Below, in pieces: positions 1 to 49,387 of a stretch of 49,387 bases of DNA. The position numbers and the translations under genes are program-made. The DNA lies in NCBI GenBank assembly GCA_021297795.1, contig JAJTGL010000015.1, positions 1 to 49,387 of the forward strand, read 5' to 3'. This stretch comes from Planctomycetaceae bacterium. GTDB lineage: Bacteria; Planctomycetota; Phycisphaerae; Phycisphaerales; SM1A02. The notes under the pieces are model-generated. The model searched no databases. It was given only the letters and a program-made list of their open reading frames with translations, and was not told the DNA's origin. Every line of letters begins with the position of its first letter. Positions within the stretch are counted from its first letter, which is position 1.

Positions 1-256
1 TCTCGCGATCGTTCGAGACCGCGCTCTCGACGGTGGTCGCGAGCAGGTGCGAGGGATGCAGTGCGTGCCGCAGGACGTCGAGCGCGTCGACGAGCAGCGC
101 CCGGTGGTGGAAGCTCGCGAAGACGAACAGGATGTCGGGCCGCGCGGCCGACGCGGCGTGGAGCGTCTCCGCGACCTCGCGTGCCGCGAGGCGGGTCTCG
201 AGGCGTTCGGACACGGCCGAGTTCGCCGAGATGCTGCGTACCGTTTTCATCCGCAT
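1..256 (-). CDS. FIST N-terminal domain protein, 5' part only
   Basis: The minus strand is open from an ATG at 256 (or a second ATG at 250) to the left edge of the window, about 85 residues. The visible part has a region PDILFVFASFHH near residue 42, followed by a segment ending in ATTVESAVSNDRE. This spacing resembles the start of FIST domains, where a hydrophobic strand with a serine and a histidine is followed by a Gly-Cys-rich 'GCTGxGV..GxE' segment. FIST proteins are sensory proteins thought to bind small ligands such as amino acids, often linked to signalling domains. In this copy the glycine/cysteine residues of that segment are replaced (ATTVESAV), so the identification is tentative. 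The gene is divergent from rpsT. The rest of the protein lies outside the window. Confidence 0.55.
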   Translation of the reverse strand, partial: MRMKTVRSISANSAVSERLETRLAAREVAETLHAASAARPDILFVFASFHHRALLVDALDVLRHALHPSHLLATTVESAVSNDRE

Positions 257-817
257 GCAGTATGTCCGCGACAAGCCCCGACGGAAGGGCGCTCTTTTGC
301 GTGGATCGGAGGTTCCGGCGAGAATCCGGGGTCCGGGTTCGGAGTTCGCGAGCGCGGGGCAGGGCGTCGTCGGGGCCTCCGGGATGCTTTCCTCGCCGTG
401 CGGCGGTTGCCTTGAGCGTCGGCGGTCGGCGAGCGTCGCAATCCGAGAGCGCCGGGAGTGGGGACGGAGGCCGGGGGCCGGGATTGGAACGAGGGAGTTC
501 GGAACGGGACCAGTCGCGCCGTCCGAGAACCGCTCGCCCCCGTGCCGCTTGCAATCCGGGTCGGGTTTCGGCATCATCCCCGATTCTCCCGGAAGGGGCG
601 CCGGACCGACTGCGGTTTGTCGGGGCGTCGGCTCGTCCGGGTGTTGTGTGTGCCTCGAGGAGGCTTGGTTCGATCGGCGATCGCCGACGGACTCCCGACT
701 CGCGGCGGCGGTGCCGACGCACCGTGCGACGTCCATCATCCTTCCGATCCGAGGGATCGGAGCCGATCGATCCCGATCGAGCCCGATCCAATCAGAGTTT
801 CCAACGCAGGACCGACT
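257..817. other. Long intergenic region upstream of rpsT
   Basis: About 560 bases with no convincing gene. Frames that stay open here are arginine/serine-rich and lack start sites with context. The region must carry the promoters of the divergent FIST gene and rpsT. Near rpsT it becomes rich in GATC/CGATC repeats and contains a perfect 8-bp hairpin, listed separately. Confidence 0.6.
743..761 (+). promoter_or_regulatory. Perfect hairpin in the rpsT leader region
   Basis: TCCGATCC (743-750), a GAG loop, then GGATCGGA (754-761) form a perfect 8-bp stem, 56 bases before the rpsT GTG. It is followed by several CCGATC repeats up to about 789. Ribosomal protein genes, including rpsT in E. coli, are often autoregulated at translation, so a leader structure is plausible. 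A role is inference only. Confidence 0.3.
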
Positions 818-1087
818 GTGCCGAATACCGAATCAGCCAAGAAGCGTCTCCGTCAGACCACCGTCCGCAACGCGCGCAACCTCTGGCGCAAGCGTCGCGT
901 GAAGTCGGACATGTCCGATTTCCTCAAGGCCGTCGCCTCGGGCGATGCATCGGCCGCGGAGAAGGAGATGCGCAAGGCCGCGCGGACCCTCGACAAGGTC
1001 GCCGCGACCGGCACGATCCACAAGAACACCGCGGCGCGTCGCAAGAGCCGCATGGCCGCGAAGGTCGCTTCGATGAAGAAGAAGTGA
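818..1087 (+). CDS. rpsT: 30S ribosomal protein S20
   Basis: S20 binds the 5' domain of 16S rRNA and helps assemble the small subunit. The 89-residue product has the family's usual length. It begins PNTESAKKRLRQ, continues with an RNARN-like basic stretch, and ends in the conserved basic helix containing IHKNTAARRKSRM and a lysine tail. The start is a GTG at 818, chosen because the S20 homology begins immediately after it. An AGG (808-810) sits about 7 bases upstream as a weak ribosome binding site. It appears to be a single-gene unit, with a long non-coding region upstream and hairpins downstream. A GTG start in a ribosomal protein gene may help restrain translation. Identification is secure. 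Confidence 0.97.
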   Translation: MPNTESAKKRLRQTTVRNARNLWRKRRVKSDMSDFLKAVASGDASAAEKEMRKAARTLDKVAATGTIHKNTAARRKSRMAAKVASMKKK

Positions 1088-1101
1088 TTCGGGAGTGATG
1101 C

Positions 1102-1145
1102 GCTGCGCGGCAGCACTGCGAAGGCGACCGCACCGCATGTGCGGT
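1102..1145 (+). terminator. Possible terminator hairpins after rpsT
   Basis: Two stems lie just after the rpsT stop. One is GCTGC-GCG-GCAGC (1102-1114). The other is ACCGCAC (1127-1133), a CGCAT loop and GTGCGGT (1139-1145). No T tract follows, so this is only a candidate. Confidence 0.3.
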
Positions 1146-1219
1146 GGCGAGCAGTCCGATGCCGGGCGCACGGGGGCGCTTCGCCCGAGCCGCCGGGATG
1201 ATCTCCCTCGGTGACTTCG

Positions 1220-2053
1220 ATGATGGCCGACCGCAGCCGAAAGCCGTCGAAACCCGCCTCCGCGCGATCCGCGCCGGGCGGGTTTCTCTTTGGCTCCGCG
1301 CTCGGTGGCGACTACCTGGGCCGCTCGTACGGCGAGGCGTCGCGCAGGCCGCTCGAGATCCTCTTCTTCCTCTTGCCGTTCATCGCGTACTACGAGTACG
1401 AGCTCGTCCGCGCGCTGCGCTCGCCCGACGGCCTCGTCACCAACGGCGCGCACCTGGCGATCCTGCGGCTCTTCGATGTCTTCGGACTCGACGCGGTCGC
1501 GCTTTCCCTGCCGGGATTCCTGCTGGTCGCGGTGTTCCTGATGCAGCACGTGCTCTCGCGCGGCCCGTGGATCGTCGACCTCTCGATCGTGGCGCGCATG
1601 CTGCTCGAGAGCATGATGCTGTCGGTGCCGCTCCTCGTGTTCGCGGCGCTCCTCGAGCGGTTGACGCCGCTCGCGGGCGGGATCGACCAGTTCAGCGCGC
1701 TCCCGCTCGGGGCGCGCATCGCGGTGTCGATCGGGGCGGGGCTCTACGAGGAACTCGTCTTCCGCATGGCGCTCATCGGCGCCTTCACCTTCATCCTCAC
1801 CGAACTGACGTCCCTGCGCCGAGGTGCCGCGGTCGCGACGGCGGTCGTCCTGTCGTCGATCGCGTTCGCGCTCTATCACCCGCTCGCGGGTCCGGATGGC
1901 TCGGTGATCGCGACCCGCATCGTCTTCCTCCTCGGTGGCGGTCTCTACTTCGGTCTCCTGTACGTGCAGAGGGGCTTCGGCATCGCCGCCGCCACGCACG
2001 CGATCTTCGACATCGCGACCGCGCTCATGATCCCCGCGGCCGAGGCCTCCTGA
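1220..2053 (+). CDS. CPBP-family intramembrane metalloprotease
   Basis: A multi-pass membrane protein of about 277 residues in the CPBP (CaaX protease / bacteriocin-processing, 'Abi') family, whose members cleave substrates within the membrane using a metal ion. The three motifs are present in order: EExxxR (YEELVFR, near 1750), FxxxH (FALYH, near 1867) and HxxxD (HAIFD, near 1999). Hydrophobic helices fill the rest, for example around 1360-1400 and 1500-1560. An in-frame GTG at 1211 would add three residues. I prefer the ATG at 1220 (or 1223) because nothing upstream looks like a ribosome binding site for the GTG. The MgtE-like gene begins 13 bases after the stop. The substrate is unknown. 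Confidence 0.85.
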   Translation: MMADRSRKPSKPASARSAPGGFLFGSALGGDYLGRSYGEASRRPLEILFFLLPFIAYYEYELVRALRSPDGLVTNGAHLAILRLFDVFGLDAVALSLPGFLLVAVFLMQHVLSRGPWIVDLSIVARMLLESMMLSVPLLVFAALLERLTPLAGGIDQFSALPLGARIAVSIGAGLYEELVFRMALIGAFTFILTELTSLRRGAAVATAVVLSSIAFALYHPLAGPDGSVIATRIVFLLGGGLYFGLLYVQRGFGIAAATHAIFDIATALMIPAAEAS

Positions 2054-2054
2054 G

Positions 2055-2066
2055 TACGCTCTCGGC
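2055..2066 (+). promoter_or_regulatory. Leaderless-type -10 (TACGCT) before the MgtE-like gene
   Basis: TACGCT (2055-2060) ends 6 bases before the ATG at 2067, overlapping the 3' end of the CPBP gene region. Transcription would begin at or near the start codon. No clear -35 is visible. Confidence 0.5.
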
Positions 2067-3083
2067 ATGCTGCCCCTGCGACGCCCGAAACCCATGCCCG
2101 AATCCGCGCTCGCGGTGTCGGCGCTGCATGGACTGCGCGCGGTGCAGACGGCGGTGAACGTCGGTCAGACGATCGGCGAGGCGCTCGCCGATCTCCGCGC
2201 GCGGACGATCGATCATCCCGTCGTGTACGTCTACGTGCTCGACGACGATGACCGGCTGGTGGGACAGCTCCCCACGCGCGCGCTCCTCTTCTCGCCGCCC
2301 TCGACGCCTGTGCGCGAGGCGATGCGACGCGAGCTGACGACCGTGTCGATCGACACCTCGCTCGAGGAGGCGCTTGCGGTCTTCGGCAAGAGCCGGCTGC
2401 TCGCGCTTCCGGTGGTTGACGGCGACGGGCGGCTCGTGGGCGCGATCGACGTGGAGCAATACGCGCGCGAGCGGCTCGCGCGCGCGGAGCGCGAGCGCGT
2501 GCGGCAGGTCTTCCAGACGCTCGGCCTCGCGGTCGATCATCCGGAGGCGCTCACCGCGCGCGAGAGCTTCCGCATGCGGATGCCGTGGCTCCTCTGCAAC
2601 ATCGGTGGCGGCATCCTGTGCGCGATCGTCGCCTGGCTCTTCACCGATCTCCTCGAGCAGGTGGTGCTGCTCTCGTTCTTCCTGCCGCTCGTCCTGACCC
2701 TCGGCGAGAGCGTGGCGATGCAGTCGCTCGCGCTCACCGTCGGTGGCGAGGAGGATCGCCGCGGCCTCTCGGGTGCGCTGAGGGCGCTTCGGAGCGAACT
2801 GGGCGCGGCGGTGCTGCTCGCGCTCTGCTGCGGGGCGATCGTCGCGGTCGTGAGCCTGGTGTGGGGCGGGGGTGCCGCGGGTGCCGCGACCATGTTCGCC
2901 GCCGTGGGCGCGAGCATGGTCTTCGCATCGCTTGCCGGTGGCGCGATCCCGATGGCGCTGCACGCCGTCCGCCTCGATCCATCGGTCGCGGCCGGACCGA
3001 TCGCGCTCGTCCTCGCCGACACGGCGACCACCGCGATCTACTTCAGCCTCGGGCTCGCGATCTTCGGCGCATCGGCCGCGTGA
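2067..3083 (+). CDS. MgtE-like magnesium transporter lacking the N domain
   Basis: A 338-residue membrane transporter of the MgtE (SLC41-like) family, which forms Mg2+ channels gated by cytosolic Mg2+. Residues about 25-140 form two CBS-like repeats (for example YVYVLDDDDRLVGQL and LALPVVDGDGRLVGAI). After a helical linker, residues about 170-338 hold five membrane helices. The last helices keep the family pattern of a conserved aspartate followed by a helix ending IYF (LADTATTAIYF). Typical MgtE proteins have about 450 residues and start with a superhelical N domain, which is absent here. The usual GNAGSQ-like pore segment reads GESVAMQS. A magnesium role is therefore likely but not certain. 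The start is set by a TACGCT hexamer 6 bases upstream. Confidence 0.8.
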   Translation: MLPLRRPKPMPESALAVSALHGLRAVQTAVNVGQTIGEALADLRARTIDHPVVYVYVLDDDDRLVGQLPTRALLFSPPSTPVREAMRRELTTVSIDTSLEEALAVFGKSRLLALPVVDGDGRLVGAIDVEQYARERLARAERERVRQVFQTLGLAVDHPEALTARESFRMRMPWLLCNIGGGILCAIVAWLFTDLLEQVVLLSFFLPLVLTLGESVAMQSLALTVGGEEDRRGLSGALRALRSELGAAVLLALCCGAIVAVVSLVWGGGAAGAATMFAAVGASMVFASLAGGAIPMALHAVRLDPSVAAGPIALVLADTATTAIYFSLGLAIFGASAA

Positions 3084-3148
3084 CTCGATCGGCGCGTTTC
3101 GAGCGGAGGAGGCGCGTCCTCCGGCCGAACCGCGGTGCGGGACGCGGG

Positions 3149-3160
3149 TACACTCGCGGC
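3149..3160 (+). promoter_or_regulatory. Leaderless-type -10 (TACACT) before kdsC
   Basis: TACACT (3149-3154) ends 6 bases before the kdsC GTG at 3161. This supports the GTG start and predicts a leaderless transcript. Confidence 0.5.
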
Positions 3161-3730
3161 GTGTCGCAAGCCACCCACCGATCCGAGCCGAACTTCGCCG
3201 CCGGCATCCGGCTGCTCTGTCTCGATGTCGACGGCGTCCTGACCGACGGCGGCATCTCGATCGACGACGCGGGGCATGAGACGAAGCGGTTCCATGTGCG
3301 CGATGGCGCCGCGCTGCGGATGTGGTCGCGCCTCGGGCTCGAGATCGCGGTCATCACCGGTCGAAATGGCATGGCGCTGCGTCATCGCCTGCGCGAGCTT
3401 GGCGTGCGCCACGTGATCGCGGGCTCGAAGGACAAGGGCGCCGCCTTCGAGTCGCTGCTTGCGGACCTCGGCATGCGCGCGGCCGAGGCGGCGATGATCG
3501 GCGACGATCTGCCCGATCTCCCCATCCTGCGGCGCTGCGGACTGCCGATCGCGGTCGCGGATGCGAGCGCCGAGGTGCTCGCGGTGGCGCGCTACGTCAC
3601 GACGCGTCCCGGCGGCAACGGCGCGGTGCGCGAGGCGATCGAGCGAGTCCTCAAGGACGCCGGTCGCTGGGAGGAAGCGGTGCGGACGTTCGATCCCGAG
3701 TTCGGTGCGCCGGCGGGAGGCGTCGCGTGA
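3161..3730 (+). CDS. kdsC: 3-deoxy-D-manno-octulosonate 8-phosphate phosphatase
   Basis: KdsC removes phosphate from KDO-8-phosphate to give KDO, the inner-core sugar of lipopolysaccharide. The 189-residue product is a C0-type HAD phosphatase without a cap domain. It has the nucleophile motif LDVDGVLTDG near residue 21, the threonine motif ITGRNG, a lysine in GSKDKG, and the metal-binding IGDDLPDLPIL motif. The GTG start at 3161 lies 6 bases after a TACACT hexamer. Its stop overlaps the GTG of the next gene (GTGA), so the two are translationally coupled. The pairing of kdsC with an LptC-like gene matches the kdsC-lptC order of many Gram-negative bacteria and supports the assignment over a generic HAD phosphatase. 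Confidence 0.9.
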   Translation: MSQATHRSEPNFAAGIRLLCLDVDGVLTDGGISIDDAGHETKRFHVRDGAALRMWSRLGLEIAVITGRNGMALRHRLRELGVRHVIAGSKDKGAAFESLLADLGMRAAEAAMIGDDLPDLPILRRCGLPIAVADASAEVLAVARYVTTRPGGNGAVREAIERVLKDAGRWEEAVRTFDPEFGAPAGGVA

Positions 3731-6700
3731 GGTTGCCGCGGCTTCAGGATCTTCTTCTGCACCGTCGTGGTCTCGTGTTCGCCGTGCCGGCGGGTGCGCT
3801 CGCGGTGCTCGTGATCGTCGCGGCCATGAACTTCGACGCTGGCACCGAGACGCGCAAGCGTCCGAGCCGCATCCAGGATGCGCAGGACCTGCTCGCGCCG
3901 CGTACCGCGACCGCGGAGGAACTGGCGCGCGCGTCGGGGTCGGTGGGCGATCAGGCGGCGGTGTCGCTGGCGGCGGGCGCGTGGATCCAGGTCGCGGACG
4001 AGACGGGCCGGCTCGCGCAGCAGTACAGCGCCACGCGGCTCGAGCCCCTGCAGGGCAGCCAGCTCGCGATGACCGAGCCGCGCGCGATGGTCTATCTCAA
4101 GGACGGCCGCGTGCTCGTCCTCTCCGCGCGCAAGGGCGTCGCGTACGTGCCGCGCCGTGCGCTCGAGTCTGGCACGCTCGAGGAGGACGTCGAGGTGCGG
4201 CTCTTCCGACCCGAAGGCGGCCGTTCCGTGGACATCGAGCGCGATCTCCCCGCGGTGGTGGTGACCGCCGCGCAGGCGCAGTTCGACGGAGTGCTCGGCG
4301 AGGTTCGTTGCGCGAAGGCGGTGCGGGTGTCGACCGACGCGGGAACCTTCGCGGGCGAGGGGCTCACGCTCCAGCTCGATGCCGATGGCGATGGTCTCGA
4401 GCAGCTCGTCGTCGATCGCGCGACCGAGCCGATTCGCATCGACCGCGCCGCGCGCGCTCTCTCGGCGAAGCGCCGCGAGGCTCGCGCGGATGCGCGTGGA
4501 GCCGTGCCCGCGCTGCCCGAGGGGAACCCAGCCGACGGCGCGTCGGCGTCGGTCGTCGCGGACGGATCCGGATCGGCCGCTCCTTCCTCGGCAGCACCAG
4601 CCGCCGCCGACCGTCGCAATCGCCCGAAGCGCGCCGACCGTCCGCCGTTCTACCGCCTCACGATGCTCGGCGGTGTCGAGGTGGTGCGCATCAAGGATGG
4701 CGTGCGCAGCACCATCACCGGCGAGGAGATCGTCGCCGTGTTCAGCCTCGAGTCGCGCGGACTCGACGATCTCGCGTTCCTCCCGCGCCCGAACGACGTC
4801 CACCGCGAAGCACCGAACGACATGCGCATCCACGCCTCCGCCGCCCACGCGGCCCTCGCCATGGTCCCGCTCGTCTTCGCGGCGCCGCAGGACGCGGGAG
4901 CGATCGGAGCATCCGACGCCGACAGCGTCACCGTCACCTTCGGTGGCAAGCTCGTGATGGTTCCCGCGCTCGATCCGGGCGACCAGCTCGCGTCGCAGGA
5001 CGAGATCCGCCTCGACGTGGTGGGGCCGCGCGTCGAGGTGCTCGATGGCAAGACGGGTTCTCGCATCGTGTGCACGCGGCTTCGCTATGGAGTGCAGGAG
5101 CAGTACGTCGAGGCGACCGGTACCGCCGAGAGTCCGCTGCAGGTCTCGAACCCGCGCATGCGGCTCGATGGAACGCGCTTCTTCGCAAGCCTCGCGAAGG
5201 GCGAGGGCCGCATCGACGGCGCGGGCCGGATGCAGCTCGGGCGCGGACTCTCGCGGAAGGTCTCGCTGCTCGGTGACATGCCGCACGTTGCGGTCGATGC
5301 GTCGCGGATGCTCGTGTCGGCGGACCCTGCGGCGATCGCGGTGGTCGCGGCGGCGCCGCGCGCGCAGGACGCCGTCGCCGGACAGGCCGGCGCCGCGTCG
5401 CCGGGCGACTTCCGCTTCGATCCCGCGACGCAGGAGATCGAGATCACCTGGAAGGACGGCGTCGACCTTCGCTTCAGTGGCGAAGGTGACGATGCGAAAC
5501 TCTCGCTCGCGCGCTTCGGAGGCGGCGTGAACGTCTTCGGCCGCCAGTTCGAGCTCGACAGCAACTCGCTCGAGGTGGCGTTCAGCCCGAACGACGCCGA
5601 GCGGATCGACGCGATCATCGCCGACGGCGGGACGCGCGTGCGCCGGCTCGGTGGAGAGGGCGCGATGGCGGCGGGCCGCATCGAGCTCTTCCTGGGTGAG
5701 GATTCGCGCGGCGACACGATCCCGCGGCGTCTTGTCGCGCGCGGCGCCGTCGAGGCGCGCGACGAGCGGCAGACCGTATGGACCGAGGATCTCGTCGTCG
5801 CGTTCCGCGAGAAGGCGAAGGAGGCTGCGGCGGCGAAGCCTGAGCGCGAGCAATCCGCCACGGGACTCGTCGGCGACACCGATCTCGGCGCGATCGACAT
5901 CGACACCGTCGAGGCGAAGGGCGGCGTGCAGGTGCTTCTCAAGGAAGGCGCGCGCGTCTTCGCGGAGACGCTCGTCGGCGACGCGGCGCGCAGGCGCCTG
6001 CGGTTGACCGGCGAGAACGTCGCGATCGTGCGGTCGAACGTGATCGCCGACAATCTCCGCGACATCCGCTTCGACGACGCCACGCGCAGCGCGCGCAGCG
6101 ACGGACCCGGCCGGTTCCGCGCGTTCCGCCAGCCGCTCGCCGTGGGCGAGGGCCGGGCCGAGAGGCCGAACCCCGACGCGCGCCCGACGCTCGAGGCTGC
6201 GTGGGGCGAGAGCCTTGAGTACGCGGAGGTGGCCGAGGATCGCGGCACGCTCGACATCCGAGGCGAGGTGAAGGTGCGGAGCCGACCGAGCGAGACCACT
6301 TCAGATGCAGTGGATGCGCAGTCGATCCTCCTCGAACTCGGCATCGATCCTGCAGCGCGTGGATCGGACAAGAAGGATGGCGAGGGCGCCGCGGGCGGTC
6401 GCGCCGATCCGAGCGAGGCCGCGCGCAGCTTCGAGCACTTCATCGCGAAGGGCGGCGCGCGGCTCGAGAGCCGCACATGGCCGACTGCCGAACGGAAGGG
6501 TGAGCCGCGCGTCTTCCGCGTGAGCGGCGAGCACGTCGAGTACGACATTCGCACGCGCGAGGGGCTCGTGGTCGGCGACGGCACGATCCTCGTCAACATT
6601 CCGCGCGCCGAGGACGGCAAGGCGGTCGATCCTGCGGCCGGCGCACGTGCGCCCGGTGGCATCGCGCTCGGCGCCGACGGCACCACGCGCTTCCGCTGGA

Positions 6701-7164
6701 AGGAGCGCATGGCGCTCGAACGGCAGTACGACGACGTGTTCCGGATTCGCATGGAGAAGGACGTCGAGATGCTGCACGCCGGCATCCGTGCCGACGACTC
6801 GCTCTCGATGCGATGCGACACGCTCGAGGCCACGGTGAAGCGGCCGGACGAATCGAAGAAGGCGGGCGAGGGCGGGGCACGCACCGAGTCGGACGGCGGC
6901 GTCGACCTCGGCGGACCTGCGGAACTCGTTGGCGTGAAGGGCATCGGACGCGTCTTCATCCGAACGCCCGAGCAGGACATCGAGTGTGGAGAGTTCGACT
7001 ACTCGGTGACCACCGGAGTCGCAACGCTCACCGCGGAGCCGGGTCGCACCGTGACGATCGCGATCAAGGGCCAGCCTGCGCCGATCCGCGCGCAGCAGGT
7101 GACGTGGGATCTGCGCAACGGGCGGATCCAGATCTCGAAGATGTCCGCGACTGGTGGTCGTTAG
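3727..7164 (+). CDS. Giant LptC/LptA-like membrane-anchored periplasmic protein
   Basis: A 1145-residue protein with one N-terminal membrane helix (about residues 13-35) and a long periplasmic part. It is rich in short alternating beta-strand segments with the 'GxVxVxxxGxxLxAdxxxxd' feel of OstA/LptA domains. Several such stretches can be seen, at about residues 150-250, 310-360, 395-500, 555-700, 760-800, 840-970 and 1050-1140, separated by charged or Ala/Pro-rich linkers. LptC and LptA normally have about 190 residues each and stack into the bridge that carries lipopolysaccharide to the outer membrane. Here many such modules appear joined in one chain. The GTG start overlaps the kdsC stop, which places it in an LPS context. 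The LptC/OstA assignment comes from pattern and context and needs profile confirmation. A TamB/AsmA-type bridge is an alternative. Confidence 0.65.
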   Translation: MRLPRLQDLLLHRRGLVFAVPAGALAVLVIVAAMNFDAGTETRKRPSRIQDAQDLLAPRTATAEELARASGSVGDQAAVSLAAGAWIQVADETGRLAQQYSATRLEPLQGSQLAMTEPRAMVYLKDGRVLVLSARKGVAYVPRRALESGTLEEDVEVRLFRPEGGRSVDIERDLPAVVVTAAQAQFDGVLGEVRCAKAVRVSTDAGTFAGEGLTLQLDADGDGLEQLVVDRATEPIRIDRAARALSAKRREARADARGAVPALPEGNPADGASASVVADGSGSAAPSSAAPAAADRRNRPKRADRPPFYRLTMLGGVEVVRIKDGVRSTITGEEIVAVFSLESRGLDDLAFLPRPNDVHREAPNDMRIHASAAHAALAMVPLVFAAPQDAGAIGASDADSVTVTFGGKLVMVPALDPGDQLASQDEIRLDVVGPRVEVLDGKTGSRIVCTRLRYGVQEQYVEATGTAESPLQVSNPRMRLDGTRFFASLAKGEGRIDGAGRMQLGRGLSRKVSLLGDMPHVAVDASRMLVSADPAAIAVVAAAPRAQDAVAGQAGAASPGDFRFDPATQEIEITWKDGVDLRFSGEGDDAKLSLARFGGGVNVFGRQFELDSNSLEVAFSPNDAERIDAIIADGGTRVRRLGGEGAMAAGRIELFLGEDSRGDTIPRRLVARGAVEARDERQTVWTEDLVVAFREKAKEAAAAKPEREQSATGLVGDTDLGAIDIDTVEAKGGVQVLLKEGARVFAETLVGDAARRRLRLTGENVAIVRSNVIADNLRDIRFDDATRSARSDGPGRFRAFRQPLAVGEGRAERPNPDARPTLEAAWGESLEYAEVAEDRGTLDIRGEVKVRSRPSETTSDAVDAQSILLELGIDPAARGSDKKDGEGAAGGRADPSEAARSFEHFIAKGGARLESRTWPTAERKGEPRVFRVSGEHVEYDIRTREGLVVGDGTILVNIPRAEDGKAVDPAAGARAPGGIALGADGTTRFRWKERMALERQYDDVFRIRMEKDVEMLHAGIRADDSLSMRCDTLEATVKRPDESKKAGEGGARTESDGGVDLGGPAELVGVKGIGRVFIRTPEQDIECGEFDYSVTTGVATLTAEPGRTVTIAIKGQPAPIRAQQVTWDLRNGRIQISKMSATGGR

Positions 7165-7201
7165 CGAAAACGAGCCGCGACCCCGCCTTCCTGGCTTTCG
7201 C

Positions 7202-7213
7202 TACCCTGCGCGC
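7202..7213 (+). promoter_or_regulatory. Leaderless-type -10 (TACCCT) before kynA
   Basis: TACCCT (7202-7207) ends 6 bases before the GTG at 7214. This decides the start against an earlier in-frame GTG at 7154 that would overlap the preceding gene. Confidence 0.5.
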
Positions 7214-8011
7214 GTGCAGATCACCTACGGCAGCTATCTCAAGGTTCCCGAACTTCTCGCACTCCAGGTGCCCGCGTCGCGCGATGCCGCGAGCGGTCGC
7301 GCCGAGCACGACGAGATGCTCTTCATCGTCATCCACCAGGTGTACGAACTCTGGTTCAAGCAGCAGCTCCACGAGGGTGATCGACTTGCGCGATGCCTGA
7401 TGTCGAACGAGGTCGAGCCCGCGTGCGCGACGCTGAAGCGGATGCTCACGATCCTCAAGACCATGGTGCAGCAGGTGGATGTGCTCGAGACGATGACGCC
7501 GGTGTCGTTCCTCTCGTTCCGGAGCTTCCTGTCGAGTTCGAGCGGATTCCAGAGCGCGCAGTTCCGCGAGTTCGAGTTCCTGCTCGGCAACAAGAATCCG
7601 CGCGTCCTCGCGCACAATCCCGAGGGCAGTGTGGAGCATGCGGCGATCGCTGCGCGCTGGCCGCAGCCGACGCTCTACGACGCGTTCGCGCGCTTCCTCG
7701 CCGCCCGAGGGCATCGCGTGCCGCAGGCGCTCCTCGAGCGCGATGTGACGCAGCCTCCGCAGGAGTGGCCTGAGATGCAGGAGACGCTGGTCGACGTTTA
7801 CAAGCACCATCCAGTCGAGCGGCAGGTGTGCGAGCTCCTCGTCGACCTCGATGAGGGCATGCAGGAGTGGCGCTATCGCCACGTGAAGATGGTCGAGCGC
7901 ACGATCGGCTTCAAGCAGGGGACGGGCGGGAGCCCCGGCGCCGCGTACCTCCGCACCACGCTCTTCAATCCGCTCTTTCCGGATCTCTGGGCGATCCGGA
8001 CGCGGCTCTAG
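7214..8011 (+). CDS. kynA: Tryptophan 2,3-dioxygenase
   Basis: This haem enzyme opens the indole ring of L-tryptophan to N-formylkynurenine, the first step of the kynurenine pathway. The 265-residue product begins at the family's typical TYGSYLKVPELLALQ segment. It keeps the distal histidine region (FIVIHQVYELWFKQ), the substrate-binding SSSGFQSAQFREFE segment, the axial histidine in YRHVKMVER, and the GTGGSPGAAYLR loop near the C-terminus. The length matches bacterial TDOs. The start is the GTG at 7214; the frame is also open from a GTG at 7154, but conservation begins only after 7214. It stands alone, with no other kynurenine-pathway gene in the window. It could serve tryptophan catabolism or de novo NAD synthesis. 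Confidence 0.95.
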   Translation: MQITYGSYLKVPELLALQVPASRDAASGRAEHDEMLFIVIHQVYELWFKQQLHEGDRLARCLMSNEVEPACATLKRMLTILKTMVQQVDVLETMTPVSFLSFRSFLSSSSGFQSAQFREFEFLLGNKNPRVLAHNPEGSVEHAAIAARWPQPTLYDAFARFLAARGHRVPQALLERDVTQPPQEWPEMQETLVDVYKHHPVERQVCELLVDLDEGMQEWRYRHVKMVERTIGFKQGTGGSPGAAYLRTTLFNPLFPDLWAIRTRL

Positions 8012-8081
8012 CGCGGCGCGCCATCACGTCACCCGCAAGACCGTCAGGCAAGGTTCCGGCGGCGCCTTCATGCGATCGCGG

Positions 8082-8103
8082 TACCATCCGCGCTCCCTGG
8101 AGG
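8082..8103 (+). promoter_or_regulatory. -10 element and Shine-Dalgarno of the lipoprotein gene
   Basis: A -10-like TACCAT (8082-8087) is followed by a short leader holding GGAGG (8099-8103), 7 bases before the ATG at 8111. Unlike many genes here, this one has a classical ribosome binding site. Confidence 0.5.
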
Positions 8104-8110
8104 AACTTGC

Positions 8111-11110
8111 ATGAATGCCGCCGTCCGTTTCCATCGTTGCGCCGCCGTCCGAGTGGCAGTTCTCGCCTCGAATGCCGTGCTCTCGCTCGGGCTCGTGGGC
8201 ATGCTCGGCGCATGCGTGCCGAAGGATGGGCCGTCGGGCTTCGTCTCGGCACCGCAGGATTCCTCGACAACGACGCCCGCGGTGAACGCGACGAATGCCT
8301 CGGGTGGTGCGGGATCGATGCCCATGCAGCCTGCGCCTGCTCCCGACGCGCGTGAGAACTCGTTCCCGCGCGTCTTCACGTCGGGCAGCGACTCAATCAC
8401 GGTGTACCCGCCGAACTTCCAGTCTTGGAACGGGCATCTTCTTTCAGGCACGTGCGCGTTCTCCGTGGCGAAGACCGGCGGACAGTCGCAGGAGTTCGGC
8501 ACGCTCGCGTTCACCGCGAAGACCGAGGTGAACAAACTGAACCGCATTGTCGCGGTGAACGAACTCGAGGTGACCGGCGTGTCGCTCCCGACCGACCCGG
8601 CGGCGCAAGATCGGCTGTCGCGTGAGATCGAGGAGCAGGGGAAGGGGAAGACGCTGCACGTGGCGCTCGACCGTCTCGAGGCCGCGGCGCCCTCGATGAA
8701 CGCGGCACCGAGCGTGGCCGTCGCGCCGCTTCTCAACAATCCACCCGCGCTTTCGATCGTGTCGACGCCCACGGTGCTTGTGCCGATTCAGGGACAGCCG
8801 ACGTTCGCGGGGATTCCCGGTACCGGGCTCCAGCGCGTCCTCAACACGCCGATGCTGCTCGCGCAGGACGGCGCCGGCAACTGGTGGCTCAAGATCGCGG
8901 ACGGTTGGATGACGGCGGGTTCGCTCGCCGGCCCGTGGTCGGTCGGCACGGCGACCGCCGACCTCGCGACGGCGGCCGAGTGGGCGAAGTCGCAGCCTTC
9001 GCTCAACCTCCTCGCGCCGAGCTCGACCGACACGGCGATGCAGTCGAACCAGTCGCAGACCGTGTCGCTTGCGGTTTCGGCGCCGGCGATCGTCGTCTCG
9101 GCCGCGGCCGCCGAGATCCTCGTCACCGAGGGCACGCCCACGTGGGCGGCGATCCCGTCGAGCGGACTCTCGTACATCTCGAACACAAGCGCGAACATCT
9201 TCAGGCTTGACGCAACCGGTGCGTGCTACGTGCTCGTCTCGGGTCGGTGGTTCACCTCGAGCGGGCTTTCGGGGCCGTGGACGTACGTGGCGGCGAACCA
9301 GCTGCCGACGGCGTTCATGATGATCCCGCACGACAGCCCAAAGGAGAACGTGCTCGCATCGATTCCGGGCACCGCGCAGGCACAGGAGGCGGCGATCGCG
9401 AACTCGGTGCCGCAGATGGCGCGCGTGCCGGTGACGCAGGCGCTCGCAACGCCGACGGTGATCGGCTCGAAGCCCGAGTGGACGAAGATCAAGGGAACGA
9501 GTGGTTCCGGTTCGGTCGAGGTGCTCTCGAATTGCGTGACGCCGGTCTTCCGCACCGCATCGAACACGTTCTGGGCGGTCGAGAAGGGCGTGTGGTTCAC
9601 CGCGACCGCGATCGCAGGCCCGTGGAAGGTGGCGTCGTGGGTGGCACCGATCCTCTACACGATCCCGCCGTCGAGCCCGTACTACTACGTGACCTACGTG
9701 CGCATCTACAGCACGACGCCGACGTACGTGGTCGTGGGCTACACGCCCGGATACTTCGGCGCGTACGTGCAGGACGGCGTGGTCGTCTACGGCACGGGCT
9801 ACTGGTACGACCCGTACTGCACCTCGGTGTGGGTGCCGGTGCCGATGACGTACGGTTGCGGCGCATCGATGTGCTACAACCCGTGGGCAGGCTGGGCCTT
9901 CGGCTTCGGCTGCGGCATGGCGGTTGGTTGGGCGATCGGCGCGAGCACGTGGCACTGCGGCCCGTATCCATGCTGGGGTCCGTACTGGGGCGGCTACGGC
10001 CCGCATGGTGCGTATGCGTGGGGTCCCGGCGGCTGGGCTGCGACCACCGGCAACGTGTACCACCAGTGGGGCAACGTCACGACGATGTCACGCACGAGCG
10101 AAGGCTACAACGCGTGGACGGGCAACCAGTGGGCCACGCACACGGGTGCTGCGTACAACTCGGCGACGGGTGCGCGCGCGGCTGGTCAGCGCGGCGTGGT
10201 GCAGAACGCCTACACCGGCAACTGGGCCGCGGGTGCGCGTGGTGCGGGCTACAACCCCGAGACGGGGAACTACGCGTCGGGCCGCGTGGGTGCAGTCGGT
10301 ACGCCGGGCCAGACGGATGCCGTTGCGGGTGCCGCGACGGTCGGCAACACGAAGACGGGGCAGAGCGCGTCGGTTGCGGGCGTGAAGACCGATGACGGCA
10401 CGTGGGGTGTTGCCAAGGGTTCGGACGGGGCAGCGGTGTCGACTGGCAACAACGTCTACGCGACGCATGATGGCAACGTCTACAAGTACAACGACAGCTC
10501 GAGCTCATGGCAGCAGTACGACAAGTCATCGGGTTGGAACGATGTGAACGACGACGCGACGAAGAACTCGCTGAGCCAGCAGGCGGCGACGCGGTCGGAC
10601 GGCGACTGGCGGAGCGCGAACGCGAGCCGCTGGCAGACGGGCGGCGATGGCTTCTCCGATCGCTCGAGTAGTTCCAGCCGTTCGTCGTCGATTCGGGCGC
10701 TCGGGCGGATTCAGCGGCGGATTCCGCGGATTCGGCGGACGTCGGTAGTAGCCGAGCCGTGCAGCCGAACCGTGCCGGGTAGCTCGCGGGTACGAGCGGG
10801 TACAAGTGGGTGCGTACCCGGCACCGCGCGTCATCGCTGTAAGTGCGGGGCGATGCCATGTTTGGAATCACATCTGTCGGTGCCGTGCACCAAGCGGGTG
10901 CGATCAGGTACGAGCGGGTCGCTGGGCGGCACGGTACCGATCCCCGCCGATTACCCCCGTCGAAGGCCGTGCCGGGTAGTTCGCGGGTACGAGCGGGTAC
11001 GAGCGGGTGCGTACCTGGCACCGCGGGTTCTTGCTCGAACCTTCGGGCGCGGCGCGACTTGCGAGCGCCGCCGTCGGTGCCGGGGAGCAAGCGGGTACAA
11101 GCGAGAATGA
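8111..11110 (+). CDS. Trp/Tyr/Gly-rich repeat lipoprotein, C-terminus frameshifted
   Basis: The protein begins with a lipoprotein signal ending in LGAC (cysteine near residue 35), so it is probably anchored in a membrane on the periplasmic or outer face. Three similar modules follow, near residues 215-275, 335-395 and 450-505. Each has 'P.W..I.GTGL..V.NT' followed by 'G.WF.S..L.GPW'. After them comes a Tyr/Trp/Gly/Cys-rich region (about 510-640), then Gly/Asn repeats such as YNAWTGN and YNPETGN. The ATG at 8111 has a GGAGG 7 bases upstream. As read, the frame runs to 11110 through a repeat cluster with arginine-rich nonsense. Skipping one base near 10688 instead gives a Gly/Phe/Arg-rich tail that stops at 10748, the probable native end. 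Function is not known; similar modules occur in planctomycete and proteobacterial envelope proteins. Confidence 0.7.
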   Translation: MNAAVRFHRCAAVRVAVLASNAVLSLGLVGMLGACVPKDGPSGFVSAPQDSSTTTPAVNATNASGGAGSMPMQPAPAPDARENSFPRVFTSGSDSITVYPPNFQSWNGHLLSGTCAFSVAKTGGQSQEFGTLAFTAKTEVNKLNRIVAVNELEVTGVSLPTDPAAQDRLSREIEEQGKGKTLHVALDRLEAAAPSMNAAPSVAVAPLLNNPPALSIVSTPTVLVPIQGQPTFAGIPGTGLQRVLNTPMLLAQDGAGNWWLKIADGWMTAGSLAGPWSVGTATADLATAAEWAKSQPSLNLLAPSSTDTAMQSNQSQTVSLAVSAPAIVVSAAAAEILVTEGTPTWAAIPSSGLSYISNTSANIFRLDATGACYVLVSGRWFTSSGLSGPWTYVAANQLPTAFMMIPHDSPKENVLASIPGTAQAQEAAIANSVPQMARVPVTQALATPTVIGSKPEWTKIKGTSGSGSVEVLSNCVTPVFRTASNTFWAVEKGVWFTATAIAGPWKVASWVAPILYTIPPSSPYYYVTYVRIYSTTPTYVVVGYTPGYFGAYVQDGVVVYGTGYWYDPYCTSVWVPVPMTYGCGASMCYNPWAGWAFGFGCGMAVGWAIGASTWHCGPYPCWGPYWGGYGPHGAYAWGPGGWAATTGNVYHQWGNVTTMSRTSEGYNAWTGNQWATHTGAAYNSATGARAAGQRGVVQNAYTGNWAAGARGAGYNPETGNYASGRVGAVGTPGQTDAVAGAATVGNTKTGQSASVAGVKTDDGTWGVAKGSDGAAVSTGNNVYATHDGNVYKYNDSSSSWQQYDKSSGWNDVNDDATKNSLSQQAATRSDGDWRSANASRWQTGGDGFSDRSSSSSRSSSIRALGRIQRRIPRIRRTSVVAEPCSRTVPGSSRVRAGTSGCVPGTARHRCKCGAMPCLESHLSVPCTKRVRSGTSGSLGGTVPIPADYPRRRPCRVVRGYERVRAGAYLAPRVLARTFGRGATCERRRRCRGASGYKRE

Positions 11111-11129
11111 AGCGGTCGCTGCGCGGCAC
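10772..11129. repeat. Cluster of four 53-bp palindromic elements (A-B-A-B)
   Basis: Four elements of exactly 53 bp, each starting GTGCC and ending GGCAC, lie at 10772-10824, 10880-10932, 10969-11021 and 11077-11129. Elements 1 and 3 are near-identical (type A, with terminal GTGCCGGGTA and TACC(C/T)GGCAC). Elements 2 and 4 resemble each other (type B). The A-to-B gaps are both 55 bases and the gap between the two units is 36 bases. Type A contains a roughly 10-bp internal periodicity of GCGGGTACGA. The cluster fills most of the 414-base gap between the probable end of the lipoprotein gene (10748) and the carotenoid gene (11163). It looks like a REP-type or MITE-type repeat; no transposase is present here. 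Confidence 0.85.
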
Positions 11130-11162
11130 GGTTCGATGAGGTGCCCCGCGCAGGGCGCGCTG

Positions 11163-12830
11163 TCATACCTCCGCGAGCACTCCGCCCCGTTCGCGGGAGA
11201 GCACCGCATCGACGCGGCGTGCGTGCGGTGCGTCCAACGGGCTCTTCACGCCGCACTCCGCACAGAGGAGACGGCTCGTGATCTCGCTTGCGAGGAAGAT
11301 CACCGGCAAGCCCGATCCCGGGTGCGTTCCGCCGCCGACCGTCCAGAGGTTGTCGAAGCCCTCGAGACGGTGCTGCGGGCGCCAGTGCAGCATCTGCGTG
11401 ATGTTGTGCGCGAGGTTGAACGTCGCGCCGTGGTTGATGTTCTGCGCGCGCCAGTCGTCGGGCGTGAACATGATCTCGGCCTTCACGCGGCGCGCCGCAT
11501 CGGGAATGCCCATCACCGTCGAGAGTCGGTGGAGCGTCTCCTCGCGGAGGCGCGGTCCGGCCTGTGACCAGTCGATCGGGGCGCCGTCGGCGGCGGCCCC
11601 GGTCCTTCCAGCCTTCGTGTTCGCGGTCGGCACGAGCACGTAGAGCGAACTGTCGCCCTTCGGCGCGAGCGTCGGGTCGATGCGGCTCGGATTGCACACG
11701 TAGAACGACGCGTCCTCCGACAGACGGCCCTCGCCGATGTCGGCGAGATTCTGCCGGTACTTCGTCGAGGTGTAGATCGTGTGGTGGGGGAGTTCGACCT
11801 CGCCCTCCATGCCGAGGTACAGCATGAACGTGCTGCACGAGTAGCGCTTCGCGTCGAGCGCGGCGTCCTGCTGCCCGCGGCTCCGCAGCTCCGAGGGAAT
11901 CAGGTTCTTCATCGCCCAGGTCGCGTCGGCGTTGACGACGACATGATCGAACGCAAGCTCCTCGCCGCGCACGACGACACCCGTCGCGCGCTTGCCATCG
12001 AACCTGATGCGGTCGACCGGGCTTGCGGTCTCGATGCGCGCGCCGAGCCGCGAGCACGCCTCGGCCATCGCCGAGGTGAGCGCATTGCAGCCACCGATCG
12101 GATGCCACACGCCGTACTCGTATTCGATGAACGGCAGGATCGAGAAGAGGCTCGGGCACTCGAACGGGCTCATGCCGAGATACTTCGACTGGAAGCTCAT
12201 CGCAAGGCGCGACTCCTCGCTCTTGAAGTAGCGCGTGAGGTGCGTGTAGATCGACTCCCACGGACGCAGCACCGGCGCGACCTTCATCGCGTCGAGCGTC
12301 ATGAGGTCGGCAAGCCCGCGGATCGGGCTCCGCAGGATCGGCTCCATCAGCGAGAGCTTCCGACGGTTGTCGGCGATGAAGCGGAGGAACGCGTCGCCAT
12401 CGCCCGGCTGCACGGCGTTCAGCCGCGCGGCCATCTTCGGAAGGTCGCCGGTCGTGTCGATCTGGGTCGGCTGGGTGCCGCGGTCGTTGCCGATCAGGAG
12501 CCGGTACATCGGATCGAGCCGCTTCATCTCGACGAAGTCGCTCGTCGCCATGCCGACCGATCCGAAGATCTCCTCGAGGACGTACGGCATCATGAAGAAC
12601 GTCGGGCCGCAGTCGAAGGAGTAGGGGCCCGCCTCGAGGCGCCGCGTGCGGCCGCCGATCACGGGCTGCGATTCGAAGATCGTGACGTCGAGGCCCGCGC
12701 CCGCAAGCAGCATGGCGACCGAGAGGCCGCCCGGCCCGGCGCCCACGATGGCCACGGAGGGTGCACCCCCGTTTCGGCGGGTTCCGGCGGAGTCGGGGCG
12801 GGGGGAGGATCGGGGCGCGTTCGCGATCAT
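11163..12830 (-). CDS. CrtI/CrtN-type carotenoid desaturase
   Basis: A 555-residue FAD-dependent oxidoreductase of the phytoene desaturase family, which removes hydrogens from C30 or C40 polyene precursors. The dinucleotide-binding motif GAGPGG is at residues 30-35, followed by an acidic strand end (TIFES) and GGRTRR. The C-terminal FAD motif of the family is visible as WTVGGGTHPGSGLPV. The start is the ATG at 12830; the frame is open further upstream, but that part is arginine-rich and overlaps the divergent gene. It is transcribed away from the aldehyde dehydrogenase gene, with a shared 122-base control region. With a second desaturase, an acyltransferase and a glycosyltransferase nearby it belongs to a carotenoid cluster, and CrtN (diapophytoene/squalene desaturase) is the likeliest role. 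Which of the two homologues desaturates and which oxidises cannot be settled here. Confidence 0.85.
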   Translation of the reverse strand: MIANAPRSSPRPDSAGTRRNGGAPSVAIVGAGPGGLSVAMLLAGAGLDVTIFESQPVIGGRTRRLEAGPYSFDCGPTFFMMPYVLEEIFGSVGMATSDFVEMKRLDPMYRLLIGNDRGTQPTQIDTTGDLPKMAARLNAVQPGDGDAFLRFIADNRRKLSLMEPILRSPIRGLADLMTLDAMKVAPVLRPWESIYTHLTRYFKSEESRLAMSFQSKYLGMSPFECPSLFSILPFIEYEYGVWHPIGGCNALTSAMAEACSRLGARIETASPVDRIRFDGKRATGVVVRGEELAFDHVVVNADATWAMKNLIPSELRSRGQQDAALDAKRYSCSTFMLYLGMEGEVELPHHTIYTSTKYRQNLADIGEGRLSEDASFYVCNPSRIDPTLAPKGDSSLYVLVPTANTKAGRTGAAADGAPIDWSQAGPRLREETLHRLSTVMGIPDAARRVKAEIMFTPDDWRAQNINHGATFNLAHNITQMLHWRPQHRLEGFDNLWTVGGGTHPGSGLPVIFLASEITSRLLCAECGVKSPLDAPHARRVDAVLSRERGGVLAEV

Positions 12831-12891
12831 GGCCCCCGTTTCGGGATCGCCGCGGGGGTGGATTCGGACGGGTTCGCGCGATTTCGCGCAT

Positions 12892-12920
12892 TTGCAAAAA
12901 AGCGTCGCCGCGACGAATCT
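12892..12920 (+). promoter_or_regulatory. Sigma-70-like promoter of the carotenoid operon
   Basis: TTGCAA (12892-12897), a 17-base spacer and GAATCT (12915-12920) face the aldehyde dehydrogenase gene. Transcription would start near 12927, about 26 bases before the ATG. An A-run (12896-12901) lies in the spacer start. The opposite strand must carry the promoter of the divergent desaturase. Confidence 0.45.
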
Positions 12921-12952
12921 AGCGACCGCACAACGCGAACCGCGCCCGCCCG

Positions 12953-14467
12953 ATGCGAGATCCTGCCCCGCTCGCCGACCGACTCCGCTGGCTCCGCCGC
13001 TTCCGCGACGCGGTGAAGTCGCACCACCCTGAACTCTGCGCCCTCGCGTCCGACGAGGTCGGCAAGACCACCTTCGAGGCGATGGCGGCCGACATCCTGC
13101 CGCTTCTCGCCAGTTGCAACTGGCACCTGCGCCACGCATCCGGGCTTCTCGCCCCGACGCGCGTCCGCGGCGGCGGACTCTTCGGTCTCGGCCACCGGGT
13201 CGAACGCCGGCGACTCCCGGTCGGGCGGGTCCTCGTGATCGCCACCTGGAACTATCCGGTCCAGCTCCTTGGAATCCAGCTCGTGCAGGCGATCGTGGCG
13301 GGCAACACCGTGGTGGTGAAGCCCTCCGAGCGCGCGCCCCGCACGCAGGCGCGTCTGATCGAACTCGCGATCGAGGCCACGCGCGAAGTCCCGTCGATGC
13401 GCGGCGCGATCGAGGCCCGCGCCGCGACGCGCGAGGAGGGCGCCCGCGTCCTGCGCGACGAGCACTTCGATCATGTCGTCTTCACCGGGTCGACGGCCGT
13501 CGGTCGCGCGATCGCCGAGGTCTGCGCCGCGCGCCTCATCCCGAGCACGCTCGAACTGTCCGGCTCCGACACCGCGATCGTCCTCGCCGATGCCGATGCG
13601 AAGGCGGCGGCGCGCGCGGTGTTCCTCGGATGCTCCGCGAACGCCGGTCAGACCTGCATGGCTCCGCGCCGCGCGCTCGTCGAGCGCCCGGCGCTCGCCG
13701 CCTTCACCGATGAACTGGCTCGGCTTGTCGCCGGGGCCCGGCGCGTACGGCTCGTCGACGCCGCGGCCGCGCACGCGACGCATGCGGTGGCCGCCGCCGC
13801 GATCGCCGCCGGAGGGCGCTCGATCGCGGGAGCGCTCGAGCCGCCGTTCTCCTCGGACGATGGAACCGACTCCGCCGGCGCTGGCAACGGTCGCGCGATG
13901 CGCCCGATCGCGATCCTCGACTGCCCGGTTGCGACCGATCTCTTCCGCGGGAAGCACTTCGGCCCGGCGATCGCCGTCCGGGCCGTCGATTCGCTCGCGG
14001 AAGCGCTCGAACTCCACGGCTCGATCGGCCAGTACCTCGCGACCAGCGTCTGGACCCGCGCCGGCGCCGCGCGCCAGGCCGAGCTCGAGCGCGCGATCGC
14101 CGCGTGCGGGTCGAGCCTCGTCCACTTCAACGCGGTGTTGCTCCCGTCCGCCCACCCCGGCGTCGGACTCGGCGGCCACGGCGCGAGCGGCTGGGGCATC
14201 TCGCGCGGCACATCGGGACTCCTTGGCCTCACCCGAGAGGTGACGGTCACGCGCACGTCGCGCTTCCTCGCGCCGCCCGTCCAGGAGCCCGATGCCCGCG
14301 CGCTCGCGTGGCTTTCGCGCCTGATCGCCTGGCCAGCGAAGCCGAGATCGACCGCGGGTGCATCCAACCCAGTGTCGCCCACCGAATCGAATGCGCGCGA
14401 CGCGGCGTCCAGCGCCGCGGCGACCGCACGCCCGAACCCGTCACGTCAACCGGAAGTCCACGCATGA
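12953..14467 (+). CDS. Aldehyde dehydrogenase of the carotenoid cluster
   Basis: A 504-residue NAD(P)-dependent aldehyde dehydrogenase. The cofactor region has ATWNYPVQL and VVVKPSERAP, the FTGSTAVGRAI glycine motif follows, the general-base glutamate is in LELSGSD (about residue 201), and the catalytic cysteine is in GQTCMAP (about residue 235). The usual ELGGK reads ELSGS. A tail of about 60 residues beyond the catalytic domain is Ala/Ser/Pro-rich. The gene overlaps the next desaturase by 4 bases (ATGA). In staphyloxanthin-type pathways an aldehyde dehydrogenase oxidises the terminal aldehyde of diaponeurosporene to the acid, and its position between two CrtN-family genes makes this the best prediction. 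The start is the ATG at 12953, with a promoter-like sequence just upstream. Confidence 0.85.
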   Translation: MRDPAPLADRLRWLRRFRDAVKSHHPELCALASDEVGKTTFEAMAADILPLLASCNWHLRHASGLLAPTRVRGGGLFGLGHRVERRRLPVGRVLVIATWNYPVQLLGIQLVQAIVAGNTVVVKPSERAPRTQARLIELAIEATREVPSMRGAIEARAATREEGARVLRDEHFDHVVFTGSTAVGRAIAEVCAARLIPSTLELSGSDTAIVLADADAKAAARAVFLGCSANAGQTCMAPRRALVERPALAAFTDELARLVAGARRVRLVDAAAAHATHAVAAAAIAAGGRSIAGALEPPFSSDDGTDSAGAGNGRAMRPIAILDCPVATDLFRGKHFGPAIAVRAVDSLAEALELHGSIGQYLATSVWTRAGAARQAELERAIAACGSSLVHFNAVLLPSAHPGVGLGGHGASGWGISRGTSGLLGLTREVTVTRTSRFLAPPVQEPDARALAWLSRLIAWPAKPRSTAGASNPVSPTESNARDAASSAAATARPNPSRQPEVHA

Positions 14468-16146
14468 AGCGCACCATCGTCGTCATCGGAGGAGGCCTTG
14501 CCGGCCTCGCGGCAGCCACCGAACTCACCACGCAGATGCGCGGCGAGGCGGAGATCGTGCTCGTCGAGAGGAACCGCCACCTCGGCGGCAAGATGAACGT
14601 CCTCTCCGAGAAGGGCTATCACTTCGACATGGGCCCGACGATCATCACGATGCCCGAGGTCGTGCGCGGCATCATCCGCCGCAGTGGCCGGAAGGTCGAG
14701 GACTACCTCGAGCTCGTGCGGCTCGATCCGCAGTGGCGCTGCTTCTACGAGGACGGCACCGTCCTCGACCTGCGCGACGACCCGAAGGTGTTCGCGGCCG
14801 AACTCGACCGGCAGTTCCCGGCGATGAAGCCGGGCCAGGGCTACCTCGAGTTCCTCTCCTTCGCGCGGCGCATGTACGGCCTCAGCGAGAAGGTCTTCTT
14901 CTACAAGGACCTCGGCGGCGTGCTCGACATGATGAGGAAGCCGCCGCAGGAGCCGGGCGTCCTCGGCGACGCGCTCGCGATGCGCATGTACTCGACCGTG
15001 GCGCGCACATCGCACAGGTCGATCCAGGAGCCGCACCTCGCGCAGCTGACCGAGCACTTCATGCAGTACATCGGTTCGAGCCCGTTCCTCGCGCCCGCGA
15101 TCCTCTCGCTGATCGCGAGCGCGCAGGGCGACTACGGCTGCTGGTACACGATGGGCGGAACGCGCATGGTCGCGCGCAGCCTCGAACGGATCTTCACCGA
15201 GCAGGGCGGGCGCGTCGAGCGCGGCGTCGGCGCGAAGCGAATCATCGTCGACAGCGGACGCACGACGGCGGTCGAACTCGAGGACGGCCGCACCATTCCC
15301 TGCGACGCGGTCATCTCGAACTGCGATGTCCAGCGCACCTACACCGATCTCGTCGGCACGCCCGCGGCGCTCGCCGAGCAGCGCAAGATCGCGGCGAAGT
15401 ACGAGCCCGCGTGCTCGGGTGTCGTCCTCTACCTCGGCCTCGACCGCCGCTACGAGCACCTCCGTCACAACTGCTTCATCTTCTCGGGGAACTCGCAGCA
15501 GGAGTTCGACGACATCTACCGGAAGGGCGACCCTGCGCGCGATCCGACGCTCTACCTGTGCGTGCCGAGCGCGACCGATCCCGCGCAGGCCCCGCCGGGC
15601 GGCGAGTCGCTCTACATCCTCGTCCACACGCCGTACCGACGCGATCGTCACGACTGGGACGCGACCGGCGACGACGCGCTCTTCGCGCGCTACCGCCGCG
15701 TGATCCTCGACAAGCTCAAGCGCTTCGGCATGGAGGACATCGAGGACCACATCGTCGTCGAGCGCCGCCTCACGCCGGCCGCGATCGACCGCATGTACAA
15801 CGCGACCGGTGGCGCCATCTACGGCCTCGCGTCGCATGGCCGGCTGCACGGAGGATTCAAGCCGCGCAACACGAGCCCGGTGGCGAAGGGCCTCTTCCTC
15901 GCGGGTGGCAGCGCGAATCCGGGCCCGGGCACGCCGATGGTGATGATGTCGGGCGTGACCGCCGCGTGGAGCGCGTGCGAATCGCTCGGGAAGTCGCCGG
16001 ATCGGAGCGCCACCGACCTCAAGAACGGTTCGACCGTCGGACGCGAGAAGCCGTTCGAGAGCCTGCTCTCGGGCGAGTTCGACATGCATGCGGGCACGCA
16101 GAGCGGAGCGAAGCCTTGGCGCGAAGCGCTGGCCGCGTCGCACTGA
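14464..16146 (+). CDS. Second CrtN/CrtP-type carotenoid desaturase or oxidase
   Basis: A 560-residue FAD enzyme homologous to the divergent desaturase. It opens with KRTIVVIGGGLAGL (FAD motif, residues 8-13) and GGKMNV, and ends its catalytic part with FLAGGSANPGPGTPMVMMSG, the family's C-terminal FAD motif. In C30 carotenoid clusters a CrtN paralogue, CrtP, oxidises the end methyl group to an aldehyde, which the preceding aldehyde dehydrogenase would convert to the acid. I favour the CrtP role from this context, but desaturase activity is equally possible from sequence alone. Its ATG overlaps the preceding stop (ATGA). A hydrophilic tail of about 50 residues follows the last conserved motif. 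Confidence 0.85.
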   Translation: MKRTIVVIGGGLAGLAAATELTTQMRGEAEIVLVERNRHLGGKMNVLSEKGYHFDMGPTIITMPEVVRGIIRRSGRKVEDYLELVRLDPQWRCFYEDGTVLDLRDDPKVFAAELDRQFPAMKPGQGYLEFLSFARRMYGLSEKVFFYKDLGGVLDMMRKPPQEPGVLGDALAMRMYSTVARTSHRSIQEPHLAQLTEHFMQYIGSSPFLAPAILSLIASAQGDYGCWYTMGGTRMVARSLERIFTEQGGRVERGVGAKRIIVDSGRTTAVELEDGRTIPCDAVISNCDVQRTYTDLVGTPAALAEQRKIAAKYEPACSGVVLYLGLDRRYEHLRHNCFIFSGNSQQEFDDIYRKGDPARDPTLYLCVPSATDPAQAPPGGESLYILVHTPYRRDRHDWDATGDDALFARYRRVILDKLKRFGMEDIEDHIVVERRLTPAAIDRMYNATGGAIYGLASHGRLHGGFKPRNTSPVAKGLFLAGGSANPGPGTPMVMMSGVTAAWSACESLGKSPDRSATDLKNGSTVGREKPFESLLSGEFDMHAGTQSGAKPWREALAASH

Positions 16147-16190
16147 TCCCCGCGACGCCGTCGCCGCGCGTCCGCACCGTCTTCACCGGC

Positions 16191-16952
16191 ATGGTCGGTC
16201 GCAAGATGCGCGGCGCGTTCCACACGGTGCGCATGGCGCATGGCTCGCGCGCCGTGCTCGAGCGGCTTGCGACCGGCGACCGTCCGGCGCTCGTCCTCCT
16301 CAATCACGCGTCGTGGTGGGATCCGATCCTCGCGCTCATGCTGTGGCTCGAGTTCTTTCCGAAGCGCGAGCCGTATGGTCCGATCGACCGCGACGAGCTG
16401 CAGCGCTTCGGCATCCTCAAGAAGGTCGGCCTCTTCGGGATCGATCCGGATGATCCGGCGTCGATGACGGCGATGCGCGACTACCTCGTCGAGCTCGCCA
16501 CGCGCGACCCGCGACTCGCGCTCGTGGTGACGCCCCAGGGGCATTTCGCCGACGTCCGCGATGAGGTCGTGCCGCGACCGGGCGCGGCGGCGATGGCGGC
16601 GACGCTTGCGCCGGATCGTGCCGTCTCAGTGGCGGTCGAGTACGCCTTCTGGGTCGATCAGAAGCCGGAGATCTTCCTGCGCGCCGTCGAGATCGATTGT
16701 TCGGAGGCGAGCACGCTCGGCTGGCATCGGCGCATCACCGAGGCCATGCGGGCGAACCAGGCCGCGCTCGCGCCGCTTGTCCGTGCGCGCGATGCCGCGG
16801 TCTTCGAGCCGCTGTCTCCGTTGTTCGCACCCAAGGTGACCGGGACGAACCCGGTCTACGACCTCTGGCTTCGACTGACGGGTCGTCGCGCGAAGGCGGA
16901 ACTCGGTGAAGCGCGCGGTGCACGGGAAGCACGACGAGGCACGGCTCGATGA
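16191..16952 (+). CDS. PlsC-like lysophospholipid acyltransferase
   Basis: A PlsC-family acyltransferase of about 253 residues. The catalytic NHxxxxD motif is NHASWWD at residues 38-44. A later PQGHFADVRDE segment takes the place of the substrate-binding PEGT motif. The start is uncertain: ATG at 16191 is the first normal start, but homology and operon packing would allow a TTG at 16116 or a CTG at 16143 overlapping the previous stop. The 3' end overlaps the glycosyltransferase ATG by 4 bases. In the carotenoid setting it probably attaches a fatty acid to the glycosylated carotenoid acid, the job of CrtO in Staphylococcus, though CrtO itself is a different protein type. General phospholipid synthesis is the alternative. 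Confidence 0.75.
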   Translation: MVGRKMRGAFHTVRMAHGSRAVLERLATGDRPALVLLNHASWWDPILALMLWLEFFPKREPYGPIDRDELQRFGILKKVGLFGIDPDDPASMTAMRDYLVELATRDPRLALVVTPQGHFADVRDEVVPRPGAAAMAATLAPDRAVSVAVEYAFWVDQKPEIFLRAVEIDCSEASTLGWHRRITEAMRANQAALAPLVRARDAAVFEPLSPLFAPKVTGTNPVYDLWLRLTGRRAKAELGEARGAREARRGTAR

Positions 16953-18166
16953 ACGCACCCAACGAAATGGCTGGTTTCGAACAGGTTCTCGCCTCGCCGT
17001 GGCTCGGCGTGGCGTCGTGCGTCGCGGCCGCACAGGCGCTGCTTGTGGGTCTTGCGAATATGAAGCGCTACCGTGCGGCGCCTGCACTTGCGGACGTCGC
17101 GGCGTCGACGCGTGCGGTGCGCGTCGCCGTCTGCATCCCCGCGCGCAACGAGCGCGAGAACATCGAGGCGTGCGTGCGCAGCGTGCTCGACTCGCGCGAG
17201 GTCGACGTGCGCGCGTACGTCTACGACGACGAGTCGACCGATGGCACGGGCGAGATCGTCGCGCGGCTTGCAGCCGAGGATGCGCGCGTCGTCGTCGTGC
17301 CGCGGCGCGCTCTTCCCGCGGGCTGGAACGGCAAGCAGCACGCCTGCTTCCGCATGGCCGAGCACGGGCTCGGCTACGACCCCGAACTCGAGTGGTTTCT
17401 CTTCACCGACGCCGACGTGCGGCTTGAGCCCGACGCCGTCGCCCGCGCGCTCGGGTTCGCGCAGCGCGCGGACGCGGCGCTCGTCTCCACCGTTCCGCGC
17501 GAGATCACCGGCTCGATCGGCGAGATGCTGCTCGTCCCGCTCATCCACTTCGTCCTGATGGGCTACCTGCCGTTCGGGCGGATGCGCGCGACGAGCGACC
17601 CGGCGGCGAGCGCCGCGTGCGGGCAGTTCATCCTCGTCTCGCGCGCGGCGTACCGCGCGAGCGGCGGACACGAGGGCTTCCGCGACTCGATGCACGACGG
17701 CGTCAAGTTTCCGCGCGCGGTGCGCCGCGCGGGGCTTCGCACGGATCTCTACGACGGCACCGAGAGCGTCTCGTGCCGCATGTACCGGGGCTTCATGCAG
17801 ACCTGGCGTGGCTTCGCGAAGAACGCATACGAAGGGCTCGGGAACCTCGGACTCCTCGTCTTCATCACCGTGTGGCATCTCCTCGGGCACATCGTGCCGT
17901 GGATCGTGATCCTGACGGCGCTCCTGCAGCGCGATGCGGGGAGCGAGGCCTTCACCGCCCGCATGCTCGCCGTGGCGGCCATCGGGTGTGCGCTGGCCTA
18001 CCGGTTCCTCCTCTGCCTGCGTTTCCGCCAGTCGTGGCTGAACGTTCCGCTCCATCCGCTTTCGATCCTCGCGCTGACCGCCGTCCAGTGGTGGAGTCTG
18101 TGGCTCGACCGCACCGGTCGCCGCGGCTGGAAGGGGCGGATCGCCGGAGCCCCCGCGAAGAGTTGA
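16949..18166 (+). CDS. Family 2 membrane glycosyltransferase (CrtQ/HpnB-like)
   Basis: A 405-residue glycosyltransferase of the GT2 fold with an N-terminal membrane helix (about residues 14-38) and three or more C-terminal helices (about 290-390). The donor-binding parts are VCIPARNERENIE near residue 53, DDESTDGT, the metal-binding FTDADVRL, and LPAGWNGKQHAC, typical of CrtQ and of the hopanoid transferase HpnB. The start overlaps the acyltransferase stop (ATGA). As the last gene of the carotenoid run it would add a sugar to the C30 carotenoid acid. The hopanoid alternative cannot be excluded, since both pathways share a squalene precursor. Confidence 0.8.
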   Translation: MNAPNEMAGFEQVLASPWLGVASCVAAAQALLVGLANMKRYRAAPALADVAASTRAVRVAVCIPARNERENIEACVRSVLDSREVDVRAYVYDDESTDGTGEIVARLAAEDARVVVVPRRALPAGWNGKQHACFRMAEHGLGYDPELEWFLFTDADVRLEPDAVARALGFAQRADAALVSTVPREITGSIGEMLLVPLIHFVLMGYLPFGRMRATSDPAASAACGQFILVSRAAYRASGGHEGFRDSMHDGVKFPRAVRRAGLRTDLYDGTESVSCRMYRGFMQTWRGFAKNAYEGLGNLGLLVFITVWHLLGHIVPWIVILTALLQRDAGSEAFTARMLAVAAIGCALAYRFLLCLRFRQSWLNVPLHPLSILALTAVQWWSLWLDRTGRRGWKGRIAGAPAKS

Positions 18167-18219
18167 TCGAACGGGCGATTTCCCTGCGGTTCCATGTTGC
18201 GCCCGCGCGAGACGCTTGG

Positions 18220-18231
18220 GAAAGTGCGGCC
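18220..18231 (+). promoter_or_regulatory. Weak leaderless-type -10 (GAAAGT)
   Basis: GAAAGT (18220-18225) ends 6 bases before the ATG at 18232. It keeps the second-position A and last T of the hexamer seen before other genes here. Confidence 0.3.
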
Positions 18232-20958
18232 ATGACCGACCTTTCCGAGGGTGGCCAGTCCGGCGATGGCGCAGCGTCCGCGAGCGCGGCCAAGGGCGCT
18301 CGTCTCGCGGAGCTCGAGCGCGAGATCGCCGCACTGCGCGAGCGGAATGCCGCGCTCGAGTCGCGCCTCGCGGAGTTCGAGCGCTCGTCGATCGAGCGGA
18401 CGTCCGCGCCGGTTGGCGCGGCGCATGCGACGTCGAGCGCCTCTCCGAGCACGCCGCCGACGACTCCACCGACGACTCCACCGACGACTCCACCGAGCGC
18501 GCCGCCGCCGTTGCCGCCGACGCCGCCGGGTGCGCATCGCGGAGCGGCAGCAGGCGCGTCTTCGAGTGTCGGCCTTGACCCGAGTGCCGGCCTCGACCCG
18601 AAGCCCGCCTTCGATACCGAGCGCTTCATCGGGCGCCGCGTGGTGCCCGTCGTCGGTGCCGTCGCGGTGATCGGTGCGGTCGGGTTCCTCGTCCACTTCG
18701 CGATCGACACCGGCCTCTGGGGCAGGATGCCCGGCGAGTTCCGCTTCATGCTCGGTCTTCTGATCGGCGCTGCGCTCCTCATCGGGGGCGAGTTCGTGCG
18801 ACGTCGTGCGCCCGGCGCGGCGGTCGGCCTCGACGCCGCGGGCGTCGGGGCCTTCCTCGTCACGATCGCGATCGGCGTCCACGGGCTCGAACTCTTCGAT
18901 CCGCAGACAGGCGCGATGCTCTCGGGTGCGGCAGGCATCTTCGGTGCCGCGTGGAGCGTGCGCACGCGATCGGCGGTGGTCGGCGTCTGCGCTCTCGCGG
19001 GGCTGCTCGGCGCCCCGATCACCTTCGGACTCCTGCGCGGGAGCGTCATGCTCGCGGGGTCGCTCCTGACCGTCGGCATCCTCAGTGGGATCGCGATGCA
19101 AGTCCTCGCCGACGCGGCTTCACGCCCTCGATTCGAGGTGCCACGATTCATGGCGCTTCTCGCCGCGCTCATCGGCGGCGCCTATTTCCTCGACGTCCTC
19201 GGTGGGGGGCCGAGCGTGGTGGCCGTGGGCTTCATGCTGCTCTGGTTCGGCGCGTTCGTCGCGGGAGCCGCACTGCTGGCGCTGCGAGGATACGGCTCGG
19301 GAACGAGCGCGTTGGTCCTGGCCTTCGCGAGCCTCGGTGCGTTCCTCGTCCAGATCCGCATCTGGGGCATGACCGCCCCGGGCGATCTGCGCGCCTGGTT
19401 CCCGGCGCTCGCCGGCGGACTTCTCGCGGCCACGTCGCTGCTGCTCCGATCGTTCGCGCCTCCGAAGCCGTCGCCCGACGACGTGGTCGACCCGCGCGAG
19501 GAAGTCGATCGCACGGGGATCGAGTGCGATCGGCTCGGTGAGGCGACGCTCGCGCTTGGAATCACGCTGTTCGTCGGCGGATTCGTCCACTTCGCGCCGC
19601 AGGGCGGGCAATCGCTCGTGGTCGCGCTGATCGCGCTCGGGTTGACCGTCGCAGCTGCTCGGTTGCGCGGCGTCTCCTTCGACATCCTCGCGGCATCGGC
19701 CGCGATCATCGCCGGTCTCTTCGCGTGGTGGAGCGCGTTCGAGTCGATGTCGGCAACCAAGGTGCCCGTCAGGCTTCCGCTCGGCGCCGAGATCAACCTA
19801 CGGCTCTCGTGGGAGATGGCGGGCGTCGTCGCCGGAGCCTGCGTGCTGTTCGCCGCGACATCGCTCCGCGTGCGGACGTTGACCGACTCGATCCGCGCCG
19901 CGTTCGCCGCGTTCGCGTGGATCGCGCCATCGCTCCTCCTTTCGCCGGACATCGTGATCGCCGGCATGTTCGCGCTTCCGGCGCTCGTGGTCGGATTCGC
20001 GCCGAAGGCCCGGCGAGCGCTCGTCGTCGCGGCGCTCGCGCTTCTCCCGCTCGGCTATCTCCTCTGGAGCCTGATGCTCGAGGATTGGCTCGACGGCGTC
20101 GCTGCGGGCTGGGCGCGGCTCGAGATGGGTGGTTGGTCGCTGGCGCTCCTCGCGGTCGCGTCGGTCGCTGCTCCTCGCCATGCGTCGCTTGGCCGCGCGC
20201 GCGCGATCGTCGCTCCGATCGGTCTCGCCGTCACCGCGCTCGCGGTCGCCGGATACGCGGTCGGCTGCGGCGACATGGCGGGGCTCGTGGCGGCGGATCT
20301 CGCCCTCGTCTTCGTCGCGGTGTCCGGCATCCTCGCCGCGGTGCTGGTGCTCGCGCTGCCGCGGCTTTCAAGGACGTCGGTCGGCGACGCGGCGGCCGCC
20401 GGTCTCGCGCTCGCGATCGTGTCCACATGGGTGGCTGCGATCGTGGGATTGATGCAGCTCCTCGATCGAGACGGGGGCGGTGCGCCCGACGGGTGGCTCG
20501 CGCTCCTCGCGATCGCCGCGGTGGCGGTGGCCGCCTGGTCCGGTCGCATCGCTCTCGCGGGCTCTCCGCGGTTCGCTCGCTACGCGGTGGGATCGACCAC
20601 GATGTTCGCGGTCGCGGTGGTGCCGCTCGGAGCGCTGCTGCTCGCGTCCGTCCTTCCCGGTGGAACCAGCTCGGGCCTCGGCGCACTTGCGGTCGCGGCC
20701 TGGATCCTCCTCGTCGGCGTCGGAGAGATCGGTCTCGGATTCGTGCGCGGCTGGCCCTCGCTCCGCTGGGGCGGGCTGATCGCGTTCGTGATTCTCGTCG
20801 TCCGGCTCTTCTTCGTCGACCTTGCCGAGGCTCCGACGCTGATCCGGGTGGCGCTCCTCTTCGCAACCGGACTCGTTCTTGTCGGCGTCGGCATCGCCTA
20901 CGCGCGCTTCGGGCGCGGCGGCGGCACCGACGGCGCCTCGGGTAGTATCGCACCGTGA
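18232..20958 (+). CDS. DUF2339-like polytopic membrane protein
   Basis: A 908-residue membrane protein of unknown function. The N-terminus is cytosolic and has a short coiled coil (about residues 22-50, heptads of ELEREIAALRERNAALE type) and a proline/threonine repeat (TPPTTPP, encoded near 18450-18500). From about residue 130 on it is almost entirely hydrophobic helices, probably more than 20. This layout of coil, Pro-rich linker, conserved FIGRRVVPVVGAVAVIG entry helix and many short helices is that of the DUF2339 family. Its 3' end overlaps the next gene (GTGA). The 65-base gap from the glycosyltransferase and the weak hexamer before the ATG suggest it is a separate transcript from the carotenoid operon. 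No catalytic motif was recognised. Confidence 0.8.
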   Translation: MTDLSEGGQSGDGAASASAAKGARLAELEREIAALRERNAALESRLAEFERSSIERTSAPVGAAHATSSASPSTPPTTPPTTPPTTPPSAPPPLPPTPPGAHRGAAAGASSSVGLDPSAGLDPKPAFDTERFIGRRVVPVVGAVAVIGAVGFLVHFAIDTGLWGRMPGEFRFMLGLLIGAALLIGGEFVRRRAPGAAVGLDAAGVGAFLVTIAIGVHGLELFDPQTGAMLSGAAGIFGAAWSVRTRSAVVGVCALAGLLGAPITFGLLRGSVMLAGSLLTVGILSGIAMQVLADAASRPRFEVPRFMALLAALIGGAYFLDVLGGGPSVVAVGFMLLWFGAFVAGAALLALRGYGSGTSALVLAFASLGAFLVQIRIWGMTAPGDLRAWFPALAGGLLAATSLLLRSFAPPKPSPDDVVDPREEVDRTGIECDRLGEATLALGITLFVGGFVHFAPQGGQSLVVALIALGLTVAAARLRGVSFDILAASAAIIAGLFAWWSAFESMSATKVPVRLPLGAEINLRLSWEMAGVVAGACVLFAATSLRVRTLTDSIRAAFAAFAWIAPSLLLSPDIVIAGMFALPALVVGFAPKARRALVVAALALLPLGYLLWSLMLEDWLDGVAAGWARLEMGGWSLALLAVASVAAPRHASLGRARAIVAPIGLAVTALAVAGYAVGCGDMAGLVAADLALVFVAVSGILAAVLVLALPRLSRTSVGDAAAAGLALAIVSTWVAAIVGLMQLLDRDGGGAPDGWLALLAIAAVAVAAWSGRIALAGSPRFARYAVGSTTMFAVAVVPLGALLLASVLPGGTSSGLGALAVAAWILLVGVGEIGLGFVRGWPSLRWGGLIAFVILVVRLFFVDLAEAPTLIRVALLFATGLVLVGVGIAYARFGRGGGTDGASGSIAP
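20943..20954 (+). promoter_or_regulatory. Leaderless-type -10 (TAGTAT) before the FHA-PP2C gene
   Basis: TAGTAT (20943-20948) ends 6 bases before the GTG at 20955, inside the 3' end of the DUF2339-like gene. An internal promoter may therefore add to read-through. Confidence 0.45.
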
Positions 20959-22541
20959 CCACCTCGAGCCGACGTCCCGATGCCCCCCTTGAACTGACGC
21001 AACTCGAAGCGCCCGAGATGCGGCCGCTCCGAATCAACCCGGGTGACCGGCTCATCATCGGTCGTGGTTCGGAGTGTGGGCTGTGGATCAACAATGCGTC
21101 GGTCTCGCGGCAACATGCGTCGTTCACGCTGAAGCCGGACGGCGCGTACCTCGAGGACCTCGGCAGCCGGCACGGCACCCGCGTGAACGGCGTGCCGGTG
21201 CGGTCGGGCAAGCCCCACAAGATCGTCGCGGGCGACGTGATCCACTTCGGGCCCTCGGCCGTGCGGGTCAACTACGCGATGGAGCGTGTCGCGACCTCGA
21301 CCGTGGCGGGCGAGGCCGAGGCCGTGCGCACGATCGTCTTCGGCAACCGCGGCGGTGCGGATCAGGCGATGCGCGTCCTCATGGATGTTGTGCGGAGGAT
21401 TCCGCGCGACGGCGACGAGGAGGCCGCGGGCTCGATGCTGCTCGAGCGGCTCGTCAGCGTGACGAATCTCGAACGCGCGATGCTCGTGCGCGCGGCCGAC
21501 AACGGCAGCGACGCCGAGATCATCGCGAGCGCCGGCGCGCGCGCGGGCATGGTCAGTCGAACGGTGCTCGCCGCGGCATCGGATCCATCGCGCGTGGCGC
21601 ATCTCTCGCAGATCAGCGACATCCGCGCAGCGGAGAGCATCGCCGGGTCGGGCGTGCGCGAGATCGTCTGCGCGCGGCTGGCGCTCGACGAGGACGAGCG
21701 CATCTACCTCTACCTCGACTCGCGGCGCGAACTCAGCTCGGTCGACGGTGCGATGGCCGACTTCATCGGTGCGGCCGCGCGGATCTGCGCGCTCGTCTTC
21801 GAGAGCTTCCGCCGCCGACGCCTGGAGGAGCTCGAACAGGACGTCGCCCGCGCCCGCGTGGTGCAGCAGCGGCTGCTTCCCGGAGAGCAGGGCGAGACCG
21901 GTCCGGTGCGCTGGAGGCTGCTCTCGCAGCCGGGCGCGCTGCTCGCTGGCGACTTCGCGGGCGTGGCCGAACGGCCCGACGGGTCGGTGATCGCCTGGGT
22001 TGGCGACGTCGTCGGCAAGGGACCCGCCGCGGCGATGCTGATGGCGAGCGCGCAGGCGTGGCTCTATGCCTCGGCGAACCGCGTGCAGGATGTCGCCGAG
22101 ATCGTCGCGTCGTTGAACGAGTTCCTCTGCCACCGCAGCGAAACGACCGAGTTCGCCACGCTGTTTGTCGCGTCCATCGCAGGCGACGGCACGGTGACGG
22201 CCTGCGATGCGGGACACGGTCTCGCGTTCCACGTGAGGAATGGCGTCGCGCATCGGCTCGATATCGCGAACGGCCTCGCCGCAGGGGTGATGTCGGGCGA
22301 GCAGTACGCATCGTCGACGGTGCAGCTTGCGCATGGCGAGCGTCTTGTGCTCGTGACGGACGGGGTGCACGAGCAGCCGTCGATCGCGAACGAGCGATTC
22401 GGGCTCGAGCGGGTCGCCGCCACGCTCGGCGCGAGCGCCTCGCACTCGAGCGATGTCGACACGATCGTCACGTCGCTCAGCTCGTTCTCGCAGCAGCGCT
22501 TCGAGGACGACGTGACGATTCTCTCGCTCGAGAGGCGATGA
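20955..22541 (+). CDS. FHA-domain PP2C/SpoIIE-type protein phosphatase
   Basis: A 528-residue signalling protein. Residues about 25-100 form an FHA phosphothreonine-binding domain, with IIGRGSECGL, SRQHA and GSRHGTRVNG. Residues about 130-290 resemble a GAF sensor. A coiled linker (RRRRLEELEQDVARARVVQQRLLP) leads to a PPM/SpoIIE phosphatase domain with metal-binding aspartates in AGDFAGV, GDVVGKGPAAAM, CDAGHG, VTDGV and the final EDDVTIL. It would remove phosphate from Ser/Thr proteins, recruited by phosphothreonine. The GTG start overlaps the previous stop and is preceded by a TAGTAT hexamer. The helicase gene follows after 1 base and the Ser/Thr kinase after that, so kinase and phosphatase are probably co-expressed. 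Confidence 0.88.
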   Translation: MTTSSRRPDAPLELTQLEAPEMRPLRINPGDRLIIGRGSECGLWINNASVSRQHASFTLKPDGAYLEDLGSRHGTRVNGVPVRSGKPHKIVAGDVIHFGPSAVRVNYAMERVATSTVAGEAEAVRTIVFGNRGGADQAMRVLMDVVRRIPRDGDEEAAGSMLLERLVSVTNLERAMLVRAADNGSDAEIIASAGARAGMVSRTVLAAASDPSRVAHLSQISDIRAAESIAGSGVREIVCARLALDEDERIYLYLDSRRELSSVDGAMADFIGAAARICALVFESFRRRRLEELEQDVARARVVQQRLLPGEQGETGPVRWRLLSQPGALLAGDFAGVAERPDGSVIAWVGDVVGKGPAAAMLMASAQAWLYASANRVQDVAEIVASLNEFLCHRSETTEFATLFVASIAGDGTVTACDAGHGLAFHVRNGVAHRLDIANGLAAGVMSGEQYASSTVQLAHGERLVLVTDGVHEQPSIANERFGLERVAATLGASASHSSDVDTIVTSLSSFSQQRFEDDVTILSLERR

Positions 22542-22542
22542 C

Positions 22543-25193
22543 GTGCCTCCGCGCACGCCGAGCGACTGTCGTGATCGGAAGAGTCCCGGAGATCGACTCG
22601 GGAGCCGGTCGCGGTCCGTCCCCGACGCGTGGTTCGCCGCGCGCGGATGGACGGCGCATCCGTTCCAGCAGGAGACGTGGCGTCGCATCCACGCCGGCGA
22701 GAGCGGTCTGGTCCATGTACCGACCGGAAGCGGCAAGACCTACGCCGCCTACCTCGGGTTTCTCGACGAGTTCGCGTCGGCGCCCGAGCCGCCGGCGGGG
22801 CTCGCGCTCGTCTACGTCACGCCGCTCCGCGCCGTCTCGCGCGACATCGAGCTTGCGCTGCGCGCACCGGTCGACGAGCTCGGCCTGGCGGTGACGGTCG
22901 GCGCGCGCACCGGCGACACCTCGGGCGCCGAGCGTGCGCGTCAGCGCGAGCGGCTTCCGAACGTGCTGGTCACGACGCCCGAGTCGCTGACGCTGCTTGT
23001 TGCGAACGACCGCGCGGCCGAGCTCCTCGCGGGGGTGCGCGGCGTGGTGGTCGACGAGTGGCACGAGCTGCTCGCCTCGAAGCGCGGCGTCCAGATCGAG
23101 CTCGCGCTCGCGCGCCTTCGGCGCCTCTCTCCCTCGATGCGCACGTGGGGGCTCTCCGCGACCCTCCGCAACATCGACGATGCGGCGCGGATCCTCGTCG
23201 GCCCGGGAAACCCCGCATCGATCGTGCATGCGTCGATCCCGCGCGAGATCCGCGTCACCGGCCTTCTTCCCGACTCGGTCGAGCGCTTCCCGTGGGCGGG
23301 TCATCTCGGCCTCACGATGCTGAAGCCGCTCGCGGCGTGGCTCGATCCCGCGAAGCCGACGCTTGTCTTCACGAACACGCGCTCGCAGGCGGAACGGTGG
23401 TTCGCCGCGCTCTCGTGGGAGCGGCCGGAGTGGCGCGACACGCTCGCGATCCATCACGGATCGATCGAGCGCGAGCAGCGCGAGGAGATCGAGGCGGGGC
23501 TCAAGTCGGGCCGCACCCGCATCGTGGTCGCGACCTCGAGCCTCGATCTCGGCGTCGACTTCTCGCCGGTCGAGAGGGTCGTCCAGATCGGTTCGCCGAA
23601 GGGGATCGCGCGACTGATCCAGCGCGCGGGTCGCTCCGGACACCGGCCCGGTGCCTCGTGCGAGGTTCTCTGCGTTCCCACCCATGCGCTCGAGCTCGTC
23701 GAGATCGCGGCCGCGCGACGCGCGATCGAACTGCGCGAGATCGAGGAGCGGCACGGCTGGAACCGGCCGCTCGACTGCCTCGTGCAGCACCTCGTCACCT
23801 GCGGCACGGGCGGTGGTTTCCGGGCGGACGAACTGTTCGACGAGGTGCGCAGGGCGGCGAGCTTCGCCGACCTCTCGCGCGACGAGTTCGACTGGTGTCT
23901 CGATCTCGCGGTGCGCGGCGGTCGCACGCTCGAGCGCTACCCGCAGTTCCATCGACTGCGACTCGACGACGACGGCGTCCATCGCGTGGCGTCGAGGAAG
24001 GCGGCGTCGGTCCATCGCCTCAACATCGGATCGATCTCGGCCGATGCGACGATCTCGGTCGCGCTCGTCGGAGGCCGTCGACTCGGTTCGATCGAGGAGA
24101 GCTTCATCGCGCGTCTCAACGAAGGCGATGCGTTCCTCTTCGCGGGCGACATCGTCGAGTTCGTGAGGATGCGCGACATGACCGCCTGGGTTCGCCGCAC
24201 GAAGCGCGCCGACGTGACGCCGCGCTGGAACGGCTCGCGCTTTCCGCTGTCGACGGCGCTCTCGGCGTCGGTGCGGCGGGCGCTCGACGAGGCGCGACGG
24301 GGACTGTTCGATGGTCCCGAGATGACGCTCGTCCGGCCGGTCCTCGAGGAGCAGATGCGGCTGTCGGCGCTTCCCGCGCCCGGGGAAATCCTCGTGGAAT
24401 TCGGGCAAGCCGACGGGGGACACCAGGTTTTCCTGTTTCCGTTCGAGGGAAGGCTCGTCCACGAGGGGCTCGCGGTGCTGCTTGCCCTCCGTTACGGCCG
24501 ACGCCGCCCGGGAACGCTTGCCGTGACTTTCAACGACTACGGCCTCTCGCTCCACTCCGACGACCCGTTCCCGTTCCGGGAGCATCTGGGGCCGGAGCTC
24601 TTCGCGTCGGAGGGCCTCGCGTCGGACCTCCTCGAGGCGGTGAACCTCGGCGAACTCTCGCGCCGGCAGTTCCGCGACATCGCGCGGGTGGCGGGGCTCG
24701 TCTTCCAGCGCTATCCGGGCGCCGAGCGTTCCGGACGGCAGGTGCAGGCCGGGGCGGGCCTGATCTTCGATGTGCTCCGTGAGTTCGACCCGGCGAACCT
24801 GCTCCTCATGCAGAGCGAGCGGGAGGTGCTCGATCGGCAGTTCGAGGAGGGGCGCCTCGCCCGCTGCCTCTCGCGGCTCGCAGCCGGGCCGCTGGTCCTG
24901 CGTGAGACCGCGCGCCCAACGCCGCTCGCGCTGCCGTTGGTTGCCGACCGGCTCGGGGCCACCCTGTCGACCGAGGGGGTGCTCGCCCGACTTCGCGCGA
25001 TCCTCGGCTTGTCGGCATCGGAAGGCACGTCCGGCGGAGAGATCGGGCTCTCTGGCGCGGACTCCAGTACCCTGACCCGGCCGTCCAGACCAACCGACGG
25101 GTCGGAGACGCGCACTGAGCGCGGCGGGGGCCGCGAACGGGCTGCGAAGCGGAGCGGCGCTCGCGGGTCCGCAGGAACGAGAGGCAAGCGACC

Positions 25194-25197
<4 letters not shown>
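22543..25197 (+). CDS. Lhr-type (ligase-associated) DEXH-box DNA helicase
   Basis: An 884-residue superfamily 2 helicase. Motif I is VPTGSGKT (near residue 65), Ia is YVTPLRA, Ib is VTTPESL, motif II is VVDEWHEL (a DEWH box), III is GLSATL, and motifs IV-VI are LVFTNTRSQAE, SSLDLGVDFSPV and IQRAGRSGHRPG. The DEWH box, the RSGHRPG motif and the long C-terminal part are typical of the Lhr-core, 'ligase-associated DNA damage response' helicases, which work with an ATP-dependent ligase, an exonuclease (Lexo) and the nuclease PdeM. A PdeM-like gene lies 2.9 kb downstream, which supports this subtype. The GTG start is 1 base after the previous stop, with GAGAGG before it; the stop overlaps the kinase ATG. 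The last 60 residues are low-complexity Arg/Gly/Ser. Confidence 0.9.
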
Positions 25198-28037
<2,840 letters not shown>

Positions 28038-28067
28038 CGGACCGCTTTCATCAACGCACGTCCCTGC

Positions 28068-28079
28068 TAGATTCCCCGC
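28068..28079 (+). promoter_or_regulatory. Leaderless-type -10 (TAGATT) before pdeM
   Basis: TAGATT (28068-28073) ends 6 bases before the GTG at 28080. A weak -35-like TTTCAT (28046-28051) is 16 bases upstream. Confidence 0.5.
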
Positions 28080-28805
28080 GTGCCGAACGCGACGATCACG
28101 CTGGACGTTGGAGCCACCGACGCACCGAAAGGTGCGCAGCCGGTCGTCGTTGATCTGATGCCAGAGCGTGCACTCTTCGTGCGCGCAGCGCGCGCGCTCG
28201 TCGTTGCCGATATTCACGTTGGAAAGAGCGAGGCGTATCGGCGATTCGGTGTTCCCTCGACGGACGGCATCGACGAGGAATCGCTCATTCGACTCTCACG
28301 CGCGGCGATGCGTGCCGAAGCGAAAGTCATCGTCATCGTCGGCGACCTCACGCACTCAGCTGAGGGGATTGGCGACGCGGAGCGCGAGCGGTTCGCCGAG
28401 TTCCGCCAGCGCTGTTCGCTGCCAATCCGGCTTGTCGAGGGCAACCACGATCGCGGCGCACGCACGCTGCCGAGCGAGTGGATGATCGATCGTGTGGGCG
28501 ACAACTTTGAACTGGGCGGCGTGCGGTTCCGGCACGATCCCGCCGAGATTGACACGGCGCATGCCGCGCCCGGTTGGACGATCTGCGGGCATCTCCATCC
28601 GGTGCTTTCGATCGCGCGCGGCGTGCGCAGCGTGGAGGCGCCGGCGTTCGTGATGGATCCGCGCCAGCGCACGGTGGTGTTGCCGGCGTTCTCGAAGTTC
28701 ACGCGCGGCGTCCGCTTCGAGCCATCGGCTCGGACACAGCTCTTTCCGATCGTCGAGGGCGCGGTGCTCGGACCGATGGACGACGGCGTCGGGAAGACGG
28801 AATGA
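28080..28805 (+). CDS. pdeM: PdeM-like DNA-repair-associated metallophosphoesterase
   Basis: A 241-residue calcineurin-like phosphoesterase with all metal-binding motifs: ADIHVGK (DxH), GDLTHS (GD), GNHDRG (GNHD) and CGHLHPV (GHxH). The short form with HVGK after the first motif, and a preceding segment of about 40 residues, are typical of the 'ligase-associated DNA damage response endonuclease PdeM', which works with an Lhr-core helicase. Such a helicase is in the same run of genes, separated only by the kinase. A generic metallophosphoesterase is the alternative. The GTG start is set by the TAGATT hexamer 6 bases upstream. The stop overlaps the ATG of the next gene. The partner ligase and Lexo exonuclease genes are not in the window. 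Confidence 0.82.
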   Translation: MPNATITLDVGATDAPKGAQPVVVDLMPERALFVRAARALVVADIHVGKSEAYRRFGVPSTDGIDEESLIRLSRAAMRAEAKVIVIVGDLTHSAEGIGDAERERFAEFRQRCSLPIRLVEGNHDRGARTLPSEWMIDRVGDNFELGGVRFRHDPAEIDTAHAAPGWTICGHLHPVLSIARGVRSVEAPAFVMDPRQRTVVLPAFSKFTRGVRFEPSARTQLFPIVEGAVLGPMDDGVGKTE

Positions 28806-29671
28806 GCGGGTTTGCGAGGCCGGACTCGCACACCGGATCGAGTGGCCGCCGTGTCGCTGCGCTTTGGATTTTCTGGCTCTCGCAACTCGTGCTCACGACC
28901 CTCGCCGGCTTGGTGGCCGCGAGTGCAAGCATCGCGGTGAGCGAAGGCATCCCGGAACTCGTTCGTCGGGCGAGCGACATGGGAGGGTACTTCCAATACC
29001 TCGTCGTGAACGGCGAAGGCCGCCTGCTCCTCTGCGCCTACGCGCTCGTCGCGACCGCGACCACGCTGCTTGTGGCGCCCGTGATCGGGCCGCTTCGACT
29101 GACTGTCACGGGCCGCTCGCTCCGGACAAGCGTGATCGGCGCGAGCATCCTCGGTGGACTTGTCACCTTCGCTCTCGTTGGTCTGGTCGCAGAGTTACCG
29201 CTGCTCTACGGCGCAGGCGTCAATCTCGGCGTGTGGACCGTGCATCCCGTCGGCCTGTTCACTTCATGGATCGTGGCGGGCGCCGTGTGGGCTGCGATTC
29301 TCTGGAAGGCCGGTGCTTCGCGCGATCCGATGGGCCTCGATCGACTGCTCCGCAGGCTGTTCGCGCTGACAATGCTTGAGACGGTGCTCGCAGTGCCGAT
29401 CTTCCTCCTCGCGCGTAAGAAGGAGAGTTGCTATTGCTCGCTGCATTCCTTCTTTGGAATACTCGGAGGATCGGTTGTTCTCTTCATGCTGTGTGGGCCG
29501 TGGGCGCTGCTGTTCCTCACGCGCACAGCGCGGCGTGGCTGGCAGCGGTCGGCATGCCCGCGCTGCGGCTATCCGCGGCGCACCGACGCCAGGGTGTGCA
29601 GCGAATGCGGCGAGGCGCTTCCGTCACGGGTCGACACGAACTCGCCGCAGGGTGAGGCCGCCGATTCCTGA
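28802..29671 (+). CDS. Zinc-ribbon membrane protein of unknown function
   Basis: A 289-residue protein with about six hydrophobic helices (for example near residues 20-45, 75-98, 110-135, 145-160, 185-205 and 225-240) and a C-terminal zinc ribbon. The ribbon is two CxxC pairs at about residues 252/255 and 267/270 (CPRCGY and CSECGE), facing the cytosol if helix counting is right. A further CYC sits in the loop before the last helix. Its ATG overlaps the pdeM stop (ATGA), so the two are probably co-translated, but nothing in the sequence links it to DNA repair. Membrane proteins ending in a ribbon like this are common in Phycisphaerae. It converges on the dockerin gene with a gap of 23 bases. 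Confidence 0.7.
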   Translation: MSGFARPDSHTGSSGRRVAALWIFWLSQLVLTTLAGLVAASASIAVSEGIPELVRRASDMGGYFQYLVVNGEGRLLLCAYALVATATTLLVAPVIGPLRLTVTGRSLRTSVIGASILGGLVTFALVGLVAELPLLYGAGVNLGVWTVHPVGLFTSWIVAGAVWAAILWKAGASRDPMGLDRLLRRLFALTMLETVLAVPIFLLARKKESCYCSLHSFFGILGGSVVLFMLCGPWALLFLTRTARRGWQRSACPRCGYPRRTDARVCSECGEALPSRVDTNSPQGEAADS

Positions 29672-29694
29672 CGAGGCGCTGCGCCCGACCGCGC

Positions 29695-32600
29695 TCACGC
29701 ACCCCAGTTCGACAGGAGCACGGTGAGATCGAAGCCGTCGGCCTCGCCGTTGCCGTCGATGTCTCCGATGCCGGGGAGGCCCCAGTACTGGAACATCAGC
29801 GCGAGATCCGCGGCATTGACCGTGCCATCGCGATTGAGGTCGCCAGGGATCGCCGGATCCGGCGTGCGCAGCAGCGTGATGCGGCCCGCGGCGTCGCCCT
29901 GGGCGACCTGTTCGGCCGAGAGGATGTCGTCGCCGACCCCGTCGATCGAGATCGCGACGAGGACGTCGGGTTCGCCGAGCTCGGGCAGTACGGCGACGAG
30001 GTTGAACTCGGTGTTCGTCGGCGTCGAATCGTTGCGGATGATGCGGGTGAGCTTCGGCGCGGTGGGGCTGTTGCGCGAGACGAGCGCGAGGTCGAGATCG
30101 CCGTCGGCGTCGAAGTCGCCGGTCGTCGGCGAGTTCGCGTCGAGCCAGAAGTCGAGGAGCGCGGAGGAGAAGCCCGGGCCTTGCGCGCGGACGACCGAGA
30201 GGGAGTCGTAGATGACGGGTCCAGCCGGCGGGCCCGGTCGCGGCGCGAGCGCCTTCAGCGAACTGAGGATCTCGGGAACGCCGTCACCGGTCATGTCGGC
30301 GACTTGCAGGTTGGTGACCTGGTTCGGCGTCGGGATGAAGAGGACGCCGCCCGTGTAGCTCGCAGCACTGCCGCCGCCCGGGATGATGGTGGTGCCGCCC
30401 GTCGAGCCGCCGACGACGTCGTCGTCACGGTCGTTGTCGACGTCGCCGCCGCCGACCGAGGTCGGGAGGCCACCGGGGGATGGGGTCTCGGTGGTGGTGG
30501 TGCCGCTGATGCTGCCGTCGACGTTCTTGACCGTCTTGAACGACGAGTCCTCGCTGAGCGCGACCACGACATCGGTGCGCGTTCCGACGAGGAGCGAGTC
30601 CTGGTAGAAGTCGCCGACGGCAACATCCACTGGCCCGTTGCCGACCGGAACATCCGGGAGCGCATCGAAGCTGATGGTGCCGGTTCCGTTGTTGCGGAGT
30701 ACCTGGATGGCATCGTCGGTGAAGTTCGCCACGACGAGGTCGAGCCGTGTGTCGTCGTCGAAGTCGGCGGCAGCGATGCCGCGCGGGTCGCGGCCGACCG
30801 TGTAGATCGAGTCCTGCACGAGGCCCTTGCTCGTGTTCTTGAACACCACGACGTCGCCCGCCTGCTCCGGCCCGCGGGTCAGACTGATCGCGAGATCCTC
30901 GAGGCCGTCGCCGTTGAAGTCGCCGCGCACGGCGTCGGTGGGCGCCGCGGGCAGCGACGACTGCGAGCCGTCGCCGAACTCGAGGAGTTGCGCAAGCGGA
31001 ACGAACACGACGTCGAGGCCATCGTTCGGCGCGCCTGCCTTCGTGCCGCCGTCCGCGGAGCGTCGGACGACGAAGCCGCCGATTCCGGGCGCAAGTCCGC
31101 GGATCTGGACGGTGTCGAAACGGTCGGAGATGGCCTCGCTGAAGTACATCAGCGGGATCTTCTGGCCGAGCGGTGGGGTGAATCCGACGGTGTCGATGAC
31201 AAGCGTGCCGTGGAGGTCCACGACGCCCGAGGCGTAGACCTCGTCGCCGCTCGCGAGATTCAGGATGAGCTTCGCATCGTCGGCGGGCTCGAGGGCCTCG
31301 CTCTTTGGGGCGTAGCGCGCGAAGGCGAGGTTTCCGCCGATCACGAGTTGTCCGCGCGGCGCGATGACGCCGCTCCAGAGGACCGATCCACTCACGACGC
31401 CGCTGCCTGCAAGCAGGCTTCGGTCGCGCCCAACGAGCGGGGTCTGGCCGAGGAAGAGATTCGCTCCATCGAGATCGACGCCGCCGGAGATCGTGGCGTT
31501 GGACTGGATCCAGAGGTTCGCGGGGGATTCGACGGCCAACGTGCCCTCTTCATCGACGACGAGAGAGTCGATGGACCCGTTCGAATCGGGCTCGAAGCGC
31601 AGCTCGCCGGTGACGATGGTGACGGCGTTCGCGTTCAGGCTTGAGAAGGAGCCGAACGTGCAGGTTCCGGCGAGCGATGCGGTGCTGTCCGCCGGTGGCA
31701 GCGAACCGATCGTGACCATTCCGGAGGACGAGACGTCGACGCTCGTCACCCACAGCGCCGTCGGAAGGGCATCGAAGCTTGGACCGACGAAGAGGCCTCC
31801 GGAACCCAGGCTGAGCTCGGCGCCGCCATCCTCGGGGAAGAGCGAGGTCTGCGCATCCATCACGACGAGGCCGCGGACCGCGGTGTCGCTCGAGTACGGA
31901 AGCTGGATGAAGCGACCATCTCCTCCGGGAGTCGGACCTGTCGAGACCAGCCGTCGGGCGGCGAGGCCGAACTTGGGGTTCGGAACGAGCGGTGGGCACC
32001 AGTCCGAGGCGTCGTTCGTCTCCGCGAGCAGCAAGATCGCCACGTTCGGGTTCGAACCGAACTGCTGGTTGTCGGGAACTCCGTTGCCGTCGCAGTCGGC
32101 GTCGGTGCAGAGGTTGTTGCAGAGATCGGAGGCGATGGAGACGCAGGTCTGGTCCCACGCGGTCTGGCAGCACGAGGGATCGCTGCCGCACACCGCGCTG
32201 CAGCAGGTTGGATCCGCGCAGAACGGCGTGGGATGCTCGATGCAGCAGCTGTTGGAGTTGCCGCAGGTGCCGCTGTCGAAACTGGTGCCGAGGAAGAAGG
32301 TGGCCTGGAGTTCCTTCGTGGGGAACTGTGCGCCGACGCCGATGAACACCGGAGTGTTCGCCTGGACCTCGACGAGCAGCGTGGCGCAGGCGTTGCAGTC
32401 GCCGCTGATCGAGCAGCCTCGGTAGGACTGCGCGACGCATCCGCCGTACGCGACGATCACGGGCGGAACGCCCGTCGTGTTCGCGTCCACGTTGAAGGTG
32501 ACCATCCCCGACTGCGTCGGGTCGAGTCGATACCAGCAGGAGTGCACCATGCCGCCGCCAAAGTTGCATGGCGCCGAAAGCGCATCCTGATCGGAGCTCG

Positions 32601-32778
32601 CCTGGCCGATCGGCACGGCGACCGTCGCGCCGATCGACATCGGCGCCGCCTGCCCGCATGTTCCGTTGGGCACGTCGGCGAGCGCCGCCGTCGACATGGC
32701 GAGGATGCCGCAGAGACTCGCGGCGACGATCGCGGCGTTTGGTCGGGACGTCGAACGGGAGGACTTGATGCGACGCAT
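29695..32778 (-). CDS. Secreted Cys-rich FG-GAP protein with dockerin-type C-terminus
   Basis: A 1027-residue exported protein. A signal peptide covers about residues 1-35 (hydrophobic core, cleavage after AALA). Residues about 120-240 contain many cysteines, several as CC pairs (SCC, TCC, SCC), a pattern common in planctomycete secreted proteins. A beta-rich middle region follows, then FG-GAP/VCBS-type repeats (about 660-970) with DFNGDGLEDLAI, DFDDDTRLDLVV and DFDADGDLDLAL calcium-loop motifs. The C-terminus has two dockerin type I-like loops (GDLNRDGTVNAADLAL and GDIDGNGEADGFDLTVL) ending in NWGA. The ATG at 32778 has AGG about 9 bases upstream and a good promoter 85 bases away. It is likely surface-attached or released; the ligand is unknown. 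Confidence 0.85.
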   Translation of the reverse strand: MRRIKSSRSTSRPNAAIVAASLCGILAMSTAALADVPNGTCGQAAPMSIGATVAVPIGQASSDQDALSAPCNFGGGMVHSCWYRLDPTQSGMVTFNVDANTTGVPPVIVAYGGCVAQSYRGCSISGDCNACATLLVEVQANTPVFIGVGAQFPTKELQATFFLGTSFDSGTCGNSNSCCIEHPTPFCADPTCCSAVCGSDPSCCQTAWDQTCVSIASDLCNNLCTDADCDGNGVPDNQQFGSNPNVAILLLAETNDASDWCPPLVPNPKFGLAARRLVSTGPTPGGDGRFIQLPYSSDTAVRGLVVMDAQTSLFPEDGGAELSLGSGGLFVGPSFDALPTALWVTSVDVSSSGMVTIGSLPPADSTASLAGTCTFGSFSSLNANAVTIVTGELRFEPDSNGSIDSLVVDEEGTLAVESPANLWIQSNATISGGVDLDGANLFLGQTPLVGRDRSLLAGSGVVSGSVLWSGVIAPRGQLVIGGNLAFARYAPKSEALEPADDAKLILNLASGDEVYASGVVDLHGTLVIDTVGFTPPLGQKIPLMYFSEAISDRFDTVQIRGLAPGIGGFVVRRSADGGTKAGAPNDGLDVVFVPLAQLLEFGDGSQSSLPAAPTDAVRGDFNGDGLEDLAISLTRGPEQAGDVVVFKNTSKGLVQDSIYTVGRDPRGIAAADFDDDTRLDLVVANFTDDAIQVLRNNGTGTISFDALPDVPVGNGPVDVAVGDFYQDSLLVGTRTDVVVALSEDSSFKTVKNVDGSISGTTTTETPSPGGLPTSVGGGDVDNDRDDDVVGGSTGGTTIIPGGGSAASYTGGVLFIPTPNQVTNLQVADMTGDGVPEILSSLKALAPRPGPPAGPVIYDSLSVVRAQGPGFSSALLDFWLDANSPTTGDFDADGDLDLALVSRNSPTAPKLTRIIRNDSTPTNTEFNLVAVLPELGEPDVLVAISIDGVGDDILSAEQVAQGDAAGRITLLRTPDPAIPGDLNRDGTVNAADLALMFQYWGLPGIGDIDGNGEADGFDLTVLLSNWGA

Positions 32779-32862
32779 GGATTTCAGCCTTTCAACAGCA
32801 CAAACCGGACCCAGGGCGCGGAACCACCCCCAGAGGCCTGAAAAAGTCCGATTCCGGCTCCG

Positions 32863-32890
32863 AACATAGGGCACGGATCGCCTTTCGCAA
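32863..32890 (-). promoter_or_regulatory. Sigma-70-like promoter of the dockerin protein gene
   Basis: On the minus strand, TTGCGA (32890-32885), a 16-base spacer and TATGTT (32868-32863) form a good promoter. It predicts a leader of about 78 bases before the ATG at 32778. This is the clearest -35/-10 pair in the window. Confidence 0.55.
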
Positions 32891-32962
32891 GCCATTCTCT
32901 GGCCGGAGGATGTGATTCAAACAGTCGATGGCGCGGGGGGACGGGCTGCACCTCGGCGGCGC

Positions 32963-32998
32963 GGCGCGTTCGCCGGCGCGTTCCCCGGCGCGTTCCCC
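32963..32998. repeat. 12-bp tandem repeat, three copies
   Basis: Three head-to-tail copies of GGCGCGTTC(G/C)CC lie between the ABC transporter stop and the dockerin gene promoter. A fourth, degraded copy may follow. The number of copies could vary between strains. Confidence 0.7.
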
Positions 32999-33034
32999 GC
33001 CGCGTGGGGCGCACAATCGCGCTTCCCCGCGGCG

Positions 33035-35002
33035 TTACCGCGACGGGTCCCGCCGGCTCTCGGTCTGGAGGACGACCATCGTGGCGTAGCGACCGCTCTG
33101 TCCTATAAGTTCGTCGTGGGTCCCCGATTCGACGACCCGTCCGTCCTCGAGCACCAGGATGAGGTCGGCTTCGCGGATCGTCGACAGGCGGTGCGCGATC
33201 ACGAAGCTGGTCCGGTCGCGGAGGATTTCGCCCAGCGCGGCCTGGATGAATCGCTCGCTCTCGCTGTCGAGGTTGCTCGTCGCCTCGTCGAGGATGAGGA
33301 CGCGGGGATCGGCGAGGACCGCGCGCGCGAGCGCGATGCGCTGACGTTCGCCGCCGGAAAGCTTGACGCCGCGCTCGCCGATGCGCGTGTCGTAGCCGTC
33401 GTCGAGCTTCTCGATGAAGACGTCCGCGCGCGCGACGCGCGCTGCGTGCGCGATCTCGTCGGCACGCGCATCCGGCCGCGCGTAGGCGATGTTGTCGCGG
33501 ATCGTGCCGTCGAAGAGGAAGACGTCCTGCTCGACGATGCCGAGCAGCCTCCGGTACGACGCGAGGTCGACCTCGCGCAGATCGTTTCCATCGAGCGTGA
33601 TGCGGCCCGAGGTCGGATCATGGAAGCGCGCGACGAGGTTCGAGAGCGTGGTCTTTCCCGCGCCCGAATGTCCGACGAGCGCGACCATCGTGCCCGCGGG
33701 CGCATCGAAGCTGACGTCGTCGAGGATCGTGCGGCCGTCGGCCGCATAGCGGAAGGTGACGCGTTCGAATCGAATGTCTCCGCGCACGCGGTCGTGCGCG
33801 AGATGCCGGGTGCCGCGCGGTTCCAGCGCGCGCGCGTCGCCGCCGAACTCCTCCTCCTCGCCGAGGAGGTCGAGCGTGCGGTCGAGGCTCGCGAGGCTCG
33901 TCTGCAGGCTTGTCGCCGTGTTCGCGAGCACCTCGAGCGGCCCGAGGAGGAGCGTCAAGTAGGTGAGGAACATGACGAGGTCGCCCGCGGTGAGCCGCCC
34001 CGCGACCACCTGCGATCCGCCGTACCAGAGGAGCGCCGCGGTCGCCGCGGGAATGAAGAGTTCCCACGCGATCTCGACTCCGCGCGACCACCACCAGACG
34101 AGGATCTCGGTGCGCGCCTGCAGATTCGTGCCACGCGCGAAGCGGGCGACCTCGGCTGGCTCGCGCGCGAAGCCGCGCACGACGCGGATGCCGCCGAAGG
34201 TCTCGGCGGCGTGACCGTCGATCTCGTCGCGCAGCTTCTTGAGATCGCGATAGATCGGGCGGATCCGTCCGATCCAGGTGCGGTGGCTGAACCACACCAT
34301 CGGGAGGAGCACGATCGCACCTACGAGGAGTCGCCAGTCGGTGAACGCGAGGATCACCAGGCTGCCGATCAGCTGGATCGCGGCGCGGAACGGGTTGTAG
34401 AGAAGCCCGAAGAGGAGTTCGCCCGCGGCGCCCGCATCCTCGCGCACAAGTGCGGAGACCCCGCCGGCCTTCAGTTCATGCACCCGCGAGAGCGGGAGGC
34501 GGATCGCCTTCGAGAACGCACGCCTCCGGAGCGCCACCTGCAGCTTCTTCGCGACGATCGTGGCGCGGCTGCGACCGACCAGTCCGATCGCGACCTTCAC
34601 GAGAATCGTGGCGAATGTGACCCCGACGATCGCCGCGAGCAGCGACGATTTGCTCGATGGATCGAACCACGCCGGAAGCCACGCCGCGAGCGCGGGCGCG
34701 AGGGGCGCGTCGCCGAAGACGCTGTCGATCGCGATCTTGACGCCCGCGGGCGGGATGAGCGCGAGCGCCGTGGCGATCGCAAGCGCCGCGAACGCGACCA
34801 CGAGCGTGCCGCGGTAGGGACGCAGCATCGCGATGTACGCGCGGAAGAGCGTGCCGAACGAGCGGTGGAGCGGCTTGCGCGGCTTCCCGCGCAGATCCTC
34901 GCCGCCGGTCCTCGAGCGCTTCGAGAGTTCCGCCCGGTAGCGCTCGAACCGCTGGCGGCTCGAGCCATCGCGCGGGGTCGCGTCGTGGCGGATCTCGCTC
35001 AT
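33035..35002 (-). CDS. ABC exporter, MsbA-like (membrane and ATPase domains fused)
   Basis: A 655-residue half-transporter in which about 380 residues of six membrane helices precede an ATPase domain. The ATPase has Walker A GHSGAGKTT, the Q-loop in IVEQDVFLF, the signature LSGGERQRI, Walker B VLILDEATSNLD and the H-loop in VIAHRLSTI. It would act as a dimer and export a lipid or drug-like molecule. Similarity to MsbA suggests lipid A or phospholipid, but substrates cannot be read from sequence. The ATG at 35002 overlaps the stop of the upstream RlmN-like gene by 4 bases, so the two are co-translated. About 60 hydrophilic residues come before the first helix. Confidence 0.9.
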   Translation of the reverse strand: MSEIRHDATPRDGSSRQRFERYRAELSKRSRTGGEDLRGKPRKPLHRSFGTLFRAYIAMLRPYRGTLVVAFAALAIATALALIPPAGVKIAIDSVFGDAPLAPALAAWLPAWFDPSSKSSLLAAIVGVTFATILVKVAIGLVGRSRATIVAKKLQVALRRRAFSKAIRLPLSRVHELKAGGVSALVREDAGAAGELLFGLLYNPFRAAIQLIGSLVILAFTDWRLLVGAIVLLPMVWFSHRTWIGRIRPIYRDLKKLRDEIDGHAAETFGGIRVVRGFAREPAEVARFARGTNLQARTEILVWWWSRGVEIAWELFIPAATAALLWYGGSQVVAGRLTAGDLVMFLTYLTLLLGPLEVLANTATSLQTSLASLDRTLDLLGEEEEFGGDARALEPRGTRHLAHDRVRGDIRFERVTFRYAADGRTILDDVSFDAPAGTMVALVGHSGAGKTTLSNLVARFHDPTSGRITLDGNDLREVDLASYRRLLGIVEQDVFLFDGTIRDNIAYARPDARADEIAHAARVARADVFIEKLDDGYDTRIGERGVKLSGGERQRIALARAVLADPRVLILDEATSNLDSESERFIQAALGEILRDRTSFVIAHRLSTIREADLILVLEDGRVVESGTHDELIGQSGRYATMVVLQTESRRDPSR

Positions 35003-36180
35003 CGCGTGCGGTCTTCCGGTTGGGAGTGGTCGTCGCCCTGCAACGGATCGACCGCGCGCGAGGGGCGTGGAGGTACGCGCAGTGCGACCGGGCGGCTGGT
35101 GCCGTCGTCGCACACCTCGCGACGGTTCCGGATGCGCTCGTTGCCGAGCTGACCGCAGGCGGCCATGACGTTGCGGCCCTTGGTCCCGCGGCGCTTCGTG
35201 AACTGGCCGTTGGCGACGGCACGTGCGATGAAGCGCTCGACGTCGCGCTCGTCGGGCGCGGGCCAGGGCGAGTTGCGACGGGGGTTGTAGGGAATCACGT
35301 TCAGCGAGCAGCGGATCTCGCGCAGGAACGCGCACACCTCGTCGCAGTGCTCGTCGGCGTCGTTCACGCCCGGGATGAGCACGTACTCGACGCAGAACGC
35401 GGCCTGCGAGTAGCGAGGGAACGCGAGCAGCGCCTCCTTGAGCCGAGCCATCGGCCACGCCTTGTTGACGGGCATGATCTGCGAGCGGATCTCGTCGTTC
35501 GGCGCGTTCAGCGAGAGCGCGAGATTGAGGCGGTGGAATCCGCGCTCGCGCACGAGTTCGCCGATGCGCACGATGCCGTCCGGGTTCCCGACCGTCGAGA
35601 TCGAGATGTTCGACGCAGGCACCTTCGCGCCGTCATGATCGACGAGCACGCGGATCGCGCCGATCACGGCGTCGATGTTGTCGGTGGGCTCGCCCATTCC
35701 CATGAACACGATGTTCTTCACGGCGTTCTTCACGGGCCGCTCCGGCGACCGCTGCACGCGGTGCGTGGCCGCCCACCACTGGTGCACGATCTGGTCGGCG
35801 CGGAGGTTGCGGACCAGCCCCATCTGCGCGGTCTCGCAGAAGCGGCAGCCCATCGCGCAGCCGACCTGGCTCGACACGCACAGCGTGGTCGTGGTTCCGG
35901 TCGAGCGCGGCATCGGGATGAGCACGCTCTCGGTCTCGAGCCCCTCGTAGCCCTCGTCGGTGAGGCGCAGCACGAACTTCGAGGTCTCGCCCTCGACGAG
36001 CGTGGCCGTGACCGGATGCTCGGGCACCGCGCACCACGCGGGCACGATGCCCTCGCGGTAGAGCGCGCGGTACTCCTCGAGCGCCGTGCCTGCGCGGCGA
36101 CCTGCGGCCCGCGCGGCCTCGACGAACTCGGCACGGGTCATGCCGAGTGGTCGCAGGGGGGAAGCGGTCGGCGCGGACAT
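34999..36180 (-). CDS. rlmN: RlmN/Cfr-family radical SAM RNA methyltransferase
   Basis: A 393-residue enzyme that methylates C2 (RlmN) or C8 (Cfr) of A2503 in 23S rRNA, RlmN also acting on some tRNAs. The radical SAM cluster motif is CAMGCRFC (CxxxCxxC). The following GMGEPTDN segment and the SISTVG and LALSLNAPN strands are family hallmarks. The catalytic cysteines would be the one in AACGQLG near the C-terminus and a partner upstream. The start is the ATG at 36180, 6 bases after a TACCCT hexamer. A proline/arginine-rich tail of about 45 residues follows the last motif. RlmN is the default since almost all bacteria carry it. The motif after the cluster (ETAQMGL) differs from the usual ATGxxGF, so a Cfr-like or RlmN-like paralogue is possible. 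Confidence 0.85.
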   Translation of the reverse strand: MSAPTASPLRPLGMTRAEFVEAARAAGRRAGTALEEYRALYREGIVPAWCAVPEHPVTATLVEGETSKFVLRLTDEGYEGLETESVLIPMPRSTGTTTTLCVSSQVGCAMGCRFCETAQMGLVRNLRADQIVHQWWAATHRVQRSPERPVKNAVKNIVFMGMGEPTDNIDAVIGAIRVLVDHDGAKVPASNISISTVGNPDGIVRIGELVRERGFHRLNLALSLNAPNDEIRSQIMPVNKAWPMARLKEALLAFPRYSQAAFCVEYVLIPGVNDADEHCDEVCAFLREIRCSLNVIPYNPRRNSPWPAPDERDVERFIARAVANGQFTKRRGTKGRNVMAACGQLGNERIRNRREVCDDGTSRPVALRVPPRPSRAVDPLQGDDHSQPEDRTR

Positions 36181-36192
36181 TCGCGAAGGGTA
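36181..36192 (-). promoter_or_regulatory. Leaderless-type -10 (TACCCT) before rlmN
   Basis: On the minus strand TACCCT (36192-36187) ends 6 bases before the ATG at 36180, in the 16-base gap behind the AAA ATPase gene. Confidence 0.5.
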
Positions 36193-36196
36193 GCAC

Positions 36197-37717
36197 TCAG
36201 TCGGCCGGGACGCAGCGCTGCGCAGCCCACGCGCGCAGTTCGGCCACGCGATCGGCCATGACGACCGAGATCGGCGGACTGGCGCGGAAACTCTCGAGGA
36301 AGTCCGCCGTGGTCGGCTCGCGCCGGCCGTCGCCGAAGGCCACGCGCAGCGCGCTCTCGATGCCGGCCTCGATCTCGGCACCCGAGTAGGCGGCGGTCGC
36401 CTCGACGAGCTTCGGAAGTTCGAACCGCGCGGGGTCGCGCCGACGCTTCGCAAGGTGGATCGAGAGGATCTTCGCGCGGGCCTCGGGGCCCGGAAGATCG
36501 ACGAAGAACACCTCGTCGAAGCGGCCCTTCCGGAGAAGTTCGGGCGGCAGCGCGCTGATGTCGTTGGCGGTCGCGACGAGGAACGTGGCCGAGCGGCGCT
36601 CCTGCATCCACGTGAGCAGCGTGCCGAACATGCGGCGCGACAGTCCGCCGTCCGAGGAGAGCGAGCTTGCGCTCGCGAAGCCCTTCTCGATCTCGTCGAT
36701 CCAGAGGACGGCGGGGGCCATGCGGTCGGCCTGCGCGAGCGAGTCGCGCAGCTTGCGCTCGCTCTCGCCGACGTACTTGTCGAAGAGCGCCCCGGCGTCG
36801 AGGCGGAGAAGCGGCACCTTCCATGCGGTGGCGACGGCCTTCGCGGCGAGGCTCTTGCCTGCGCCCTGGACGCCGAGGAGGAGCACGCCCTTCGGTAGCG
36901 AGAGACCGAAGGACTCGGCTTCCTCGACCGACGCGAGATGCCGGTTGGCAAGCCACTGCTTGAGGCGTCCGAGCCCGCCGATCTCGTCCATCGTGGTCGG
37001 CGCCTGCACGAACTCGAGGACTCCCTCGAGATCGGCGCAGGCGTTGCGCTTGAGGAGCAGGATTCGCTCGAGGTCGCTGTCGTCGAATCGGTCGTCCTCG
37101 GTCACCGCGGCGGCGACCACGCGCTCGGCCTGCCGGCGCGTGAGTCCGCGCAGGCCGCGCGCCATCGCCTCGAGCGTCGATCGCCGCACGGAAGCCTCGA
37201 TGCGTCGTGAACGGCTGATGTCCTTCACCGTTGCCCGGATCGCCTCCTCGAGATCGGCTTCGGTCGGCGTGGGCACGGCGACCCGGTGTGCCTCGGCGCC
37301 GAGCGAGCCGACGTGCATCGTCCTGAGCTCGGCGCGGTGATCGACAAGCACGATGGTGCTGAACGTGCCGCGCGCCCACTCGACCGCTTCCTTCAGCGCG
37401 CGCGCGATGCGCGGCTCGGCGAGATGCGCACTCAGGTCGTAGAGGACGACCACCGTGCGCTGGTGGGAGGCGTTCTTCGGCAGCCATGCGAGCGCGTCCA
37501 CCGGATCGCGCGTACCCTCCGCCCCGTCGCCGCCAAGCCGCGCGTCGCGCAGCCCGCGCACAAGCGACCAGTCTCGAAGGGAGACGGTCGCGGGAACCGC
37601 CTGGAAGAGCGCGTCGCGCACGGCCGACTCGTCGTCGGTCTCGATGACCACGAGCGCGTGCACGCCGTCGAGCTGGCGTTGCAGTTGGGAGACGAGGAGC
37701 GCGGTGTCGTTGGCCAT
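36197..37717 (-). CDS. Ycf46-like AAA+ ATPase
   Basis: A 506-residue AAA+ protein. The first 240 residues hold a degenerate nucleotide-binding-like domain (HALVVIETDDE, VVVLYDLSAHL). The second half is a full AAA module with Walker A GVQGAGKS (lysine near 288), Walker B VLWIDEIEKGF, sensor-1 VATAND and an arginine finger in LLRKGRFDE. This layout of a broken first domain and a working second domain is that of Ycf46-type proteins in cyanobacteria and other bacteria, where a role in regulating photosynthesis or CO2 response has been proposed. Its role in a non-photosynthetic planctomycete is unknown. The start is the ATG at 37717. It lies upstream of rlmN with 16 bases between, and diverges from the ferredoxin gene. 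Confidence 0.85.
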   Translation of the reverse strand: MANDTALLVSQLQRQLDGVHALVVIETDDESAVRDALFQAVPATVSLRDWSLVRGLRDARLGGDGAEGTRDPVDALAWLPKNASHQRTVVVLYDLSAHLAEPRIARALKEAVEWARGTFSTIVLVDHRAELRTMHVGSLGAEAHRVAVPTPTEADLEEAIRATVKDISRSRRIEASVRRSTLEAMARGLRGLTRRQAERVVAAAVTEDDRFDDSDLERILLLKRNACADLEGVLEFVQAPTTMDEIGGLGRLKQWLANRHLASVEEAESFGLSLPKGVLLLGVQGAGKSLAAKAVATAWKVPLLRLDAGALFDKYVGESERKLRDSLAQADRMAPAVLWIDEIEKGFASASSLSSDGGLSRRMFGTLLTWMQERRSATFLVATANDISALPPELLRKGRFDEVFFVDLPGPEARAKILSIHLAKRRRDPARFELPKLVEATAAYSGAEIEAGIESALRVAFGDGRREPTTADFLESFRASPPISVVMADRVAELRAWAAQRCVPAD

Positions 37718-37808
37718 GTGGGTCCGCCGCAGCGGCGTCGTGAAGGGTTTCTGAACGAATCCTTCCGGTCGCAGGTGCAGGATACCGGGCGGTTCCGCCC
37801 GGCATCGC

Positions 37809-37814
37809 TATCAT
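37809..37814 (+). promoter_or_regulatory. -10-like TATCAT upstream of the ferredoxin gene
   Basis: TATCAT (37809-37814) lies in the 130-base divergent region between the AAA ATPase and ferredoxin genes. It would give a leader of about 27 bases before the ATG at 37848. Confidence 0.35.
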
Positions 37815-37847
37815 CCGCGCCGCCCCGCGGGGCGTTCGAGCAAATCC

Positions 37848-38264
37848 ATGCACCTGAAGCGCGACGACAGCCATCACCACGGACCACCGGTGATCCCGAT
37901 CACCTTCCACCTCGAGGACCCGGAGGGCCTGACCGGGACCTCGCAGAAGGTCTGGGAGGTGCTCGGCGGAGAGCACGAGTCGATCCTCGAGGTCGCGATG
38001 GACAATGGCATCAACATCGAGCACGCCTGCGGCGGTGTCTGCGCGTGCTCGACGTGCCACATCTACCTCGAGCAGGGTGCGTCGCAGGTGAGCGAGGCGA
38101 CCGAAGACGAGGAGGATCGCGTCGAGGAGGCGCCGGGTATCAAGCGGACCTCGCGGCTTGCGTGTCAGTGCGAGCTGAAGGATCTCGGCGAGGGAAAGCG
38201 CGTGCCGATCGTGGTGCGTGTCCCCGCTTGGAACAGGAACGCGGTGAAGGAGATCCCGCACTGA
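37848..38264 (+). CDS. fdx: Isc-type [2Fe-2S] ferredoxin
   Basis: A 138-residue adrenodoxin/Isc-type ferredoxin. Cluster ligands are cysteines 61, 67 and 70 (CGGVCACSTC, the CxxxxxCxxC motif) and Cys106 in RLACQC. The usual fourth ligand spacing of bacterial Fdx is kept, along with an acidic helix (EATEDEEDRVEEA) that binds redox partners. Cys65 and Cys108 are extra. An N-terminal extension of about 15 residues is His-rich. Isc ferredoxin supplies electrons for iron-sulfur cluster assembly, and the next gene encodes IscX. IscS, IscU and the chaperones are not nearby, so the pair may be the leftover of an isc cluster or serve another redox pathway. Confidence 0.9.
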   Translation: MHLKRDDSHHHGPPVIPITFHLEDPEGLTGTSQKVWEVLGGEHESILEVAMDNGINIEHACGGVCACSTCHIYLEQGASQVSEATEDEEDRVEEAPGIKRTSRLACQCELKDLGEGKRVPIVVRVPAWNRNAVKEIPH

Positions 38265-38295
38265 GTCCGCTCGGTGCGGCAAGGCGCGACCGTCC

Positions 38296-38493
38296 ATGCA
38301 CTGGTTGGATGTACAGCAGATCGCCGAGGCGCTCGTCGACCTCCATCCGGAGATCGATCCGGTGCACGTCTCGTTTCCGCGGCTGAAGTCGCTGGTGATC
38401 GCGCTGCCCGGATTTGCGGAGCAGCCGGGGCACCCCTGCAATGAACGCATTCTCGAGGCGATCCAGCAGGCGTGGATCGAGGAGCGCGAGTAG
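38296..38493 (+). CDS. iscX: Iron-sulfur assembly accessory protein IscX
   Basis: A 65-residue acidic protein of the IscX (YfhJ) family, about the same length as the E. coli protein. It has the W-x-D(V)-xxIAxxLxxxxPxxDP pattern at the N-terminus (MHWLDVQQIAEALVDLHPE) and the FxxLxxxVxxLPGF segment in the middle. IscX binds the cysteine desulfurase IscS and iron, and tunes cluster assembly. It follows the ferredoxin gene by 31 bases, the same fdx-iscX order as in E. coli, which supports both calls. Confidence 0.92.
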   Translation: MHWLDVQQIAEALVDLHPEIDPVHVSFPRLKSLVIALPGFAEQPGHPCNERILEAIQQAWIEERE

Positions 38494-38520
38494 GCGGAAG
38501 CAGGGAAGCGAACGCTCGTC

Positions 38521-39552
38521 ATGACTCCGCATGCATCGCATGCCACCGAGGAGAACGAAGTGCCGAAGATCGAGCGCTACCACGCCGCCGCCATCCAGAC
38601 CGCCTTCGAGAATCCGCGCACGCGCGCCGAGATTCCCGCGCGCGTGGCGCGCATGATCGCGATGGCCGAGCAGACCGTCGCCGGCTACCGGCCGTTCTTC
38701 GACGTGCGGCTCGTGGCGTTCCCCGAGTTCGCGCATGCGGCGCCCGTCTACTTCACCGTCGAGGAACTGCTCGAGCATCTCGCGGTCGAGGTTCCGAACG
38801 ATCACACCGACGCGTACGTGCGCTTCGCGCGCGCCACCGGCTGCTTCGTGCAGACGGGCACGTTCATCGAGCGCGATGCGCGGTATCCCGGCGCGGTGTT
38901 CAACACGACCTGCCTCGTTGGGCCAGAGGGGATCCTCGCGAAGTACCGCAAGGTCAACCCGTGGATCCCATGGGAGGTGCATGCGAGCCCGCACGATCTC
39001 CCGGGCTATGCGGAGAATCCGTTTCCCGTCGCCGACACCGAGATCGGGAGGATCGGCTGCGCGATCTGCTACGACTGGCTGTTCCCGGAGTCGATCCGGC
39101 AGCTCGCGTTCAACGGCGCGGAGGTGCTTGTGCGCGTGAGCGCGTACATGGACCCGTGGGGTGCGACCGCGCCGATGGACTGGTGGACGACCATCAACCG
39201 CGCCCGCGCGATCGAGAACACGGCCTACGTCCTCGCGTGCAACCAGGGCGCGACGTTCGAGGGATATCCGCCGTTCTCGTGGCCGGGCGGATCGATGGCG
39301 GTCGACTTCGACGGACGCATCCTCGCCCAGGCGGATCCGGGAGCCGGGGAGAAGGTCGTGGTGGCGCCGATCGATCTCGCCGCGCTGCGTGATGCGCGGG
39401 CGCGACGACAGGGCCACGACATGCGCGCGCACTACCGTGCCGAGGTGCATCCGTACGCGGCGATGCCGCGGTTTCCGACCGCGGGTGGTCCGGCGATCGA
39501 CATCGCGTCGAACGAGACGCGCATCGCCGCCGCCAAGCGGACGCTTCCCTGA
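38521..39552 (+). CDS. Nitrilase-superfamily amidohydrolase
   Basis: A 343-residue carbon-nitrogen hydrolase with the full catalytic triad Glu69 (AFPEF), Lys144 (YRKVNPW) and Cys183 (CAICYDWLFPE). Such enzymes hydrolyse amides, nitriles or carbamoyl compounds. The YRKVNPWIPWE segment and 'CYDWLFPE' suggest the aliphatic-amidase/formamidase-like branch, but the substrate cannot be named. The ATG at 38521 gives the longest form. A GTG at 38560 has a strong GAGGAG 6 bases upstream and starts at PKIERYHAAAIQ, where homology begins, so the native protein may be 13 residues shorter. It follows iscX by 27 bases without an obvious functional link. Confidence 0.88.
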   Translation: MTPHASHATEENEVPKIERYHAAAIQTAFENPRTRAEIPARVARMIAMAEQTVAGYRPFFDVRLVAFPEFAHAAPVYFTVEELLEHLAVEVPNDHTDAYVRFARATGCFVQTGTFIERDARYPGAVFNTTCLVGPEGILAKYRKVNPWIPWEVHASPHDLPGYAENPFPVADTEIGRIGCAICYDWLFPESIRQLAFNGAEVLVRVSAYMDPWGATAPMDWWTTINRARAIENTAYVLACNQGATFEGYPPFSWPGGSMAVDFDGRILAQADPGAGEKVVVAPIDLAALRDARARRQGHDMRAHYRAEVHPYAAMPRFPTAGGPAIDIASNETRIAAAKRTLP

Positions 39553-39630
39553 CCGCATGACGGAATGCCGGCCGTGCGGGCGATTGCGATGCGATCGCGC
39601 ATCGAGCGACACGGCGGGCCGACTCGGCCA

Positions 39631-39642
39631 TATCCTCGCGCC
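39631..39642 (+). promoter_or_regulatory. Leaderless-type -10 (TATCCT)
   Basis: TATCCT (39631-39636) ends 6 bases before the ATG at 39643 of the FG-GAP lipoprotein gene. Confidence 0.5.
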
Positions 39643-42600
39643 ATGCGACCGAGTTCTCTCGCCCACGCCGCACGCATCGTTCCGCCGCTCCGCACGCTCG
39701 CCGTCTGCGCGACGGCGACCGCGCTCGCGCTCGCCGGTTGCAACGGGGATTCGGGTCGCGGCGACGGAACCGGCGACGTGTCGTCGGAGGTCGATCCGGC
39801 GGTGGCGCGCGAACTCAACCGAGCGGTGGGCCTCATGGGGCGCTTCGAGTTCGAGCCGGCGGCCGCCGAGTTCGCCAGGATCGCCGCGCTGCCGGGTGCC
39901 CCGCGCGAGGCCGCACTCGGTCACGCGATCGCCGTGCTGAACCAGTCGCGCGACGGTGCGCAGGACGAGGCGCTCGCGCTGCTCGGCGCGTTCCTCGCGA
40001 CCAATCCGCCGAAGGAACTCGCGCTGCGTGCGCGCTACTGCCAGGGACTGTGCCTTCTCTATCTCGGCAGGCCCGCCGAGGCGCTCGCGGCGTTCCAGCC
40101 GGTGGCCGAGGCGCGCGGCGAGGATGCGTATGCGCTCTACTTCACCGCGCAGGCGCTCGAGCAGATCGGTGATTGCGAGAAGGCGCTCGGCTGGTACGAC
40201 CGCGCGGCCGCGCGCGACGCGCGGCTGAAGAGCGCGCTGCTCGGCGTGCAGCGCTGCGCGCGCAAGCTCGGCGACGAGGCTCGTGCCGAGCGCGCACTTG
40301 ATTCGTTTCAGCAGCTTGCTGAGAATCCGCGCGCGAGGAACGCCGAGTTCAAGTACACGCGCATGGGTTCGCTGGGTCTCGCGCCGCTGCCGAGAACGCT
40401 CGTGCCGTCCGATTGGAAGCCGCCCGCCGGACCCATCTTCGAGGCTGCGCGCGAGCTGTCGATCACGTGGCCCGAGGGTGCGAAGCCGACATGGTCGACC
40501 GACGTCGAGCAGCACGCGGTGGCGGGGGACCTCGATGGCGATGGAAGGCTCGATCTCCTCATCGCGCGCGCGATCGTGGAGCCGGGCGCGACCGATCTCT
40601 CGGCGCTCTTCCTGCGCGGTCGCGCCGATGGCGGTTTCGACGCGGCGCCCGATCATCCGCTCGCATCGCTCGCGGGCGGATCGACCTGGTCGATGCTGCT
40701 CGGCGACGTCGACAACGACGGTCGCACCGACGTGTACGCATGCCGGAGCGGTGGCAACCGTCTGCTGCTTGCGGAAGGTGACGGCGGATTCCGCGACGCG
40801 ACGGCGGAGTGGGAGGCCGCGGGTACGACCACGTCGTGCGGTGACGGCGTGCTCGCCGACCTCGATCACGACGGCGATCTCGACGTCCTCCTGCTGGCGC
40901 GCGACGGTCCGATCGAGCTGCTTGCGAACGTGGGTGGCAAGTTCCGGAACATCGCCCCCGAGGCCGGTTTCCAGCAGGAGGAGCGTGCGTCGATCTCGGC
41001 GTTCGTGGGCGACTTCGACTACGACCGCGATGCGGACATCTTCATCCTGCACGAACTCCCGCCGCACACGCTGATGCTGAACGAGCGGCTCTGGCGCTGG
41101 GGGCCCGGCACGGCGCCCGGCTTCACCGAGGCGCAGCTCGACGAGGCGGGCCGCGCGGCGGCGGTGATCGACATCGCCGATCTGCCGCTGCGGCGGCTGG
41201 CGATCGCGACCGGAAGCTACCTCCGCCTCCCGACGCGCGTCGAGAAGTACCCGCTCGATCCGCGACTCGAGATGGCCGCGTGCGATGCGACCGGCGACGG
41301 TCACACGGATCTTCTTCTCTTCCGTTCGAAGGCGATGCAACTCCTCGACGAAGGCGGGCGTCTCGTCGAGGAGATCTCCTTCGGCGAGGAGATCGTGCGT
41401 GCGCACGCGCTCAACCTCGACGCGGCGCGCGGGCCGTCGGTGGTCGCGCTGCGCGCGGGTAAGGCGCCGCTCATCCTCGCGCCGGGTCCTGGCCGCGGGA
41501 ACTCGATCGCCATGCGCTTCAGCGGTCGCGACGATCCCTCGCAATCGATGCGCTCGAATACAAGCGGACTCGAGTGGTCCGACGGCGTCTTCCAGAGCGA
41601 GGTCGTGGTACCGGCGGGAGTGGTGACGCCGGTCGTCGAGACGCAGCGGCAGATCTCGTCGTGCCCGGTGCTCTTCGCCTGGAACGGCGAACGCATGGAG
41701 TTCGTGACCGACATGCTGGGCGTGGGTGGCCTCGGCTATCTGCTCGAGCCCGACGTCTACAGCGAGCCCCGCCCGCGCGAGACCTTCGTCTTCCCCGAGG
41801 GCGCGCTGGTGCCGCGTGCGGATGGTTCGCTTCGGATCGCGCTTGCCGAACCGATGGAGGAGTCGTGCATGCTCGATCTCGTCGCGCTGCGTGCGATCGA
41901 CCTTCCGGCCGGATGGGACATCGCGCCCGACGAACGGCTTGCGATCGGCGGTGCCGCGCCGACCGGCGACATTGTCGCGTGGCGCCAGTCGTGGCCGGCA
42001 TCGTCGTCGAGCTCCGCGACGACCGAAGCGCTCGCGAAGGTGGATCTCGCCGCGCCCGACGTCGGTACACACGATCCGCGCTTCCTCGGACGCCTCGCGG
42101 GCGAGCAGGTGCTCGAGCTCGAGTTCGCGACCGAGATCGGCGCGATCGCGGACCCGTGGCTCGTGATCGACGGATGGGTCGAGTATCCGTACTGCCAGAC
42201 CATGTTCGCGGCGTGGCAGGCGGGCGCGAAGTACCGGGCACCGAGCCTCGAGGCGCGCGGCGCAGACGGCGCGTGGACGACGCTGGTCGAGGAGTGGGGC
42301 TATCCCGCAGGCATGCCGCGTCGGATGGCGCTGCCGATTCCGCGCGAGAAACTGCCTGCGGGTGCGACCGCGCTACGGATGCGCACGAACATGGAGATCT
42401 ACTTCGACAGCGTGCGCCTGGTGGCGCGCGAGCCACTCCCCGTGGCGTCGGTCGACCTCGCTTTGGCGCGCGCGGATCTTGCGTCGGTTGGCTTCGCACG
42501 GCGCACGACCGGGGCTCAGAAGCAACCGCACTACGACGATGGCAACCGGTTGCCGGATCCACGCGCCGCTACGTGCTTGAGTTGCGCGGCTGGTGCAAGG

Positions 42601-42666
42601 ACATGGACCTCTTCACGAAGGACGGCGAGACGATCGAGCCACTGCCGGGTGCGAAGCCCGCCGTGA
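39643..42666 (+). CDS. TPR/FG-GAP (CRTAC1-like) lipoprotein, C-terminus frameshifted
   Basis: A lipoprotein signal ends in LAGC (cysteine near residue 29). Residues about 50-230 are TPR-like helical repeats. From about 280 on there are FG-GAP calcium-loop repeats (DLDGDGRLDLLI, DVDNDGRTDVYA, DLDHDGDLDVLL, DFDYDRDADIFI), and a large C-terminal beta domain (about 660-960) of CRTAC1/ASPIC type. As read, the frame ends at 42666 in arginine-rich nonsense. From about 42549 another frame gives a sensible tail (RRYVLELRGWCKDMDLFTKDG) that stops at 42704, 20 bases before the cytochrome gene. From memory of related proteins, about 50 residues may also be missing at the junction. The ATG at 39643 follows a TATCCT hexamer. 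It probably forms a pair with the cytochrome on the periplasmic side; its function is unknown. Confidence 0.78.
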   Translation: MRPSSLAHAARIVPPLRTLAVCATATALALAGCNGDSGRGDGTGDVSSEVDPAVARELNRAVGLMGRFEFEPAAAEFARIAALPGAPREAALGHAIAVLNQSRDGAQDEALALLGAFLATNPPKELALRARYCQGLCLLYLGRPAEALAAFQPVAEARGEDAYALYFTAQALEQIGDCEKALGWYDRAAARDARLKSALLGVQRCARKLGDEARAERALDSFQQLAENPRARNAEFKYTRMGSLGLAPLPRTLVPSDWKPPAGPIFEAARELSITWPEGAKPTWSTDVEQHAVAGDLDGDGRLDLLIARAIVEPGATDLSALFLRGRADGGFDAAPDHPLASLAGGSTWSMLLGDVDNDGRTDVYACRSGGNRLLLAEGDGGFRDATAEWEAAGTTTSCGDGVLADLDHDGDLDVLLLARDGPIELLANVGGKFRNIAPEAGFQQEERASISAFVGDFDYDRDADIFILHELPPHTLMLNERLWRWGPGTAPGFTEAQLDEAGRAAAVIDIADLPLRRLAIATGSYLRLPTRVEKYPLDPRLEMAACDATGDGHTDLLLFRSKAMQLLDEGGRLVEEISFGEEIVRAHALNLDAARGPSVVALRAGKAPLILAPGPGRGNSIAMRFSGRDDPSQSMRSNTSGLEWSDGVFQSEVVVPAGVVTPVVETQRQISSCPVLFAWNGERMEFVTDMLGVGGLGYLLEPDVYSEPRPRETFVFPEGALVPRADGSLRIALAEPMEESCMLDLVALRAIDLPAGWDIAPDERLAIGGAAPTGDIVAWRQSWPASSSSSATTEALAKVDLAAPDVGTHDPRFLGRLAGEQVLELEFATEIGAIADPWLVIDGWVEYPYCQTMFAAWQAGAKYRAPSLEARGADGAWTTLVEEWGYPAGMPRRMALPIPREKLPAGATALRMRTNMEIYFDSVRLVAREPLPVASVDLALARADLASVGFARRTTGAQKQPHYDDGNRLPDPRAATCLSCAAGARTWTSSRRTARRSSHCRVRSPP

Positions 42667-42712
42667 TGGAGAAACTGCGCACGAGGCCGATGGGCGGGCG
42701 GTAGGCAGCCGA

Positions 42713-42724
42713 TACAGTGCGCCG
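42713..42724 (+). promoter_or_regulatory. Leaderless-type -10 (TACAGT) before the cytochrome gene
   Basis: TACAGT (42713-42718) ends 6 bases before the ATG at 42725, in the short gap behind the native stop (42704) of the preceding gene. Confidence 0.5.
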
Positions 42725-45640
42725 ATGTCGAAGTTCCGTCCGGCCGTCGGTCCGAAGTTGAAGTGGCTGTTGGCCACGGTCTTCGGGCTGTTCGCGTTGC
42801 TGGCGGTGAACAGCGTGTACCTCAGTTCGGTGACGTTCCTGCAGTGGAAGACGGGCGAGACGCTTGAGAACCGTTTCTACCTCGCGAACTTCCTCGCGCA
42901 CCTCGTGCTTGGTTTTGCCATCGTGGTACCGACGATCGTGTTCGGTGCGCTGCACTGGCGCAACGTCGGCAGTCGGCCGAATCCGCGCGCGATCACCGCC
43001 GGGATCGCGACGTTTGTCTCGGCGATCGTGCTGCTCGCGACCGGTGTCGCGCTGACGCGCGTGGAACTCGGTGGCGTGACGATCGGCGTCCGTGAGCCGA
43101 CGACCCGTGAGATCGTCTACTGGGCGCACGTGATCGCGCCGTTCATCGCGGCATGGCTCTTCGTGCTGCACCGACTGTCAGGCCGGCGCATCAAGTGGGC
43201 GGTGGGTGTGCGCTGGGCCGCGGTTGCCGCGGTGGTTGCCGTCGCGGCGACGCTGCTCCACGTGGTCGTGCCCGCGGCGGCGCCGCGCGTTCCAGAGGAC
43301 GGTGCGCGCTACTTCGAGCCGTCGCTTGCGAAGACATCGACCGGCGGGTTCATCCCCGCGAAGGGCCTGATGGCGAACGAGTACTGCCTTGAGTGCCACG
43401 CCGACGTTGTCCACTCGTGGGCGCACTCGGTACACGCGGCAAGTTCGTTCAACAATCCGTTCTACGCGGCAAGCGTGCGCGAGACGCGCGCGGAGGCTTT
43501 CAAGAAGGATGGCCATGTGCAGGACGCGCGCTTCTGCGCGGGCTGTCACGATCCGGTGCCGTTCTTCGCCGGCGCCTTCGAGGAGTCGAAGTGGGACGAC
43601 CCCGCGTACGACGTGGCGAACGACCCGCTCGGCCGTGCGAGTATTACCTGCACGGTCTGTCACGGCATCGTGTCGATCGACAGCCCGCGCGGCAACGCCG
43701 ACTACACGATTCAAGAGAGTCCGCACTATCCGTTCGCCTTCAGCGAATCGGAGACGCTGCAGTGGATCTCGAACCAGTTGGTGAAGGCGAAGCCGTCGTT
43801 CCACAAGCGCACGTTCTTGAAGCCTGAGGTGCATCGCTCGAACGAGTTCTGCAGTACCTGCCATAAGGTGTTCCTGCCCGAGCCGCTGAACGACTACAAG
43901 TGGCTGCGCGGACAGGATCACTACGGTTCGTTCCTCGCCTCGGGGCGCAGCGGACACGGTGCGCTCGGTTGGTACTACCCGGAGAAGGCCGCGACATCGT
44001 GCAACACGTGCCATATGCAGGCCGTGCCGAGCGAGGATTTCGCCGCGCGCGACCGCGACGGAAGCGGCGTGCGCAGCGTGCTGTCGCACGCGTTCCCAAG
44101 CGCGAACACCGCGCTCTCGGCTGCGGTCGATCAGTCGGCTTGCGCGATGCTGCCCGAGATGGCGTGCGAGGAGCTTCCGGACGGGATGGCGGGCGAAAGC
44201 GCGGCCGACGCGCACAAGGCGATCGTCGCCGGTCATGCGGCCTTCAACGCGAAGACTGTGCGCGTGGATCTCTTCGCAGTGCGTGAGGGTGGCGCGATTG
44301 ACGGCGCCTTGCGCGTGATCGGGGCCGAACTCCCGGTGCTCGACGCGGGCGGACGGTACTTGATTGAGGTCGTCGTGCGGACGCTCGACATCGGGCACGA
44401 GTTCACGCAGGGCACCGCCGACTCGAACGAGGTCTGGCTTTGGACGCGTGCGACGCTCGACGATGCGGGCAAGCCCGGCAAACTCGTCGGGATCAGCGGC
44501 GGCATCGACGAGTCGACGGGCGAACTCGATCCATGGTCGCGCAAGTACAACGCGTTTGTGATCGATCGCGACGGGAACCGCATCGACCGACGCAATCCGC
44601 AGGACATCTTCCTGCCGCTCTACAACAACCAGATCCCGCCGGGCGCGGGCGACGTGACGCACTTCGTGCTGTCGGTGCCCGAGGACGCGGGCGCGCCCAT
44701 TCGGCTCGAGAGCGAGGTCCGCTACCGCAAGTTCGACACGACGTACCTTCGCTATGTGTTCGGCGAGAAGCGCGTGAACGATCTTCCCGTGATGGTGATC
44801 GCGCGCGATGAAGTCGTGCTGCCCGTGCGCGGGAAGGATGGGCGCGTGCATGGTGCGGCGGCGGGGGCTGCAGACGCGGTGCCCGAGCTGCAGCGCTGGT
44901 ACGACTATGGCATCGGGCTCTTCCGCGAGAGCGATCGCGGCGCCGGTCGCGGCGCCCTCCGCCAGGCCGACGAAGCGTTCGCGCGCGTCGCCGAGCTCGA
45001 TCCGGCGATCGGCGCGCTGGCGCGGGCACGGCTCGCGGTGCGCGAGGGCCGACTCGACGACGCGTCGGCGGCGCTTGCGCGTGCAGCGGAGGCCGGTTCC
45101 AAGTCGCCGTGGACGCTTGCGTACTTCACGGCGCTCGTCGACAAGCAGAACGGCAATTTTGCGAAGGCCGCGGAGGGTTTCCGCCGCGTGCTGGCGACCG
45201 ACTTCGCAGGTGCGCGCGAGCGCGGGTTCGACTTCTCGATCGATGTGCGTGTCCTGAACGAGCTGTCCGAGTCGCTGCTCGAGGCGGCGCTTGCAGTGCG
45301 CAATGAGGAAGTTCGAACCAGGCTTGCTCGCGAAGCACAACAGGCTGCTAGACAGTCGCTCGATGTGGATCCTGAGCAGGCCCAGACATGGTGGTTCGTG
45401 AACCGGGCGTGCGAGATGCTCGGCGACGCGGAGAGTGCGCAGGCGGCGCGCGACCAGCACGCGCGGTACAAGCCGGATGAGAATGCGCGCGACCGTGCGG
45501 TGCGACTTGCGCGGGAGAAGTATCCGTGGGCCGACGCAGCGGCGGAGGCGACGGTGCTCTACTCGCTGATGCGCGAGGGGGCGCCCGTGGGCGATCTTCT
45601 GCCCGGGACGCGCGTCGAGGTGCCGGGACTGCGCCGCTAG
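42725..45640 (+). CDS. Membrane multihaem cytochrome c with TPR domain
   Basis: A 971-residue protein. Residues 1-180 hold five membrane helices carrying His59, His77, His135 and His149; the last two are spaced HX13H, as in b-haem-binding helices. Residues about 215-430 are periplasmic with five c-haem motifs (CLECH, CAGCH, CTVCH, CSTCH, CNTCH). A segment like HAASSFNNPFY after the first motif resembles cytochrome c554-type proteins. A beta domain follows (about 500-700), then TPR-like helices (about 720-960). It could pass electrons from the quinone pool to periplasmic haems. The partner is unknown, and the upstream FG-GAP lipoprotein is the best guess. The ATG at 42725 follows a TACAGT hexamer. 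The b-haem idea rests only on histidine spacing. Confidence 0.88.
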   Translation: MSKFRPAVGPKLKWLLATVFGLFALLAVNSVYLSSVTFLQWKTGETLENRFYLANFLAHLVLGFAIVVPTIVFGALHWRNVGSRPNPRAITAGIATFVSAIVLLATGVALTRVELGGVTIGVREPTTREIVYWAHVIAPFIAAWLFVLHRLSGRRIKWAVGVRWAAVAAVVAVAATLLHVVVPAAAPRVPEDGARYFEPSLAKTSTGGFIPAKGLMANEYCLECHADVVHSWAHSVHAASSFNNPFYAASVRETRAEAFKKDGHVQDARFCAGCHDPVPFFAGAFEESKWDDPAYDVANDPLGRASITCTVCHGIVSIDSPRGNADYTIQESPHYPFAFSESETLQWISNQLVKAKPSFHKRTFLKPEVHRSNEFCSTCHKVFLPEPLNDYKWLRGQDHYGSFLASGRSGHGALGWYYPEKAATSCNTCHMQAVPSEDFAARDRDGSGVRSVLSHAFPSANTALSAAVDQSACAMLPEMACEELPDGMAGESAADAHKAIVAGHAAFNAKTVRVDLFAVREGGAIDGALRVIGAELPVLDAGGRYLIEVVVRTLDIGHEFTQGTADSNEVWLWTRATLDDAGKPGKLVGISGGIDESTGELDPWSRKYNAFVIDRDGNRIDRRNPQDIFLPLYNNQIPPGAGDVTHFVLSVPEDAGAPIRLESEVRYRKFDTTYLRYVFGEKRVNDLPVMVIARDEVVLPVRGKDGRVHGAAAGAADAVPELQRWYDYGIGLFRESDRGAGRGALRQADEAFARVAELDPAIGALARARLAVREGRLDDASAALARAAEAGSKSPWTLAYFTALVDKQNGNFAKAAEGFRRVLATDFAGARERGFDFSIDVRVLNELSESLLEAALAVRNEEVRTRLAREAQQAARQSLDVDPEQAQTWWFVNRACEMLGDAESAQAARDQHARYKPDENARDRAVRLAREKYPWADAAAEATVLYSLMREGAPVGDLLPGTRVEVPGLRR

Positions 45641-45649
45641 TGCCAGACG

Positions 45650-45853
45650 GTGCCAGACGGTGCACGGCACGTGCCGCCCAGTGCCTGGCACAAGACGGCA
45701 CGTGCCAGGCACCTCGGTCCGCCGCGCGCGAACGAGCCAGAGCGCGTTGCGGATGGCTCCTCTCGTTCGCGTCTGGAGAGGTTCGGCACGGTGCACGGCA
45801 CGTGCCATGCGGTGCCTGGCACCGACTGGCACGTGCCGTGCACCGTCTGGCAC
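45650..45853. repeat. 204-bp element with 26-bp perfect terminal inverted repeats
   Basis: Positions 45650-45675 and 45828-45853 are exact reverse complements over 26 bases, starting GTGCCAGACGGTGCACGG. Inside are two 53-bp palindromes, 45660-45712 and 45791-45843. The second has perfect 16-bp arms around a 13-bp palindrome GGTGCCTGGCACC (45811-45823). An extra GTGCCAGACG copy (45640-45649) overlaps the cytochrome stop codon. The GTGC...GCAC ends and 53-bp size match the four elements at 10772-11129, so all six are one family. The element fills most of the gap before the AAA ATPase gene. A REP/MITE-type origin is inferred. Confidence 0.88.
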
Positions 45854-45894
45854 CAATCGGGGTGTTGTGCTGACTCCCGCGGCGCGCGGCCTGC

Positions 45895-45906
45895 GAAGAT
45901 GACCCC
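45895..45906 (+). promoter_or_regulatory. Weak leaderless-type -10 (TGCGAAGAT) before the AAA gene
   Basis: GAAGAT (45895-45900), with a TG one base upstream as in extended -10 promoters, ends 6 bases before the ATG at 45907. Confidence 0.3.
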
Positions 45907-47353
45907 ATGTCTCCCGCCGATGCCGCCTGCCCGCCGATCCGCACCCTCGCCGAACTCCGCGCCTCCGGCTGGCGCTCGCGCCCCGTGAAGGACGAACTCC
46001 GCGCAAACCTCGTCGCGGCACTCTCCGCGCCGGGCGCCACGCCCCGCGAGCTCTTCCCCGGCATCCTCGGCTACGACGACACGGTGCTCCCCGAAGTGGT
46101 CAACGCAATCCTCGCCGGCCATGACATGCTCTTCCTCGGCGAAAAGGGCCAAGGCAAGAGCCGCCTCATGCGGCTCCTGCCGCGGTTCCTCGACGCGTGG
46201 ATCCCGTACCTCGATATCCCCGCCTGCGCCGTCCACGAGGACCCCGAGCGCCCGATCACGCGCGCGGGTCGTGAACTCCTCGCCTCCACCCCGCCCGAGA
46301 AGATCGGCATCGCGTGGTGGCACCGGTCCGATCGCTACGCCGAGCGCCTCGCGCCCGGCACCAAGTTCGCCGATGTGATCGGCGAGATCGACCCCGCGCG
46401 CCTCATGTCGGGTACCTCGATGTCGGCCGAGGAGGCGCTCCACTTCGGCCTCATCCCGCGGCAGCACCGCGGCATCTTCGCGATGAACGAGCTCCCCGAC
46501 CTCGACGAGCTCGTGCAGGTCGGGCTCTTCAACATCCTCGAGGAGCGCGACGTCCAGATCCGCGGCTACCCGGTGCGCTTCGACCTCGACATCCTCGTCC
46601 TCTTCAGTGCGAATCCGAGCACGTACAACCGCTCGGGCAAGGTGATCCCGCAGCTCAAGGACCGGATCGGCAGCACGATCGTCACGCACTACCCGCGCGA
46701 GCGCGAGCTCGGCATCGCGATCACGCGGCAGGAGGCGGGCATCGATCTCGGCGGCGACCATCCGGTGCTCGTGCCGCCCTTCATGGACGAGATGCGAGGA
46801 GATCTCGCGCGTCGCGCGGAAGTCGCGATACGTCGACCAGGCGAGCGGCGTCTCCGCGCGCTTCGCGACGGCCAACTGGCGCACGATGGTCGCGAACGCC
46901 CGCCGTCGCGGGATCGCCCTCGGCGAGCGGCCCGCGGTGCCACGGATCAGCGACCTCGCCCACATCCACGCAAGCGCGGTCGGCAAGCTCGAGCTCGACC
47001 TCATGGGCTCGCATCAGATGACCGAGCGACAGGCGATCGACGCGATCGTCGCCGAGGCGGTCGCGAACGTCTTCAACGAATACGTCGATGCGCACGGGCT
47101 TGGCGAGATCGCCGACGTCTTCGCGAAGGGCGTGCGCATCGAGGTCGGCGACATGCTGCCGTCGTCTGCTTACGCCACCGCGATGCGCGAGGTGCCCGCG
47201 GCATGGACGAAGGCGTTCGAGGTGAATCCATCGGAAAATGCCGCCGTGCGTGCCAGTTGCGTCGAGTTCGTGCTCGCCGGACTCTGGGCGACCGAGCGCG
47301 TGTCGCGCACCGAGAAGCATGGGCGCGTCTCCTACGAGGTGCGCGGGCTTTGA
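45907..47353 (+). CDS. Mg-chelatase/MoxR-like AAA+ ATPase, one frame break
   Basis: An AAA+ ATPase of about 480 residues. Walker A is GEKGQGKS (near residue 79); the central part has [12 protein letters not shown] and the [17 protein letters not shown] segment typical of Mg-chelatase-like helix-2-insert ATPases. The first frame is sound up to LVPPFMDEM at 46794 and then turns arginine-rich. Moving forward one base gives a normal continuation ([15 protein letters not shown], then [25 protein letters not shown]) to a stop at 47351-47353. One surplus base (or two missing) near 46795 explains this. The stop overlaps the TTG start of the VWA gene. AAA-VWA pairs remodel or insert metals into proteins; the client here is unknown. 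The ATG at 45907 is used. Confidence 0.78.
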
Positions 47354-49125
47354 GCGAAGGCGACGCGCCAACCCCGCGCGAAGGTGACGGTGAGGCCACC
47401 GGCGAGCCCTCCGGCAACCACCCCGGGATCCCCGTGGTGCCGCCGCCGCCGCTCGGTGGCGTGATCCACACGTACCTCGCCTACGACCCGCAGGAGTTTC
47501 CGCCGCCGACGCGACCGCCCTCGGGCGATGCGGCCGATGCGCTATACGACCACATGCTGATGTACGGCTCGCGCCGCCGCTTCACCGAGCGTGAGCTCGC
47601 CGACGCGATCCGGCTCGATCCGTCGCAGGTGCGCGGCCTCGGCCCGAGCCTCGAGGCGCTGCGCGCGATGCTCGAGGAGCGCCGACGCCGCATCCTCGAG
47701 AAGCACGAGACCACGCGTGCCGAGCAGCGTGCCGCCGAGGCGTACGAAGACGCCGCCCGCAAGGTCGAGGTGCCCGACGCGATCGCGCCGCGGCTGACGC
47801 CCGCGCTCGCGGCGGGGCAGCTGGCCGAGCTCGAGAAGATCCACCGTCGCGTGCCCGACGCTTCACCGCTCGCGCGCTCGCTCATGCAGGCGATCGCGCG
47901 GCTGCGCGACCGGTTCCAGGTCGACGAGCTCGCCTCGCGCCATCGCTTCACCGGACGCACCGAGATGACCGTCGCGGAGGCGCTTGCCGTCAAGGGCGAA
48001 CTCGACCGGATCGAGCGGCTGCTCAAGCAGATCGAGGAGGCGCTGAAGAACGCGAAGCCCGCGATCATCGACATGTCGGCGCTCCGCGAGTTCGCGAGCG
48101 AGGAACAGCTCGCCGACCTCGACCGCGTGCAGCGTCAGGTGAACGAGCTCCTGCGGAAGATGGCCGAGGAAGCGGGGCTCGAGCGAAGTCCGGAGGGCTA
48201 CCGCTCGTCGCCACGCGCGTTGCGCACCTACCAGAAGCGCCTGCTCTCGACGATCTTCGCCGAACTCGCCGATGCGCGTCGCGGCCGCCACGACGGTGTC
48301 CTCTCGCGCGACGGCGCGATCGAACTCCCGGCGACGCGTCCGTACGAGTTCGGCGATTCACCCGCCAACCTCGACGTCCCGCAGTCGATCCTGAACGCCG
48401 TCGCGCGCTCGGGGCAGGGGCGTCCCACGGCCGAAGACCTTGTCGTTCACCGCACGCGCCGCACGCCGAAGTGCGCGACCGCGCTCATCCTCGACATGTC
48501 GGGCTCGATGCGCTACGGCGGTCAGTACATCGCGTGCAAGAAGATGGCGCTCGCGCTCGACGGGCTCATCCGCACCGAGTACCCCGGCGACTTCCTGCAG
48601 GCGATCGAGATGTACACGCTCGCGAAGCTGCGTCCGGCGGGCGAGATCGTCGAGATGCTGCCGAAGCCGGTGTCGATCAACGATCCCGTCGTGCGCCTGC
48701 GGGCCGACATGTCCGATCCCGAGATCGGGGAACTCGACCTGCCGCTGCACTTCACGAACATCCAGCGTGCGCTCGCGCTCGCGCGCCAGGTGCTTTCGTC
48801 GCAGGACACGCCGAACCGACAGATCTTCCTCCTCACCGACGGGCTCCCCACGGCGCACTTCGAGGGCAGCGACCTCTTCATGCTCTACCCTCCCGACCCG
48901 CGCACCGAGGCCGAGACCATGCGCGAGGCCGAGCGTTGCCGTCGCGAGGGGATCGTGATCAACATCTTCCTGCTGCCGAGCTGGTCGCAGACGGAGGACG
49001 ACGTCCAGTTCGCGCACCGGATGGCCGAACGTACGGGCGGTCGCGTCCTCTTCGCGGGCGGCGAGGAACTCGACCGCTTCGTGGTCTGGGACTACGTCAG
49101 GATGCGCCGCACGATCATCGGCTGA
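47350..49125 (+). CDS. VWA (MIDAS) domain protein, partner of the AAA+ ATPase
   Basis: A 591-residue protein. A Pro-rich N-tail precedes two helical, charged regions (about residues 55-330, with coiled-coil-like [18 protein letters not shown]). A von Willebrand A domain follows (about 375-570), with the MIDAS motif DMSGS near residue 383 and later TNIQ and LTDGLP metal ligands. AAA+ and VWA partners act together in Mg-chelatase, RavA-ViaA and CbbQO systems. I chose the TTG at 47350 because it overlaps the AAA stop (TTGA), as neighbouring genes do. Without correcting the frame break upstream, the frame is open from 45907 and would give a 1072-residue fusion whose middle (46795-47350) is arginine-rich nonsense; I regard two proteins as correct. 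Confidence 0.82.
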
Positions 49126-49158
49126 GCGGCGGCCAGCGGTCCCCGCTCGCACAGACGC

Positions 49159-49387
49159 TCAGTCGCACGATCCCCAGTTCACGAGGAGGAGCGAGAGGTC
49201 GGCGGCAGTGACCAGTCCATCTCGGTTCACGTCCGCGCCGCCACCGTTCATGCTTCCCCACGCGATGAGGAGGCCCGAGAGATCGGCCGCGTCGACATCG
49301 CTGTCGCCGTCGACGTCGCCCGGGCACGCGGGCGCCTCCGGCACGATGACGATGTCGGACGGATCCGACACGGTTCCGGCGATCGCG
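49159..49387 (-). CDS. C-terminal dockerin-type repeats of a secreted protein, partial
   Basis: The minus strand is open from the right edge to a stop at 49159-49161. The last 75 residues contain two dockerin type I-like calcium loops (GDVDGDSDVDAADLSGLL and ADVNRDGLVTAADLSLLL), each followed by the WG motif, and end in NWGSCD. The body of the protein is outside the window. The end closely resembles that of the protein at 29695-32778, so it is probably another secreted or surface protein of the same class. A GTG at 49371 is only an internal codon. Confidence 0.85.
   Translation of the reverse strand, partial: AIAGTVSDPSDIVIVPEAPACPGDVDGDSDVDAADLSGLLIAWGSMNGGGADVNRDGLVTAADLSLLLVNWGSCD

Follow-up and report, generated by a model that had tools for sequence, protein, structure and literature searches.

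A dispersed family of paired 53-bp palindromes in a genus of Planctomycetota, probably spread by a RAYT transposase

Introduction

In this article, I will discuss how a stretch of intergenic DNA comes to begin and end with the same letters in opposite sense, what may have carried it there, and whether anything in it is being maintained. The question is raised by a 49,387-nucleotide piece of DNA (the window) from a Planctomycetaceae bacterium, contig JAJTGL010000015.1 of assembly GCA_021297795.1, which belongs to a draft genome of 3.2 Mb in 147 contigs, 83% complete, that I will call G000. A preliminary description made from the letters alone had offered a non-autonomous mobile element as one possibility, and this is probably right, for copies lie on many contigs, the same palindromic unit stands on both sides of a transposase gene, and relatives lack the element at several sites. 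The answer that I will argue for is that the window element is most probably a RAYT-linked non-autonomous repeat, one that a Y1 (HUH) transposase of the RAYT/TnpAREP kind, resident in the same genome, recognizes and has spread.

The element and its neighborhood

The element follows the gene of a multihaem c-type cytochrome-like protein (42593-45640, plus strand, as the open reading frame was listed, with a true start that may be internal), whose NCBIfam and Pfam matches are weak and below the curated cut-offs. Its 26-bp ends, 45650-45675 and 45828-45853, are exact inverted copies in which every letter agrees, as first described, and the two 53-bp palindromes reported at its ends are also confirmed. 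Unit 1 (45660-45712) is a near-palindrome with 42 of its 53 positions self-complementary, and a spacer of 78 bp (45713-45790) separates it from unit 2 (45791-45843), in which 48 of 53 positions are self-complementary and perfect 16-bp arms surround GGTGCCTGGCACC (45811-45823), a sequence with 35 exact copies in the genome, where its reversed pattern has none. No second copy of the spacer was found in its own genome. The outer tails, read from the sequence on the plus strand, are two tandem 10-bp copies of GTGCCAGACG (45640-45659) on the left and CGTCTGGCAC (45844-45853) on the right; the first GTGCCAGACG starts at 45640, where the stop codon of the cytochrome gene (TAG, 45638-45640) ends, and the contact with that codon noted earlier needs a small correction, since the extra 10-bp tail extends the element to overlap the last base of the stop. 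By a narrow pattern, a 10-bp outer tail is present on at least one side in 44 of 254 collected units.

Downstream, the gene of an AAA ATPase (MoxR/Mg-chelatase-like; start of the gene 45907-46800, plus strand) comes after a short leader that contains TGACTCCC and TGCGAAGATG-like blocks, which recur in several relatives. The long ATPase reading frame, 45907-49125, is in frame at both ends and apparently out of frame mid-way, where the likely frame is that of the ORF 46886-47353; the two frame changes are perhaps draft errors.

Chance can be excluded as the source of this structure by the excess of its motifs in the window (GTGCCTGGCAC three times vs 0.01 expected, GGCACGTGCC four times vs 0.13) and by its single-strand fold, with z-scores of -8.8 as DNA and -9.9 as RNA and not one equally stable sequence among 200 shuffles in either case. 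Such a fold (-147.9 kcal/mol as RNA) is also what one would look for in an element working at the RNA level, its transcribed hairpins ending or stabilizing the mRNA of the upstream gene, and the family's sites do adjoin gene 3' ends, with none of the 20 that were classified lying between divergent genes (a crude GC-by-codon-position heuristic applied to 26 sites, of which four fell inside an ORF that is perhaps spurious and two at contig ends). I nevertheless consider this improbable, since a terminator-like T tract was looked for and not found, the spacers carry no RNA structure, no Rfam family scores above its gathering score (the sub-threshold matches are to microRNA hairpin models only), and the link to a transposase described below would be left unexplained.

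A family dispersed through a genus

Counting the element itself, 97 pieces of G000 match it, and the family is spread over many of the contigs. Searching for the unit with a 41-base pattern and up to three mismatches recovered 55 units in G000 and between 5 and 73 per genome in 11 of the 16 genomes of the genus, none in the other five, and none in any of the 16 when the pattern was reversed as a control. The pattern totals 361 units in these 11 genomes, and 254 were collected from fetched stretches with fixed-length models, which leave units with insertions or deletions uncounted and make the figure of 53 bp partly one of construction. In a DNA search of 61 genomes with the element, 12 matched, namely G000, ten congeners and, weakly, one member of another genus. 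Copies on many contigs and units in 11 of 16 genomes rule out a purely local structure.

The supposed kinship with a cluster 35 kb away has to be divided: short GTGCC/GGCAC pieces are indeed common to both, and a single family is ruled out. The cluster (10740-11150 of the window) belongs to a separate, longer, GTGCC/GGCAC-rich family (GTGCCGGGTAG ... GTACCCGGCAC) with 37 genome matches including itself, none of them on C50, the contig that bears the transposase gene, and three of the 35 exact GGTGCCTGGCACC sites (C12, C21 and C38) lie within about 50 bases of its matches.

A transposase between two units

The preliminary description recommended a search for a transposase tied to the ends of the element, and a Y1 gene with the same unit on both sides was found in G000 and six more genomes (G003, G004, G006, G010, G012 and G014). 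The one Y1_Tnp (IS200-like/RAYT) gene found in G000, within the limits of an 83% complete draft, lies on C50 between units at 14601-14653 and 15431-15483, 830 bp apart, while in G002 and at the second gene of G012 a unit is present on one side and a contig end is near on the other. The survey of Y1 genes comprises 28 entries, the genes of G000 and of G012 contig C117 having been read separately from the main flank listing. The HUH (NH[VI]H) and Y (Y[IM]ERNP) motifs are retained in all 11 aligned RAYTs; two RAYTs score 51.6 and 62 bits with NCBIfam REP_Tyr_transpos, below its cut-off of 80, and Pfam Y1_Tnp, at 36.2 bits against a cut-off of 23, is the sole Pfam match in the one RAYT scanned.

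The type of unit tells the same story as the type of transposase. Units of the GAGGTGCC type make up 20 of 29 in G003, 2 of 12 in G006 and 9 of 43 in G012 (31 of 84 together), and among the 170 units from the remaining eight genomes of the sample there are none (254 collected in all); a clade-B RAYT (support 0.96) is held by exactly these three genomes. G012 holds a clade-A RAYT as well, with the other unit type beside it. Unit type therefore tracks RAYT clade, as would be expected if the transposase recognizes the unit, and both a Y1 HUH gene flanked by the same repeat and a repeat type that matches the transposase clade count among the defining features of a RAYT/TnpAREP system in the broad sense, of which processing of the single-stranded repeat by the transposase would be a third.

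Because a unit-bordered RAYT is impossible in a genome that has no units, I compared the kind of RAYT across genomes, and the kind of about 205 residues occurs in 9 of 11 unit-bearing genomes (G008 and G011 being the exceptions) vs one of five unit-less ones (G007). Some observations count against spread by the RAYT: no unit-bordered RAYT was found in the unit-bearing G005, G008 and G011 (drafts of 82-96% completeness); RAYTs with no unit in the stretch seen occur in G005, G006 (where the contig begins at the gene), G007, G010 and G014; and the G000 RAYT reads as frameshifted, its N-terminal motif and the remainder lying in different frames (L077 2482-3560, on C50), which makes it either a pseudogene or the product of a sequencing or draft error. 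Separately, the Y1 gene on contig C375 of G014 (L175) has no unit-like repeat alongside.

Vacant, occupied and scarred sites

The RAYT of G000 lies between two convergent genes, which from their translations we take to encode an epimerase-like protein and adenosylhomocysteinase. This site is occupied in five genomes (G000, G002, G010, G012, G014); it bears no trace of the gene in G001, G004, G013 and G015, where there is just a short gap that contains a GC-rich inverted repeat, judged by eye; and it is scarred in G011, by a 19-base remnant GGTGCACGGCACGTGCACC that a second G002 contig also carries, the comparison covering these ten of the 16 genomes. G002, a metagenome-assembled genome, thus shows the occupied and the scarred site on two contigs (C266, L120, and C103, L152), as if from a mixed population.

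The non-autonomous copies present a similar mixture. At site A (C140:1740-1905), units are found in G000, G010 and G014 and none in G002, with other DNA and a decayed unit in G011 and no unit in the part of G004 that was read; at site B (C140:11013-11260), G000 and G004 have units, G012 has only GTGCC-type fragments, and G002, G005, G010, G011 and G014 have none; at site C (C140:20139-20304), units in G000, G002, G005 and G012 stand beside a deletion scar in G011, and G004 has none. At sites D, E and F (C64), the relatives with both flanks alignable (three, five and three, respectively) all lack a unit. The window's own site has a pair in G010, one unit at a contig end in G005, half a unit in G002 and G011, a decayed unit in G003 and none in G007.

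The empty sites that the preliminary description suggested seeking in relatives are therefore there, with the RAYT site vacant in four genomes and scarred in a fifth and the non-autonomous sites also unit-less in relatives, while the target-site duplications that it suggested seeking with them are not evident at any vacant or scarred site read. Such duplications are not expected of a Y1/HUH transposase. The vacant non-autonomous sites are not polarized by a species tree, so loss explains some of them. Between G002 and G011, two genomes with 89-99% identity over aligned stretches longer than 400 bases, the unit losses read have the appearance of deletions from one short repeat to another within the palindrome. 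From this mix of vacant, scarred and shared sites it follows that the family turns over and yet is long-lived.

From the dispersal, the units on both sides of the transposase, the match of unit type to clade, the vacant and scarred sites and the preferred spacing described below, I infer that the transposase moved the family's copies, by single-strand processing. On this model, which for the first step leans on RAYT biochemistry in the literature, the 53-bp nested palindrome would be the recognized object, presented as a hairpin in single-stranded DNA; most elements would consist of two units a set distance apart, separated by a spacer that diverges quickly; the likely autonomous form would be the transposase gene between two units; and copies would be inherited in place for long periods, keeping units and spacing recognizable, until lost by deletion inside the palindromes.

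Pair geometry

The 97 pairs of units collected (a set that includes G002/G011 orthologues and one tandem cluster in G012, both of which were stripped of duplicates for the spacer analyses below, while one inter-element distance of 227 bp was left out of the spacing analysis) do not support the earlier proposal that terminal inverted repeats organize the family, as the two units agree better in direct orientation in 82 pairs, in inverted orientation in 11, and tie in four, although a later set of five complete pairs gave one direct and four inverted. The window copy is itself a tie, its two units being 42/53 alike in either sense, and with its 26-bp ends it satisfies the 15-30 bp terminal inverted repeats of a MITE, which is not the rule in the family. 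A REPIN-like inverted arrangement as the rule is likewise ruled out in the main 97 pairs, with four of the five later ones contrary. The four-base symmetry-breaking loops give the same direction, with 59 agreements in the direct sense vs 24.3 in permutations and seven vs 13.7 in the inverted outer sense. By arm type, the two outer arms agree in 71 cases vs 58.3 expected and the inner arms less than expected, and since the outer arms match, the two units seem to act together as a single element; pairing within a unit was rejected as the main covariation, for agreement in arm type is weak inside a unit and strongest between the outer arms and between corresponding arms of unit 1 and unit 2.

The distance between units is also far from free. 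It is 107-111 in 57 of 97 pairs, and in G002 and G011 all 12 pairs are spaced 109, while 7 of 13 pairs in G004 are spaced 141-143. The pairs of G000 fall at 108-110 (16), 130-132 (four), 151-153 (three), 169 (one), 175 (one) and 217 (two), a ladder with a period of 21.6 (R 0.94) and hence a step of about 22 bp, and G004 has one of about 11 bp (R 0.90); a general ladder of +22 bp was rejected, as pooling the remaining genomes (16 spacings, P 0.83) did not reveal one. Copies within a genome have units that are 85-95% alike on average, but their spacers do not align: above the score line were only 2 of the 351 spacer pairs from G000 and none of the 78 from G004. The fast-changing sequence that was first suggested is accordingly a property of the spacer alone and not of the palindromes.

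Mostly direct repeats, unique spacers and near-constant length might bring to mind a minimal CRISPR-like or attC-like array of repeat, spacer and repeat, an idea that I regard as almost certainly wrong: there are mostly just two repeats, the pairs are dispersed over many contigs, where a CRISPR would be a multi-repeat array at one locus, and a search of the genus for the spacer of the window element gave no good second match, the sole one being 38 bases at 84% in G008. The clearest array, at G012 C31:17300-18500 (L308), is one local tandem duplication with a period of 108 bp, which repeats the spacer along with the units.

A hidden core in the spacer

What the spacers have in common was first spotted by eye in the sequences and then tested on those same spacers: across 51 spacers belonging to the 107-111 class, positions around 17-19 are enriched in A and those around 38-40 in T. 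Defined as AA-N18..20-TT centered within 1.5 bases of the spacer midpoint, this core, found in many spacers of 55-57 bp, is present in 31 of 54 (shuffles, mean 0.67 and maximum 5), in 6 of 35 longer spacers (mean 0.23, maximum 2), in none of five under 52 bases, and in none of 112 flanking windows taken as a control; a small held-out set of pairs has it in two of six (mean 0.06, maximum 2). By genome, the counts are 9/15 in G000, 6/7 in G002, 4/5 in G011, 5/5 in G005, 3/3 in G010, 1/1 in G006, 1/3 in G014, 0/2 in G003 and a weak 2/13 in G012, and the window's own 78-base spacer has no centered core. Three of 11 longer spacers in G000 carry it, still at the midpoint, which means that length was added equally on both sides and would explain the 22-bp steps.

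An RNA hairpin in the spacer was rejected, as the bases beside the core show no clear base-pair covariation and the mean z of the spacer's RNA fold is -0.02; a core that is hardly a hairpin suggests instead a dyad site in double-stranded DNA. One could therefore propose that pair and core form a site of fixed geometry, bound on one face of the helix by the RAYT or a host protein and kept by selection, that is, domesticated, for chromosome organization or the separation of transcription units. The preferred spacings, the ladders, the centered core and its lack of hairpin character all speak for this, as do sites where several species carry units, and also three orthologous G002/G011 pairs whose spacers are 100, 79 and 66% identical and always 56 bases without a gap, their units being 92-100% identical. 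It has to contend with a ladder confined to two genomes, a core that is weak in G012 and missing from the five short spacers and from the window copy, a binder that is only putative, and five genomes of the genus in which no units were found, and I hold it to be a possibility worth keeping, short of an even chance. Still more tentatively, and on balance doubtful, a RAYT repeat may have become a domesticated nucleoprotein site, with palindromes on one helix face around a dyad core (~CGNAA-N19-TTNCG), selection acting on distance and core and not on other spacer bases, and the 22-bp ladder representing one helical turn added on either side of the core. A bound complex, of the transposase or of a host protein, may be what the geometry now serves, which is a good further step but about as conjectural as these two proposals.

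Spacers that are mostly unrelated within a genome while the units stay alike, together with a weak symmetric core, would also be consistent with a captured target, in which a complex preferring AA/TT some ten bases either side of the target center would have set units, two at a time, about native DNA, so that the spacer is host DNA. Two vacant sites have no room for such a spacer (site A in G002 and site C, with its deletion scar, in G011). At site C, the core is exactly centered in G002, G005 and G012 (the G000 spacer lacks it), although their spacers align no better than shuffles, as from a later constraint; I would call this origin distinctly improbable. Simple copying of the whole element, on the other hand, does not predict spacers that fail to align, which is a difficulty for the preferred reading of spread by the RAYT.

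Relation to known repeat systems

The nearest relative appears to be the TIRYT/TIRtron system, for which the portion of Di Nocera et al. (2013; PMC3733652) consulted describes a RAYT-related Y1 gene between long, sometimes self-complementary repeats that are also dispersed in the genome, often as dimers. A RAYT-like gene, long self-complementary flanking repeats, and dispersal with dimers are all found here too; the GGGGWSAS motif given there for some members occurs in 0 of 254 units, and, as far as that portion goes, the nested 53-bp palindromes, mostly direct twins, preferred spacing and hidden spacer core set the present family apart. A TIRYT protein would be one of subclass 2.1 with a C-terminal HTH, and Y1_Tnp is the single Pfam match of the one RAYT scanned here. 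Among more distant RAYT relatives (L180-L218; Omnitrophota, Aminicenantes, Acidobacteriota and others), inverted repeats containing GGGAC, close to the motif named in the same portion of that paper, lie on both sides of the gene in 22 of 28 examined (of 66 fetched), a count made without a null model, and one of them, L204 from Saganbacteria, has nested palindromes reminiscent of the 53-bp units.

Parts of the work on REPs and REPINs (Bertels and Rainey, 2011, PMC3116915; Corneloup, 2021, PMC8266576) describe RAYTs associated and co-evolving with repeats, and extragenic REP doublets with a preferred spacing, 110 bp for one class (PMC3116915), so that RAYT association, extragenic doublets at a preferred distance and a match of repeat to transposase are shared with the family here. 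On the same partial accounts, REPINs are inverted doublets of short tagged hairpins, whereas the present units are untagged, mostly direct and, at 53 bp, longer than the 20-40 bp of a canonical REP with its GTAG/GGAG or CGTC foot tag: over 508 unit sides, GTAG was found 0 times, GTGG five, GGAG ten and CGTC eight. Neither do they form the inverted REP doublet of a REPIN or BIME, by the orientation counts given above.

Finally, part of Quentin (2018; PMC6006769) places class 3 and subclass 2.6 Y1 genes next to "atypical secondary structures" repeated in the genome, class 3 being found mainly in Planctomycetes, Acidobacteria and Proteobacteria, and Y1 genes beside unusual, genome-repeated structures are equally what is seen here. 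Compared by the descriptions in that part, the Y motif of the present family, YIERNP, is unlike those given for these classes (Y....Q; YIH[QN]NP), and a CnGA foot is a mark of class 3. Among the papers listed by a search of the open-licence PMC literature, none was seen to describe this repeat or direct-oriented RAYT doublets with a constant spacer, and two features look new, namely a spacer that does not align between copies yet is near-constant in length, and the AA/TT core that it often hides.

Discussion

How RAYTs and their repeats persist for long periods without being lost or overrunning the genome is an open question. This genus offers a contrast with which to approach it, since units are present in 11 genomes and were not found in five of the 16, and one genome, G012, holds two transposases with different unit types. 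Whichever model of movement or function is preferred, it must explain a geometry that can be measured, both the spacing and the hidden core, and the family supplies a concrete substrate and a prediction for tests in vitro.
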